Of a DNA stretch of 46,837 nt, positions 1-46,837 are shown one piece after another. How positions within the stretch are numbered: position 1 is the first letter of the stretch; each line of letters starts with the position of its first letter. Under the pieces are notes generated by a model. That model was not told where the DNA came from. It did no database searches and was given only the letters and a program-made list of their open reading frames with translations. Source of the DNA: a virus; the IMG/VR virus record IMGVR_UViG_3300009504_000002, positions 1 through 46,837 of that record. One strand, given 5' to 3'. Made by a program: the position numbers and the translations under genes.

Positions 1-123
1 AGACGACGCGCACACCACCACCACCGTGTCCTCACCGTCATGCAACGCGTACAAGTACCCCGGCAGCAACCGATCCGCGCTCGCCAACTTCAGCAACTCA
101 TGCACCGCCTGCGTCACCCCACG
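1..123. repeat. Direct terminal repeat, left copy
   Basis: Bases 1-123 are identical to 46715-46837. A perfect repeat confined to the two ends of a contig shows that the molecule was circular, or circularly permuted, when assembled. It lies inside the coding sequence of the ArgR-like gene, so it is more likely an assembly overlap than a physical packaging end. Confidence 0.95.
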
Positions 124-561
124 GCTGGTGTCGACCACCACCGTGCTCTCGTGCCGCAGCACGCGCAGCACATCAACCGCGAACCGATCGTGAAGCTCGA
201 GCATCAACGAGTCAGGCGTGTGGCCCTCAAGCAACTGCCAACGCGTCTTCTTCGACCCTGGCTTCAGTGGCACCCGCACCGCACCCAGCGATCGCAAGTC
301 GTTCTCGACCACCGTGATGCCGGGTGACAAGCCGAAGTACGCCTCCACCTGCTCCATCAGCATCCTGGTCGGCGCCCAGTCGATCGGCATCTGCAGCAGC
401 CGCAGTACGAACGCCCTTCGTTCCGCCCGCTGGCCCGCCGCCGCCGACTTGCCTATCGCGTACGCTCGCCAGTCCAGGATCGGCGCTTCCCTGGGGGCGA
501 TGCCCCTCAGGGAGCGCCTGCGATCCTGCGGCGGCTCAGAAGTCGGTTTGTTCCGCTCCAT
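1..561 (-). CDS. argR: ArgR-family arginine repressor-like protein (5' part; gene crosses the circular junction)
   Basis: The frame starts at ATG 561 and runs off the left edge. Through the terminal repeat it continues from 46714 to a stop at 46640, giving 211 aa. Residues about 48-105 resemble the ArgR winged helix-turn-helix, ending in a beta-wing-like GAVRV segment. Residues about 127-200 match the ArgR oligomerisation and arginine-binding domain: a [13 protein letters not shown] strand-helix (148-153 GVTQAV) and a DGEDT motif at 175-179 corresponding to the family GDDT loop. As I recall the E. coli protein, its ligand residues are Q106, D113, D128 and D129. Here the Q (151) and the acidic pair (E177, D178) are kept, but the D113 position is K158. 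The N-terminus is about 40 residues longer than usual. It overlaps the bet stop by 26 bp, with only a weak ribosome site. Family call fairly sure; operator and ligand unknown. Confidence 0.75.
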
Positions 562-1525
562 GTTCGCCACCGTCACCGGGTTGTGCTGTCGAGAGCGCGT
601 AGTCCGCGACGCGCCCTTCCCACGTCGGCGCGTCCGCTTGGAGAAGGGTGACGGCTTCTTCATGGGTCAACTCCCCGAGCTTGGCGATGGTGCGGCCGAC
701 GGCGAGGCTGATGATCGCCTTCACGTCGTTCATGTCGGGCACGCCCTGCTCAGCGAGTGCATCCAAGATCGCTTGCCCTTGCGCCTTGCTGGCGTGCTTG
801 CCGCTGGCGGCGGTCGGCTTCGATGCCGGCTTCGGCTTCTCGAACGGGTCGGCAGCCTCGATGACCTCGACGTCAAGCACCTCTTCGCGAGGCGCGATCG
901 GCAGGTCACGACGGTTCACCCTCGGCGGCGGCTCACTGGGCGGCACCACCGTCGGCGGCAGCACCTGCGTCTGCGCCATCTCCTCCTCCGTGTACAACCC
1001 ACCCAACTCCTGCGGGAACGCGCGCCGCAACGCCTGCGCCTCCGCCACCTTCGCGATCATCACGTCAGGCATGGTCGGCCACAAGCCCATCGGGCTGCCG
1101 TCCTTGCCCTTCTGCACGAACGACTTCCAGCGAGCGACAGCGAACAGCGGCTGATCGAACCCGCGCCGCATCACACCCACCCGCGCAGCAGCCGGCGGCT
1201 CATCCTCCAGCCACACGTCACGCCACACGCCATCAGGACCGCACCACTCCGGCCCCACCTGCCCCGCGTACTCACGGCTCCGCTGAGCGATCAACCGCAA
1301 CCCGTCGATGCTCACCTGCGTGGTCATCACCAGCCGCTTCTCCTGCGACGACCACCGCTTCACCGGGTAGATCTGCTTGGCGAACGCGTCGAGCTTGGTG
1401 CGGTTGCAGATCTGCAGGAACAACGCAAGCTCGTCGTCGGTGGCGCCTCGAGCGATGGTGCTCTTGATCAGGTCGATCTGTTCGCGCGGGATCTCCGGCG
1501 CGATCTTCGCCAGGTCGTGACTCAC
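536..1525 (-). CDS. bet: Bet/RecT-type single-strand annealing recombinase
   Basis: This 329-aa protein resembles lambda Red beta. Residues about 15-55 carry the hallmark pattern [20 protein letters not shown], followed by the [11 protein letters not shown] stretch. Residues about 65-110 give [17 protein letters not shown] and WCGPDGVW. Residues about 150-185 give [18 protein letters not shown], then [10 protein letters not shown]. Such proteins anneal complementary single strands during phage recombination. The last 120 residues are a variable, proline- and lysine-rich tail. GTG at 1525 is preferred: it overlaps the upstream stop as GTGA and follows GGGAG at 8 nt, whereas an in-frame TTG at 1540 has no good site. 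No partner lambda-Exo gene is adjacent; other nucleases sit nearby at 3836, 5107 and 45249. Confidence 0.9.
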
Positions 1526-1902
1526 GATTCCATCTCCCAACTCTCGAAGTCGCTGCGGCGGATGATCCAGCGGCTACCCACGCGCTTGGCGGGCAGCGAC
1601 CCAGACCGCAGCAGCTTGTACACGCTGGTCAGGCTGATCGGCAGCGCGTCAGCGATCTCCTGCGGCGTCACGAACTCGATGCGCACCCGCTCCGCCGCCT
1701 CCTCAGGGAACAGGCGCTGCTGACCCGGCAACGGCGCCGCCGCCTGCGGATGCAGGTAGTCAGCCAGTCGACCCATCAGCCCGTACACGCTGAACAACGC
1801 CAACCGAGCTACCTCAGCGTCGGACGCGTACGACCCGTCCGCCATCAGTTGCTCCCTGGTCGACCGAAGCTCCTCAGCCAGTTCCTTACCCGTCAGTGTC
1901 AT
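1522..1902 (-). CDS. Helix-turn-helix (excisionase/MerR-like) DNA-binding protein
   Basis: A 126-aa protein whose residues 79-122 form an excisionase-type winged helix: TPQEIADAL, then [20 protein letters not shown], then [12 protein letters not shown]. This is the classic helix, recognition helix and wing of the HTH_17/Xis family. The first 75 residues are helical and unlike known domains. ATG 1902 follows AGGAGG at 5 nt, and its stop overlaps the bet start. The position just ahead of bet suggests a regulator of the recombination genes; no integrase exists for it to act with as an excisionase. Family confident, role inferred. Confidence 0.8.
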
Positions 1903-2161
1903 CCCAAACCTCCTCAGCCATGCCCCGCTTCACCAGCGGATCGCCGTGCAAGTCTCGGTACTCCAGCACCGCGTCCGTGGGCACGCCCATCCCGTCAACC
2001 AACGGCATGTCCGCCACGAAGAGCGTTCTGGTACCCATCACGCACGTAGTGATCGCCCCTGTCTGGGCGCGGTAGTACGCCGCTCGCAGGCTGATGCCCG
2101 CCAGGTCCGCGTACTCCTCCGCCGTCAACAGGTTTGGACTGAGCGCAACCGTCCGCCTCAT
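1886..2161 (-). CDS. Small putative DNA-binding protein, first gene of the bet operon
   Basis: A 91-aa protein. ATG 2161 was chosen because AGGAGG (2168-2173) lies 6 nt upstream and a promoter lies just beyond. Residues about 11-35 (LTAEEYADLAGISLRAAYYRA) look like an HTH-type 'AEEYADLAGIS' segment seen in excisionase-like helices, followed by a short beta-rich stretch (CVMGTRTLFV) that could be a wing. The stop overlaps the next gene by 17 bp. It could be an autoregulator acting on the palindrome at 2198-2213, which is inference. Confidence 0.7.
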   Translation of the reverse strand: MRRTVALSPNLLTAEEYADLAGISLRAAYYRAQTGAITTCVMGTRTLFVADMPLVDGMGVPTDAVLEYRDLHGDPLVKRGMAEEVWDDTDG

Positions 2162-2188
2162 TCCGCACCTCCTCGCAATGCAATGCCA

Positions 2189-2217
2189 ATCATAGCAGTT
2201 GCGCCGGCGCAACAACG
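2189..2217 (-). promoter_or_regulatory. Leftward promoter of the HTH-bet operon
   Basis: On the minus strand TATGAT (2194-2189) is a near-consensus -10 box, preceded by an extended TGC. TTG-rich sequence at 2210-2217 provides a weak -35 at 15-17 bp spacing. The spacer is filled by a perfect 16-bp palindrome, so repressor binding there would occlude polymerase. The transcript would carry a short leader of about 20 nt with a good ribosome site. Confidence 0.65.
2198..2213. promoter_or_regulatory. 16-bp perfect palindrome, candidate operator (copy 1)
   Basis: GTTGCGCCGGCGCAAC is its own reverse complement and occurs again exactly at 6647-6662, the other intergenic gap of this leftward block. 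Here it lies directly upstream of the TATGAT -10 box. Position and repetition suggest an operator for a phage repressor. Confidence 0.6.
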
Positions 2218-2290
2218 CGCCGTTGCCGGCGCCGGCCACCACGCGTACCGTGATGATGCGGCGTCCCTCACGCCGTTCCTGCCCTCCTCA

Positions 2291-2328
2291 GTACGCACCC
2301 CGTTGTCTCCGCCGGCCGGGGTGCGTAC
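2291..2328. promoter_or_regulatory. 12-bp inverted repeat over the lysis promoter, candidate operator
   Basis: GTACGCACCCCG (2291-2302) is repeated inverted and perfectly at 2317-2328, with a 14-bp spacer. The left arm abuts the -35 box, the spacer contains it, and the right arm enters the -10 box. A dimeric regulator bound here would control the lysis genes. It could also form a hairpin in DNA, but the promoter overlap favours an operator. Confidence 0.6.
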
Positions 2329-2331
2329 CCT
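2303..2331 (+). promoter_or_regulatory. Lysis promoter giving a leaderless transcript
   Basis: TTGTCT (2303-2308), a 17-bp spacer and TACCCT (2326-2331) lie upstream of ATG 2338. The -10 box ends 6 nt before the start codon, so transcription should begin at or next to the ATG. No ribosome binding site is present, in keeping with leaderless translation. Confidence 0.6.
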
Positions 2332-2337
2332 TGGTGC

Positions 2338-2868
2338 ATGAGCAGCCGGCGGTTCAGTGGCGTCCTGTGGCCCATCGAAGTGCCACGAGTGACCCTTCCC
2401 TTCAGCGCAACGTGGACGCAGTGGTACAGCGACGAGCGTCCGCACCGTGGTGTCGACATCGCGCCGTGGCCCGGCAGCACCGGACGGCCAGTCCGATCGC
2501 CCATCCACGGCACCGTCGCGTACGTCCGCGAGTCGACCACCGCCGGCCTCGACCTCGCCATCACCGGCAGCGTTCCGTACCCGTGGGGCGCCAGCGACCT
2601 CAAGGGTCGGCACGTCGTGTTCGCTGCGGACGAACCGTTCCACATCCGCATGTGCCACCACAGTGAGATCCTGGTGGTCGAGAACCAACTGGTGGCTGCG
2701 GGTGATCTGATCGCGCGCATCGGCAACACCGGCGTCCAGTCGAGCGGCCCGCACGTTCACCTGGAGATCCGCAAGGGCGCGTTCGATGATTGGCTGGTGG
2801 TCGACCCGATGCACTTCTTCATTGCGGCCATACCCGGCCTCCGCCAAACGGTGGTCGGACTTCAGTAG
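2338..2868 (+). CDS. M23-family zinc metallopeptidase, probable endolysin
   Basis: A 176-aa protein with the LAS/lysostaphin-type metal site: H36 and D40 in HRGVD, and H141 of the HVH motif (139-141, GPHVHLEI). H107/H108 supply the catalytic histidine region. The glycines before and after (PIHGTVAYV, GDLIARIGNTG) are typical of M23 beta-sheets. Such enzymes cut peptide cross-links of peptidoglycan. There is no signal peptide, so release would need the membrane proteins encoded next (2919 and 3408). The family identification is secure; use in lysis rather than entry is inferred from its neighbours. Confidence 0.88.
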   Translation: MSSRRFSGVLWPIEVPRVTLPFSATWTQWYSDERPHRGVDIAPWPGSTGRPVRSPIHGTVAYVRESTTAGLDLAITGSVPYPWGASDLKGRHVVFAADEPFHIRMCHHSEILVVENQLVAAGDLIARIGNTGVQSSGPHVHLEIRKGAFDDWLVVDPMHFFIAAIPGLRQTVVGLQ

Positions 2869-2918
2869 GAGGTGATTCGCATCTACTCTCACGTCGTCCA
2901 CCTCAAGGAGGGAACATC

Positions 2919-3308
2919 ATGGTGAAGTACTTCACGTACATTCCGATCCTCATCGCATGGCTGCCGGAGATCATCAAGGCCGTCACCATCATCGAGGCGG
3001 TGCTCGACCCGAAGACACCGGGCGCCGAGAAGAAGCAGGCCGTGCTCGCGTACCTCAGCCAGGTGGCTGAGAAGACCAAGCTGCCGTGGGGTGAGCAGGC
3101 GATCGGCGTGGTGTCCAGCGTCATCGACACCGTGGTCGGCATCCTGAACTTCCTGCGGGTGTTCAGCAAGGCTGCCGACAAGCCGGCTGAGGTGACTGAC
3201 GCTGAACCCATCGTCACCGCCGCATCCGTCAACGAGCAGGTGGTCGAGGCGATGGAACACGACCCCATCCTGGACGCGTTCCTCAGCAAGGCACCGAAGG
3301 CGATCTAG
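2919..3308 (+). CDS. Putative holin-like or lysis-associated membrane protein
   Basis: A 129-aa protein; ATG 2919 follows AAGGAGG at a good distance. Hydrophobic stretches lie at about residues 5-29 (YIPILIAWLPEIIKAVTIIEAV) and 61-82 (AIGVVSSVIDTVVGILNFLRVF), separated by a charged helix, and the C-terminal 45 residues are acidic. Position directly after the endopeptidase gene and the hydrophobic pattern fit a holin or accessory lysis protein. The hydrophobic segments are mild, so an amphipathic, non-holin protein is possible. No named family is recognised. Confidence 0.55.
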   Translation: MVKYFTYIPILIAWLPEIIKAVTIIEAVLDPKTPGAEKKQAVLAYLSQVAEKTKLPWGEQAIGVVSSVIDTVVGILNFLRVFSKAADKPAEVTDAEPIVTAASVNEQVVEAMEHDPILDAFLSKAPKAI

Positions 3309-3407
3309 GGAATCGACGGAGGCCCCCAACTGGAGTAGCGTAGACTCAAGCCAGCGACGTGGGATCCTGGCAACATCTGCGCCATTCCTTGGGGGTTCCG
3401 CACCACG

Positions 3408-3743
3408 ATGGATCAAGCTCACATCCCGCCGCCTCATGATCCGACGCTGGCTGAGCGCGTACGACGACTGGAGGTTGTCGTGAACGGCAACGGTCGGCCA
3501 GGACTCGCTGAGAACGTGCGGTTGCTCATGACGCAGGGCGAAACGCACAAGACACTCCTCGAATGCGTGAAGAAGAGCACCGATCAACTGCTCGCCACTC
3601 GCATGGTCGATGAAGCTCGCAGGGAAGGCTCGAGGCGAGCGATCACCCAGATCCGAGGCATCGCCATCATCATGCTGGCGCTGCTGGGAATCGACCTCAG
3701 CGTCGGGTTGCGTGAGATGTTCTCGTTGCTGTCGCTCAGGTAA
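3408..3743 (+). CDS. Putative XhlA-like membrane-anchored lysis protein
   Basis: A 111-aa protein with a helical, coiled-coil-prone body (residues 15-80; ERVRRLEVVVNGNG is typical of phage proteins with this layout) and one C-terminal membrane segment at about 83-101 (IRGIAIIMLALLGIDLSVGL). This matches the layout of XhlA-type haemolysin or holin partners. It is the last gene before two hairpin terminators. No clear ribosome site precedes ATG 3408; a GGGGGTT stretch is somewhat far. The region 3309-3407 between this gene and the previous one holds no other gene. Confidence 0.5.
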   Translation: MDQAHIPPPHDPTLAERVRRLEVVVNGNGRPGLAENVRLLMTQGETHKTLLECVKKSTDQLLATRMVDEARREGSRRAITQIRGIAIIMLALLGIDLSVGLREMFSLLSLR

Positions 3744-3761
3744 CGCACGTACGATGGGCGC

Positions 3762-3778
3762 GCCGAGCGCCGCTCGGC
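3762..3778 (+). terminator. Hairpin downstream of the lysis genes
   Basis: GCCGAGC (3762-3768) pairs perfectly with GCTCGGC (3772-3778) around a 3-nt loop and is followed by TT. It lies 19 bp after the last lysis gene and before a second, longer hairpin. Confidence 0.5.
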
Positions 3779-3786
3779 TTGCGCTA

Positions 3787-3825
3787 GGGCCGACCGGAGC
3801 GCCCAAATCGACTACCGGTCGGCCC
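3787..3825. terminator. Bidirectional terminator between convergent units
   Basis: GGGCCGACCGG (3787-3797) and CCGGTCGGCCC (3815-3825) form a perfect 11-bp stem with a 17-nt loop, followed by a T-rich tail (GCTTCTGTCTTC). It separates the rightward lysis genes from the leftward exonuclease gene ending at 3836. Confidence 0.7.
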
Positions 3826-3835
3826 GCTTCTGTCT

Positions 3836-4546
3836 TCACTTCACCCTCAGGAACCGCTTGTGCAGCGTGCGCAGCACCTCCACGTCGCTGAGGTTGTAGT
3901 CCACCACCGACTGCCAGTCGCCAGCCTGCACGCGCGACCACACGTCCGCGCCAGTCATCGCGTGCTTCACCTTCGGACTCTCGACGCTCAGCGCGCCGCA
4001 CAACTCGTCCAAGCTCACGTACTCCCGGTGATCGCCGGTCCACTCGACACCCAAGTCAAGCACCGCCGGCGAGTACGGGCTGGCTCCGTACGGCAGGCGC
4101 ACGCTTGGCTTGATGCCATGCACCACCGATCGCTGGTGCAGGAACCGCAGGTCGAACCGCGCGACGTTCATGCCGACGAACGTGACCATCCAAGCTCCGC
4201 CGTCGCCGTACGGCGCGCCGGCCACCTGCAGGTCCGCCGTCAGCAGCGCGTAGAACGCCTCCAGCATGAACGCCTCATCCTCGAGCCGCTGCAGATCCTG
4301 ACGCACCACGTTCTGCGCCGGCTCACCGTTGACGGCCCAGCCGATGGCGAACAACTGGCCGTACGCTCCGTTCAGGCTCGTCTGCGCGTGCGCCTCGACG
4401 CCCTTCTCCGCCACGTACGCTCGGATCTTCTCGGGATCCTTGTAGTTGCTGGGCGCCTTCACGCGTGACGCTGCAGCGTCCGCTGCGCCTTCCCGCTGAT
4501 CCGGCACTGTCTCCACGTCCAGGTACACGAACGCCGTGTTGCTCAT
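3836..4546 (-). CDS. DnaQ/PolB-type 3'-5' exonuclease
   Basis: A 236-aa protein with the three exonuclease motifs of the RNase H-like DEDD superfamily. Motif I has D10 and E12 in YLDVETVPD, motif II has D132 in GMNVARFDLRFL, and motif III has Y217 and D221 in YNLSDVEVL, so this is a DEDDy enzyme. It resembles the predicted stand-alone PolB-related exonucleases. These degrade DNA from 3' ends, in replication, repair, or to prepare single strands for an annealing protein such as the Bet encoded at 536. ATG 4546 overlaps the upstream stop as ATGA. No polymerase domain is attached. Confidence 0.85.
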   Translation of the reverse strand: MSNTAFVYLDVETVPDQREGAADAAASRVKAPSNYKDPEKIRAYVAEKGVEAHAQTSLNGAYGQLFAIGWAVNGEPAQNVVRQDLQRLEDEAFMLEAFYALLTADLQVAGAPYGDGGAWMVTFVGMNVARFDLRFLHQRSVVHGIKPSVRLPYGASPYSPAVLDLGVEWTGDHREYVSLDELCGALSVESPKVKHAMTGADVWSRVQAGDWQSVVDYNLSDVEVLRTLHKRFLRVK

Positions 4547-4758
4547 ACCGTAGTCCCTTCGGGGTACTTCGTCGCCAGCGGGCGGTAGTTCTCGCTCGCT
4601 GCCTTGCCGCAGTGCGAGCACTTCATGGCGGGAATGACGTTCTGGTGGAAGTACGCGTCGTCATAGCCGTAGCTCTTGATCGTCGTGCCGCAATGCTCGC
4701 ACTCGTAGATGGCGTGAAAGTCACGGCGGTACTGACTCGTTATCTCCTTGATTCTCAT
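4543..4758 (-). CDS. Small zinc-finger protein coupled to the exonuclease
   Basis: A 71-aa protein with two CxxC knuckles, C20-x2-C23 and C47-x2-C50, predicted to bind one zinc ion. ATGA overlaps on both sides couple it to the exonuclease gene and to the gene upstream. It may be a nucleic-acid-binding partner of the exonuclease, judged by position only. Confidence 0.7.
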   Translation of the reverse strand: MRIKEITSQYRRDFHAIYECEHCGTTIKSYGYDDAYFHQNVIPAMKCSHCGKAASENYRPLATKYPEGTTV

Positions 4759-5093
4759 GCCCGCTCCTCACTCAGGCTGTCATGAGCCTCGCCCTGCGTC
4801 CCATCCGCCTGCATCCTCTGAGTCGCCACCAGAAGGCCCATCGTGCAGTTCCGCATCAACAGCGCCCTCGACTCCTCACTCGCCAACCCGAACGCCTCCT
4901 GCAGCCGCTCAGGCAGCCACAGCCCGCTCTCGAACGCCTGGATGATGTTCCCAGTCACGCTCAGCATCACCGCAGCCGCATCCACATCCTCCGGCGACCC
5001 ATCCGTCACAGCCACCAACGGGTTCTCCAACGCCGGCCGCGCCGCGATCACCATCCCGAACAACGCCGTCACCCCATCGATGATGTTCACCAT
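4755..5093 (-). CDS. Hypothetical helical protein
   Basis: A 112-aa protein, largely alpha-helical and acidic, with no recognised family. A mildly hydrophobic N-terminus (VTALFGMVIAARPALENPLVAV) could be amphipathic rather than membrane-spanning. ATG 5093 is used, with GGTGGAG about 6 nt upstream. An in-frame GTG at 5126 preceded by GGAGGAGGG is an alternative that would add 11 residues and overlap the upstream gene. The stop overlaps the next start as ATGA. Confidence 0.55.
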   Translation of the reverse strand: MVNIIDGVTALFGMVIAARPALENPLVAVTDGSPEDVDAAAVMLSVTGNIIQAFESGLWLPERLQEAFGLASEESRALLMRNCTMGLLVATQRMQADGTQGEAHDSLSEERA

Positions 5094-5106
5094 CGCCCGC
5101 TCCACC

Positions 5107-5469
5107 TCACTTGACTCGGTGCTCACTCGCCTCACCCTCCTCCGGCTCCTCCTCAAGGAACCAACGCAACAGGTACGTCGCCAACCGCGCATGCGCATGC
5201 CGCACCCGCGTCTCCAGGAACCGCCACTCACCCCACTCGTGCAGGCTGGCGTGGCACTCCTTGCACAGCGGCAGCGCCGCCCACCCCTGCAGGCCGAGGT
5301 GGCTACGGTGCGACAGGTCACGCAGCCTCGGACTCCAGATGCCTCGGATGTGCGCCGCCTCGATCGGGTTGGCTTCCAGCCCATGCCCCTCGCACGCTGC
5401 GCACTTCTGCGTCTTCAGCCACTTCCAGTACGCGATCACGCGCGGACTCGGACGCTTACGCTCGCTCAT
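5107..5469 (-). CDS. HNH-like nuclease of the Ref (recombination enhancement function) type
   Basis: A 120-aa protein with C23-x2-C26 near the N-terminus, an EAAH segment (37-40), and C69-x2-C72-H73 followed by H77 in PLCKECHASLH. This Cys/His spacing with EAAHIRG resembles the Ref family and DUF968-like HNH proteins. P1 Ref is a RecA-dependent nuclease, so a recombination role would fit the nearby Bet protein. The C-terminal 35 residues are a charged helix. The superfamily assignment is reasonable; RecA dependence is only inferred. Confidence 0.7.
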   Translation of the reverse strand: MSERKRPSPRVIAYWKWLKTQKCAACEGHGLEANPIEAAHIRGIWSPRLRDLSHRSHLGLQGWAALPLCKECHASLHEWGEWRFLETRVRHAHARLATYLLRWFLEEEPEEGEASEHRVK

Positions 5470-5639
5470 CTCGCCCTCCTCGGTCGAACATGCGAGCGAC
5501 TCATGCCGCCCGACTCGTCACCGATCGCCACCCGCGCCCGCCGCTCGCCAGACTGCCGAGCTTGCTGAGCGCGCCGCCTCTTCTCCTCCCGCTCCTCCTG
5601 CTGCTGCAGGATGAAGAACCCGAACACCGGCCACGGCAT
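5466..5639 (-). CDS. Small hypothetical protein
   Basis: A 57-aa product: a short hydrophobic start (MPWPVFGFFILQQQ) followed by a very charged Glu/Arg-rich region. It is linked to the next gene by an ATGA overlap and to the previous one by TGATG. The translational coupling is the main evidence that it is real. Confidence 0.5.
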   Translation of the reverse strand: MPWPVFGFFILQQQEEREEKRRRAQQARQSGERRARVAIGDESGGMSRSHVRPRRAR

Positions 5640-5803
5640 CAGCGGCTCGCCTCCTCCGCCAGCACCACCCTGCTTCCTATCAGGCTGAACACCCCCAGCG
5701 CCGCCATCACCAGCGCCCGCTCGAGGTCACCCTGAGCGAACGCCAGCCACGCACCCACCGCCAGCGAGCCGGCCATGCCTCGGAACAGCCACACGTCCCT
5801 CAT
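5639..5803 (-). CDS. Small two-segment membrane protein
   Basis: A 54-aa product with two hydrophobic segments, about residues 10-24 (MAGSLAVGAWLAFAQ) and 31-48 (LVMAALGVFSLIGSRVVL), joined by a charged turn. It overlaps both neighbours (ATGA upstream, TGATG downstream). It could be a holin- or superinfection-exclusion-like membrane peptide, but nothing in the sequence decides this. Confidence 0.5.
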   Translation of the reverse strand: MRDVWLFRGMAGSLAVGAWLAFAQGDLERALVMAALGVFSLIGSRVVLAEEASR

Positions 5804-6027
5804 GCGTCCACCGTCCTGTCGCGCATGGCGGCGCTGATCGCGTCCCTAGCGCCGTCCGCACCCAGTCTCGCGGTCAGGCGCGCCATCGCATCATGCGCCA
5901 ACGCCTCCGCCCGCCTCACCCGCCGCAACCGATCCGCCGTCCGCGCCTCATCGGACAATCCAAGCCACGCGTCCTGCAGATCGTACGCGTGCAGCACCAA
6001 CGCCTCATCCGACCAACCCGGTACCAT
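5800..6027 (-). CDS. Small hypothetical helical protein
   Basis: A 75-aa protein, all helix, with a central Arg/Ala-rich segment (TADRLRRVRRAEALAHDAMARL). ATG 6027 overlaps the preceding stop as TGATG, and GGAGGGG lies about 10 nt upstream. No family recognised. Confidence 0.55.
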   Translation of the reverse strand: MVPGWSDEALVLHAYDLQDAWLGLSDEARTADRLRRVRRAEALAHDAMARLTARLGADGARDAISAAMRDRTVDA

Positions 6028-6296
6028 CACAGCTTCCCCTCCAACCACGCAGCATCCAACTCCGCATGCAAGTGCCCCTCATGCTTCCGCACCAACTCCA
6101 GGTACACCTCCCGCGCGCCCTCGCGCTCGTCATCCGCCAGCGACCGCAACGTCAGCAGCGGCGCCGGCTTGAAGCCCATCCTCGACAGTTGCCGCGCGAT
6201 CTCTCGACCCTGCCGCAGGCACCGCGTCGTGATGCCACCCTTGTGCCAGTGAGCGTAGTACAGGTGGTACGCCTCGCACACATCGAACCGATCCAT
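6027..6296 (-). CDS. Hypothetical protein of a phage family often seen in replication modules
   Basis: An 89-aa protein beginning FDVCEAYHLYYAHWHKGG and carrying R-x-GF-x-P-x2-L in its middle. This pattern recurs in small phage proteins of unknown function. It is coupled on both sides by TGATG overlaps. No catalytic motif is visible. Confidence 0.6.
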   Translation of the reverse strand: MDRFDVCEAYHLYYAHWHKGGITTRCLRQGREIARQLSRMGFKPAPLLTLRSLADDEREGAREVYLELVRKHEGHLHAELDAAWLEGKL

Positions 6297-6565
6297 CACT
6301 CCTCCTCCCGGCAGCCGCCAGCCCACCGCAACGGCCACCGCACGTCCCACCACAGGTTCACCAGTTGCCGGCGGAGCTTGCGTCGACGCGCCAACCGCCG
6401 CTCGCGCCGCAGCACAGCCGGCGACGGCTCATGCAGCAGCCCACGCGGCCGGCGATCCTCCCAGTACTGATTCGCTGCCGCCCACGCCTTCGCTCGCTCG
6501 CGGATCATGCTCGACCACACCGCAGCGTTGAAGTCATGCACCCAACCCGACCGCTCGTCGTCCAT
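6296..6565 (-). CDS. Small basic hypothetical protein
   Basis: An 89-aa protein, strongly basic in its second half (LRRERRLARRRKLRRQL), which suggests nucleic acid binding. ATG 6565 follows GGAGG at 4 nt; an earlier ATG at 6580 has poorer context. It is the first gene after the intergenic gap that carries the second 16-bp palindrome. Confidence 0.5.
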   Translation of the reverse strand: MDDERSGWVHDFNAAVWSSMIRERAKAWAAANQYWEDRRPRGLLHEPSPAVLRRERRLARRRKLRRQLVNLWWDVRWPLRWAGGCREEE

Positions 6566-6646
6566 CACGCCTCCCATCACCGATCGCTCAGACCGGCGGT
6601 CCTACCGTGCGTCCTATCAGCCCGATCGCCGCGACTGGCCACGCGG

Positions 6647-6662
6647 TTGCGCCGGCGCAACG
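6647..6662. promoter_or_regulatory. 16-bp perfect palindrome, candidate operator (copy 2)
   Basis: This is identical to 2198-2213. It lies in the 126-bp gap 6566-6691, upstream of the leftward gene starting at 6565. No convincing -10 box was found close to it. The gap holds nothing else recognisable apart from a short GGGTCGACCC palindrome at 6664-6673. Confidence 0.5.
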
Positions 6663-6691
6663 GGTCGACCCCGCCGCGCCGGCGCCGCGAG

Positions 6692-7240
6692 CTACTCATC
6701 CAAGATCGACTCGCCGGCGTCGACCACCGCGCGCACCAACGCCTCGGCGATCTCGCGCATCCACCCGTCCTGCGCCGCCATGATCACGTTGCCCAACAGG
6801 GTGCCGCGTTCCCACCCGACCTCGTCCAGCCATGCCTCCACCAGGTGTGGGTACCGCGCGGCCCACGCCATGAGATCGCCGGTGTACACGTCCACCGGCG
6901 GATCCCAGCCGTCGTCCTCGGTCATCCACTCGAACACGGCGCCGGCGACGGCGGACGCGTCGTCCTCGTCGTCCAACCCGTCGACGCTGCAGCGCAGCAT
7001 GCCGTCCATCACATCGGACACCAGCCGCAGCACCCGCTCATCGTTCGAGTCGGGTCGCGGCGCCTCCACGGTGTCGAACGCCTCATGCAGCGCATCCGCC
7101 GCCGGCCCACGCAGCGCATCCCAGTCCACGCGCCACCGCGCCTCGAAGCCGGCACCATCCGGCACGTCGCGCACCGTGACACCGTCATAGATCGCCTGCG
7201 CCACCACGCGCGCCTCACTCCACACCGTCGCCTCACTCAT
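6692..7240 (-). CDS. Acidic hypothetical protein
   Basis: A 182-aa, strongly acidic protein (many Asp/Glu, including DGLDDEDDASAV) with a mix of helix and strand. No family recognised. ATG 7240 overlaps the preceding stop by 8 bp. Very acidic early phage proteins are sometimes DNA mimics or host-protein inhibitors, but nothing here shows this directly. Confidence 0.6.
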   Translation of the reverse strand: MSEATVWSEARVVAQAIYDGVTVRDVPDGAGFEARWRVDWDALRGPAADALHEAFDTVEAPRPDSNDERVLRLVSDVMDGMLRCSVDGLDDEDDASAVAGAVFEWMTEDDGWDPPVDVYTGDLMAWAARYPHLVEAWLDEVGWERGTLLGNVIMAAQDGWMREIAEALVRAVVDAGESILDE

Positions 7241-7406
7241 CACGATCCTCCAGGTTCACTCGAGCCGCGAACGCGACAGCGTCCGCCTCCGCCTTGAACT
7301 CCGCCAACAGCCACCGATGCGCACCCTGCCACCGGTACACGCGCCACACCGGCAACGCCACGCCACGCGGATCATGCCGGCGATCCACCACCGCACGCTC
7401 ACTCAT
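7233..7406 (-). CDS. Small hypothetical protein
   Basis: A 57-aa protein ending in a helix (EFKAEADAVAFAARVNL), preceded by a short strand-rich part (LPVWRVYRWQGAHRWLLA). ATG 7406 overlaps the upstream stop as ATGA. The compact strand-helix layout is common among phage accessory proteins; no function can be assigned. Confidence 0.5.
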   Translation of the reverse strand: MSERAVVDRRHDPRGVALPVWRVYRWQGAHRWLLAEFKAEADAVAFAARVNLEDRDE

Positions 7407-7585
7407 CCCAACCACCCCTCATCGCGATCCGCGCACGCATCGCACTGGTACCCACGCCTCACGTCCGCCGGCGTCAACCGGTTTGGCAGCCCGCACGTAG
7501 GGCACGGCAGGTTGCGCGGGTTGTCCCGCCCCGCCGCACGCAGCGCACTGCGGCCACCAGGATCAGCGAACTGCCGCCGGCGCAT
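7403..7585 (-). CDS. Small zinc-ribbon protein
   Basis: A 60-aa protein with CPTC and CDAC knuckles separated by about 16 residues, a typical zinc ribbon. It begins MRRRQF and is coupled to both neighbours by ATGA and TGATG overlaps. A nucleic acid or protein adaptor role is possible. Confidence 0.6.
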   Translation of the reverse strand: MRRRQFADPGGRSALRAAGRDNPRNLPCPTCGLPNRLTPADVRRGYQCDACADRDEGWLG

Positions 7586-7923
7586 CACGCCTCACCACCA
7601 CCCTCGCCAACATCCACCAGTTCCAGCACGTAGCACCGACCCACCAACGGATCAGCCGTCGCGCTCGACCACCGCGCCACACCAGCAGCCGTCAGCCGCT
7701 GCGCCGACCACGCGTCGACGTCGAGCGCCTCACGCCACGCGCCGAACCCGGCGCGCGGCCCGCCACGCGTGAACACCAACCCCGAGTCCACGCCCTCGAC
7801 CACCTGCAGCATGCCGTCCTCGACCTGCTGCAGCAGCCACAAGCTGTACTCGTCCGCATGCGCGCTCGCCTTCAGCCGCAGCAACCGATCCCGCTTCGCG
7901 CTCGTCCACTCCGCCGTCATCAT
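7585..7923 (-). CDS. Hypothetical protein
   Basis: A 112-aa protein with an N-terminal helical part (MMTAEWTSAKRDRLLRLKA) and a more strand-rich C-terminal part. ATG 7923 follows GGAGG at about 7 nt; a second ATG at 7920 is also possible. It is the first gene of a sub-block after the 80-bp gap 7924-8003. No family recognised. Confidence 0.55.
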   Translation of the reverse strand: MMTAEWTSAKRDRLLRLKASAHADEYSLWLLQQVEDGMLQVVEGVDSGLVFTRGGPRAGFGAWREALDVDAWSAQRLTAAGVARWSSATADPLVGRCYVLELVDVGEGGGEA

Positions 7924-7978
7924 GTCCCAACCTCCAGTGGCCTAGCTCGTCAGTGCAGGGCGGCCAACCCGCTGCAGT

Positions 7979-7996
7979 CGGCGCCCGCCGGCGCCG
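7979..7996 (-). terminator. GC hairpin between two leftward genes
   Basis: CGGCGCC (7979-7985) and GGCGCCG (7990-7996) form a 7-bp stem, extendable by a T-A pair, around a CGCC loop. It lies 8 bp past the stop of the upstream gene. There is no T-run in the leftward direction, so it may be an attenuator or a processing site. Confidence 0.35.
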
Positions 7997-8003
7997 ATTC
8001 GCC

Positions 8004-8180
8004 TCACTCGCCCTCGCTCGCCACCTCCCACCAGTGAACCTCCAGCATCCCGCGCCGCCTCAGATCATCCACCAGCACCCGCGCCGCCTCAGCGTCGACC
8101 ACATCGACCACCCGATGCGCCGTCCACTCCGGTCCACGATGCGCAGGATCACGCCACACCACCCGACACTCACCAACCAT
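8004..8180 (-). CDS. Small hypothetical protein
   Basis: A 58-aa protein: strands (ECRVVWRDP, TAHRVVDVVD), then a helix (AEAARVLVDDLRRRG), then a strand (LEVHWWEVA). This compact alpha/beta pattern suggests a folded domain. ATG 8180 overlaps the upstream stop as TGATG. No family recognised. Confidence 0.5.
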   Translation of the reverse strand: MVGECRVVWRDPAHRGPEWTAHRVVDVVDAEAARVLVDDLRRRGMLEVHWWEVASEGE

Positions 8181-8389
8181 CACGACACCTCCAGGCCGTA
8201 CGCCTCACGCACCAACGCACGCAACCGACGAATCGTCCGCGCACGCGCCACCACCCGATTCGACCCACCCTCCCGCTCATCCACCTCCAGCCGGCACACC
8301 GCCTCCGCCTCCGCCCGCATGCCAGCATCCACAGCCGCACGCCACGCAGCCACCAACATGCCCCGCTGATCCCGCACGCTGTACGTCAC
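8180..8389 (-). CDS. Small helical hypothetical protein
   Basis: A 69-aa protein starting at GTG 8389, which overlaps the upstream stop as GTGA. It is entirely helical, and its second half (RVVARARTIRRLRALV) is basic, consistent with nucleic-acid or protein binding. No family recognised. Confidence 0.5.
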   Translation of the reverse strand: MTYSVRDQRGMLVAAWRAAVDAGMRAEAEAVCRLEVDEREGGSNRVVARARTIRRLRALVREAYGLEVS

Positions 8390-8727
8390 AACACACCACC
8401 TTCCGCCACCGCCGCCGGCGAGTACGCCGCCAACAACCGATACCGACCCCGCGCCCCCGAACGATCCCGCCACAACCGCAACGACCGCCCCGCCAACGCC
8501 GGCGCATGCGACGCCAACGTCAACGCCACCACACCCCGCCCAACATCCCGCCACACCCCACGACCCGACGCCACCAACGCATCCGCCACCGCGAAGTCAT
8601 CCAACGACGCCAACGCGCAGAACCGGAACTCCGCATCCACCACCCACGCCTCACCACGCGCCTCATCATCAACAAACAGCGCACCCGCCGCCAACCGCTC
8701 CGCCATGTACTCCAACGCATCCGACAT
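8386..8727 (-). CDS. Hypothetical protein, first gene of the leftward block
   Basis: A 113-aa protein. ATG 8727 was chosen for GGGAGG 6 nt upstream; further in-frame GTG/ATG codons lie at up to 8757. The N-terminus is acidic and helical (DALEYMAERLAAGALF); the rest mixes strand and helix. It is the gene nearest the TTGACA promoter and so the first transcribed, a position often taken by host-takeover genes. Confidence 0.55.
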   Translation of the reverse strand: MSDALEYMAERLAAGALFVDDEARGEAWVVDAEFRFCALASLDDFAVADALVASGRGVWRDVGRGVVALTLASHAPALAGRSLRLWRDRSGARGRYRLLAAYSPAAVAEGGVL

Positions 8728-8764
8728 GCCCAACCTCCCAACCATGGATTCACTCACAGGATCA

Positions 8765-8793
8765 GACTAAACCGGCCTGGCAAACCATGTCAA
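8765..8793 (-). promoter_or_regulatory. Leftward early promoter
   Basis: On the minus strand TTGACA (8793-8788), a perfect sigma70 -35 box, is followed after 17 bp by TTAGTC (8770-8765), a fair -10 box. It lies 38 bp upstream of the first leftward start codon. It should be read by host polymerase without phage factors. Confidence 0.7.
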
Positions 8794-8900
8794 CAGCCAC
8801 CCCACAAACACCGACCAGGACAACACACCACACTTCAACACCTCCAAGGCGCACTCGAACCAACCCACGGATCAGCCACACCAACCCACAGCCAACGCGG

Positions 8901-8929
8901 AACGAGACACAAGGCGCAAACGAGACACA
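8901..8929. repeat. Two 11-bp direct repeats, possible regulator sites
   Basis: AACGAGACACA occurs at 8901-8911 and 8919-8929, 18 bp apart (start to start), about 110 bp upstream of the TTGACA box. The same-face, near two-turn spacing fits an activator or repressor binding as two units. Confidence 0.45.
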
Positions 8930-9080
8930 TGGCTCACATCTAGGCGCCCGTGCTGCACACGCAGCCGCCGCCGCGCGCCGCCGCTCGCCGGGTGATCACC
9001 CCGCCGGCGCTGCAGCCGGTGGCGTCGCATCCCCCCCTGCAGCCGGCGCCGTGGTGGGCGCGGCTCGAGGCGTGTTCGAG

Positions 9081-9100
9081 TTGATAATGTGCCTTATCAA
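9081..9100. promoter_or_regulatory. AT-rich palindrome with dif-like core geometry
   Basis: TTGATAA (9081-9087) and TTATCAA (9094-9100) are perfect inverted arms around a 6-bp centre, TGTGCC. The inner pattern ATAA-N6-TTAT is that of XerC/XerD core sites such as dif, whose centre also begins TGT. Equally it could be an ordinary 20-bp operator in the divergent control region. It stands out because the surroundings are almost pure G+C. Confidence 0.55.
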
Positions 9101-9301
9101 ATCGGCCCGATCGGTGTCGCCGGCGTCGCTGGCCAGCGGCCGAGGCGATCGCGCGTCGACGCCGGCCGCAGATCGGCGGAACGCGTGCCTGACGCGCTCG
9201 AGCCGCCTTCGGCGGCGGCGCGGGCGAGCCGGGGGGGGCCTCCGGCGGCGCCGCTCCCAGAAATACCCTTCCACGCGCACTTTTCTCAGTCCCCCCCAGC
9301 A

Positions 9302-9331
9302 CATCTTGTGCCATCGTGTGCTATCTTGTGC
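9302..9331 (+). promoter_or_regulatory. Three tandem 10-bp repeats, candidate operator of the RHH protein
   Basis: CATCTTGTGC, CATCGTGTGC and TATCTTGTGC follow one another without a gap (9302-9311, 9312-9321, 9322-9331). The third contains TATCTT, usable as a -10 box, and ends 14 bp before the ATG of a ribbon-helix-helix gene. Ribbon-helix-helix proteins often bind short tandem repeats cooperatively, so autoregulation is likely. Confidence 0.6.
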
Positions 9332-9345
9332 CTGGAGGTGTTGTG

Positions 9346-9711
9346 ATGCCGCAGGTGCGTGTTGAGGTGCCGGTTGAGGTTCATGGGTTGTTGAGGGTGG
9401 AGGCTGCGAGGCGGGGGGTTACGTTGGCGAGGGCGGTTGTGGCTTTGGTGGGGGAGTCGTTGGGTGGTGTTGGTGGGGAGGTACAGCTTGTATCAGCGCG
9501 TACCACGTTGCCTGTAGCGGATAGTCCCAAGTTGGTACAGGTTGGTACGTCGGGTGTTGAGGATTCTGGGGGTGGTGTGGGGGTGGGTTCGCGGGCTGCG
9601 GGGCCGGTGCGGGTGGTGGGTCGTAAGGTGGTTGAGTCGGAGTGGGTGGCGCCGGTTGGGTTGTCGAAGTCTGATCAGGTGAGGCGGGGGCGGAGGGTGA
9701 AGGATGAGTGA
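9346..9711 (+). CDS. Ribbon-helix-helix DNA-binding protein, probable autoregulator
   Basis: A 121-aa protein. Residues 3-39 (VRVEVPVEVHGLLRVEAARR, then GVTLARAVVALVGESL) have the Arc/CopG form: a beta-strand with alternating residues, a helix, a G-V-T/S turn, and a second helix. The remainder is a low-complexity Val/Gly-rich linker and a basic C-terminus. ATG 9346 follows GGAGG at 8 nt. It is the first rightward gene, directly after three tandem repeats. It probably controls the divergent region; which promoter it acts on is unknown. Confidence 0.7.
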   Translation: MPQVRVEVPVEVHGLLRVEAARRGVTLARAVVALVGESLGGVGGEVQLVSARTTLPVADSPKLVQVGTSGVEDSGGGVGVGSRAAGPVRVVGRKVVESEWVAPVGLSKSDQVRRGRRVKDE

Positions 9712-10036
9712 CGGCCCGATCGAGCGTGAGGCCCTCACGGCGGCACTCGTGCGTGACTACGACGATGAGCAGATCGTCCTGTGGATTCACGCGCTACAGG
9801 ACCGCGAGGAAGAACTGGAGGCCGAGGTCGAGCGGAACCAGGCCACCATCGACGGGCTGCTCGGAACCATCGGGCAGATGGGCATTGAACTCATCTCGCT
9901 CCGTGCCCGCATCCCCAACCCGGACAGCCTGCGGCGCTGCATCCTGGTGCTTGACGGGATAGCCCCGGCTGAGGCCACGAAGGTGGTCGCTGACTACCTC
10001 CGCAATCTCTTGCCGAAGGAGGCCACCGATGGCTGA
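9704..10036 (+). CDS. Hypothetical coiled-coil protein (paralogue of the gene at 10394)
   Basis: A 110-aa protein: a coiled-coil (residues about 25-65, DREEELEAEVERNQATIDGL) and a C-terminal IPNPDSLRR ... ADYLRNLLPKEA segment. The latter resembles IPDPDDLRW ... ARRLRAALEAE of the gene at 10394. Codon use differs from both flanking gene sets: more CCC, GAA and ACC, fewer GTT, TTG and GGG. It overlaps the preceding stop by 8 bp. The trio 9704-10699 looks like a separately acquired cassette. Confidence 0.6.
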   Translation: MSDGPIEREALTAALVRDYDDEQIVLWIHALQDREEELEAEVERNQATIDGLLGTIGQMGIELISLRARIPNPDSLRRCILVLDGIAPAEATKVVADYLRNLLPKEATDG

Positions 10037-10397
10037 AGCTGTTGTGCTCGTGATTCACCACCTGCCCGACGACCCGCCGACGGGGGACATGGGCCGTGGT
10101 GTGCTCGTCACCTGGCCCGACGGCCATGTTCGACTGGCGCCTGCCCGAATGCTGGTCACGGCGGACTGGCTGCTGCTGGACCTTCCTGCGTGGTGGTGCG
10201 AGTTCCCCACCCTGCCCGCCGACCCCAGCGAACGGCTCACGACGGAGGACGTGCGGGAAGCGGAGCAGCTTATCGCTTGGGCGGCGCAGAAGTTTGAAGC
10301 CGAAGACGCCGAACCCGTCAGCCGAGACTTCTACGCCCCCCGGTACAGGGCACTTGCCGACCGCCTTCGCGCCGCCCTGCCGAAGGAGGCGAAGTGA
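10029..10397 (+). CDS. Hypothetical protein of the 9.7-10.7 kb cassette
   Basis: A 122-aa protein with a strand-rich first half (AVVLVIHHLPDDPPTG, RGVLVTWPDGHVRLAPARML) and a helical acidic second half, ending in ALADRLRAALPKEAK. That ending matches the C-termini of its two neighbours. It overlaps the upstream gene by 8 bp and shares its unusual codon use. No family recognised. Confidence 0.6.
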   Translation: MAEAVVLVIHHLPDDPPTGDMGRGVLVTWPDGHVRLAPARMLVTADWLLLDLPAWWCEFPTLPADPSERLTTEDVREAEQLIAWAAQKFEAEDAEPVSRDFYAPRYRALADRLRAALPKEAK

Positions 10398-10699
10398 GCA
10401 ACGAGCGCACTGAACAATGGGCAGCGCAGTACGGCGAGTCGTGGTCTGACCGCCTTCGCGGCCTTGCCCAGAACGACTACATGATTGACCAGCACTTCCT
10501 GCCCGAAGGGGACATGCTCATCGACGCCGCTGCTCACATTGAGGCGTTGGTGACCAAGCTCATGCAGATGACGAAGCGCATCCCAGACCCGGACGACCTG
10601 CGGTGGTTTCTCTCGATGGTTGAGGGTTCGGGGATGCTGTCCGAACAGGAACTCAACATGGCGCGGCGCCTTCGCGCCGCCCTGGAGGCGGAGGGGTGA
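10394..10699 (+). CDS. Hypothetical protein, paralogue of the gene at 9704
   Basis: A 101-aa protein starting at GTG 10394, with AAGGAGG just upstream and a GTGA overlap with the previous stop. Helix-rich; its C-terminal half (MTKRIPDPDDLRWFLSMVEG ... MARRLRAALEAEG) parallels that of the gene at 9704. The N-terminal part (QWAAQYGESWSDRLRGLAQN) differs. Function unknown. Confidence 0.6.
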   Translation: MSNERTEQWAAQYGESWSDRLRGLAQNDYMIDQHFLPEGDMLIDAAAHIEALVTKLMQMTKRIPDPDDLRWFLSMVEGSGMLSEQELNMARRLRAALEAEG

Positions 10700-11013
10700 A
10701 GCGTTGGCGTGCGAAGCGGGAGTCGGATCAGTTTGTGGATGGCGTGGTTCGGTTGGAGGAGGTTCCGTTGGTGTGGGCGCGTGTGGTGGAGGAGCGTGCG
10801 CGGCAGGATGCGGTGCATGGGTTGCCGGCGGATCGGGTGTACTCGTGGGGGGATTGGTTGAGTGTGCTTGTGGAGGAGGTTGGTGAGGTGGCGCAGTTGT
10901 GCCAGCCGGGTGCGGTGACGACGGGTGCCGGTGAGCGGTTGTTGGTGAGTGAGTTGGTGCAGGTGGCGGCTGTGGCGATCGCGTTCGCTGAGTCGTTGGT
11001 GGGGGATTCGTAG
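10696..11013 (+). CDS. MazG-like nucleotide pyrophosphohydrolase domain protein
   Basis: A 105-aa all-helical protein. Residues 27-64 (WARVVEERARQDAVHG, then EWL-like GDWLSVLVEEVGEVAQ) carry the EExGE metal-binding motif of the MazG/dUTPase-type all-alpha NTP pyrophosphatases. Residues 85-98 (SELVQVAAVAIAFA) form the second helix, with E86 but without the usual second acid four residues on. Small phage MazG-like proteins hydrolyse nucleoside triphosphates or alarmone-like nucleotides. The incomplete metal set leaves activity uncertain. GTG 10696 overlaps the upstream stop as GTGA. Confidence 0.65.
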   Translation: MKRWRAKRESDQFVDGVVRLEEVPLVWARVVEERARQDAVHGLPADRVYSWGDWLSVLVEEVGEVAQLCQPGAVTTGAGERLLVSELVQVAAVAIAFAESLVGDS

Positions 11014-11183
11014 TGGTGTGGTGGGTGTTGGGGGTGGCGTACGTGCTTGTGGTGGGTGTGTTGGTGTTGTCGGCGTTGCGGGTTGGTGCTTTGGCTGATG
11101 AGGCGGCGGAGCGGGAGTACTTGCGGTTGCGGTATCAGGCCATGAAGGAGCGCGCCGTTCCTCCCGACGAGTCTGCGGGGTGA
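11013..11183 (+). CDS. Small single-span membrane protein
   Basis: A 56-aa product beginning at GTG 11013, overlapping the TAG stop of the MazG-like gene. Residues 1-25 (VVWWVLGVAYVLVVGVLVLS) form one membrane segment; the rest is a charged helix likely on the cytoplasmic side. Its 3' end forms one arm of the terminator that follows. Confidence 0.5.
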   Translation: MVWWVLGVAYVLVVGVLVLSALRVGALADEAAEREYLRLRYQAMKERAVPPDESAG

Positions 11184-11199
11184 TTGGAACGGCGCGCTC
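11148..11199 (+). terminator. Terminator of the first rightward unit
   Basis: GAGCGCGCCGTTCC (11148-11161) and GGAACGGCGCGCTC (11186-11199) are perfect 14-bp inverted arms with a 24-nt loop, followed by TTG. The left arm lies inside the last codons of the membrane protein gene. A new promoter and gene follow, so it probably ends the 9346-11183 transcript. Confidence 0.65.
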
Positions 11200-11244
11200 T
11201 TGCGGCCCTATCCGGTACCTGTGGCGGGGTGCCGCGCTTGATGC

Positions 11245-11250
11245 TACCTT
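11245..11250 (+). promoter_or_regulatory. Putative -10 box for a leaderless gene
   Basis: TACCTT ends 6 nt before ATG 11257, and no ribosome site is present. The spacing is the same as at 2326, 12050 and 18142. No good -35 box is visible at 17 bp. Confidence 0.4.
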
Positions 11251-11256
11251 GTTCGC

Positions 11257-11463
11257 ATGGCCAGAGTTGAGATCACCCAAGTTGGTTCGGTTGCGTGGTG
11301 GGAAGCGATTGTGGATACGGTGGAGTCGTACGCGTCGGAGTTCGATGTGTCGTTCGCGGATGCGTTGAAGGCGTTGTCGTTGTTGTTCGTGGAGGCGATC
11401 AACAGTGGCGAGTACACAGCGAAGGAAGCTCTGTTGTCGTTGGCGAATCCGATCGAGCAGTAG
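11257..11463 (+). CDS. Small helical hypothetical protein, probably leaderless
   Basis: A 68-aa helical, acidic protein (SVAWWEAIVDTVESYASEFD ... ALKALSLLFVEAIN). It lacks an upstream ribosome site but has a TACCTT box 6 nt before the ATG. It is the first gene after the terminator at 11148-11199 and directly before the terminase genes, so it may belong to the packaging module. Family unknown. Confidence 0.55.
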   Translation: MARVEITQVGSVAWWEAIVDTVESYASEFDVSFADALKALSLLFVEAINSGEYTAKEALLSLANPIEQ

Positions 11464-11478
11464 TTGAGGGGGTAGTTG

Positions 11479-12012
11479 GTGCTTGTGGCTGCCGTTCGGC
11501 AGTTGGATGAGGCGGTGGCGTTGTCGAGTGCTGGCAGCGTGGAGGAGCTTGCGCTTGTGGTGGCGCAGCATGCTGGCGCGAGCCAGTCGAAGTTGCGTGC
11601 GGTGACGGGGTTGCCGCAGGTGGTGCTTGATGGGTTGTTGTCGAGCGCGCAGTTTCGGCGGCGGGTGACGGAGTCGTTGACGTTGTTGCGGGTGTCTCCT
11701 GGTGTGGAGGCTCGCATTCTGGATCGGTTCGTGAGTACCGCTGTGAGTGAGGAGTCTTCCTTCAGGGATTTTCGGGAGTCGGCGGATTGGTTGCTGCAGC
11801 AGGGTGGGGTGAAGCGTGCGGAGAGGTCGGAGATCGAGGTTGGGGGTCGGGTACGGGTCGAGTTCGTCGTTGATCAGCCGGAGCTTGATGGGGCGGGGTA
11901 TTCGCCGCCGAATCCGCTCGCGGGAGTTGTTGGGGTGCGGCCTCGCCTTGGCGAAGGTGACGTCATCGACGTTGAGCACGCGTTGGTTGGTGTTCCAGAG
12001 GCTGGTTCGTGA
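11479..12012 (+). CDS. Possible terminase small subunit
   Basis: A 177-aa protein. Residues about 25-75 are helices with an HTH-like segment (HAGASQSKLRAVTGLPQVVLD). Residues 80-130 are further helices (AVSEESSFRDFRESADWLLQ), followed by a short strand-rich tail (ERSEIEVGGRVRVEFVV) much like the C-terminal strands of many small terminases. It lies upstream of TerL with two genes between. GTG 11479 is preferred over TTG 11476 because of GAGGGGG spacing. The assignment rests on architecture and position, not on a definite family motif. Confidence 0.45.
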   Translation: MLVAAVRQLDEAVALSSAGSVEELALVVAQHAGASQSKLRAVTGLPQVVLDGLLSSAQFRRRVTESLTLLRVSPGVEARILDRFVSTAVSEESSFRDFRESADWLLQQGGVKRAERSEIEVGGRVRVEFVVDQPELDGAGYSPPNPLAGVVGVRPRLGEGDVIDVEHALVGVPEAGS

Positions 12013-12026
12013 GCGCGGGTGGGATG

Positions 12027-12055
12027 TTGTTCATGGCGTGCGTGAGGGGTAGGGT
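12027..12055 (+). promoter_or_regulatory. Late-operon promoter with leaderless start
   Basis: TTGTTC (12027-12032), a 17-bp spacer and TAGGGT (12050-12055) precede GTG 12062 by exactly 6 nt. No ribosome site is present. It lies just after the end of the previous gene and could drive the packaging and head genes. Confidence 0.55.
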
Positions 12056-12061
12056 GATGCC

Positions 12062-12532
12062 GTGGATGACGAGGTTGCGCGGTTCCTGAATCAGCGGTTC
12101 AGCAGTCAGGGTGGCGCTGGCTTGGCGGATCGCGATCGGCGTTCTGGCCCGAGCATGTCGTGGGATGAGTTGCGCGCGTTTCAGCAGCAGAGCGCGGATG
12201 ATCATAGGCGGCACTTGACGGATAACTTGTGGATGCTGCTGGTTCCTGGCGCTGTTGCGAGTTCTGCTGGGTTCGCTGGCGCGTTGGGGAAGGCTGCGAA
12301 GCATGGGTATCGGCGTGTGCAGTTGCAGCGGTTGGGTGCGCCGGAGTCGTTGAGGAACTGGATGTACCCGCAGCGGTTGCGGAAGGTGGTTCGCGCTCCT
12401 GAGTACCGGCGGGAGATGTTCACGATCGCGACGGGCGCGGGTCGGGTGGCTGAGGAGGTTGGTGGCGTGACGGATTCGTCGCGGTTGCAGATGCTGCTGC
12501 GGTTCTTGGGCGTGGGTGGGGAGGATCGGTAG
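12062..12532 (+). CDS. Hypothetical protein of the packaging region
   Basis: A 156-aa protein from GTG 12062 (leaderless context). It is polar and acidic at the start, with a moderately hydrophobic Ala/Gly segment at about residues 57-82 (LWMLLVPGAVASSAGFAGAL) and a basic C-terminal part. It overlaps the next gene at TAGTG. It may be a virion protein made with the following large gene; no family recognised. Confidence 0.6.
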   Translation: MDDEVARFLNQRFSSQGGAGLADRDRRSGPSMSWDELRAFQQQSADDHRRHLTDNLWMLLVPGAVASSAGFAGALGKAAKHGYRRVQLQRLGAPESLRNWMYPQRLRKVVRAPEYRREMFTIATGAGRVAEEVGGVTDSSRLQMLLRFLGVGGEDR

Positions 12533-14310
12533 TGGATCAGGCTGCGTTCCTTGAGATCATGCGTCGCATGGCGGAGCAGGATGCGCAGCAGGGCACGCAT
12601 CCGCCCGCTCAGAACAACCCGCTGACGTTCATGCAGGGTTTGGATCAGGTGCAGCAGCAGTCGTTGCGAGGGGCGGCGTACTGGGCCGCTCGAGCGCGGG
12701 GTGATGAGGACACGCAGCAGAGCATCATGGGTGGCGGCAGGTACGAGCCTGGGATGATCACCGGCAGCGAGTTGGGTGACTTCCCAGCGCAGATCCTTCT
12801 GGACTCCACCAACATCATTCCCGGCATGGGGTTGCCAACGCCAGCGGAACTGATGGCGTTGGCTGCGGTGATTCCGCGTGCGGGCACTGCGGTTGCGCGA
12901 ACGGTAGCTCGAGCGGCTGGCATGAGCGCGGATGACCTGTTCAAGGGACTCACGCGCGCTGGTGTTCATCCGAACTTCGCTCGGTTGCCGGGCGTGCAGT
13001 CGCAGTACGACGACGCGTTGCGGCGCGCCGCTGAGGGTCAGAACATCCTGTCGCTGACGGATGACGTGTCCGCCGTTCGTGGTGGTCGCGGGTACATCAA
13101 GCCGAACCAGAAGACGGTGGATGACACGCGTCGGCTGTTCGACTCGTTCAGCGCGAACCTCGGTGCGCCGAGCACGTTCGAGCTTCAGACGGCGGTGGAT
13201 GCGCAGATCGCGGCGCGCCGGAGGATGCTGGCTCGAGAACTGGTGGCGGCTGGCGCGACGCCGGCGGATGCGCAGAAGCTCGCGGCGGCGGCGCCCGCCA
13301 GTCAACTGCCGACGTCTCCGTGGTACGAGAGCATGACGCAGGGCCTGCAGGGCGCCGTCAGCGCCGGCGCGCGACCGGAAGCTGCTCGCGCGATGTTCAA
13401 CACGTTCAACATCGTCAGCGGCGGGTACAGCCCGATGACGACCGTGAAGTCGCAGGTGACGAAGGCGTTGCGATCGTGGGGGCGCATGACGCGCGGCGCA
13501 TCCCCAGCGCAAGCGATCACGCTGGGTCCACCAAGCGCAACGGAGCCGATCCAGACGTTCCTGACTACCGGGCGAGCGTTCCAGGGCCAGAAGACGGGAT
13601 CGTTCGTGCAGAACCTCAGCGGCAACCTCGGTCCTGACACGTTCGACACGATGATGCTGCGCAGCGCGTTCCACAACATGATCGAGTCGTACGCCGGCGG
13701 CGCGTCACGCGATCCGCGCGTACTGAGTGAGATGGCGGAACACTTCGGGTTGATGGGCCGCGAGGTCGTTGTCGGCACCGGCAAGAACAGGCAGGTGATT
13801 CTCGTTACCGCTGACACGATCAATGACGGACGAATCACCATGAACGCGTTGAGCGACGAGTTGTACTCCAACATCGCGAACTCCGGTCGGTACAGCATGT
13901 TCATCGAACCGCGCTCCGCTGCCGCCCGATCGCTGGGGTACCCGCCCGCCAGGGGGCAGGCGACCGGCTGGATCGGGTTCGGGGACATCACCAACGTCGA
14001 CTCGCTGGATGACATCTACACGCTGACCACCAACGGCATCCGCCGCATGAGCGGGCACACGCGATTGTCGGAGCCTGAACTGTACAAGCGGCTGCTCGAA
14101 GGGCGGTTGCGGCTGCATGAAGCGGCGGGTGTGCCCGCAGCGATCGCGTTCATGGCTGAAGGCTGGTTCCTGGCGCACCAAGCGCAAGCTGACGGCCTCG
14201 CCACGTACGAGGAGATCGTCGCGGCGATGGATGACGAGGGAGCCGACGACCTGACTGCGGAGGACTTGAACCGCCTCGCCGGCAGCGGCGGGTTGTCGGG
14301 CGGTCGATGA
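12532..14310 (+). CDS. Large unknown protein upstream of TerL
   Basis: A 592-aa protein starting at GTG 12532, overlapping the preceding TAG. The N-terminal 100 residues are Gln-rich. Residues about 85-145 contain Gly/Ala/Pro hydrophobic stretches (NIIPGMGLPTPAELMALAAV) like those of podovirus ejection proteins. The middle (PNQKTVDDTRRLFDSFSANL, and HNMIESYAGG) and C-terminal region look like a folded, possibly enzymatic domain, but no motif is recognised. It is co-expressed with terminase (ATGA overlap). It could be a virion-internal protein or a packaging cofactor. Confidence 0.6.
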   Translation: MDQAAFLEIMRRMAEQDAQQGTHPPAQNNPLTFMQGLDQVQQQSLRGAAYWAARARGDEDTQQSIMGGGRYEPGMITGSELGDFPAQILLDSTNIIPGMGLPTPAELMALAAVIPRAGTAVARTVARAAGMSADDLFKGLTRAGVHPNFARLPGVQSQYDDALRRAAEGQNILSLTDDVSAVRGGRGYIKPNQKTVDDTRRLFDSFSANLGAPSTFELQTAVDAQIAARRRMLARELVAAGATPADAQKLAAAAPASQLPTSPWYESMTQGLQGAVSAGARPEAARAMFNTFNIVSGGYSPMTTVKSQVTKALRSWGRMTRGASPAQAITLGPPSATEPIQTFLTTGRAFQGQKTGSFVQNLSGNLGPDTFDTMMLRSAFHNMIESYAGGASRDPRVLSEMAEHFGLMGREVVVGTGKNRQVILVTADTINDGRITMNALSDELYSNIANSGRYSMFIEPRSAAARSLGYPPARGQATGWIGFGDITNVDSLDDIYTLTTNGIRRMSGHTRLSEPELYKRLLEGRLRLHEAAGVPAAIAFMAEGWFLAHQAQADGLATYEEIVAAMDDEGADDLTAEDLNRLAGSGGLSGGR

Positions 14311-15866
14311 GCAAGAACATCAACCTCAAGCTGACGATCCCCAAGGGACTCGAGCAGAAGTACCTCACGTTCCTGAACGACGAGTACTACACCGAGATGG
14401 CATGGCTCGGCGGCTTCGGTACCGCCAAGAGCGACTGCCTGGTCACCAGCATCATCAAGACCGCGTACGACTACCCCGGCTGCACGATGGTGCTGGCCCG
14501 CGACGAACTGGTGAACCTGAAGCGCACCACCCTCGCTGACCTGCTCAGCAAGGCGCCGGAACTGATCGAGCATCACAACAAGACCGAGTCGATCATCACG
14601 TTCCCCGCCATCCCCGACCACACCGGCACCCCCAAGAGCAGCACCCTGTGGTGCTTCGGACTCATGACGGGTGACTACGTGCAGAAGCTGAAGTCGCTGC
14701 AGCCGTTCCGCATCTTCATTGACGAGGCCGACAAGATCCTGGAGGAGATGCTGGACATGTGCGTCCTCCGCTTGCGGCAGAAGGCGTTCCATCGCGAGAC
14801 AGGCAAGCTCGGGAAGAACCAAGTGAAGGTGGTCGCCAACGACGAGGGCAACAACTGGTTGTGGCGCCGGTTCGTTGGGAAGCCGCATCCTGGCAAGGCG
14901 ATGAGTCCAGCGTGGGCGCGTGAGAAGATCGGCATTCGCGAGGAACTGTTCGTGCCGCAGAATCCGCTGCAGGACTTGTACGAGGGTGACATCGTGCAGC
15001 ACCGGGGTGAGCGGCGCATCATCACGGAGGTCACCGCGCAGGGAGCGAAGCTTGACGGCCTCGATCGGGTGGTCGCCACCGAGCACCTGAAGGTCGTGAT
15101 CCAGCGGTTCTGCATCTACGCGTTCAGTCACGAGAACAAGAGCTTGAACCAGCAGAACCTGAAGAACGCTCGAGGCGTCAGCGCGGCGATGCGAGCGAAG
15201 TACATCCTGAGTCAGGTGGACACGCAGACGGGCTTGATCTTCCCCGAGTTCGATGTGCAGACGCACGTCATCCCAGAGCAGCACGTTCCGTACTCGTGGA
15301 AGGTCATCGTGGGCCTCGACCACGGGTTCGAGCACCCGACGGCGGCGGTGGCGATGGCGCTCGACACGAGCGGTGACGTGATCATCTTCAAGGAGTACAA
15401 GGGGCAGGGCTTGAGCGTGCCTGACAACGCGGACAACATCGCGGAGATGATGGAGGGGTACGAGGACGTTCGCACGTTCGCTGACTCGCAGTTGTGGAGC
15501 GTCGATCCGCGCCGACCGGGTGAGACGATGGCCAACGACTACGTGCGGGCGGGCGTGACGCCGTTGATCCGCGCGAACAAGAACCGCGAGTTGAGCATCA
15601 GTCGACTGAAGGAGTACCTGACGGTGAAGCCGGCGAGCATCTGGCAGCCGGAGGAGAAGCCGCGCATGTACGTGATGGAGTCGTGCAAGGACACCATCCG
15701 CACGCTGATGGGTATCACCTGGGAGCAGTACAAGAAGAAGGAGGATGACGACATCCTGGACGCGTTGAGGTACGGCATCATGGCTATCTACAATGCCGCT
15801 AGGACTGCCCCCATCATGGGTGACGAGTTGTCGGCGCCCAAACCGTTTGAGTTCAGGCAGTACTAG
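14307..15866 (+). CDS. terL: Terminase large subunit
   Basis: A 519-aa packaging motor protein. The Walker A-like loop is at residues 35-42 (GGFGTAKS, a degenerate form seen in large terminases). Walker B with the catalytic glutamate is at 134-140 (FRIFIDE), and a probable coupling motif lies at about 174-179 (KVVAND). The RNase H-like nuclease has D338 in VGLDHG, D393 in FADSQ and D482/D485 in DDILDALRYG. Residues about 220-267 form an extra, strand-rich segment (GDIVQHRGERRIITEV) between the ATPase and nuclease parts. ATG 14307 overlaps the upstream stop as ATGA. Function certain; packaging strategy (cos, pac or terminal repeats) not decided. Confidence 0.95.
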   Translation: MSKNINLKLTIPKGLEQKYLTFLNDEYYTEMAWLGGFGTAKSDCLVTSIIKTAYDYPGCTMVLARDELVNLKRTTLADLLSKAPELIEHHNKTESIITFPAIPDHTGTPKSSTLWCFGLMTGDYVQKLKSLQPFRIFIDEADKILEEMLDMCVLRLRQKAFHRETGKLGKNQVKVVANDEGNNWLWRRFVGKPHPGKAMSPAWAREKIGIREELFVPQNPLQDLYEGDIVQHRGERRIITEVTAQGAKLDGLDRVVATEHLKVVIQRFCIYAFSHENKSLNQQNLKNARGVSAAMRAKYILSQVDTQTGLIFPEFDVQTHVIPEQHVPYSWKVIVGLDHGFEHPTAAVAMALDTSGDVIIFKEYKGQGLSVPDNADNIAEMMEGYEDVRTFADSQLWSVDPRRPGETMANDYVRAGVTPLIRANKNRELSISRLKEYLTVKPASIWQPEEKPRMYVMESCKDTIRTLMGITWEQYKKKEDDDILDALRYGIMAIYNAARTAPIMGDELSAPKPFEFRQY

Positions 15867-15874
15867 GAGGCGTG

Positions 15875-16252
15875 ATGAACATCCAGAAGGCTTGGTCGGG
15901 CACGCAGACGGATACTGGCGTGGTGCCCGTGTACACGCACGGGTTGCCGCAGCACTTGCGGCAGTCGGCGGATCGCGTGCAGGCGGGGTTCGGCGTGATG
16001 GGTGATCAGCGGATTCGTCCGCTGCGCGCGTTGTTCGTGCAGGACACGCCCATCAAGACCGCCAGCAAGGTGGGTGCGGGCACGGTGGTGCTGGAGGGTT
16101 GCGATGGCGATCCGACCGTCGCGGCGAACTGGTACACCATCGGCACCGTCACCACCACCGGGCTGGTGGACAACAACGTCCGCAAGTTCGTGCGGTTGAG
16201 CATCACCGCTGAGAGCGGCGAGACGGACGTCCATCTGGTAGCGAGCAACTGA
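15875..16252 (+). CDS. Small structural protein, probably decoration or head fibre
   Basis: A 125-aa protein with AGGAGG 4 nt before ATG 15875; the in-frame GTG at 15872 is too close to it. It is rich in beta-strand and Thr/Val (GAGTVVLEGCDGDP, WYTIGTVTTTGLV, VHLVASN), like small virion decoration proteins that form beta-sandwiches. The position after TerL fits a head component. Confidence 0.55.
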   Translation: MNIQKAWSGTQTDTGVVPVYTHGLPQHLRQSADRVQAGFGVMGDQRIRPLRALFVQDTPIKTASKVGAGTVVLEGCDGDPTVAANWYTIGTVTTTGLVDNNVRKFVRLSITAESGETDVHLVASN

Positions 16253-16304
16253 TGTGTTCTGGCCGAGCCGGCGGTTCCTTCTCGCGCGGCAGAGCGGAGT
16301 GGCG

Positions 16305-17120
16305 ATGGGATTGACCCAGACGCACGCCGTGTTCGTCAGCAAGGCCGGCAACGACTCGAACACTGGCCGCTCGTACGACGCTCCGAAGCTGACGATCACG
16401 TCAGCCATCGCGGTGGCGGGCGACATGATCGCCGGCGGCTCGTCCGCCGTGATGATCTCCGTCGAGGACGCGGGCACGTACCAGGAGAGCATCACCCTCG
16501 CCAGCGCCATGCGGTTGCTGGCGCCCGCCGCGACGCTGGTGGGCACCCTCACCCTCGACGGAACACCCGCCGCCACGCTGGATCGGCACTACGCCAGCGG
16601 CAACAACCAGAACCTCGTCAACAAGACGGGCGGGGCGGGCCACGGCTTCTACGAGTCGAACGTGACCGACATGCGTGGCGTGGCTGGCGCGTTCACTGGC
16701 GGCACCGGGTTGCGGAACGTCAGCGGCGGCAGCGTGCTGTTCGCTCGCGTTGGCGTGCTGTTCGTGAACGCGAACGGCAGCGGCGTCAACGACTTGGGGT
16801 CCGGCTTCGGGCACATTCACTTCTGGACGCCTGACCTGTACCTGGCGGGCGCCAACGCGATCGGCATCAACGCCACCAACCCCAACACCGACTTCATCGG
16901 GTACATCGACCACATCCTCAACACGGTGCCGGAGCCGTCGAACACGACCGGCATCCGTGTCGCGAACGCCAGCGCCATCGTGAAGGTCACCGCCACCGAG
17001 ATTCGTGCTACCACCGCGTACAACGTCGTCTCCGGCAGCTTGCATCTCATCACCAGCCGCATCGTGGGCACCAGAACCGGGTCGCCCGTGTTCGAGTTGA
17101 GTCCCAGCACGTTCCCGTGA
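16305..17120 (+). CDS. Right-handed beta-helix virion protein
   Basis: A 271-aa protein. Residues 7-35 (AVFVSKAGNDSNTGRSYDAP, then KLTITSAIAVA) match the start of DUF1565/pectate-lyase-like parallel beta-helix proteins, where a signature VSxxGNDxNxG precedes the coils. Repeating turns rich in Asn, Gly, Val and Thr continue to the end (GIGINATNPNTD, GIRVANASAIVKVTA). Such proteins are fibres, spikes or head appendages. ATG 16305 was chosen because GGAGTGG lies just upstream; the longer frame to GTG 16254 begins with an unlikely basic leader. Its place between TerL and portal, away from the other fibres, is unusual. Confidence 0.7.
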   Translation: MGLTQTHAVFVSKAGNDSNTGRSYDAPKLTITSAIAVAGDMIAGGSSAVMISVEDAGTYQESITLASAMRLLAPAATLVGTLTLDGTPAATLDRHYASGNNQNLVNKTGGAGHGFYESNVTDMRGVAGAFTGGTGLRNVSGGSVLFARVGVLFVNANGSGVNDLGSGFGHIHFWTPDLYLAGANAIGINATNPNTDFIGYIDHILNTVPEPSNTTGIRVANASAIVKVTATEIRATTAYNVVSGSLHLITSRIVGTRTGSPVFELSPSTFP

Positions 17121-17128
17121 GGTGAAGC

Positions 17129-17401
17129 ATGCCTGATCCTGACACTGCGGTTCTGACGGTCACCGGGTACGCACCCACCCTCGGGGTGACGCTGCGGCCC
17201 GCCACCGCCGTGCTGACGATCGAGCGGCCGGCGCCAACCGTCGCGTCGCCGCAGGACAAGCTGCTGTTCCCCAGGGAAGCGCGGGTGACGGTGTTCGGCC
17301 CGGCACCCAACGCGTTCGAGTTCGAGGAGACAGCCATCCTGAGTCGCCGCATCACGCTCACGCCGACGCTGCGGGCAGAAGTGAAGGTGAGCCGTGCCTG
17401 A
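17129..17401 (+). CDS. Small beta-rich structural protein
   Basis: A 90-aa protein with two copies of a strand motif (AVLTVTGYAPTLGVT and AVLTIERPAPTVAS). Related AxxxxxGYAP-type motifs are common in phage structural proteins and recur in the appendage protein at 37780. ATG 17129 follows GAGGTGAAG. It probably decorates the head or an appendage. Confidence 0.55.
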   Translation: MPDPDTAVLTVTGYAPTLGVTLRPATAVLTIERPAPTVASPQDKLLFPREARVTVFGPAPNAFEFEETAILSRRITLTPTLRAEVKVSRA

Positions 17402-17708
17402 CGACGCGATCTTCGTCGGCAATGACACGCGGGTGGAGTTGGCGGGCCTGCTGGACGCCAGCACCGGCAACCTCATCAGCAGCGCCGCCGTCAGCATGAC
17501 GCTGGTGGACGAGAACGACGAGCCGGTGGATGGGCAAGCGTGGCCCGCCACCCTGGCGCCGCTCGGGAACGGCAGGTACGCCAGCGTCATCTCGCAAGCG
17601 GTGGAGCTTCTTCCCGGCAGGAACTACAGGCTGTACGTTGACGTGAGTGCTGGCGCTACCCTTGCGGCCAGCTTCGTGCGCGTCCTACGCGCGAAGGAGA
17701 GGAACTGA
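17394..17708 (+). CDS. Small structural protein
   Basis: A 104-aa beta-rich protein from GTG 17394, which overlaps the upstream gene by 8 bp. Segments such as VSMTLVDENDEPVDGQAWPA and RYASVISQAVELLPGRNYRL look like an Ig-like fold. Similar small proteins precede the head-tail genes in other phages. Exact role unknown. Confidence 0.5.
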   Translation: MPDDAIFVGNDTRVELAGLLDASTGNLISSAAVSMTLVDENDEPVDGQAWPATLAPLGNGRYASVISQAVELLPGRNYRLYVDVSAGATLAASFVRVLRAKERN

Positions 17709-17709
17709 C

Positions 17710-18141
17710 ATGGCCGCAGGCCCCGTGACCATCCCCCTCGACAACCTCGTGCTTCTGTTCGACGGCACCTTCGACTTGGACACCGACACGTTCAACGTGG
17801 CGCTGTTCAACAGCAGCTTCAGCACCGCCACCCGCTTCTACAGCACCACCAACGAGATCGCCGGCGTGAACGGCTACACGCAGGGCGGCGAAGTCGTGGC
17901 TGGCATCAGCCTCGCGGAAGCTGCCGGCGTCGTCACGTTCGACGCGGATCCGGTGGCGTGGAACGCCAGCGGTGGCCCCATCACCGCGCGGTACGCGGTC
18001 ATCTACAAGGACGGCGGCAGCGACCCGATCCTCGGGTACATCCTGCTCGACACCACGCCCGCAGACGTCACGGTGACGGACGGCAACAGCCTCACCATCA
18101 CCTGGGCAGCCAACGGCATCATTCGCGTCACGCAAGCCTGA
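17710..18141 (+). CDS. Phage structural protein of a widespread small beta-rich family
   Basis: A 143-aa protein. The pattern DGTFDLDTDTFNVALFNSSF ... GYTQGGEVVAG ... VTFDADPVAWNASGGPITAR ... TITWAANGIIRV matches a broad phage family of unknown exact role that I recognise by pattern, thought to be capsid decoration or tail-associated. GGAGAGG lies about 10 nt before ATG 17710. Confidence 0.7.
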   Translation: MAAGPVTIPLDNLVLLFDGTFDLDTDTFNVALFNSSFSTATRFYSTTNEIAGVNGYTQGGEVVAGISLAEAAGVVTFDADPVAWNASGGPITARYAVIYKDGGSDPILGYILLDTTPADVTVTDGNSLTITWAANGIIRVTQA

Positions 18142-18147
18142 TAGGGT
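18142..18147 (+). promoter_or_regulatory. Putative -10 box for a leaderless portal gene
   Basis: TAGGGT ends 6 nt before ATG 18154, the same box and spacing as at 12050. No ribosome site precedes the ATG and no clear -35 box is seen. It could allow separate leaderless expression of the portal operon. Confidence 0.4.
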
Positions 18148-18153
18148 AGCGGC

Positions 18154-20061
18154 ATGGATCTCCTGGAGCCGCAAGATCTCGCGCTCATGCCAGGCATGGA
18201 TGACGTCGAGTTCCCTCCCGAACCGGAGGCTGCCGGCGACGGGACGATCGACCCGCGCTTCGATCCCGAGACGCTCGGGCAGTTCCTCACCGACCTGCAG
18301 CGCGACCTGACAAGCTCGATGGGCGCCAAGGTGCAGATCGATGAGCGCGTGCGGAAGTACCGAGGGTACATGGCGCTCGATCGACCGCCACCCGCGTACG
18401 CCGGCGCGCCGAACCACGTTGTCCCGTACGCTCGAGCGAAAGTGAAGGGCGCCACAGCGCAGTTCCGAGGCGCCCTCGACCTCGACCCGTTCTTCATCAC
18501 CGCGCCGTACACCGAAGAGGCAGCGCAGAATCAGCCGGTGTGGGAAGTGCTGATGGAACGCGAACTGGATCGCAGCGACAGCCAACGCCAGATCTTCCTG
18601 GCGCTGGAGGAAGCGTGCGTCACCGGCACCGGCGTCGTGCAGATCGGCATCACGCAACCGTTCGATGAGCCGCTGGTGTACCTGAAGGCCGTCAAGCTCG
18701 AGGACTTCTTCGTCGCGCCAACCGGCGTGGAGGACATCAGTCGCGTCAGCACCTTCTACCGCTTCTACGAGCCGTGGCACATCATCCACCGGCGCGTGCA
18801 GGAAGGCGAGTACGACGAGGTCGCGCTCGATCGCGTGAAGACGCAGTCGCAGACGACCATGACGTACGACGAGAAGCAGGACGGCAGCCGCGTGTACGCG
18901 TACGCCGGCGACAACCGCCTGCACGAACTGTACGAGTGCTACTTCCGGTGGGGTGACGAAGAGGCAGGCATCCCGCACACGCTGTGGCGCGCCATCTACC
19001 ATCACACCAGCAGCACCATCCTGCGGCTCGAGGAGAGTCCGTTCATCGACTGCTACGACGCTCCTCCGTACGTGCCGCTGCGCCCGATGCCACGCATCGG
19101 GTACTTCTTCGGGGAGTCGTACCTGCAGGTGCTGGAGGGCGTGCAGAACATCCACGACTTCGCTCTCAACGCCGGCTTGGCGTACCTGCAGTACGCGATC
19201 ACGCCGATGGTGTTCGCTGACGAGGATTCGCCGGCGTACAACATGCTGACTCGGCAGGGCGTTGCGCCGGGGAAACCGATTCCCGTGCGCGGAGTGCCGA
19301 GAGATCAGGTAGAGGTGTACAGCCCGCCCGACGCGTCGAACGCGTGGCGCCTGATGGAGATCGCCCGATCGCTGGGTGACGACGCTACCTTCCACGATCT
19401 GCAGTTGAACGGCATCCCCACCAACACCGTCCGGTCAGCCACCGAGATCAGCCAGGTCAGCACGCAAGCGCAGAAGAAGCTGGCGGAGGATCTCAGCAAC
19501 CTGAGTCACGACCTCAGCGTGCTGGCGCGCATGGTGTGGGCGATGATCTACACGTTCAAGATCGAGCCGGCCGGCGTGATGCCGGTGTTCCAGGGCAGCA
19601 AGCAGTACGTGATCGCCGCGTCGGAGATGTCGCAGGAGGACATCCTGCGCGATCTGATCGAGTTCACCGGCGCTCGCGATGGCGTTCAGTACGCTCCCGA
19701 GGAGCAGGCTGTGCTGATGGAAGCGATGGCGCAGCAGGTTCAGGGAGCGCAGTTGTTCATCAGCACCGCCCGCCGCGACGACATGGAGTGGCGCCCCAAC
19801 GGCGGGCAGTTGATCGCGGACAAGGTGCTGCGCGCCAGCAAGCTGGAGCGCCTGATCGGCGGCATGATGCCCGCGCTGGATCTCGCTCGCCGCGACAAGG
19901 CGGCGTGGCACCTGTTCAAGTCGTACTTGCAGGCGCTCGACATTCACAACTGGGAGGACTACCTGCCGCCTGAGCCGCCGGAGATGACTGCTGGCCCCGA
20001 GGAGTTCCAGCAGTTCGCTCAGATGATGCAGACCACCAAGCAGGGCGGAGGGCCTGGATGA
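18154..20061 (+). CDS. Portal protein
   Basis: A 635-aa protein. Length, position between terminase and scaffold, and sequence fit portal proteins of short-tailed phages. An N-terminal acidic leader is followed by the helical and wing regions (NHVVPYARAKVKGATAQFRG; EEACVTGTGVVQIGIT; LKAVKLEDFFVAPTGVEDIS). Then come stem-like helices (YLQVLEGVQNIHDFALNAGL) and a Gln-rich C-terminal barrel-like end (VQGAQLFISTA ... FQQFAQMMQTTKQGG). It forms the dodecameric DNA gate on which TerL docks. No ribosome site precedes ATG 18154, so translation is probably leaderless or coupled. Confidence 0.85.
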   Translation: MDLLEPQDLALMPGMDDVEFPPEPEAAGDGTIDPRFDPETLGQFLTDLQRDLTSSMGAKVQIDERVRKYRGYMALDRPPPAYAGAPNHVVPYARAKVKGATAQFRGALDLDPFFITAPYTEEAAQNQPVWEVLMERELDRSDSQRQIFLALEEACVTGTGVVQIGITQPFDEPLVYLKAVKLEDFFVAPTGVEDISRVSTFYRFYEPWHIIHRRVQEGEYDEVALDRVKTQSQTTMTYDEKQDGSRVYAYAGDNRLHELYECYFRWGDEEAGIPHTLWRAIYHHTSSTILRLEESPFIDCYDAPPYVPLRPMPRIGYFFGESYLQVLEGVQNIHDFALNAGLAYLQYAITPMVFADEDSPAYNMLTRQGVAPGKPIPVRGVPRDQVEVYSPPDASNAWRLMEIARSLGDDATFHDLQLNGIPTNTVRSATEISQVSTQAQKKLAEDLSNLSHDLSVLARMVWAMIYTFKIEPAGVMPVFQGSKQYVIAASEMSQEDILRDLIEFTGARDGVQYAPEEQAVLMEAMAQQVQGAQLFISTARRDDMEWRPNGGQLIADKVLRASKLERLIGGMMPALDLARRDKAAWHLFKSYLQALDIHNWEDYLPPEPPEMTAGPEEFQQFAQMMQTTKQGGGPG

Positions 20062-20300
20062 GGGATAGTTCGTTCGCGACGTTGACGCACACGTCGTTGG
20101 TGGCGGTGAAGCGTGAGCTTGAGGATCGCTTGCGCAAGACCAACGACGCGTTGGGTCAGGCGGCGGAGGCTGGCGCGATCGGCGCTGGTCATTACGAGGT
20201 GCTGCTTCGGCACGGCGGAGCGCGGAAGGCGTTCGGCGACATGCTGTCGTACGTCAACGCGTTACTGAGGGAAGAGGAGGGGAACGCGCATGACGGATGA
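20058..20300 (+). CDS. Small helical protein after portal
   Basis: An 80-aa helical protein (SLVAVKRELEDRLRKTNDAL), ATGA-coupled to portal and overlapping the scaffold gene by 11 bp. It may assist assembly of the portal-scaffold complex; no family recognised. Confidence 0.55.
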   Translation: MRDSSFATLTHTSLVAVKRELEDRLRKTNDALGQAAEAGAIGAGHYEVLLRHGGARKAFGDMLSYVNALLREEEGNAHDG

Positions 20301-21129
20301 CGATCGGGACGTGAACGTCGACAACGCCAACCTGGAGGACGGTCAGGGGGAGAACTTCGATGATGTGCTGCTCACCGAAGCTCCTGAGGGCATCACGCAG
20401 CAGCAGCGGGAGGACTACAAGTCTCGAGCGATCAGGGCGGAGACGGAACTGCAGCTTCTGAAGCAGCAGAACCAGGCTGCGCCTCCGCCGGTTCAGCAGG
20501 TCGATGAGGTCGCTGAACTGGAGTCGGAGATCGAGAAGCTCGAGGGTACCCTCACCGGTGGCGCGCCGAAGGACGAGGCGGACTTCTGGCGTCGCATCGA
20601 GACGCAGGAGAAGCTCGTCAAGCTGAACCGGCAGTTGTCGCGCGCGTACAAGCGCAGCGCGGACACGCAGATCCAGAACGTGCAGTCGGGCAGTGTGATT
20701 CAGCAGTACAAGGCGCGGTACGCGAACGATCCGGTGTTCCAGCAGATCATGCCGCAGTGGGAGCAGATGGTGAACGGCTTGAATCCCGATCTGCGCACCA
20801 ACCCAGGCATGCTGGACATGTTGAGGACGCACTTCTCGTACCAGTACATGGAGAAGAACGGGGGGCGGATGCCGCAGCAGAAGAAGGCGGGCGCGGTGCC
20901 GAGCGCGCCGAGCGGAGCGTACGCGCCGGAGCAGGCAGCGCAGGCGCGCCAGCAGGCGAAGGGTGTGACGTTCAAGAGCGACACGCATGCGAAGGTGGCG
21001 TCGTTCTACGGCATGAGCGCGGACGAGTACTACTCGAGCCGCTTCAACGAGATCGGCCCCGACACGGAGGGCAACGGCATCCAGATCATGGACTTGCCGG
21101 CAGCGTCGCGCCGCACGCGGCGTTCGTGA
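20290..21129 (+). CDS. Scaffolding protein
   Basis: A 279-aa protein, acidic at the N-terminus and rich in Glu/Gln coiled-coil (ETELQLLKQQNQAA; EVAELESEIEKLEGTL), with a disordered Pro/Ala/Gln-rich middle and a short C-terminal ordered region. This composition, plus the position between portal and major capsid genes, is typical of scaffolding proteins, which shape the procapsid and are then expelled. No protease domain was recognised. GAGGGGAACGCGC precedes ATG 20290. Confidence 0.75.
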   Translation: MTDDDRDVNVDNANLEDGQGENFDDVLLTEAPEGITQQQREDYKSRAIRAETELQLLKQQNQAAPPPVQQVDEVAELESEIEKLEGTLTGGAPKDEADFWRRIETQEKLVKLNRQLSRAYKRSADTQIQNVQSGSVIQQYKARYANDPVFQQIMPQWEQMVNGLNPDLRTNPGMLDMLRTHFSYQYMEKNGGRMPQQKKAGAVPSAPSGAYAPEQAAQARQQAKGVTFKSDTHAKVASFYGMSADEYYSSRFNEIGPDTEGNGIQIMDLPAASRRTRRS

Positions 21130-21140
21130 GGAGGAACTGA

Positions 21141-21707
21141 ATGTCCGCAAGGCGTAGCACTGTGAACGTGGACGAACTGGAGTCTGCGGCGGAGCCGACG
21201 GTGGAGGAACTGGAAACGGGTCGCGTCAGCGCCCGCGACGCTCGAGTCGCGAAGATCGATCCTCGCGATGAGGCGCTGAGCGGGTACCGCGAGTTCAAGG
21301 TCAAGCAGTCGGGCCACAATGCGCCGGCGCACGATCTGCACATCCGCGTGGGTCACGTTCCGAAGGATCGCTGCGTGACGTGGGCGACGGATCCGCGCAT
21401 CGACAACGGTCGCGGCATCGCCATCTGGCGATCGCTCGGGTTCCGCGTGGTGGAGATGGACGAGGTCACCAACAACCCGAACGATTCCCGCAAGCTGTTC
21501 GTGAAGCACTTCGAGGAAGGCCCCAACGGCAGCGTCGCGATGGGTGGCGGCGTGCTGATGATCGGGTACCGCCAGTACAGGGAGGAGCGCAAGAAGGCGA
21601 ACCGGGACGCAGCGAAGGCACAGGTTGTGCAGCAGACGGGCAAGTTGGATTCTATGGGCATCAGGCACGGTGGATCAATCACTCGTGGTGGCCTGACGGA
21701 GGTGTAA
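21141..21707 (+). CDS. Hypothetical capsid-associated protein
   Basis: A 188-aa protein with GAGGAGG before ATG 21141. The middle part (GHVPKDRCVTWATDPRIDNG, IAIWRSLGFRVVEMDEV) resembles a class of phage proteins found next to scaffold and capsid genes. The C-terminus is basic. Role unknown. Confidence 0.6.
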   Translation: MSARRSTVNVDELESAAEPTVEELETGRVSARDARVAKIDPRDEALSGYREFKVKQSGHNAPAHDLHIRVGHVPKDRCVTWATDPRIDNGRGIAIWRSLGFRVVEMDEVTNNPNDSRKLFVKHFEEGPNGSVAMGGGVLMIGYRQYREERKKANRDAAKAQVVQQTGKLDSMGIRHGGSITRGGLTEV

Positions 21708-21710
21708 ACG

Positions 21711-22166
21711 ATGGCAGTTGTGCGGTATCACACCGCCAAGCAACGACACGGCCCCGTTCGCGTGGACGAGAGCGCGGTCATCGAGCGGAACCATGTCGTG
21801 CGCTTGGTCGACGGATTCGTGGTCGAGATGGTCGATGGGGCCGACGAGAACCTCGCTGTCGCCATCGACTTCTTCCCCGACCCCGAGTGGGAGGAAGGCC
21901 CGACCGCGAAGCCGGCCGTGCAACTCGCTCTGCTCGGTGAGGACTTCGAGGTCGAGCTTCCGTTCGAGACGGAAGACTCGGGTGGCGTCACGCAGGCCGT
22001 GATCGGCGGGGGTCCGTACGATCTCCTGGCCGAAGCGGGCGGCGTTGTCGACCTCGACTCGACCACTGACGGCGTTTTCATCCCCCGTAGGCTCGGTTAC
22101 GGCACCCAACTGGGTGACCTGACCGGCACTCTCATCGGCGTCGTGACTGACGCAGCCGCGTTCTAA
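21711..22166 (+). CDS. Probable head decoration or fibre protein
   Basis: A 151-aa protein, mostly strand with a Val/Asp/Glu-rich pattern (VVRLVDGFVVEMVDGADENL) and an N-terminal basic arm. It lies immediately upstream of the major capsid gene, a common place for decoration proteins. Family not recognised. Confidence 0.55.
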   Translation: MAVVRYHTAKQRHGPVRVDESAVIERNHVVRLVDGFVVEMVDGADENLAVAIDFFPDPEWEEGPTAKPAVQLALLGEDFEVELPFETEDSGGVTQAVIGGGPYDLLAEAGGVVDLDSTTDGVFIPRRLGYGTQLGDLTGTLIGVVTDAAAF

Positions 22167-22177
22167 GGAGGCTGACC

Positions 22178-23197
22178 GTGGCAAACATCATCAGCCAAAC
22201 CTTCGACGCGAAGCTCCACCGTGCTGCGTGGTCGAAGATCAGCCGTGAGGGCTTCGAGACGATCCCGAAGGTTCACTCGAGCTACCTCAACGTCGAGCCG
22301 TCCTCGAACGCTCTCGAGACGGACATCATCTACAGCGGCTTGGGCGCCGTTCCGCGCGTTGCGTCGGACGTCGTGCAGACCCCGCTGGTCGACTTCAAGA
22401 TCAGCCCGAAGGTCGTGTACCGCCACAACGAGTACCGGTACCAGTACGTGTACACGAAGGTGGCGGCGGACGACGACCAGTACGGGCTGGTCACTGACGT
22501 CATCGGCACGATGGGTGAGGGCGCCGCGTTCACGATGGAGAACGTCGCCGCTGAGATCCTCAACCTCGGCACCGACGCCGGCTCGTACGCGACGTGGGAC
22601 GGCCTGTCCGTCTTCAACGCCAACCACCAGCTTGTCGGCAGCGACGTCACCTACTCCAACATCACTGCCGCTTCCGGCCCCACGTACGCTCTGCTGCAGA
22701 CGATCTACTCGTACTTCCGCCGCGTCCTGAACGACCAGGGCTTCTGGACTCCGGTGGAGATCGAGTCGATCCAGTGCGCGCCGGAGCTTGCTCCGCTGTG
22801 GCGGCAGCTTCTGGCTGCCAACGCTGCGCACGCGACGCTGGCGTACACCGGCGGCGTCGGCGGGCAGGCTGCGTACGACAGCACCCCTCCGGCTGGCTTC
22901 TTCCAGAACGCCAACCCCGGCATCGGCAGCGTGTACGGTGGCCTCGGCCTGACCGCCGACAAGGTGGTCGAGAACGTGTACCTCACCAACACCGAGGACA
23001 CGTTCGTCATCGGTCGCGGCAAGAAGGCGTACCTGTACATGCGGGAGGCGCCGAACACCGACACCTACAACATCGATGACCCGAAGGCGATGGCGCATCG
23101 CATCCAGATGCGCTTCAGCCAGGGCGTCACCGATGCTCGCCGGATGCTGTACATCCCCGGCACCGGCGACGAAGAAGAGGGCGAGCCTCTGAACTGA
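22178..23197 (+). CDS. Major capsid protein
   Basis: A 339-aa protein starting at GTG 22178 with AAGGAGG upstream. It has the features of an HK97-fold capsid protein. It carries an N-terminal arm (KLHRAAWSKISREG), an extended E-loop-like segment with aromatic residues (RHNEYRYQYVYTKVAAD), and a P-domain spine helix (GAAFTMENVAAEILNLG). Late strands with YLYMREAPNTDTYNID, then a typical end RIQMRFSQGVTDARRMLYI, complete it. It is the best-translated context of the genome and is followed by a strong hairpin. No delta domain is needed, as a separate scaffold is encoded. Confidence 0.88.
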   Translation: MANIISQTFDAKLHRAAWSKISREGFETIPKVHSSYLNVEPSSNALETDIIYSGLGAVPRVASDVVQTPLVDFKISPKVVYRHNEYRYQYVYTKVAADDDQYGLVTDVIGTMGEGAAFTMENVAAEILNLGTDAGSYATWDGLSVFNANHQLVGSDVTYSNITAASGPTYALLQTIYSYFRRVLNDQGFWTPVEIESIQCAPELAPLWRQLLAANAAHATLAYTGGVGGQAAYDSTPPAGFFQNANPGIGSVYGGLGLTADKVVENVYLTNTEDTFVIGRGKKAYLYMREAPNTDTYNIDDPKAMAHRIQMRFSQGVTDARRMLYIPGTGDEEEGEPLN

Positions 23198-23221
23198 GGT
23201 TCGCGATTCAGAGTGACCTGA

Positions 23222-23248
23222 GGGGGTCGGCCGGCTTGGCCGGCCCCC
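23222..23248 (+). terminator. Terminator after the major capsid gene
   Basis: GGGGGTCGGCC (23222-23232) pairs with GGCCGGCCCCC (23238-23248), 11 bp with one G-U pair and a 5-nt loop, followed by TTCT. It lies 24 bp after the capsid stop. It likely gives extra capsid transcripts while allowing partial read-through to the tail genes. Confidence 0.75.
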
Positions 23249-23267
23249 TTCTACACGAGGAGGCAGC

Positions 23268-23924
23268 GTGACGTTCGGTGAGGCTCGTACGATCCTGAGG
23301 AACGACATCCTCGCGGAACTGTCGACCAACTACTTCCAGGAGGAGGAGTTGCTGCGGTACCTGCTGGATTCCGCTCGTGAGCTTGCGTTGGCGCATCAGT
23401 TCCCGACCGACATCAGCGCGGAGGCGGTGGCGCAGGATGCCACGTCGTTCACGCCGCCGGCTGGCGAGTCGACCATCAGCATCAACGAGATGGCGTTCGA
23501 CGGGTTCGAGATGAAGCTCGTGCCGCTGGCGACGGTGCTGCAGTACCGGGGCTTGCGGGAGGGTGTGCGTCGCATCAGGACGAACCCGAGGTACTACTCG
23601 TGGGATACGCGTCGTGGCGGGAACGTGGAGTTCGCGCCGTCGGCGCCGAGGGCGGGCACGATCACGTACGAGGCGGTGGTCGAGTACGACACCACGGGGT
23701 TGGGTGCGGATGACGACATGTGGGATGGGCAGTACGCCGCGTTCCACTATCTGATCGTCTATCGGGCGGCGGCGAAGGCGTTCGAGGCGAGCCTCGAGCA
23801 GGAGCGCGCGTCGTACTATCTACAGAGGATGATGGCTCTGCAGCAGGAGTTCAGCGTGTACCTGAAGCAGACGCCTCTCGCGAGCGTGGTTGTGGCCAGC
23901 GCGACGGCGGGTGAGCGGCAGTGA
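23268..23924 (+). CDS. Head-tail adaptor protein 1
   Basis: A 218-aa protein, GTG 23268 after AGGAGG. An N-terminal helical bundle (EEELLRYLLDSARELALAHQ), a strand region (FDGFEMKLVPLATVLQYRGL) and terminal helices (YLIVYRAAAKAFEA ... YLQRMMALQQEF) resemble connector proteins below the portal. A similar architecture in the next gene suggests a pair built on the portal. Confidence 0.65.
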   Translation: MTFGEARTILRNDILAELSTNYFQEEELLRYLLDSARELALAHQFPTDISAEAVAQDATSFTPPAGESTISINEMAFDGFEMKLVPLATVLQYRGLREGVRRIRTNPRYYSWDTRRGGNVEFAPSAPRAGTITYEAVVEYDTTGLGADDDMWDGQYAAFHYLIVYRAAAKAFEASLEQERASYYLQRMMALQQEFSVYLKQTPLASVVVASATAGERQ

Positions 23925-24586
23925 CGGCGGGTAGCTTGATCGACTTGACGCGCACGCTGGCGGGCATGCCTGACGTGCCGCCGGCGCACTTGCTGAACCT
24001 GCTGAACGTCATCAATGACGAGGTGAGCCGCGACATTGGCGTGCCGATCGGCACGGTGGACTTCTATGACGTGACGAGCGTCAGCATGCTGCAGATTCCC
24101 GAGAACGGTCGGGAGGAGGGCTTGCTGGCGGTGTATCAGTTGCATCGCGATGACGATGGCGACGTGCGGGAGAGCCGGCAACTGCCGTTGTGGTCGTTCC
24201 AGCAGGCGAGTGAGTACGAGCCGAACTGGTCGACGCGGGAGCCTGGTGAGGTGGCGCGGTTCATCGTGTACGATCCGAGCCAGTTGTACAACAACCCGAT
24301 GCCGGTGCCGAACCCGAGCGTGGCGATGCCGCAGTCGTTCCGCATGGTGTATCAGGTGCATCCGTGCGAGATGGAGACGCTGCAGGATCAGCCGTTGGAT
24401 GGGAAGTGGCCTGGGTTCCATGACATCCTCGCGTACCGCGCGGCGTACTTGCTGACGCGGGACGAGAAGATGCTGCGGGAGTACGAGTTGAAGATCAGGC
24501 GCGCTCGTGGTCGCTCGGCTAAGACGGCGCCGCCGGTGATCAACCAGTTGTGGACTCACTCTGGCGCTGGAAGGGGCGCGTTCTGA
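23921..24586 (+). CDS. Head-tail adaptor protein 2
   Basis: A 221-aa protein, GTGA-coupled to the previous gene. N-terminal helices (LLNLLNVINDEVSRDIGV), a strand block (YQLHRDDDGDVRESRQLPLW; SFRMVYQVHPCEMETL) and a helical end (FHDILAYRAAYLLTRDEKML) give the same helix-strand-helix plan as adaptor 1. Probably a ring between portal and tail nozzle. Confidence 0.65.
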   Translation: MTAGSLIDLTRTLAGMPDVPPAHLLNLLNVINDEVSRDIGVPIGTVDFYDVTSVSMLQIPENGREEGLLAVYQLHRDDDGDVRESRQLPLWSFQQASEYEPNWSTREPGEVARFIVYDPSQLYNNPMPVPNPSVAMPQSFRMVYQVHPCEMETLQDQPLDGKWPGFHDILAYRAAYLLTRDEKMLREYELKIRRARGRSAKTAPPVINQLWTHSGAGRGAF

Positions 24587-24879
24587 TGGACAGCAACCTG
24601 CGTGAGTTCCTGCGGTTCCTGCAGCAGAAGTACGGGGGGGAGCCGCGCGTGGTTCGGAATCGGGAGCCGGTGAGCGTGAAGATTCCGATCTTCCAGCAGT
24701 CGGAGCCGGAGGAGCGGTTCGATGTGCCTGAGCAGTTCGGGCAGTTGGCGCCGCTGTTGGGTTCCGCGATGGGTGCTGGGTTGCCGTCGGAGATGGGTGG
24801 GGCGCCTGGGTTCGGGGAGGATTCGATGATGCAGGCGGCGATGATGCCTCAGGGGATGCCGCGCGGTCGGATGAACTGA
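24586..24879 (+). CDS. Small hypothetical tail-region protein
   Basis: A 97-aa protein, TGATG-coupled to adaptor 2. It is Met/Gly/Pro-rich at the C-terminus (MMQAAMMPQGMPRGRMN), probably disordered, with an N-terminal helix (LREFLRFLQQKYG). It could be an assembly or plug peptide of the connector. No family recognised. Confidence 0.5.
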   Translation: MDSNLREFLRFLQQKYGGEPRVVRNREPVSVKIPIFQQSEPEERFDVPEQFGQLAPLLGSAMGAGLPSEMGGAPGFGEDSMMQAAMMPQGMPRGRMN

Positions 24880-24880
24880 C

Positions 24881-27800
24881 ATGGAGCGCGTGCGCCTCGA
24901 GCAGTTGGTTGGCATGCAGCGCAATCCGGTGGAGGGCCTGAAGCAGGGGCCTGAGGTGTTGCGGAACTTGTACTTCGAGAAGGCGGGTGGGTACCTGCCG
25001 TTCGCGGTGCCGCGCCCGACGCCGTTCGCTGCGTTCTCGACTGCGGTGGCGCAGGGTGTGCGCGGGTACGATCCGAGGGGCACGGTCACGTCGGCTGAGG
25101 AGGTTGGCGGCGGGCTGGCGCGGTACGCGTTGGCTTGCGGGCCGTCGGTGCAGTTCAGTCAGCAGGAGTACGCGGCGTCGATCGCTCGTGAGGCGTCGGT
25201 GGTGCCGCACTTTGGGGCGTACGCGCAGCGTAGCTCGTACTTCGGTCGCGGGCTGGCTGATGGTTCGTTGTTGATTGAGCCTCTGCCGGTGCGGCCGACG
25301 ATCACGCAGGATTCGTTGGCGGCGGATGGCTCGGAGGTCGCCACGATCGAGGTGGCGTCGTTGACGTTCGCGAGCGCCACAGGCGCTGGGCGCGGCTCGC
25401 TGTTCGGCGTGACGTCCGGTGGGGATGTGTACAAACTCGATCTGGACGATCCAGACGGCGCGCCGGCGCTGATCGCCAGCTTGGGCGGCACTGCGGTGGA
25501 CATCGCGTACGGCAACGGTTGGCTTGTGGTGCTGAACAGCGCGTCCGTTGTGACGATGAGCGATGACGAGTTCGCCACGAGCAACACGCAGTCGTTGACG
25601 AACGCGAACTTGCGCTTGTCGTGGGATTCGCGTGGTGGACGGTTCTACGCGACGGGTGGCCGGTTGTTCCGGTCGGACGCGGTGGGCAGTGCGCCGTTCA
25701 CGTTCAGCGAGCGCGCCGACGAGTTCTCCGGCCTCACTGGCCCCGAGATCTTCGGCGCCGGCGTGGTGAACATCGACGGGTCGAACCTTTCGGCGCCGTT
25801 CTCGAACAGAATCCAAGCAGCCTATTCGGAGGACGGCGGCGTCAACTGGGCAACTTACCGGTGGACGTTGTGGACTGGCTTCTTGGGCGCCTTCAGGGTC
25901 GCCAACGAACCAGAAACGGTTGGCGCCTTGTCCAACCACGTTGCTACCGACGGTACCGGTACGGTGTTGGTGGCCGGCAACGACGGTTCTGTCTACAGGC
26001 GCAAGGACGCGTTGCTCGCCCCCAACGGTACGTTTCTTTCTCCTAACCACGGGGTAGAGGACAACACCTGGACTCGGCTGGCTGTCGATGTGGATGCCGG
26101 CGCTGCGCTGTTGTGGATCGGTTGGAACGCCCCGAGGCGCGTGTGGATGTGCAGCACCGCCACCGGCGGCGTGTTCGAGTCGACGGACGGGGTGTCGTGG
26201 ACGTTGGCGAGCCGTTTGTCTGGCGCGGTTAGCAGGCTCGCGTTTGACGACAACGGCAACTGGTACGCCAACGAGGTGGGTGGCGGCATCACTGGCTCGC
26301 CTGGGGTGCTGGGTTCGCCTGAGGGCCGGTACGTGGTCGCTGCGGTGGCGACCGTGCCGACGCCGGCTGGTGATGTGGTGACGGACGTGGCCACCCTGAG
26401 CGCGGACGTGACGGAGATGAACCCGGCGAGCTTGCGGGTGAACGTGCCGGAGTCGGTGACGACGGGCTGGTTGTCGACGTTGACGGCGTCGGAACGTGAC
26501 GCGTACCTGGCGGCGGTGCGGGTGTACGTGTACGTCGGGTACGACGGCGAGTTCGAGCAGGTGAACCCGGCGTTGTTCCTGGTGAAGGTGCTGCGGTTGG
26601 GTGACCCGTCGTATCTGCTGCGCCGCGAGACGATCGAGGCGGTGGCGACTGATTCGCTGCCGTCGTTCAACGTGCTGGACTTGCTGGGCAGCAAGGTGGA
26701 GCGGCACAACGGTCGCGTGTGGTTCACGATCCCGAAGTCGTACGAGGTGCCGTTGGTGGACGGCACGGAGGCGCCGCCGCCGCCGGCGCCGCCGGTGGGG
26801 GATGACGCGTACGTGTTCGCCGGCGATCCGACGCAGGCGGCGACACTGAGCACGCCGGAGGGCCGCGTTGACCTGACCGGCGGGGTGCCGATCACGCTGG
26901 GTGACGCTGCCGGGGTGACGGTGCGCGTCAGCGGCTTCGGTCGAGCGCAGCCTGAACCGCGTGTGCTGATCACGGAACTGTACCGGGCCACCGAGGTCAC
27001 GTTGACGCCGGGGTCGACGGTGACGGCGGTGCTGCCGCCCGTGATCACCGAGTCGGGCCTGCCGAACGTCGAGGTGACACTGAACCTGAACGTCGCCGGC
27101 ACCAGCTTGACGATGGTCAACATCGCTGCGGTGACGCCGGTGAACCTCCCGACGTACGGCGTCACCGACGTCGGGTACCGCATGGACTTCTTCCTGCGGG
27201 CTGCAGGGTCGGCGTTGCCGATCACGTTCCGACCCAACCCGTTCGGGCCGCAGGTGGTGAACACCGAGTTGCAGATCACCAGCGAGGGTGGCCCGTTCAC
27301 GCTTGCGTGGACGGAAGCTGGGTTCGTGAACCTGGCTGACCCGCTGAACTTTCTGAAGATCAGCAGCAGCACCAGCACCAGCATCACGGACATCGCGAGC
27401 GGCCCCGGTCAGCAGTTGTACGTGTTCCTGCAGAACGAGGTGTTCGCGGTGTACGGCGATCCAGACTTGGATCTCACAACCCGCATCGAGAACTTCGGCG
27501 TGAGGAAGCTCACTGGGGTTGTGGGTCACGACAGCGTGTTCCCGGTGGCGCGGTTGGGCAACGAACTGTACTGCGTGCATCGCGGTCAGGTGTTCGCGGT
27601 GAGTGAGCAGGGCGTGAACCCGCAGCCGATCAGCGCGCCGATCGACAAGCGCAGCGACCCGATCTTGCAGGTTGTCGGTGACGCTCGCCACAACCACTTG
27701 GTGGCGCGCACCCGCGACGGCGTGATCCTGCGGTTCGACGCGGAGAAGCAGCAGTGGTTCGAGGATCCGTGGTCCGGTCAGGACGTCAACCTGCTGCTGC

Positions 27801-28201
27801 CGTTGCCGCAGTGTGACGCGCAGGCGTACGGGTCGAGGTACGTGATCGGCTCGAGCGTGTACGGCATCACCGAGATTGAGGATGGGCAGTCGGTGGTGGG
27901 CCGGTTCGCGTTCACGGACCTGGATTTGGGTGAGAAGAACATCAACAAGCTGTGGCGTCGCGTGCGGCTGCACACGAGCGATGACCTGGACGAGTCTCCT
28001 CTGTTGACGTACGACGTTCGCGGCCAGGTGGCGACGGTGGCGGGTCGACTGACGGAGGACGGGGTGTGGGTGTTCACCATGAATCGCGGCGCGGTGGGGC
28101 CGAAGATCTCGTTGGACTTCGTGCTTCCCGGCTTGAGCCGCAGCACGACGATCGAGCCGCCCATCGACATCGAGTTCGTACCCCGCTATGTTGAGCGGTA
28201 G
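24881..28201 (+). CDS. Tail nozzle protein (T7 gp12-like position) with beta-propeller insert
   Basis: A 1106-aa protein. The N-terminal region (GPEVLRNLYFEKAGGYLPFA) and C-terminal region (QLYVFLQNEVFAVYGDPDLD; RKLTGVVGHDSVFPVARLGN, with repeated Arg/Asp strands) resemble tail tubular protein B/nozzle proteins, whose hexamer forms the tail tip. Residues about 130-480 contain repeated WxxT/S, DGxxWT and GxxxxS patterns (YSEDGGVNWATYRW; FESTDGVSWTLASR) like BNR or sortilin-type propeller blades. Codon use in the middle of this insert (25770-26080) differs from the rest of the gene. It probably binds host sugars or protects the nozzle, which is inference. Confidence 0.7.
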   Translation: MERVRLEQLVGMQRNPVEGLKQGPEVLRNLYFEKAGGYLPFAVPRPTPFAAFSTAVAQGVRGYDPRGTVTSAEEVGGGLARYALACGPSVQFSQQEYAASIAREASVVPHFGAYAQRSSYFGRGLADGSLLIEPLPVRPTITQDSLAADGSEVATIEVASLTFASATGAGRGSLFGVTSGGDVYKLDLDDPDGAPALIASLGGTAVDIAYGNGWLVVLNSASVVTMSDDEFATSNTQSLTNANLRLSWDSRGGRFYATGGRLFRSDAVGSAPFTFSERADEFSGLTGPEIFGAGVVNIDGSNLSAPFSNRIQAAYSEDGGVNWATYRWTLWTGFLGAFRVANEPETVGALSNHVATDGTGTVLVAGNDGSVYRRKDALLAPNGTFLSPNHGVEDNTWTRLAVDVDAGAALLWIGWNAPRRVWMCSTATGGVFESTDGVSWTLASRLSGAVSRLAFDDNGNWYANEVGGGITGSPGVLGSPEGRYVVAAVATVPTPAGDVVTDVATLSADVTEMNPASLRVNVPESVTTGWLSTLTASERDAYLAAVRVYVYVGYDGEFEQVNPALFLVKVLRLGDPSYLLRRETIEAVATDSLPSFNVLDLLGSKVERHNGRVWFTIPKSYEVPLVDGTEAPPPPAPPVGDDAYVFAGDPTQAATLSTPEGRVDLTGGVPITLGDAAGVTVRVSGFGRAQPEPRVLITELYRATEVTLTPGSTVTAVLPPVITESGLPNVEVTLNLNVAGTSLTMVNIAAVTPVNLPTYGVTDVGYRMDFFLRAAGSALPITFRPNPFGPQVVNTELQITSEGGPFTLAWTEAGFVNLADPLNFLKISSSTSTSITDIASGPGQQLYVFLQNEVFAVYGDPDLDLTTRIENFGVRKLTGVVGHDSVFPVARLGNELYCVHRGQVFAVSEQGVNPQPISAPIDKRSDPILQVVGDARHNHLVARTRDGVILRFDAEKQQWFEDPWSGQDVNLLLPLPQCDAQAYGSRYVIGSSVYGITEIEDGQSVVGRFAFTDLDLGEKNINKLWRRVRLHTSDDLDESPLLTYDVRGQVATVAGRLTEDGVWVFTMNRGAVGPKISLDFVLPGLSRSTTIEPPIDIEFVPRYVER

Positions 28202-28210
28202 GAGGCGATT

Positions 28211-28894
28211 GTGGACTTCATGACGTTGCTTGCTCTCTTGCAGGCTGGTGGCGGGCTGCTGCAGGGCGCGTTCGGCGCGGCTGGCGCTCAGCAGGAGAAC
28301 AACATGAACCAGGCGATGATGCGCAGGCGCGCTCTTCGGTTGGGTGACGTGGCGAGCATGATGGAGAACATGAACAGCATGGCTCGCTTGCCGCAGGTGT
28401 ACTCGCGGGCGTTGTCGGGCACGGTGGGCGCGTCTCGAGCTTCGGCGCAGATGCGCGGGTTGGGTGGCAGCGGCGTTCAGGGGGAGCTTGAGTCGCGGAT
28501 GCAGGGGGAGGCGCTGGCGAGCCTGGCGAATCAGGTGAGCCAGTCGGAGCAGCAGCGGTTGATGGGCCTCGCGCAGATCTACAGCGATCCTGCGTTCGGC
28601 GCGCTGAATCAGGATGAGATGCCGAACTCGAACGCGTTGATTGGGCTGCAGGGCCTGCTGGGTGCGGGGATGGCTACCGCGCCGCTGTGGGGGCAGTTGC
28701 TGGGGGGTAGGCAGCCGACCGCTGGCGCTAACACTGGCAACGTGGCGCCGCTTGGCGGCGGCATGGGTGGAGAGGTGAGCGACATCATGGCGCTCGCTGA
28801 GTGGGCGCGCGGGCAGCAGGCGGGCGCCGGCGGGCGGACGGGCGGTCAGGGCGCCGGCGGCGGCGGGGCGATGGTGCCTCGGTACTTCCCGTGA
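28211..28894 (+). CDS. Internal virion protein, small (gp14-like position)
   Basis: A 227-aa protein from GTG 28211, with GGAGG at about 7 nt. Gly/Ala-rich hydrophobic start (LLALLQAGGGLLQGAFGAAG) then Gln/Met-rich helices (MMRRRALRLGDVASMMENMN) and a Gly-rich tail. This resembles small ejection proteins that insert into the host envelope. It is followed by two much larger proteins, as in T7. Confidence 0.65.
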   Translation: MDFMTLLALLQAGGGLLQGAFGAAGAQQENNMNQAMMRRRALRLGDVASMMENMNSMARLPQVYSRALSGTVGASRASAQMRGLGGSGVQGELESRMQGEALASLANQVSQSEQQRLMGLAQIYSDPAFGALNQDEMPNSNALIGLQGLLGAGMATAPLWGQLLGGRQPTAGANTGNVAPLGGGMGGEVSDIMALAEWARGQQAGAGGRTGGQGAGGGGAMVPRYFP

Positions 28895-31704
28895 GCTTCC
28901 GCAGCCCCCTCACCAGCTTGGGTGAAGGTGTCGGCCAGGGCCTTCGGGACTTGGCGCAGACGCTGATCGGCGCGAAGCAGCGAGAGCAGGAGATCGAGGA
29001 GCAGCGGCTGCGGGACGAAATGCAGCGCACGTTCAACGCCGAGGAAGCGGAACGCGGTCGCCAGTTCCAAGCTCAGCAGGCGGACGTGACAGCGGGCCGC
29101 AACATGGGCATGGGGTTCCTGCAGCAGGCGCTGGAGACTCGAGCGAACCTGTCCGCGTTGGCGGCGTCCGGTCAGGACGTGCCGGCGGAGCGGCTGGCGC
29201 AGTTGGATGAGATCATCGGCGGACTGCAGGGCGCTGTGGCGACCCCGTTCGCTGAGGCGGGCAACATCGGCTCGATCATCCAGGGGTTCGGCGCGCCGCT
29301 GGCGACAGCGACGGGTGCCGCTGCCGCTGAGACGACGTTGCTGCAGCAGCGGCAGGCGCTGCAGGGCGAGAACCTGAACCGCTTCAACGCTGCCACCGAC
29401 GCTCTCTTGAGTCCGCAGATGGCTGCGAACTTGAGCACGTCGGCTGGGATGGCGTCGTTCGTCGGCAACGCTGCGCGCATCAGGGCGCTGGCGTCGGCGG
29501 ACATGCCGAGCGGCACCGACACCGCGCAGATGGTGGCGTGGGTGGAGGCGATGGAGAACATGATCGCTGCCGATCCGGCGTTGTCGAGGTTGCGGGACAA
29601 CGAACTGGCGGCGTCGAACATCGGTCGCGCGATGTCGGAGCAGGCGATGCTGCAGGCGCAGATTCGCACTGCGATCATGAGCTTGGAGTTCACGGAGGGC
29701 GCCCTCAAGATCGAGGAGGCGCAGGAGGCTCTGGCGGGCGTGCGGGCCGGCAACGCGCAGGAAGCGTACCGGATGTTCGAGACGACCGGGTTGCTGCTGC
29801 CTGGCTTCGAGGAGCGGGTGCGGAGCATGTACGAAGCCAGCAACGCTGGCACGCGTGGCGCGCCGACGTTCGATCAGTTCCGCGAGCAGCGGTTCAAGGC
29901 GTACACGGAGCGGCTGGATGCGGACAGGGAACTGCTGGAGTTGAAGGTGCGGGTGGGCCGCAACGAGGCGACCCTCAGCGACTACGATGTCGGCGCCGCC
30001 GAGTACCGGGAGCGGTACCGCGACCTGGATCGGTTCGTGGCGATGCAGGGCAGCGCGCTGGAGTTGATCAGCGCGGCGTTGGCGGCGGGTGATGTGGGGA
30101 ACATCACGCGGATGCTGAACGCGTTGCGTGATCCGCAGGTGGATCCGCGCCTGAACCAGTACCTGAACGAGGCTGGCGTGACTGAGGCGTACCTGAACAG
30201 CATGCTGACGCAGGCGAAGGGCGTGCGCGCGTTCCAGGATCGATCGCTGGAGTTCGCGCGGTACGAGTTGGATCAGAAGTTCACGCTGGCGGACATCGCG
30301 TTGCGGTCGGCGCAGCGGCAGGATCGGGCGCAGCCGCTGGTGATCGCTGCGCAGTTGCAGGGCATCATGGCGGAGAGCATGTCGCCTGATCAGATCGCGG
30401 AGTACCACTCGACCCTGTCGCCGGATCAGCAGGCGTTGATGGGTGGGCCGGCTGGGTTGGCTGCCGCGCAGTCGCGCGCTCGGTTGCGGCAGCGGCTCGA
30501 GACGATGAACGTCACGCAGGGCGCGATGGACTTCCTGCGGTTCCTGCAGACGGCGAACATCCCTGACGAGCAGATCGGGGAGACGGCGCAGTCGATCTTG
30601 CGGCACCTGACGGACAACGGTGTGGATGCCGGCACCGCGACGGCGATCGCGAACGGCTTCGCTGGCAACTGGATGATCGGCAACAACGAGGAGGCGCGTG
30701 CGCAGGCTGCGCATGAGTCGCAGGTCGCGTTGTGGAACGCGCAGGCGGCGAAGCTGGGGATCGTGGATGGCCCTGGCGGGATGGGGATGGATGTCGGTGA
30801 CGTTCGGCAGTTGCTGGACAGTCAGCGCAGCGCGTTGGGTGAGCGTCGGCAGAACCTGAACACGCAGGCGCTCACGATGGGTTGCCGTGGCGACACGGGC
30901 GGGCTGGGTGGCTTGATTCAGCCGCCACCGAACGCGTTGCCGACCAGCTTCAACCCCATGGACTACACGCCGGCCCAGTTCAGCGCACTGACCCGTGGTC
31001 AGCAGGCATGCGTGGGTGTCATCCGGCAGTTGGATGTGGTGGACGGGGAGTTGATCGAGTTGGCTGGGCAGTTCCAGAACCTGGCGAACTTCATGGGTTT
31101 GCCGGTCGGTTCGAGGGTGCCCGAAGGTGGACCGCTGTACAGCGGCGAGGTGGATTACGGCAACCCTGGCTCCGGCGGCGGGCATCCGCTGTACACCTGG
31201 GACATCAGCATGTTCCGTGGGGAGAACCACACGGCTGTGGTGGCAGGGTTTGATTCGCTGGTCGCACGCGGCTTGCTGGACCCGAACAACGAGACGGAAA
31301 TAAGCGAGTACCTGCAGTTCATGGCCAGAGAGCTTGACGTGTGGAACGACAACGGTGAGCAGCCAGCGCCTTCGCCCGGTCCTCAGACGCAACCCACGGG
31401 TGACAGTGGCGCTGCGCCGGCGGCACCGCGAGTAGCTGTCGGTGGCGGCGAGGCAGCCGCGCGGGCGGCGGCTTTGCAAGCTGCTGGGGCGTCCATGCCA
31501 GCCAGGGAGCCGGGGGAACCCAATCCCTTCGTGGAGGGTGCGCGGCAGGCGCTCGGGGAGTTCGGCGCCACCGCAGTGCTGCCGAGCTTGGCGCGTGTCG
31601 CGAGCGGTGAGGAGTCTGGCACTGGCATCGGCGGGTTGCTGACGCGCGTCATCGATTGGGGCTTGCGGAACCGCCCGATGGTTCCCGGACTGCCAGGCAG
31701 GTAA
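28891..31704 (+). CDS. Large internal virion (ejection) protein
   Basis: A 937-aa protein. GTG 28891 overlaps the upstream stop as GTGA. It is almost entirely helical and rich in Ala, Gln, Glu and Arg, with long coiled-coil-prone stretches (LIGAKQREQEIEEQRLRDEM). No catalytic motif such as a lysozyme or transglycosylase glutamate was recognised. Size, composition and position match T7 gp15-like core proteins that pass through the portal into the cell. The C-terminal 80 residues are Gly/Ala/Pro-rich. Confidence 0.65.
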   Translation: MSFRSPLTSLGEGVGQGLRDLAQTLIGAKQREQEIEEQRLRDEMQRTFNAEEAERGRQFQAQQADVTAGRNMGMGFLQQALETRANLSALAASGQDVPAERLAQLDEIIGGLQGAVATPFAEAGNIGSIIQGFGAPLATATGAAAAETTLLQQRQALQGENLNRFNAATDALLSPQMAANLSTSAGMASFVGNAARIRALASADMPSGTDTAQMVAWVEAMENMIAADPALSRLRDNELAASNIGRAMSEQAMLQAQIRTAIMSLEFTEGALKIEEAQEALAGVRAGNAQEAYRMFETTGLLLPGFEERVRSMYEASNAGTRGAPTFDQFREQRFKAYTERLDADRELLELKVRVGRNEATLSDYDVGAAEYRERYRDLDRFVAMQGSALELISAALAAGDVGNITRMLNALRDPQVDPRLNQYLNEAGVTEAYLNSMLTQAKGVRAFQDRSLEFARYELDQKFTLADIALRSAQRQDRAQPLVIAAQLQGIMAESMSPDQIAEYHSTLSPDQQALMGGPAGLAAAQSRARLRQRLETMNVTQGAMDFLRFLQTANIPDEQIGETAQSILRHLTDNGVDAGTATAIANGFAGNWMIGNNEEARAQAAHESQVALWNAQAAKLGIVDGPGGMGMDVGDVRQLLDSQRSALGERRQNLNTQALTMGCRGDTGGLGGLIQPPPNALPTSFNPMDYTPAQFSALTRGQQACVGVIRQLDVVDGELIELAGQFQNLANFMGLPVGSRVPEGGPLYSGEVDYGNPGSGGGHPLYTWDISMFRGENHTAVVAGFDSLVARGLLDPNNETEISEYLQFMARELDVWNDNGEQPAPSPGPQTQPTGDSGAAPAAPRVAVGGGEAAARAAALQAAGASMPAREPGEPNPFVEGARQALGEFGATAVLPSLARVASGEESGTGIGGLLTRVIDWGLRNRPMVPGLPGR

Positions 31705-31707
31705 CGC

Positions 31708-34700
31708 GTGGACACCTTCAATGGCTTGACGCTCAACGAGATACTGGGGATACAGGAAGAAGAGGAACGGCGGCAGCCGTCGCGCGAGGCCGCGTGGCGG
31801 GAGGCTTTGTCCCTCCCGAGCGGCGGGTCGGTGTGGACGCCACCCAACCCGGTAGCTGACCCCGCAGCCGGGTACACCAGCCACAACATGGCGGGCATGC
31901 CGATCGCTCGAGGTTCCATGACCGAGCAGACCCGCTGGACGTCACGCACGCAGAACTGGCTGGATCGCGGACTGAACTTCGTGAGCAGCGTGCTGTCGCC
32001 GGTGATGGCGCCGCAGGACATCGCGTTCGCGATGACCGAGGGCTTGCTGGATCCGAACGTGAGCTTGTGGGAGAACTGGAAGAGCGTCGACTGGGGCAAC
32101 TACACGCCGTGGACGCCAGCGCCGGTGCGCGCTACCACCGGCAGGGACATCGCTCGAGTGATCGGGGTGGAGGATCCCGCGCTGCAGCGGTACTTCGGGC
32201 TGGTGGCGGACCTGTTCCTGGATCCGCTGCTGATCGGGTCAGCGTTGCGTGGCATGAGCCGAGCGGTGGGTGGCGCGTCCGCGTTGATGAAGGCGGCGGA
32301 TGCGGCGGACAACGTGGCTCAGGCGACGATGCTGGTGGGCGGCGTGCCGACCGTGCGGACGGTGCGGAACATCGGCGCGGCGTTCAACCGCATCGCGCCG
32401 GCGCCAGTGAGAGCGCACGTTCAGCGGAACATGGATGACTTGGGTGCGCTGATGCATCGGGTGGTCACGCACCCTCTGCGGGCAGCGGATCCGGCTTCCG
32501 GCACGCGTGACCTGTCGCTGGCCAGCGCGTTCGTGGTGGACGGTGGCCGCAGCGAGGATGCCATCCGCGCGATCTACCGCACTCGTCAGGCGGGCACTGA
32601 GGTGGCGCAGGACGTGAACGAGGCGGTGGCGCAGATCCTGTCGGCGGTGGGTGACCCGCGCGCTGGGCGGTGGCTGCGGGAGATCGTGAACTCGCAGTCG
32701 TTGCATTACGACATCCCGCGCATCGTGAGTCAGTACGATCCCGATACCGCTGCCGCGTTGCTGAAGAGCGTGTACGACACCACCCGGCAGGTGGGGTTGG
32801 GCAGCATCCCCGGCGCATCGTTCGGGATGGTCGGCGTGAACCTGCCGAATGCGCCGAGGATGTTCTTCCAGGAGGCGGTGGATGTAGCTCGCCGCGTGGA
32901 CCCGATCTCGCCCAGCGGCATCTTCCAGCGCCTGCGGCAGGGTGAGGACTTGCTGGCTCGAGAGGCTGACCGGATCGCTGCGTTGGCGCAGCGTGGCGGG
33001 TACGACGCGGGCGACATGCTCAGCGCGTGGCACAACGCGATGGGCAAGGCAGCGCAAGCTGACGCGCTGATGGGGTACCACGCCAGCGGCATGGGTGTGC
33101 TGCGCGAGGTGTTCTTCGAGGCGCTCAGCAACCGTGGGTTGGGCGCGAGTGACATCGCCAACTCGTGGCGGCGGTACCTGCACGAGACGATGACGGGTCG
33201 CGGTGAGCAGTGGCTGGGTCGCGTGCTGCCTGACGTGAAGGCGGCGGGTGGCGGCAGCATCACCGGCGCCGAGGTGTTCGGTCGGTACGGCAACGCGTTC
33301 GCGCTGTCCGCCGACGCTGTCATCCGCAACGTGCCGCTGGGTCACATGCGCAGAGCGTTCGGGAACTTCCTGTCGCCCGAGCAGTGGACGCGGTACGAGC
33401 AGCAACTGCGGCAGGGACTGATGGTGCCGTCCCGCATCCTGGATGAGCCGACGGTGCTGCCTGTGCTGCAGCGGCTGAATCCGCGCTTGACGCCGATGCT
33501 GCGGCAGTACCTGGAGATGATGACGCCCACCGGAGCGCGCGGGCAGGCTGCGGTGGGTGTCACCGCCGTCGGCGCGTCGCAAGTGAGCAGCAACGTGATC
33601 GACACGATCGACCTGATGCAGTACCTCGTAAGGAACGGCGCGTCCGCTCAGGATGCCAGCAACTACATCCGGCAGATGGTGCGCACCATCAACCCGCAAC
33701 TGCAGGACGTGGCGGCGGACGTGGCGTTGTACCGCGCCCGCAAGATCGGTGACGTGCCAGGCACGCAGGGCAGCCCCAGCGGCGGCAGGGGCGCGTTCGC
33801 TCAGCGGCACGATCTGGATCTGGAGCACTTGGATGTGCTGCTCGAGGCGATGGATCCGGCGTTGTCGTTGACGCAGTCGGCTGCGGCGACGCAGCGGGCG
33901 GTGGGCACCAAGAACGTGGTGGCGGAACTGATGCGGTTGGGGCAGCAGACGGGCGGCATCATGGAGCCGACGCTGCGGCGTCCGGTGCCGGCCGGCTGGA
34001 AGACGATTCCGATGGACATCGGCAACTCGCAGCCGCTGCTGGCTCCGCTGGCGGGTCGCGCGCTGGAGCCGACGCTGTTCCGTGAGGTCATGAACGTGGT
34101 GGCGATGGCGCGGCAGCCGAGCGCGCAGTGGCAGGCGTGGCAGAAGGTGCGCGGGCTGATCACGGGCGGGTACCTGGCGAACCCGGCGACGACCGCCACC
34201 AACTTCGCTGGCAACTTCCTGACCGCGTGGCTGCACGGCATGCCGCTGCCACAGATGATCCGCAACTACGTGGGTGTGCTGAAGGACATCGGCAAGCAGG
34301 GCCGCAACCTGCCTGAGTACCAGGCGGTGGCGGACCTGATCAGTGGCACCTTGACCGCCAACGACATCGCGCGGCGGTTCCCTCGGATGGCGGAGGGCGT
34401 GGGTGCGCTGGCGGGTGAACGCGGTCGGCTGGCCGCGCAGATCACGGGCGCGCCGGCGGCGGCGGATGTCGGCAGTGCGCTGCGGCGGTTGGGTGAGAAC
34501 TTCTACAACGCGTACCAGGATCAGATCCTGCGACCGGGCGGCGCGCGATCGCTGCTGGGCTTGCGTCACTTCGAGGCGAGCGAGGCGGTGATGCGGATGG
34601 CGGGGTACCGCACCGCCATCGAGATGGGCAAGAACGCGGATGAGGCGTGGCGCATCGCGCGGTTCATGCAGTTCGACTACGCGGCGCAGCCTCGGGTGGT

Positions 34701-35652
34701 GGAGGCGCTGAAGAACTACGGCTTGCTGGCGTTCCCGGCGTTCCCGTTCTTCATGATGGGTCGCGTGGCGAACGCGGCGGTGAAGAACCCCGGTCGGCTC
34801 GCCGCCATCGAGCGCACCCCTCGAGCGATCTGGGATTACATGATCGAAAGCGAGGACGAGAAGGCGGCGTTGTTCGCGGCGATGGACGACTGGATGCGGG
34901 ACGGCAAGTACGTGCCCGTCCGCAATCGCGGTGACGGCCTGTGGACGATGTTCCCGTTCGCGCAGTTCCTGCCGACCGACACGATCGGCAAGATGGGCTT
35001 CTACGACAGCTTGCAGTCGATGGGGATCCTCGGGCCGTTCATTGATCTGGTGGTGGCGACACTGTCACCTGACTCGCGTGGCGAAGCTCCGCTGACGCAG
35101 CGGTTCGGGCGGCGCGTGTTCGAGCCGACCGCCACCGGGCCGCAGCGGTTCCAGCAGACGATGGAGTTCCTGTACAACAGCCTGGCGCCGGGGTGGGTGC
35201 GGAAGGTGTACCGGTTCAGTGAGACGCCGCTGGCTCGAGACACGGGGTTGGTGCCGGAGGCAGTCAACTTCGCTCGCAACGGGTTCCAGTTGAGCGCGGA
35301 GACGGGTGATTCGTTGGCGACCATGACGGAGGTCATGCGGCGTCGACCGGATCGTGACTTCTTGGATGAGGTCATCACGTTCACGTTGCGTAGCGTGCGG
35401 CCGGTGAGTGCTGCTCCTGGCGCTACCAGCGGCGCGGCGCGGCAACTGGAGGGTGGAGCGAAGCAACTGGAGCGCGACATGCTGGATCTGGCGAAGCAGA
35501 TCGCGGTCGCTCGAGACAGTGGTGACACGAGGTCGGTGACGCGGTTGACGATCCGGTTGGGTGAGTTGCAGGAGAAGTTCGAGGAGCGGTACGGCCCCAT
35601 TCAGGAGATCACGCGGGCGTTGCCGCAGATTTACCCTGGGGTTCGCAGGTGA
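31708..35652 (+). CDS. Very large internal virion (ejection) protein
   Basis: A 1314-aa protein, GTG 31708, with a weak ribosome site (AGG at about 7 nt). It is the largest gene product of the window. It has a polar N-terminus, then helices with hydrophobic patches (LNFVSSVLSPVMAPQDIAFA), and a region at about 800-1100 with ANPATTATNFAGNFLTAWLH and LLAFPAFPFFMMGRVANAAV. This last resembles large podovirus internal proteins that anchor in membranes. No lytic transglycosylase motif was seen. By order and size it corresponds to T7 gp16 or other channel-forming ejection proteins; the wall-degrading function would then lie elsewhere. Confidence 0.65.
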   Translation: MDTFNGLTLNEILGIQEEEERRQPSREAAWREALSLPSGGSVWTPPNPVADPAAGYTSHNMAGMPIARGSMTEQTRWTSRTQNWLDRGLNFVSSVLSPVMAPQDIAFAMTEGLLDPNVSLWENWKSVDWGNYTPWTPAPVRATTGRDIARVIGVEDPALQRYFGLVADLFLDPLLIGSALRGMSRAVGGASALMKAADAADNVAQATMLVGGVPTVRTVRNIGAAFNRIAPAPVRAHVQRNMDDLGALMHRVVTHPLRAADPASGTRDLSLASAFVVDGGRSEDAIRAIYRTRQAGTEVAQDVNEAVAQILSAVGDPRAGRWLREIVNSQSLHYDIPRIVSQYDPDTAAALLKSVYDTTRQVGLGSIPGASFGMVGVNLPNAPRMFFQEAVDVARRVDPISPSGIFQRLRQGEDLLAREADRIAALAQRGGYDAGDMLSAWHNAMGKAAQADALMGYHASGMGVLREVFFEALSNRGLGASDIANSWRRYLHETMTGRGEQWLGRVLPDVKAAGGGSITGAEVFGRYGNAFALSADAVIRNVPLGHMRRAFGNFLSPEQWTRYEQQLRQGLMVPSRILDEPTVLPVLQRLNPRLTPMLRQYLEMMTPTGARGQAAVGVTAVGASQVSSNVIDTIDLMQYLVRNGASAQDASNYIRQMVRTINPQLQDVAADVALYRARKIGDVPGTQGSPSGGRGAFAQRHDLDLEHLDVLLEAMDPALSLTQSAAATQRAVGTKNVVAELMRLGQQTGGIMEPTLRRPVPAGWKTIPMDIGNSQPLLAPLAGRALEPTLFREVMNVVAMARQPSAQWQAWQKVRGLITGGYLANPATTATNFAGNFLTAWLHGMPLPQMIRNYVGVLKDIGKQGRNLPEYQAVADLISGTLTANDIARRFPRMAEGVGALAGERGRLAAQITGAPAAADVGSALRRLGENFYNAYQDQILRPGGARSLLGLRHFEASEAVMRMAGYRTAIEMGKNADEAWRIARFMQFDYAAQPRVVEALKNYGLLAFPAFPFFMMGRVANAAVKNPGRLAAIERTPRAIWDYMIESEDEKAALFAAMDDWMRDGKYVPVRNRGDGLWTMFPFAQFLPTDTIGKMGFYDSLQSMGILGPFIDLVVATLSPDSRGEAPLTQRFGRRVFEPTATGPQRFQQTMEFLYNSLAPGWVRKVYRFSETPLARDTGLVPEAVNFARNGFQLSAETGDSLATMTEVMRRRPDRDFLDEVITFTLRSVRPVSAAPGATSGAARQLEGGAKQLERDMLDLAKQIAVARDSGDTRSVTRLTIRLGELQEKFEERYGPIQEITRALPQIYPGVRR

Positions 35653-36713
35653 CGTACTGGGATGGCGGGAAGCGGTTCGTTCCGCGTCGCGCGTTGCGGG
35701 GAACGAAGCCGTACGACTACTTCGAGTTGTCGCTCGCTCAGGGTCCGGTCGCGATCGGGGTGACAGGCCAGAATCGGTTGCTGGACTTCATCGGCACCGC
35801 GTGGCTGCTGCTGCTGGACTTCGACATGCAGTTGCGCTTGTTCCGGCGTGGCGCAGCGGTGGACGAGTGGGAAGAGATCACCGCGAACTTGCCGCCGGTG
35901 TTCAACGCTCCGTTGCCGGAGGGGTCGAGGCGCGTATCGTTCGCGTTCGATCAGTCGGCGCGAGTGATCGTGGCGTACCAGTTGGACGGCGTGGTTCGCG
36001 TCACGCGTTGGGATGCGACCATCAGTCAGTACGTGCAGGGGCCTGACTTCAGTGGGGTGGATCCGTTCGTGGTGTTCGACGCGGTGTGGTACCAGTTCGT
36101 TCCGCAGTCGGATGTGTTGCTGTTCTACCTGTCGCCCGATCGCCAGCGCGTGTTGTGCCGCGTGCAACGTGAGATCTACTCCGTCGAGCGGTTGATTCAT
36201 GACTACGGCGCGCCGGTGGTGATGGACAGGGTCATTCGCATTCCGCTGCGGTACGAGGTGCTGGTGTCGGATGAGGCTGGCGATCCCATCGAGGTCGGTG
36301 GTGACCGCGTCGCGCTCGTGTCGGACCCGTACCCGTACCTTGGGAGTGACCTGCTGGACAACTTGAACGTGGAGCCTGGCCCCATCGTTCAGGCCGTGAC
36401 GCAGGTGTACTACGCTCAGGACGATGACGCGTTCGCGGGCGGCGTGACGATTGGTGACATGGCTGCGGTGGCTACGAGGCAGTTGTATGTCGCGGAACCG
36501 GAAGAGTTCTTCGGGACGATAGCGTTGGGTAATGAGGCGATTGCCACGGTCGTGCGGTACCTCGCCGTTGAGGAGGAAAATCAAGTCCTGCTGGGCGCCG
36601 TGTCCATTGGGGATGCAGTCGCTACACTGGTGCGTGTGCTTCGTTTCGAGGAGGATGGTCCGTTCTACGGCGCCGTCACGTTGGGAGGAGTTGTCCGTGC
36701 AACTACCGTTTAG
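35649..36713 (+). CDS. Tail appendage protein with C-terminal tandem repeats
   Basis: A 354-aa protein from GTG 35649 (GTGA overlap). The N-terminal 250 residues look like a globular tail attachment domain with alternating strands (WLLLLDFDMQLRLFRR; RRVSFAFDQSARVIVAYQLD). From residue 262, four copies of a repeat of about 25 residues follow (starts 262, 287, 313, 338; pattern FxGxVTIGDxxAxxxRxLxxEE). They suggest a beta-solenoid or fibre stalk. The last copy is cut short by the next gene, whose GTG start lies 17 bp before this stop. Confidence 0.6.
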   Translation: MTYWDGGKRFVPRRALRGTKPYDYFELSLAQGPVAIGVTGQNRLLDFIGTAWLLLLDFDMQLRLFRRGAAVDEWEEITANLPPVFNAPLPEGSRRVSFAFDQSARVIVAYQLDGVVRVTRWDATISQYVQGPDFSGVDPFVVFDAVWYQFVPQSDVLLFYLSPDRQRVLCRVQREIYSVERLIHDYGAPVVMDRVIRIPLRYEVLVSDEAGDPIEVGGDRVALVSDPYPYLGSDLLDNLNVEPGPIVQAVTQVYYAQDDDAFAGGVTIGDMAAVATRQLYVAEPEEFFGTIALGNEAIATVVRYLAVEEENQVLLGAVSIGDAVATLVRVLRFEEDGPFYGAVTLGGVVRATTV

Positions 36714-37776
36714 GGTCCGCAGGTTGCCGTCTGGGTTGCACGTTCCCATGCGTGCCGGTTTCCGTGGTGAGGTTCGTTGGCGCGTGCTGGATGAGCGTGG
36801 CGTGCCTGAGATTCCGAGGAACCCGTCTGGGTTCGCTGTCGCGCCGATTGAGGGCGTGCGGCAACCGAATGTCATTACTGACTTGGGCCTTGATCGGATG
36901 GCAGTCACGAACGTCATGCGCCCGAGCGTGGGCAACCAACTGTGGCGCAACTACTTGCTTGTGGGAACGGGTTCTACTGCGCCTGCGACCACGGATGTTG
37001 CGCTTGCAGCGTACGTGCAGCGCAGCAACGCGGGTGGCCTGGCTAGCGAGGCAAGCACGTTCAATCTGGACACGACGAACAACGTGTTCGCGATGCAGAA
37101 CATGACGAGCAAGGCGCTCACGTTGTCGGCGCCGCAGAATCTCACGGAGTTCGGGTTCAGCGACGTTAACTCTACCGATGCGCTGATTCGCGAGTTGTTC
37201 CGCGATGAGTTCGGTACGCCCATCACCATCAGTTTGCTGGCGGGCAAGATTATTGACGTGCAGCACACGCTGTTCGGGGAGATTGCCGCTCCGACGGCTG
37301 GCGTGGCCGGGACATTCGACCTTGAGCAGTACGACGCTACGAACACGCTGGTTAGCACGACACCGTACTCCTACACGCACGGGCCACGAGTCGCCACCGC
37401 AGACACCGGCCCCATCACCTTCTTGTTCAACTTGTGGAGTCCCGCCTCATCATCGGTAGGCTCGCTTTCTCAAACGGTGGCGGGCGTGAGTGGCGCTACT
37501 GCTTACGCTCGCGTGGGTGGCCTATCTGTCGTCGGGGGCACCAACGCGTATACGAGTGGCGCGTTGGATGCGTATATCGGCTCGTCCCTCCAAAGGACAT
37601 GGCGGGCGACCATTCCGACTCAGAACGCTGTCGGAACATGGAGCGGAATCAATTTCGGGTTCAGTAATGCTGCGCCTGTCTGTTGGCATGTCGCGTTCGA
37701 TAGCCCAGCGACGTACGTGAAGCCGAACACGGACACCCTCGCTGTGAACTTCACGAGCACCTGGGGCAGAATCTGA
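36697..37776 (+). CDS. Tail fibre protein
   Basis: A 359-aa protein from GTG 36697, with GGAGGAG at 36684-36690. An N-terminal basic strand segment (VQLPFRVRRLPSGLHVPMRA) attaches to the tail. Then PNVITDLGLDRMAV ... YLLVGTGSTAPATTDVAL, a motif found in many tail fibre and baseplate-associated proteins, is followed by beta-rich Ser/Thr sequence. Codon use is looser (more GCT, ACG, TCT) than in the head genes, as often in exchangeable fibre genes. Confidence 0.65.
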   Translation: MQLPFRVRRLPSGLHVPMRAGFRGEVRWRVLDERGVPEIPRNPSGFAVAPIEGVRQPNVITDLGLDRMAVTNVMRPSVGNQLWRNYLLVGTGSTAPATTDVALAAYVQRSNAGGLASEASTFNLDTTNNVFAMQNMTSKALTLSAPQNLTEFGFSDVNSTDALIRELFRDEFGTPITISLLAGKIIDVQHTLFGEIAAPTAGVAGTFDLEQYDATNTLVSTTPYSYTHGPRVATADTGPITFLFNLWSPASSSVGSLSQTVAGVSGATAYARVGGLSVVGGTNAYTSGALDAYIGSSLQRTWRATIPTQNAVGTWSGINFGFSNAAPVCWHVAFDSPATYVKPNTDTLAVNFTSTWGRI

Positions 37777-37779
37777 ATC

Positions 37780-38775
37780 ATGGCGCTTCCGCTTCCCGTT
37801 GAGGTTCAACCCCTTCAGCAGCCGTTCGAGTTCGCGCTGCTTGCGGAAGCGCAACTGCTGTTCGACCTGGCCGGCATCGAGCCGCTGCCACCCATCGAGG
37901 AAGTCATCCAGGTTGACTTCTACACCAGCGGGCAGGTGACGAACGAGTACAGCTTCTACGCCACCGGCGAACCGATCGATGAAGAAGTGCTCGAGAACAT
38001 GACCGGCGTCGGCAACCCCGAGGGCGCGTGCCCGCGACCGGAGAACTTCTTCGGTGGCGTGGTGCCGCATCCGAGCGTGGGGTTCTTCCCGGTGGTGGGC
38101 GGCGCGAAGCATCCGTGCGGCACGCCGACGCTGGTGGTGGAACCGGCGCTGACGAGCTTGTTCGAGTGGATTGACGTGAGTTCGTTCTACTGGTTCGAGA
38201 GTCCGTACCCGATCTTGGATGAGATCGAGCCGTACGTGCCGCCTGATCCGATTGTGCCGGACCCGTTCTTCGAGCCTGCGTGGCGTCCGTCGTTCATGTT
38301 CGACTTCTTCTTGGGTCGGTACCGCAGCGTGGGTTGCGATCCGGTGGACTTGGAAGTGTTGGCGCCGGCTGCGGTGGTGGTGGAGGGCTTCGAGCCTGAG
38401 GTTGCGGCGACGTTGAATGTGGTGGCTCGTCCGTTGGTGCGGCCGTTGGTGGTGGAGGGTGTGGCGCCTTCGGTGGTGGTGACGGAGAGCGTGTGGGTTG
38501 CTCCGGCGCAAGCGGGTGTGGTGGTTGAGGGCTTCGCGCCTTCGGTGGTGGCTACCGCGAACGTGAGCGTGGTGCCGGCAACCGCGTCGATCGGTGTGGT
38601 TGGGTTGGCGCCTGCGGTGGATGATGGTGGCGCTGGGGTGGTGCCGTGCAATGCGGTGTACTTCGATGGTGAGCCGGTGCTGTTCGATGGTGAGTACGTT
38701 GTGTTTGGGACGTTGACGGCTGATAGTACGGGTATCTCGGCGGATTCGACTTGCTTGACTGCGGATCACGCGTAG
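37780..38775 (+). CDS. Appendage protein with Pro/Val-rich repeats
   Basis: A 331-aa protein. Residues 1-150 are aromatic- and Pro-rich and acidic with little hint of fold. Residues about 190-290 hold repeats of the form VVVEGFEPEVAATLNV, VVEGVAPSVVVTESV, VVVEGFAPSVVATANV and IGVVGLAPAVDD. The C-terminus (GEPVLFDGEYVVFGTL) is strand-rich. Similar xGYAP-type strands occur in the gene at 17129. Probably a fibre or hinge protein. Confidence 0.55.
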   Translation: MALPLPVEVQPLQQPFEFALLAEAQLLFDLAGIEPLPPIEEVIQVDFYTSGQVTNEYSFYATGEPIDEEVLENMTGVGNPEGACPRPENFFGGVVPHPSVGFFPVVGGAKHPCGTPTLVVEPALTSLFEWIDVSSFYWFESPYPILDEIEPYVPPDPIVPDPFFEPAWRPSFMFDFFLGRYRSVGCDPVDLEVLAPAAVVVEGFEPEVAATLNVVARPLVRPLVVEGVAPSVVVTESVWVAPAQAGVVVEGFAPSVVATANVSVVPATASIGVVGLAPAVDDGGAGVVPCNAVYFDGEPVLFDGEYVVFGTLTADSTGISADSTCLTADHA

Positions 38776-38784
38776 GAGGCTGGA

Positions 38785-39438
38785 ATGCCGATTGAGGTCA
38801 TCAATACTGGCACGGTGGACAATGATGGGACGGGTGATTCGTTCAAGTTGTCGATGACGAAGGTGAACGCGAACTTCGTTGAGCAGGGCGTGAATCTTCG
38901 GTATGTCGCTGGCGCGAACCGTCTTCGGTACTCACGGATGCTCGCCTCAACTGGCTGGATTGCCTCTGGGGTGACGCCGACCTACAATCAGGTTGCGTTG
39001 CCTGACGCTCTGGTGAGCGACTACTACGGGCCGCTCGTGCGCTCCGTTCAACTGGTGGTGCCGTCTGCCGGTGACAGCTTTCTGGCTTCGGATGCTACGG
39101 GCAATCGCACGAAGACATCGAACACGGTGACGTTGACCGTTTCCGCGTACGTGCGGGCAACCACAAGCGGAGCGGGCGGAGTGAGATTGAGGCTCATCTA
39201 CTTCAACGGCGCGTCAGTGGTGTCAGACCGCGACAATCTCGACAGCGTGGCGAGTCCCGTTCAGAATCAGTGGTATCGCTTGGTGGGTTCGTATTCGGAG
39301 ACGTTGGCGCATGACAGAATCACCTTGCGCTTGCAGCATGGCGGCACGGGCACGTATCAGTGGGCTGGCATTCAGATTCAGGCTGGCGGCGTGGTTACGC
39401 CGTACTTTCCGAACCCGTTGGATGAGGATTGGTTCTGA
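38785..39438 (+). CDS. Tail fibre protein with jelly-roll-like C-terminal domain
   Basis: A 217-aa protein. The start IEVINTGTVDNDGTGDSFKL, then MTKVNANF, is a frequent N-terminal motif of phage fibre and appendage proteins. The C-terminal part (VTLTVSAYVRATTSGAGGVR; WYRLVGSYSETLAHDRITLR) has the pattern of carbohydrate-binding jelly-roll modules. AGGAGG precedes ATG 38785. Host-surface sugar binding is likely. Confidence 0.7.
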   Translation: MPIEVINTGTVDNDGTGDSFKLSMTKVNANFVEQGVNLRYVAGANRLRYSRMLASTGWIASGVTPTYNQVALPDALVSDYYGPLVRSVQLVVPSAGDSFLASDATGNRTKTSNTVTLTVSAYVRATTSGAGGVRLRLIYFNGASVVSDRDNLDSVASPVQNQWYRLVGSYSETLAHDRITLRLQHGGTGTYQWAGIQIQAGGVVTPYFPNPLDEDWF

Positions 39439-40064
39439 TGGCTAAGACTCTTGTTGACGCTGGCGTGAAGTGGACGCTTGACGGAGCGAACCTGAAGGGC
39501 GCAGTGGTAGCGATGGGGCCTACCGCGCCAGTCAGCCCGCAGGATGGCGACCTGTGGTGGGACAGCAGCATCGGTCAGATGTTCGTGTACTACGACGACG
39601 GCGACAGCCAGCAGTGGGTCAGCGCCAATCCAAGCGGTGTGGAAGCCGCGAAGCTGCTCGGGATCGCCAGCATCACAGCCGACGTGAACGGCATCACCAC
39701 GGAACAGGACGTGTCTGGGCTGTCCGTGACCGTGACGGTTCCGGCGGGTCGCCGCATCAAGTTGGAGGCGTTCCTCCGAACGTCGGCGGTGAACAGCAGT
39801 GGTAGTGCGGTGGTGACGCGGGTGTACGCGAAATTCATGCGGGGCACTACGGAGCGGGGTTTCGCGGCTGACTTCGCGGTGCCCGTCAGCAGCACCACAA
39901 GCTCGCGGGCTATCGGTGGCGCTTTCACGTTCGATACGCCTTCGGCTGGTTCGGTGACGTACAAGATTCGCGGCGGCGCGCTTGGCACGAACGCCAGCAT
40001 GAACATTGAGGCCGACGCGAACAGGCCTTCGTGGTTCGCGGTGTGGGATGTGGGGCAAGCATGA
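39438..40064 (+). CDS. Tail fibre protein
   Basis: A 208-aa protein, TGATG-coupled to the previous gene. It contains PTAPVSPQDGDLWWDSSIGQ, then MFVYYDDGDSQQWV, a motif of many phage fibre proteins where a short beta-hairpin stalk precedes the receptor-binding part. The C-terminal 120 residues are a Ser/Thr/Val-rich beta domain. Confidence 0.65.
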   Translation: MAKTLVDAGVKWTLDGANLKGAVVAMGPTAPVSPQDGDLWWDSSIGQMFVYYDDGDSQQWVSANPSGVEAAKLLGIASITADVNGITTEQDVSGLSVTVTVPAGRRIKLEAFLRTSAVNSSGSAVVTRVYAKFMRGTTERGFAADFAVPVSSTTSSRAIGGAFTFDTPSAGSVTYKIRGGALGTNASMNIEADANRPSWFAVWDVGQA

Positions 40065-40942
40065 GCATAATTGACTTCCCGAACAGCCCCACCGTTGATG
40101 ACTTGTTCCGCGTGGGTGACGTGACGTGGAGATGGAACGGAACGCAATGGGTGGGAGCGTACCTACCGTTCAGTCCCGACCAGATTGGCGGGCTGCGCCT
40201 GTGGCTCGATGCGAGTGACGCGAACACCATGACGCTCGCGAGCGGAGCCATTAGCGAGTGGCGCAGTAAGGACGCGAACGCACGCGCGTTCACGCAGGCC
40301 ACGCCAGCCTCCCGACCCACGTACGGCGGCACGTTCCAGAACGGGCGGCAGGTCGCCGTGTTCACGAGCCAGTGGCTCGTCAGTACCGCAGCAGCGAGTG
40401 TCTGGAAGTTCCTGCATGACGGCGCTAAACACACCTTGTTCCTCGTGGTGAAAGCTGGCTTGGTCGCCAATCCTGACGCCCGCTATGATGTCATCAGCAC
40501 TGGAACCGTGGGCGCTGCCACCATCTCCTACACCGTGCTCTATGACGACCGTAGCGCATTCTCCCGTGACGATGCTATGGCACTCAGGGTATACAACGGC
40601 ACAGACGTTGTGGCGGCGGCAACAACCCCCAACTCTTCTGTCCCTGCGAATACGTTTGTGCTCATTAGGGTGGATGGCGACGTTGGGAATGGGATAACCG
40701 CTGACAGAGGCGCTATCGCTGTCAACGGGGGAACCCCAACGGCCGTTGACGTCGGAACGGGCACGCCGTCTTCCTCTGATCCGATGAGCACTCTTCATAT
40801 CGGCGTCAATGGCGACGGCGTTTCCTTTCCGCTCAGGGGTGGTATTGCCGAAGCTCTCATCTATGAAGGTGAACTCACTGCTGCCCAGGTGGCGTGGAGT
40901 GAACAACGCCTGGCCGCGAAGTGGGGCATCACGCTCGCATGA
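40061..40942 (+). CDS. Tail fibre or spike with concanavalin A-like lectin domain
   Basis: A 293-aa protein, ATGA-coupled. Residues 1-35 (FPNSPTVDDLFRVGDVTWRW, NGTQWVG) are the fibre adaptor motif PNSPTxGxxFxxxxxTWxWxGTxW. Residues about 45-290 (GLRLWLDASDANTMTLASGA ... HIGVNGDGVSFPLRGGIAEA, LIYEGELTAAQVAWSEQRLA) match LamG/ConA-like lectins, with the ending common to that fold. It probably recognises surface glycans. Confidence 0.75.
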   Translation: MSIIDFPNSPTVDDLFRVGDVTWRWNGTQWVGAYLPFSPDQIGGLRLWLDASDANTMTLASGAISEWRSKDANARAFTQATPASRPTYGGTFQNGRQVAVFTSQWLVSTAAASVWKFLHDGAKHTLFLVVKAGLVANPDARYDVISTGTVGAATISYTVLYDDRSAFSRDDAMALRVYNGTDVVAAATTPNSSVPANTFVLIRVDGDVGNGITADRGAIAVNGGTPTAVDVGTGTPSSSDPMSTLHIGVNGDGVSFPLRGGIAEALIYEGELTAAQVAWSEQRLAAKWGITLA

Positions 40943-41064
40943 AGCACCTGACGCTCGCCGCCCTCGTCATCCTGTTCTGGCCCATCCAAGGCACCACCCA
41001 CGGCTGGGTGTGGAGCACCCTCATGCTCGTGGCCATCTGGAGGGATTGGGTGCGTGTCGCGTAA
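40939..41064 (+). CDS. Small membrane protein at the end of the tail operon
   Basis: A 41-aa product, ATGA-coupled to the fibre gene, with two short hydrophobic stretches (LTLAALVILFWPIQG and WVWSTLMLVAIW). It may be a lysis accessory or immunity peptide. A very short frame (GTG 41054 to 41125) overlaps its end and is not called. Confidence 0.45.
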   Translation: MKHLTLAALVILFWPIQGTTHGWVWSTLMLVAIWRDWVRVA

Positions 41065-41185
41065 GGCATGGGTGCGTCTCGTTCGGCGCCTCATGCGTCG
41101 CGTCACCCGCTGCGGACGATCGTGATACCATCACTCCCGTGAGGTTGGGCGACCCCTCGAGTGCCCCACCTCCGCTACCAACCAG

Positions 41186-41214
41186 CCCCCCGCCGCTCCC
41201 AACCCGGCGGGGGG
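41186..41214. terminator. Bidirectional terminator between convergent blocks
   Basis: CCCCCCGCCG (41186-41195) and CGGCGGGGGG (41205-41214) form a perfect 10-bp stem with a 9-nt loop, followed by TGTTA. It ends the rightward structural block, whose last gene ends at 41064, and meets the leftward block ending at 41217. The gap 41065-41185 holds nothing else recognisable. Confidence 0.75.
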
Positions 41215-41216
41215 TG

Positions 41217-41699
41217 TTACTTGGGTAGCTCAATGCGAGAGAGCGCAGCGAGTCCTACGGCGATCGCGTCCGCCACATCATGCTCAAGCACGTCATGCTG
41301 CGGGTACCGCTCTTGAGCGGCGGCGAGCATGGCGTCCTTGTCAGCGCGTCCGTTGCCGGCCAGCGCCTTCTTGGCGGTGCCGATGGGGATGCTGAGGATG
41401 GGAATGCCGAGGTGCCAAGCTCGCAGGTGCAGCGCGCCGACCATGCCGTAGTGGATCTCGAGGTGCCGCCCGCCGAGGCGCGCTCCGCCGGTCATGCGTT
41501 GCTCGTACGCGATCCAGTCGGTGTCCGCTTTCACCCACAGCGCAAGCCAGTTGCTGAAGGTGCTGAGCGTCTCACCGAGGGTGGTGGTGCTGGCGAACGA
41601 TGCGACCTCGACCCACTGCAGTTGCTGATCGCGCCAGCATGCGATGCCGGTGCGCGTCTTGCCTAGGTCGAGGCTCACTCCTCGAATCTGCGTCTCCAT
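41217..41699 (-). CDS. RuvC-fold Holliday junction resolvase-like nuclease
   Basis: A 160-aa protein with RNase H-like resolvase motifs: D11 in GVSLDLGKTRTGIA, E66 in WIAYEQRMTGGA, D120 and D122 in GRADKDAM, and D141/D144 in EHDVADAIAVGLAAL. The spacing and the late D-x-x-DA pattern are those of RuvC and phage junction resolvases. It would trim branched DNA before packaging. ATG 41699 lies inside the end of the upstream gene, with GAGG about 12 nt before it. Confidence 0.8.
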   Translation of the reverse strand: METQIRGVSLDLGKTRTGIACWRDQQLQWVEVASFASTTTLGETLSTFSNWLALWVKADTDWIAYEQRMTGGARLGGRHLEIHYGMVGALHLRAWHLGIPILSIPIGTAKKALAGNGRADKDAMLAAAQERYPQHDVLEHDVADAIAVGLAALSRIELPK

Positions 41700-42235
41700 G
41701 CTCGGACGGCCTCCTCTGCGTCGTACGGGTTGAAGAGCCAGCGGCCTTGCATGCTGCCGCTGGCTTTGGTGCGTCTGATGCGCGCGACGAGGTGCGCGCC
41801 TTCGCCGTCGCCGGCGAGCCACTTCCACATGGTGCGCTTGTGAACGCCGAACAGGCGAGCGAGCTTGTTGGTGTCGTAGTGGTGACCCGCGAGTTCTTGG
41901 GCGTCTTGCCGTTGGATGGACTGCTGGATGTACCGTTCCGCCCACTCGTGGGGTACGACGGCGACGTTGCGTCGTCCGGTGTGGAGCATGCGTGCTACCT
42001 GCGCTGCTTTGGCGGCTCGGGTGACGTTCTCGGTGCGGACGCCGGCTGCGGCGGCGACGATGCCGGCCCTGACGGTGGCGGCGACGTGCGCGTGCCGCAG
42101 CCCGAGGCGTACCGCTTGCTTCTGCACGGCTGCTTTGCTGCGTTGGATGCTCTTCGCGAGCGCGGTGGGTCCGTCCCGCCCGTACCTGGCTTTCAGGAGG
42201 GCGATCTCTCGCTCCGTCCAGGGCGGGCCGGCCAT
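41675..42235 (-). CDS. Myb/SANT-like plus HTH DNA-binding protein (paralogue of 43539)
   Basis: A 186-aa protein. Residues 5-45 (PPWTEREIALLKARYGRDGP, then SIQRSKAAVQKQAVRLGL) are a Myb/SANT-like helix bundle. Residues about 125-150 (TNKLARLFGVHKRTMWKWLA) form an HTH, followed by a wing-like RWLFNPYDAEEAV. The protein at 43539 has the same order of parts. Such proteins can act as late regulators or as remnants of homing-endonuclease DNA-binding parts. No nuclease motif is visible. Confidence 0.65.
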   Translation of the reverse strand: MAGPPWTEREIALLKARYGRDGPTALAKSIQRSKAAVQKQAVRLGLRHAHVAATVRAGIVAAAAGVRTENVTRAAKAAQVARMLHTGRRNVAVVPHEWAERYIQQSIQRQDAQELAGHHYDTNKLARLFGVHKRTMWKWLAGDGEGAHLVARIRRTKASGSMQGRWLFNPYDAEEAVRAWRRRFEE

Positions 42236-42238
42236 CGG

Positions 42239-42835
42239 CTACTCTTCGTCCTCCTCGCCGTGCATGCGGCGCCAGATGCCGCGCAGGCTCTCGTGCGTGC
42301 TGTCGAGGGCGAGGGTGCTCATGACTTCGATGAAGACGGTGGCGCTCATCTCGGGCCGGCCGACGGCCATCGCGAAGTTCTCTCGAGCTTGCTTGAGTAG
42401 CTCGGCCACGCCGGCGGTGATGCTGATGGTGGTGAACTCGTCCTCGGGCGCGCCGTGTTCCTGTCGGAGTTGCGCGAGGATCTCCTTGCGGGTGAGGTTG
42501 AGGAGCGCGTGGTAGTAGGTGGGTGCGTTGTCGGGCGTGATGTCGGTGTGCCGCGCGATCTCGTACGCGGTGTAGGGGCTGGTGCGCTTCATGTCGTGCA
42601 GCGGTATGCCGCCCCTGAGGCAGAACGCGTCGTACGCGGTGGCGACCTTGGTGGCGACGGTGCTGGGCAGCAGGTCGGTTTGCTCCTGCTCCTTGGCGGC
42701 GCGCACGGCTTCAGCGTAGTTGAAGTCGGCGGCGTCGCGGACGGCGTTGTACAGGCGCCCGAACTCCCAGAGGCTCTCGTTGGCGTCGTTGCTGTACTTG
42801 GCCAGGTCGCGGATGAGGGTGCTGTACGGGTTCAT
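42239..42835 (-). CDS. Hypothetical helical protein
   Basis: A 198-aa mostly helical protein, ATGA-coupled to the glycosyltransferase gene upstream. The first part (LIRDLAKYSNDANESLWEFG) suggests a helical bundle and the middle has SPYTAYEIARHTDITPDNAP, HTH-like in appearance. Function unknown; may be a DNA-binding accessory protein. Confidence 0.5.
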   Translation of the reverse strand: MNPYSTLIRDLAKYSNDANESLWEFGRLYNAVRDAADFNYAEAVRAAKEQEQTDLLPSTVATKVATAYDAFCLRGGIPLHDMKRTSPYTAYEIARHTDITPDNAPTYYHALLNLTRKEILAQLRQEHGAPEDEFTTISITAGVAELLKQARENFAMAVGRPEMSATVFIEVMSTLALDSTHESLRGIWRRMHGEEDEE

Positions 42836-43542
42836 GCGGGTTCCTGCGGTTGGAGCGCGTCGATGGCGGCGCCGTCGAGGTTGACGGGCTTGATGTGCCG
42901 CAGTGGGATGGTGAGGTCGCAGTACACCTTCCGTCCGCTGGCTCGCCACAGTTCGCAGAAGGCGTAGTCCTCACCCTGGTACTTCTGGCGATCGGGGAAG
43001 GTGGGGTGCCGGGTGAGGGTGTAGTCGAACAGGGCGTACAGGTGCCGCTCTGCGCCTTTGACGCGTTCGTCGTAGTACTGCAGGCCGGGGCGTTCGTCCA
43101 TCAGCGCGCGGATGGCGGGCAGTCGCATGCGTAGGAAGGCGGTGGGGATGGCTGCCACTTCTGCGACGCCGTCGACCACGTTGAAGTACTGCTGGCCTTC
43201 GGGGTTGGTGAGCGGCTGCAGCGCGAACGGGAAGTCGTCGCGGAAGTTGGCTTTCTGGCTGGCGCCGACGAGGTCGACGTCGTGCTTGAGGAGCCGCAGT
43301 AGGGCGGTGGGGTGGAACGCGATGTCGCTGTCGATGAAGACGGCTTCGTCGTAGCCCGTCTCGATGGCTTCGCTGATGAGTGCGTTGCGTGCTTTGGTGA
43401 CGCTGGCGATGTTGCCGTAGCTGATCCAGCCGACGGCGATGCCGTGCTTCTCGAGGTAGTTGCCGGCGCGCATGACGCTTTGGGCGTGTTGGGTGTGGAC
43501 TTGTCCGCCGTAGGCGGGGCTGAGGATCGCGACTCGTTTCAT
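42832..43542 (-). CDS. GT-A-type glycosyltransferase (family 2-like)
   Basis: A 236-aa protein. It begins with a Rossmann-like strand and loop (VAILSPAYGGQVHTQHAQSV) and continues with KARNALISEAIETGYDEAVF, then D71-S72-D73, the DxD-type metal/nucleotide-sugar motif, in IDSDIAFHP. This is the pattern of GT-A glycosyltransferases found in phages. The acceptor could be modified phage DNA, a virion protein, or a host surface component; the sequence does not tell. It lies between two Myb/HTH genes. ATG 43542 overlaps the upstream stop as ATGA. Confidence 0.75.
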   Translation of the reverse strand: MKRVAILSPAYGGQVHTQHAQSVMRAGNYLEKHGIAVGWISYGNIASVTKARNALISEAIETGYDEAVFIDSDIAFHPTALLRLLKHDVDLVGASQKANFRDDFPFALQPLTNPEGQQYFNVVDGVAEVAAIPTAFLRMRLPAIRALMDERPGLQYYDERVKGAERHLYALFDYTLTRHPTFPDRQKYQGEDYAFCELWRASGRKVYCDLTIPLRHIKPVNLDGAAIDALQPQEPA

Positions 43543-44240
43543 GCGGCTCTCCGTTCCATAACAGCGTTACTGGAGCGCCGTGGCAGCACGCCAGCCTTCA
43601 GCTTGGCCCCCAGGTAGGCGACAGCTTCTCGACGTGTGGACTCCGGCTCCCAGTAGCGAGTGACGGTCATGCAGCGCGCCCCATGTTGCGTTGAGATCAG
43701 CCGCTGCGGAATGCGACGCAACGCCGGCCCCACGCCAGTGTGCCGACGCGTCGGCGCGAACCCGTTGCTGTACCTCGACGCCAGCGTGGCAACCACACCC
43801 ACCGACGATCGGAACAAGCTGGCCACCTCCCGCGTGGACAGCCAGGTGCGGCGGATCTCCGCCTCCTCCTCCTCCCGATCGCCCAGGCGAGCGATGTACT
43901 CGTCCACCCACCACTTGGGCGCCAACCGAACGTGCGGGTACACCGGCGATCGCTTCATCACGTCGTCCTTGATGGCGGCGGCGACAATGTGGCGGTGCGC
44001 GAGGCGCGTCTCGTTGGCGGACAACTCGCGGAAGTGCGCGTCGACCAGCGGCACCAGATCGTCACGTCGACCCGGCTCGAGGTACAAGCCCAGCTTGTTG
44101 GCGCGAGCGGAGATGGCGTGACGGGTGCGCGGTCGGCCGCGTTGAGCGAGCACGCGGCTGACGTCGGCGGCGCCGAAGCTGCGGTACCGCAACCGCAGCA
44201 GCTTCTCGTCCTCAGGCAGCCACGGCGTGTTCCAGGGCAT
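43539..44240 (-). CDS. Myb/SANT-like plus HTH DNA-binding protein (paralogue of 41675)
   Basis: A 233-aa protein. Residues 7-50 (WLPEDEKLLRLRYRSFGAAD ... RTRHAISARANKLGL) are a Myb/SANT-like bundle. Residues about 135-165 (LSTREVASLFRSSVGVVATL) form an HTH. Residues 195-210 (VTRYWEPESTRREAVAYLGA) match the wing end of the 41675 protein (RWLFNPYDAEEAV). The order of parts is shared, which indicates duplication. It may regulate a late promoter; no evidence of a target was found. Confidence 0.65.
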   Translation of the reverse strand: MPWNTPWLPEDEKLLRLRYRSFGAADVSRVLAQRGRPRTRHAISARANKLGLYLEPGRRDDLVPLVDAHFRELSANETRLAHRHIVAAAIKDDVMKRSPVYPHVRLAPKWWVDEYIARLGDREEEEAEIRRTWLSTREVASLFRSSVGVVATLASRYSNGFAPTRRHTGVGPALRRIPQRLISTQHGARCMTVTRYWEPESTRREAVAYLGAKLKAGVLPRRSSNAVMERRAA

Positions 44241-44470
44241 CAGGCGCCCGCCCCAGGTACGGGGAACAGCACCTGCTCCATCTTGCCTTCCTCCCGCGCC
44301 GCTTCGATCGCGCGATCCAGCGTCTGCGACATCTCGTACAGGAGGTTCATGACGTACTGGTCGTCGCTGCGGTTCCAGATGTTGTCCCGCGTGTGGGCTT
44401 TGGTGCGACTCAACGCGAGCAGCTTGCCGGAGGCGTCCCTGAAGTCCTTGATCGCGTCGGTGACGGTCAC
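44240..44470 (-). CDS. Small helical hypothetical protein
   Basis: A 76-aa protein from GTG 44470, overlapping the upstream stop as GTGA. One amphipathic helical region (AIKDFRDASGKLLALSRTKA) and a second (LLYEMSQTLDRAIEAAREEG). No family recognised. Confidence 0.5.
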   Translation of the reverse strand: MTVTDAIKDFRDASGKLLALSRTKAHTRDNIWNRSDDQYVMNLLYEMSQTLDRAIEAAREEGKMEQVLFPVPGAGA

Positions 44471-44550
44471 CGCAGCACCCCGATCCACATGATGATGTTG
44501 ATGATGAGCAGCACCTGCAGCACGCGGATCTTGACGTCGTGCCGGCTCAC
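44467..44550 (-). CDS. 27-residue single-span membrane peptide
   Basis: A tiny gene, GTG 44550 to stop at 44467, overlapping both neighbours as GTGA. The product is a short basic N-terminus followed by one hydrophobic segment (VLQVLLIINIIMWIGVL). Coupling on both sides supports translation. It could be a holin-like or host-membrane-targeting peptide. Confidence 0.4.
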   Translation of the reverse strand: MSRHDVKIRVLQVLLIINIIMWIGVLR

Positions 44551-44795
44551 TGGTTCGCTCCCCACGCCGCCGCTTCCTTGCTGACCTCATCGATGAGACG
44601 CATGCTGGCGTTGTGCCGCTTGGCGGCGTCGCAGCAGAAGAACGGGCGGTGCCACAGTTCAGCGCGTCCGTTGCGAGCGACGGTCGGTTCGGGTGGCGCT
44701 CCGCAGTGCGGGCACGGCTTGGCGGTGCGCTTGCCGAGGATCCACTTGCCGTTCACCACCTCCAGGCCCAGGTTGATGTACTCGCCGTCAGTCAT
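44547..44795 (-). CDS. Small zinc-binding protein
   Basis: An 82-aa protein with CPHC (residues about 28-31) and a CCDAAKRHN segment about 25 residues later, probably one zinc site formed by C, C, C and H. Start ATG 44795 overlaps the preceding stop by 8 bp. Family not recognised. Confidence 0.55.
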   Translation of the reverse strand: MTDGEYINLGLEVVNGKWILGKRTAKPCPHCGAPPEPTVARNGRAELWHRPFFCCDAAKRHNASMRLIDEVSKEAAAWGANQ

Positions 44796-45252
44796 CGGTC
44801 TTCCTTCCCGCGCTCAGCAGGCGCTTGATCTCTTGGCCGGTGAGGCTGCTCTTGAATGCGCTCTGGAACGAGCGCCGCAGCACGTCGAGCGCGTACGCGC
44901 CTTCGGTTCGGCTGATGGTGTTGATGCCGCCGGCGGCACGCAAGCCAGCGACGACGTGCGGATCGCTGGTGTGAACGCCGGCTCCGGTGCGGGCGTACTC
45001 GAGCACCATCGTCCACGCGTTCGCGGCGTTCTCGTCGGCGTCGCCTTGGATGACTTCCACGAACCGCATGGGCGCCGGCCAGAACTGGTCGTTGTCGAAC
45101 ACGACGCGTGCGGCGTGCTCGAACTGTTCGGTGGTCAGGCGATCGCGGAGCGTTTCGTAGTACCGGTGCATGACTTGCTTGTTGGGGCTTCTGCCGAATC
45201 TCTCGTGCAGGAGCGTCATCTCGCGAACGAAGACGGAGCGATCGAGGCTCAC
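44788..45252 (-). CDS. Helicase-loader-like helical protein
   Basis: A 154-aa protein from GTG 45252 (GTGA overlap). It has LLHERFGRSPNKQVMHRYYE, then ALE-like helices and NDQFWPAPMRFVEVIQG. This resembles phage replication proteins of the helicase-loader type (FGxxxxP...Y...L.D ... F.P.P.E). The C-terminal helices carry LTGQEIKRLLSAG. It follows nuclease and DnaD-like genes, which supports a replication role. Assignment by general resemblance, moderate. Confidence 0.45.
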   Translation of the reverse strand: MSLDRSVFVREMTLLHERFGRSPNKQVMHRYYETLRDRLTTEQFEHAARVVFDNDQFWPAPMRFVEVIQGDADENAANAWTMVLEYARTGAGVHTSDPHVVAGLRAAGGINTISRTEGAYALDVLRRSFQSAFKSSLTGQEIKRLLSAGRKTDD

Positions 45253-45719
45253 CCTAGATCCTCCATTGGCCGCAAGTGATCCTGCGGCATCATGAACCCG
45301 CACCGTCCCGACCCGCGCTTCATCTCGGACCAGTACTGCGGCTGCTTCACGTCGCGACCGAACGCCCACCCGACAAGGTCGTACGTTCCAAGCTGCCCGA
45401 CCGCCAGCACGTACGGCTTGTCGTCGTCCGCTCCTCGCGGCAGAAGCAAACGGCCCTTCTCCCATCGCGTGGTCTTCACCTCGTAGCGGCCGGCGTCCTC
45501 ACCTCTGAACTTCGAGACACCCGACCAGTACACGCCTAACCCCTTGGCCGCAGCCATCTCTCCGAGTGCGCCTTCGATGTCGATCATCCATCGGTCCACT
45601 TCGTGTTCGGGGCGCTCGTCGTCGGTGTCGATTCGGCCTTTGCCGATGGCTGTGCAGGCGCGCATGATGCCTTGCGTGGCGCCCAAGAACAACTCCTGCG
45701 GCGTCAACTTGACGATCAC
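45249..45719 (-). CDS. PD-(D/E)XK-type nuclease
   Basis: A 156-aa protein with GALGEMAAAKGLG (E54), then D75 in RGEDAGRYE, and E80-V-K82 in RYEVKTTRW. These form the E...D...ExK core of PD-(D/E)XK nucleases. Related phage proteins with a GAxGExAxAKxL start and YEVRTR-like strand are common. Possible roles are recombination or host DNA attack. GTG 45719 overlaps the upstream TAG. Confidence 0.7.
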   Translation of the reverse strand: MIVKLTPQELFLGATQGIMRACTAIGKGRIDTDDERPEHEVDRWMIDIEGALGEMAAAKGLGVYWSGVSKFRGEDAGRYEVKTTRWEKGRLLLPRGADDDKPYVLAVGQLGTYDLVGWAFGRDVKQPQYWSEMKRGSGRCGFMMPQDHLRPMEDLG

Positions 45720-46531
45720 TACAGCCCTCCGATGGCGTCAGCGATCGCCTTCGCCGTGCCAGCCAACTTCCGATCACCCGCCGACAAGCCACCACCAGCC
45801 GCGAACTTCTCAGCCTTCTCCACCACCCGACCCTCCACCAGCAAGTTGTCGAGGCCGTACCCCTTCTCCACCCAGTACGGATCGCCAGCCACCTGCCGCG
45901 CCGCCGCGCGGAAGATCTGCTCCGCCTCAGCGCCAAGCTCACGGCGTAGCTTCGCGAACTTCTTGCGCCTCGCTGCGGTGGCGATGCGAACGACGGGAAG
46001 GGCGCCGCAGTTGTCGTTCCAGATCTCCAGGAAGGCGTCGGTGAATCCTGCCACCTTGGTGGGTGGGTTGGCTTGTCCGTTGCTGTAGATGGTGAGGGTG
46101 TCCTCACGCGTCGGCTTTGCCGACAAGGGTTGTAGACCTTCTTCGTGTTCGTCAGTCTTCGTCCCTACAGTCTTCGTTACGTGCGGTTCTCCGACGTCGG
46201 ATTCTCCGACGTGCGAAAACCGCACGTCGGTGGGTTCGTCACCGACCACGTACTGCCATCCCCTCAGTCGACCAGCCTCGTCCCTGACGGCGTTGCGGGT
46301 AACGTACCCAGCCTCGGCCAGTTCGTTGAAGGCGCTTCGGGTTGCGGCTAGACCGTCCCGAGTCTGCTGCGAAAGGTACTTCAGGCTGTGATCCCAGTCG
46401 TCGGGGTACGACAGCATCAGCAGCAGCAAGCCCTTCGCCTTCAGGCTCAGGTGTGGTGATCGGACGATCTCGTTCGGGAGGGTCGTGAAGTGCTTCTTCC
46501 GTCGTGCCGTGTAGTAGGAGCGAATGTTCAC
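45719..46531 (-). CDS. DnaD-like / winged-helix replication initiation protein
   Basis: A 270-aa protein from GTG 46531, with GGAG at about 8 nt. Residues about 14-90 form a winged helix (HFTTLPNEIVRSPHLSLKAK, GLLLLMLSYPDDWDHSLKYL, then AFNELAEAGYVTR), the usual start of phage replisome-organiser proteins. A polar linker (residues about 105-160) is followed by a C-terminal helical domain (VAGFTDAFLEIWNDNCGALP ... FRAAARQVAGDP) like DnaD-type DNA remodelling domains. It would load host helicase at the phage origin, inferred from family. A TATATC box upstream may be its promoter. Confidence 0.65.
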   Translation of the reverse strand: MNIRSYYTARRKKHFTTLPNEIVRSPHLSLKAKGLLLLMLSYPDDWDHSLKYLSQQTRDGLAATRSAFNELAEAGYVTRNAVRDEAGRLRGWQYVVGDEPTDVRFSHVGESDVGEPHVTKTVGTKTDEHEEGLQPLSAKPTREDTLTIYSNGQANPPTKVAGFTDAFLEIWNDNCGALPVVRIATAARRKKFAKLRRELGAEAEQIFRAAARQVAGDPYWVEKGYGLDNLLVEGRVVEKAEKFAAGGGLSAGDRKLAGTAKAIADAIGGL

Positions 46532-46607
46532 CTTGAACTCCAACCCTGCCGGTCGGATATACTGCGCGTGCACGCGCCAGCGTCTTCTGCACACGCAGCC
46601 CGACAGG

Positions 46608-46628
46608 AGGCCCCCCAACAGGGGGCCT
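46608..46628. terminator. Hairpin between the ArgR-like and DnaD-like genes
   Basis: AGGCCCCC (46608-46615) pairs with GGGGGCCT (46621-46628) around a CAACA loop. It lies 12 bp beyond the ArgR-like stop in the leftward direction. No T-run is present in that direction; on the plus strand TCGT follows. It may end the bet-ArgR transcript before the promoter of the DnaD-like gene. Confidence 0.5.
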
Positions 46629-46639
46629 TCGTCATGCTA

Positions 46640-46837
46640 TCAGCCGAACGCCTTCTTCGGTCGGGCCGCGTGCAGCACGCGATTCAACCGATCAACCCAC
46701 TCCATAGCCGAACCAGACGACGCGCACACCACCACCACCGTGTCCTCACCGTCATGCAACGCGTACAAGTACCCCGGCAGCAACCGATCCGCGCTCGCCA
46801 ACTTCAGCAACTCATGCACCGCCTGCGTCACCCCACG
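46640..46837 (-). CDS. argR: ArgR-family repressor-like protein (3' part; continuation of the gene at 1-561)
   Basis: The open frame enters from the right edge and stops at 46640. Bases 46715-46837 duplicate 1-123, so this is the same gene as at 1-561, seen after the circular junction. It encodes the C-terminal part ([14 protein letters not shown], then GSAMEWVDRLNRVLHAARPK), the oligomerisation and ligand-binding helix of ArgR proteins. The unique part is residues 188-211. Confidence 0.75.
   Translation of the reverse strand, partial: RGVTQAVHELLKLASADRLLPGYLYALHDGEDTVVVVCASSGSAMEWVDRLNRVLHAARPKKAFG
46715..46837. repeat. Direct terminal repeat, right copy
   Basis: Identical to 1-123. Together they show that the contig closes on itself at a unique length of 46,714 bp. 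Confidence 0.95.

Follow-up and report, generated by a model that had tools for sequence, protein, structure and literature searches.

A divergent ArgR-fold protein encoded among recombination and replication genes of a phage

The DNA analysed is a phage contig of 46,837 nt from an IMG/VR record, taken at its full length (the window). Its first 123 bases recur with exact identity at the opposite end, so that the contig either closes to a circle of 46,714 bases or is terminally redundant over a short length. A minus-strand gene, here called the ArgR-like gene, encloses the repeat and is split by the contig ends (Table 1). Upon joining the ends, the frame opened by the ATG at 561 runs to base 1, resumes at 46714 and closes at 46640, giving 636 nt and 211 aa with a single terminal stop. 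The joined gene, proposed in an earlier note on this sequence, is confirmed by the exact repeat, by the open frame and by base composition. The G+C content at the three codon positions (0.656/0.467/0.835) matches that of the adjoining RecT gene (0.681/0.463/0.842), and the last 198 nt, junction included, are also RecT-like (0.652/0.455/0.803). The join is further supported because the match to ArgR carries on past the junction to residue 200. The GVTQAV and GEDT motifs picked out in the same note reside at residues 148-153 and 176-179, and the extended N-terminus measures 46 residues, provided that translation begins at the ATG at 561; the first in-frame ATG after it (390) already falls within the domain that follows.

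The ArgR-like gene is the last of an apparent minus-strand operon, in the order small HTH-like protein, HTH_17 protein, RecT, ArgR-like protein. A Pfam search with the small HTH-like protein gave no match. The RecT gene, with its stop codon at 536-538, and the start of the ArgR-like gene share 26 bases, and the next gene downstream encodes a replication-initiator-like protein. The hairpin found between the two may mark the end of the operon. The genome holds exactly two copies of GTTGCGCCGGCGCAAC, the only perfect 16-bp palindrome to be repeated, and both lie upstream of minus-strand (leftward) genes. This palindrome is likely a phage operator, and as such a candidate target of either the ArgR-like protein or other HTH proteins of the phage.

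Table 1. Features of the ArgR-like gene and its surroundings in the window
Feature	Position	Strand	Basis and remarks
ArgR-like gene, codons 1-187	1..561	-	N-terminal extension 1-46, wHTH ~47-112, most of the C-terminal core
RecT-family annealing protein gene	536..1525	-	PF03837 E=2.6e-27, phrog_2780 E=9.5e-65; inferred start near 1525, the ORF staying open to 1540
HTH_17 excisionase-like DNA-binding protein	1522..1902	-	PF12728 E=1e-13; just upstream of RecT
Small HTH-like protein, opening the apparent operon	1886..2162 (ATG 2162)	-	ORF and start context
Perfect 16-bp palindrome GTTGCGCCGGCGCAAC	2198..2213		3 bases before a TATGAT box, ~35 before ATG 2162
Second exact copy of GTTGCGCCGGCGCAAC	6646..6661		In the gap preceding the minus-strand gene whose start is at 6580
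Replication-initiator-like protein (HTH_36; PHROG replication initiation / DnaD-like)	45719..46531, start inferred	-	PF13730 E=5.4e-8, phrog_4707 E=1.1e-19
14-bp perfect palindrome GCGCGTGCACGCGC	46564..46577		2 bases before TATATC, ahead of the replication initiator
Perfect 8-bp G+C hairpin without T run	46608..46628		After the ArgR-like gene
ArgR-like gene, codons 188-211 and stop	46640..46714	-	Across the circular junction
Terminal repeat, second copy of bases 1-123	46715..46837		Exact match; inside the ArgR-like gene

Other features of the window were recorded. A gene for an M23 peptidase (PF01551), followed by small ORFs (2338-3835, plus strand), is embedded in opposite orientation to the early genes and diverges from the RecT operon; the group is probably a lysis cassette. 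A type II hammerhead ribozyme (7936-8004, minus strand; Rfam RF02276, 43.2 bits against a gathering score of 37), with its catalytic core CUGACGAG...GAA, lies immediately upstream of the leftward early genes; no such ribozyme was found in the six related-phage loci searched. A RuvC-like Holliday junction resolvase is encoded at 41217-41945 on the minus strand (phrog_159, E=5.2e-22), and a glycosyltransferase-like protein with a weak Anp1 match at 42832-43542 on the same strand.

The 211-aa protein matches the ArgR profile TIGR01529 of NCBIfam over residues 85-200 (E=3.9e-6; 26.9 bits, below the curated cut-off of 130.45) and PF02863 of Pfam over residues 131-198 (E=0.0022; 18.2 bits, below the cut-off of 25). 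Against a custom profile built from ten reference ArgRs it scores 30.0 bits, and the copy found in a related phage (see below) 26.0 bits; among 10,000 shuffles of these two proteins no score exceeded 10.6. Profile-profile alignment of the phage pair with the ten ArgRs by hhalign gave 97.4% over residues 45-201, both domains being covered. Identity to any ArgR is only about 20%. An AlphaFold2 model of residues 43-187, the last helix being left out, was obtained from an alignment of three rows, one of them a true ArgR and the others the phage pair (pLDDT 79). Its secondary-structure elements follow the ArgR order, and the top 30 matches of a PDB fold search are all ArgRs, the C-terminal core superimposing with an rmsd of 1.1-2.8. 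Over the whole chain, the TM to ArgRs reaches only about 0.4, which probably stems from a different placement of the two domains. Since the alignment contains a true ArgR row, the fold is supporting evidence, not independent of the sequence; the single-sequence model of residues 1-187 was poor (pLDDT 35).

Taken with the structures 1f9n, 1b4a, 3ere and 1xxa, these comparisons place in the 211-aa protein the architecture of ArgR and AhrC, a winged-helix N-terminal domain and an alpha-beta C-terminal core, with elements in the same order (HHH-EE followed by H-EE-H-EE, residues 45-201). Homology to ArgR is virtually certain, and the family assignment made in the earlier note, for which a comparison of profiles and structures with ArgR/AhrC had been suggested, holds at all three levels, profile, profile-profile and fold. 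Tree building joins the phage pair with weak support (77/95), on very long branches.

Residues were compared in an alignment of the two phage copies with the ten reference ArgRs, following the E. coli numbering. Ser47-Arg48 of the recognition helix, the pair by which ArgR contacts DNA, is conserved in nine of the ten references, and is replaced by Glu-Asn in the 211-aa protein and by Lys-Gly in the related copy. At the Asp113 column all ten references have Asp, both phage proteins Lys; this is K158 of the 211-aa protein, and the lysine said earlier to replace a ligand aspartate is so located. The Gly-Asp-Asp turn reads Gly-Glu-Asp in the 211-aa protein and Asp-Glu-Asp in the other copy, the Asp128 column being Glu in both (E177 in the 211-aa protein), and Arg110 is Glu in the former, Thr in the latter. 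The change at Asp128 and the loss of Ser-Arg add to those noticed at first reading. Equivalents of Gln106 and Thr130 are retained in the 211-aa protein only, that of Asp129 in both copies; the 211-aa protein also retains Gly103, and has a longer loop than ArgR between helix 5 and strand 5.

In E. coli ArgR, L-arginine is contacted by Gln106, Asp113, Asp128, Asp129 and Thr130 (PMC2880562). Gly-Asp-Asp is the only conserved stretch longer than two residues in four aligned ArgRs, and some ArgRs have no equivalent of Asp128 (PMC7248756). The changes in ligand pocket and recognition helix suggest that arginine sensing and reading of ARG boxes are probably lost or altered. The loss of arginine sensing raised in the earlier note is backed to this extent by the pocket substitutions, as a prediction from sequence; since Gln106, Asp129 and Thr130 have equivalents, the pocket could still accommodate some ligand, perhaps arginine. 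The 211-aa protein is likely not a standard arginine repressor. Scoring far below the cut-offs, lacking Gly-Asp-Asp and Ser-Arg, and encoded by a phage without an excess of ARG boxes, it is best classed as a divergent homologue with the ArgR fold.

The second copy was found in a related phage (G039), whose terminase is 57% identical and which is syntenic with the window through the structural genes. This copy is independent, shows 23-25% identity to the 211-aa protein, and is cut at the contig end before its N-terminus. Searched on its own, it hits TIGR01529 (E=2.9e-6) as well as the crystal structures 1f9n (E=0.011) and 1b4a (E=0.028). Its gene overlaps a 117-aa gene in ATGA style, followed by genes for a DnaB helicase and a PolB-type exonuclease. 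Taking this locus with the RecT/initiator locus of the window, both copies sit among replication and recombination genes, and their neighbours differ. The related phage also encodes a RusA-type resolvase (26681-27064) and a counterpart, 40% identical, of the glycosyltransferase-like protein, to which over 500 proteins of viral contigs are distantly related. Both phage contigs end inside the ArgR-like gene (G039:C1:31842, the end of L052, in the related phage); this may be chance, or may reflect a break point of packaging or assembly.

No further members of the lineage, which counts these two proteins, were found. PHROGs v4 holds no family recognising ArgR, and the viral folds of BFVD gave no match at E<=0.001. 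Scans using the 211-aa protein, the related copy and AhrC on viral contigs, and the phage pair and a terminase alignment on genome contigs, were likewise negative; the lineage is either rare, or too diverged to be detected by exact-word scans. ArgR-like ORFs were found in none of 38 RecT-related and none of 80 glycosyltransferase-related loci. The canonical pattern GTIAGDDT was met in viral contigs in one ArgR (present in two contigs) and in unrelated proteins. ArgR matches among 50,697 phage records correspond to unannotated clones or to a bacterial contig, and were rejected as phage relatives. The nearest of them (L063) comes from an unverified "phage" record which is evidently host DNA. A divergent ArgR paralogue encoded in a staphylococcal arginine deiminase operon, it is the nearest cellular relative, scoring 28.4 bits with the profile of the phage pair. 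Like the phage proteins, it lacks both Ser-Arg (Ala-Lys) and Gly-Asp-Asp (Gly-Asn-Asp); unlike them, it keeps Asp113 and adjoins genes of arginine metabolism, arcA and arcB.

The best explanation, advanced tentatively, is that the 211-aa protein is an arginine-independent, probably hexameric DNA-binding protein, serving the recombination/replication module of the phage as regulator or scaffold. The reading draws on the gene, its two-domain homology, its fold, the residue changes, the second copy and the position of the gene; the hexamer, its independence of arginine, the binding sites and the role are its predicted parts. The changes in arginine-binding and DNA-reading residues suggest that the protein probably controls or organises the DNA of the virus rather than arginine genes. 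The winged-helix domain, preceded by a basic N-terminal tail and joined to the ArgR oligomerisation core, would assemble into an ArgR-like hexamer with no need for L-arginine, and would bind phage DNA instead of the arginine operators of the host. It could then regulate the module locally, possibly through the repeated palindrome GTTGCGCCGGCGCAAC upstream of the operon, or alternatively act as a scaffold bridging DNA within the module. Of the two roles, regulation appears the more likely. How the hexamer could dispense with arginine is a matter for speculation: the resident Lys at the Asp113 position, facing the Glu at the Asp128 position, may conceivably fill the pocket and lock the hexamer in its active state, in which case the phage lineage would have converted ArgR to switch or organise its own recombination and replication without sensing arginine.

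Less likely than a regulator or scaffold of this kind is a mainly architectural partner of RecT or the replication machinery, a hexamer that bridges or bends phage DNA in the manner of ArgR and PepA at plasmid cer, and that regulates no promoter. The overlap with RecT, the location of the related copy before DnaB, and the Holliday-junction resolvases of both phages (RuvC-like phrog_159 and RusA) fit such a partner, as does the known accessory role of ArgR at cer (PMC2409434), which is the nearest parallel for an ArgR-type protein close to recombination functions. The parallel is incomplete: no tyrosine or serine recombinase, XerC/D-like proteins included, was found in the phage, whose ArgR-like protein neighbours an annealing protein of the RecT family; use of host Xer proteins is conceivable. 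No iterons or clustered repeats were found near the gene, and RecT relatives occur without an ArgR-like neighbour, as the 38 loci indicate. Of the recombination role earlier suggested, the literal cer/XerCD version is thus unsupported, no such recombinase having been found in the phage, whereas a part in phage recombination or replication fits the RecT and DnaB positions.

It is improbable that the protein is an auxiliary metabolic regulator seizing the arginine genes of the host. The homology to ArgR is genuine, Gln106, Asp129 and Thr130 have equivalents in the 211-aa protein, and phages are known to control host arginine and polyamine metabolism elsewhere, by other phage proteins, Eht1 and Eht2 (PMC11898732). 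Against this, Ser-Arg is lost in both copies, Asp113 and Asp128 are changed, no arginine-related gene is found among the annotated genes of the phage, and ARG-box-like sites in the phage DNA, the only DNA searched, are not enriched (38 found, 52 expected). Tandem pairs of ARG-box-like palindromes are not significant either, the best (region 2130-2345) being reached in 9 of 200 shuffles when seven regions were tested. The reprogramming of host arginine metabolism envisaged in the earlier note is accordingly unsupported.

More improbable still is a subunit poison, in which the core would join host ArgR in mixed hexamers unable to bind ARG boxes, and so derepress host arginine synthesis during infection. 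An oligomerisation core that keeps the ArgR fold, next to a recognition helix devoid of Ser-Arg, fits such a protein; yet an identity of only about 20% to any ArgR, the longer helix 5-strand 5 loop and the altered pocket residues at the trimer-trimer interface make co-assembly unlikely. That the likeness to ArgR is due to chance, or the joined frame to faulty assembly, is scarcely credible: single-profile scores are modest and below curated cut-offs, yet the match recurs in a second phage copy that lies within one contig, shuffles never come near, the top 30 fold matches are all ArgRs, and the codon-position signal spans the join.

Compared with ArgR and AhrC, the phage protein retains equivalents of Gly103, Gln106, Asp129 and Thr130, and differs by Ser-Arg to Glu-Asn, Asp113 to Lys, Asp128 to Glu and Arg110 to Glu, by the basic N-terminal extension of 46 residues and the longer helix 5-strand 5 loop, and by its location in a phage replication/recombination locus. 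ArgR is both an amino-acid sensor and a hexameric DNA-bridging protein. A phage ArgR fold in which pocket and DNA-reading residues are altered would show what this fold can do without arginine, and would offer a test of the proposal that resident charged residues can substitute for the ligand.
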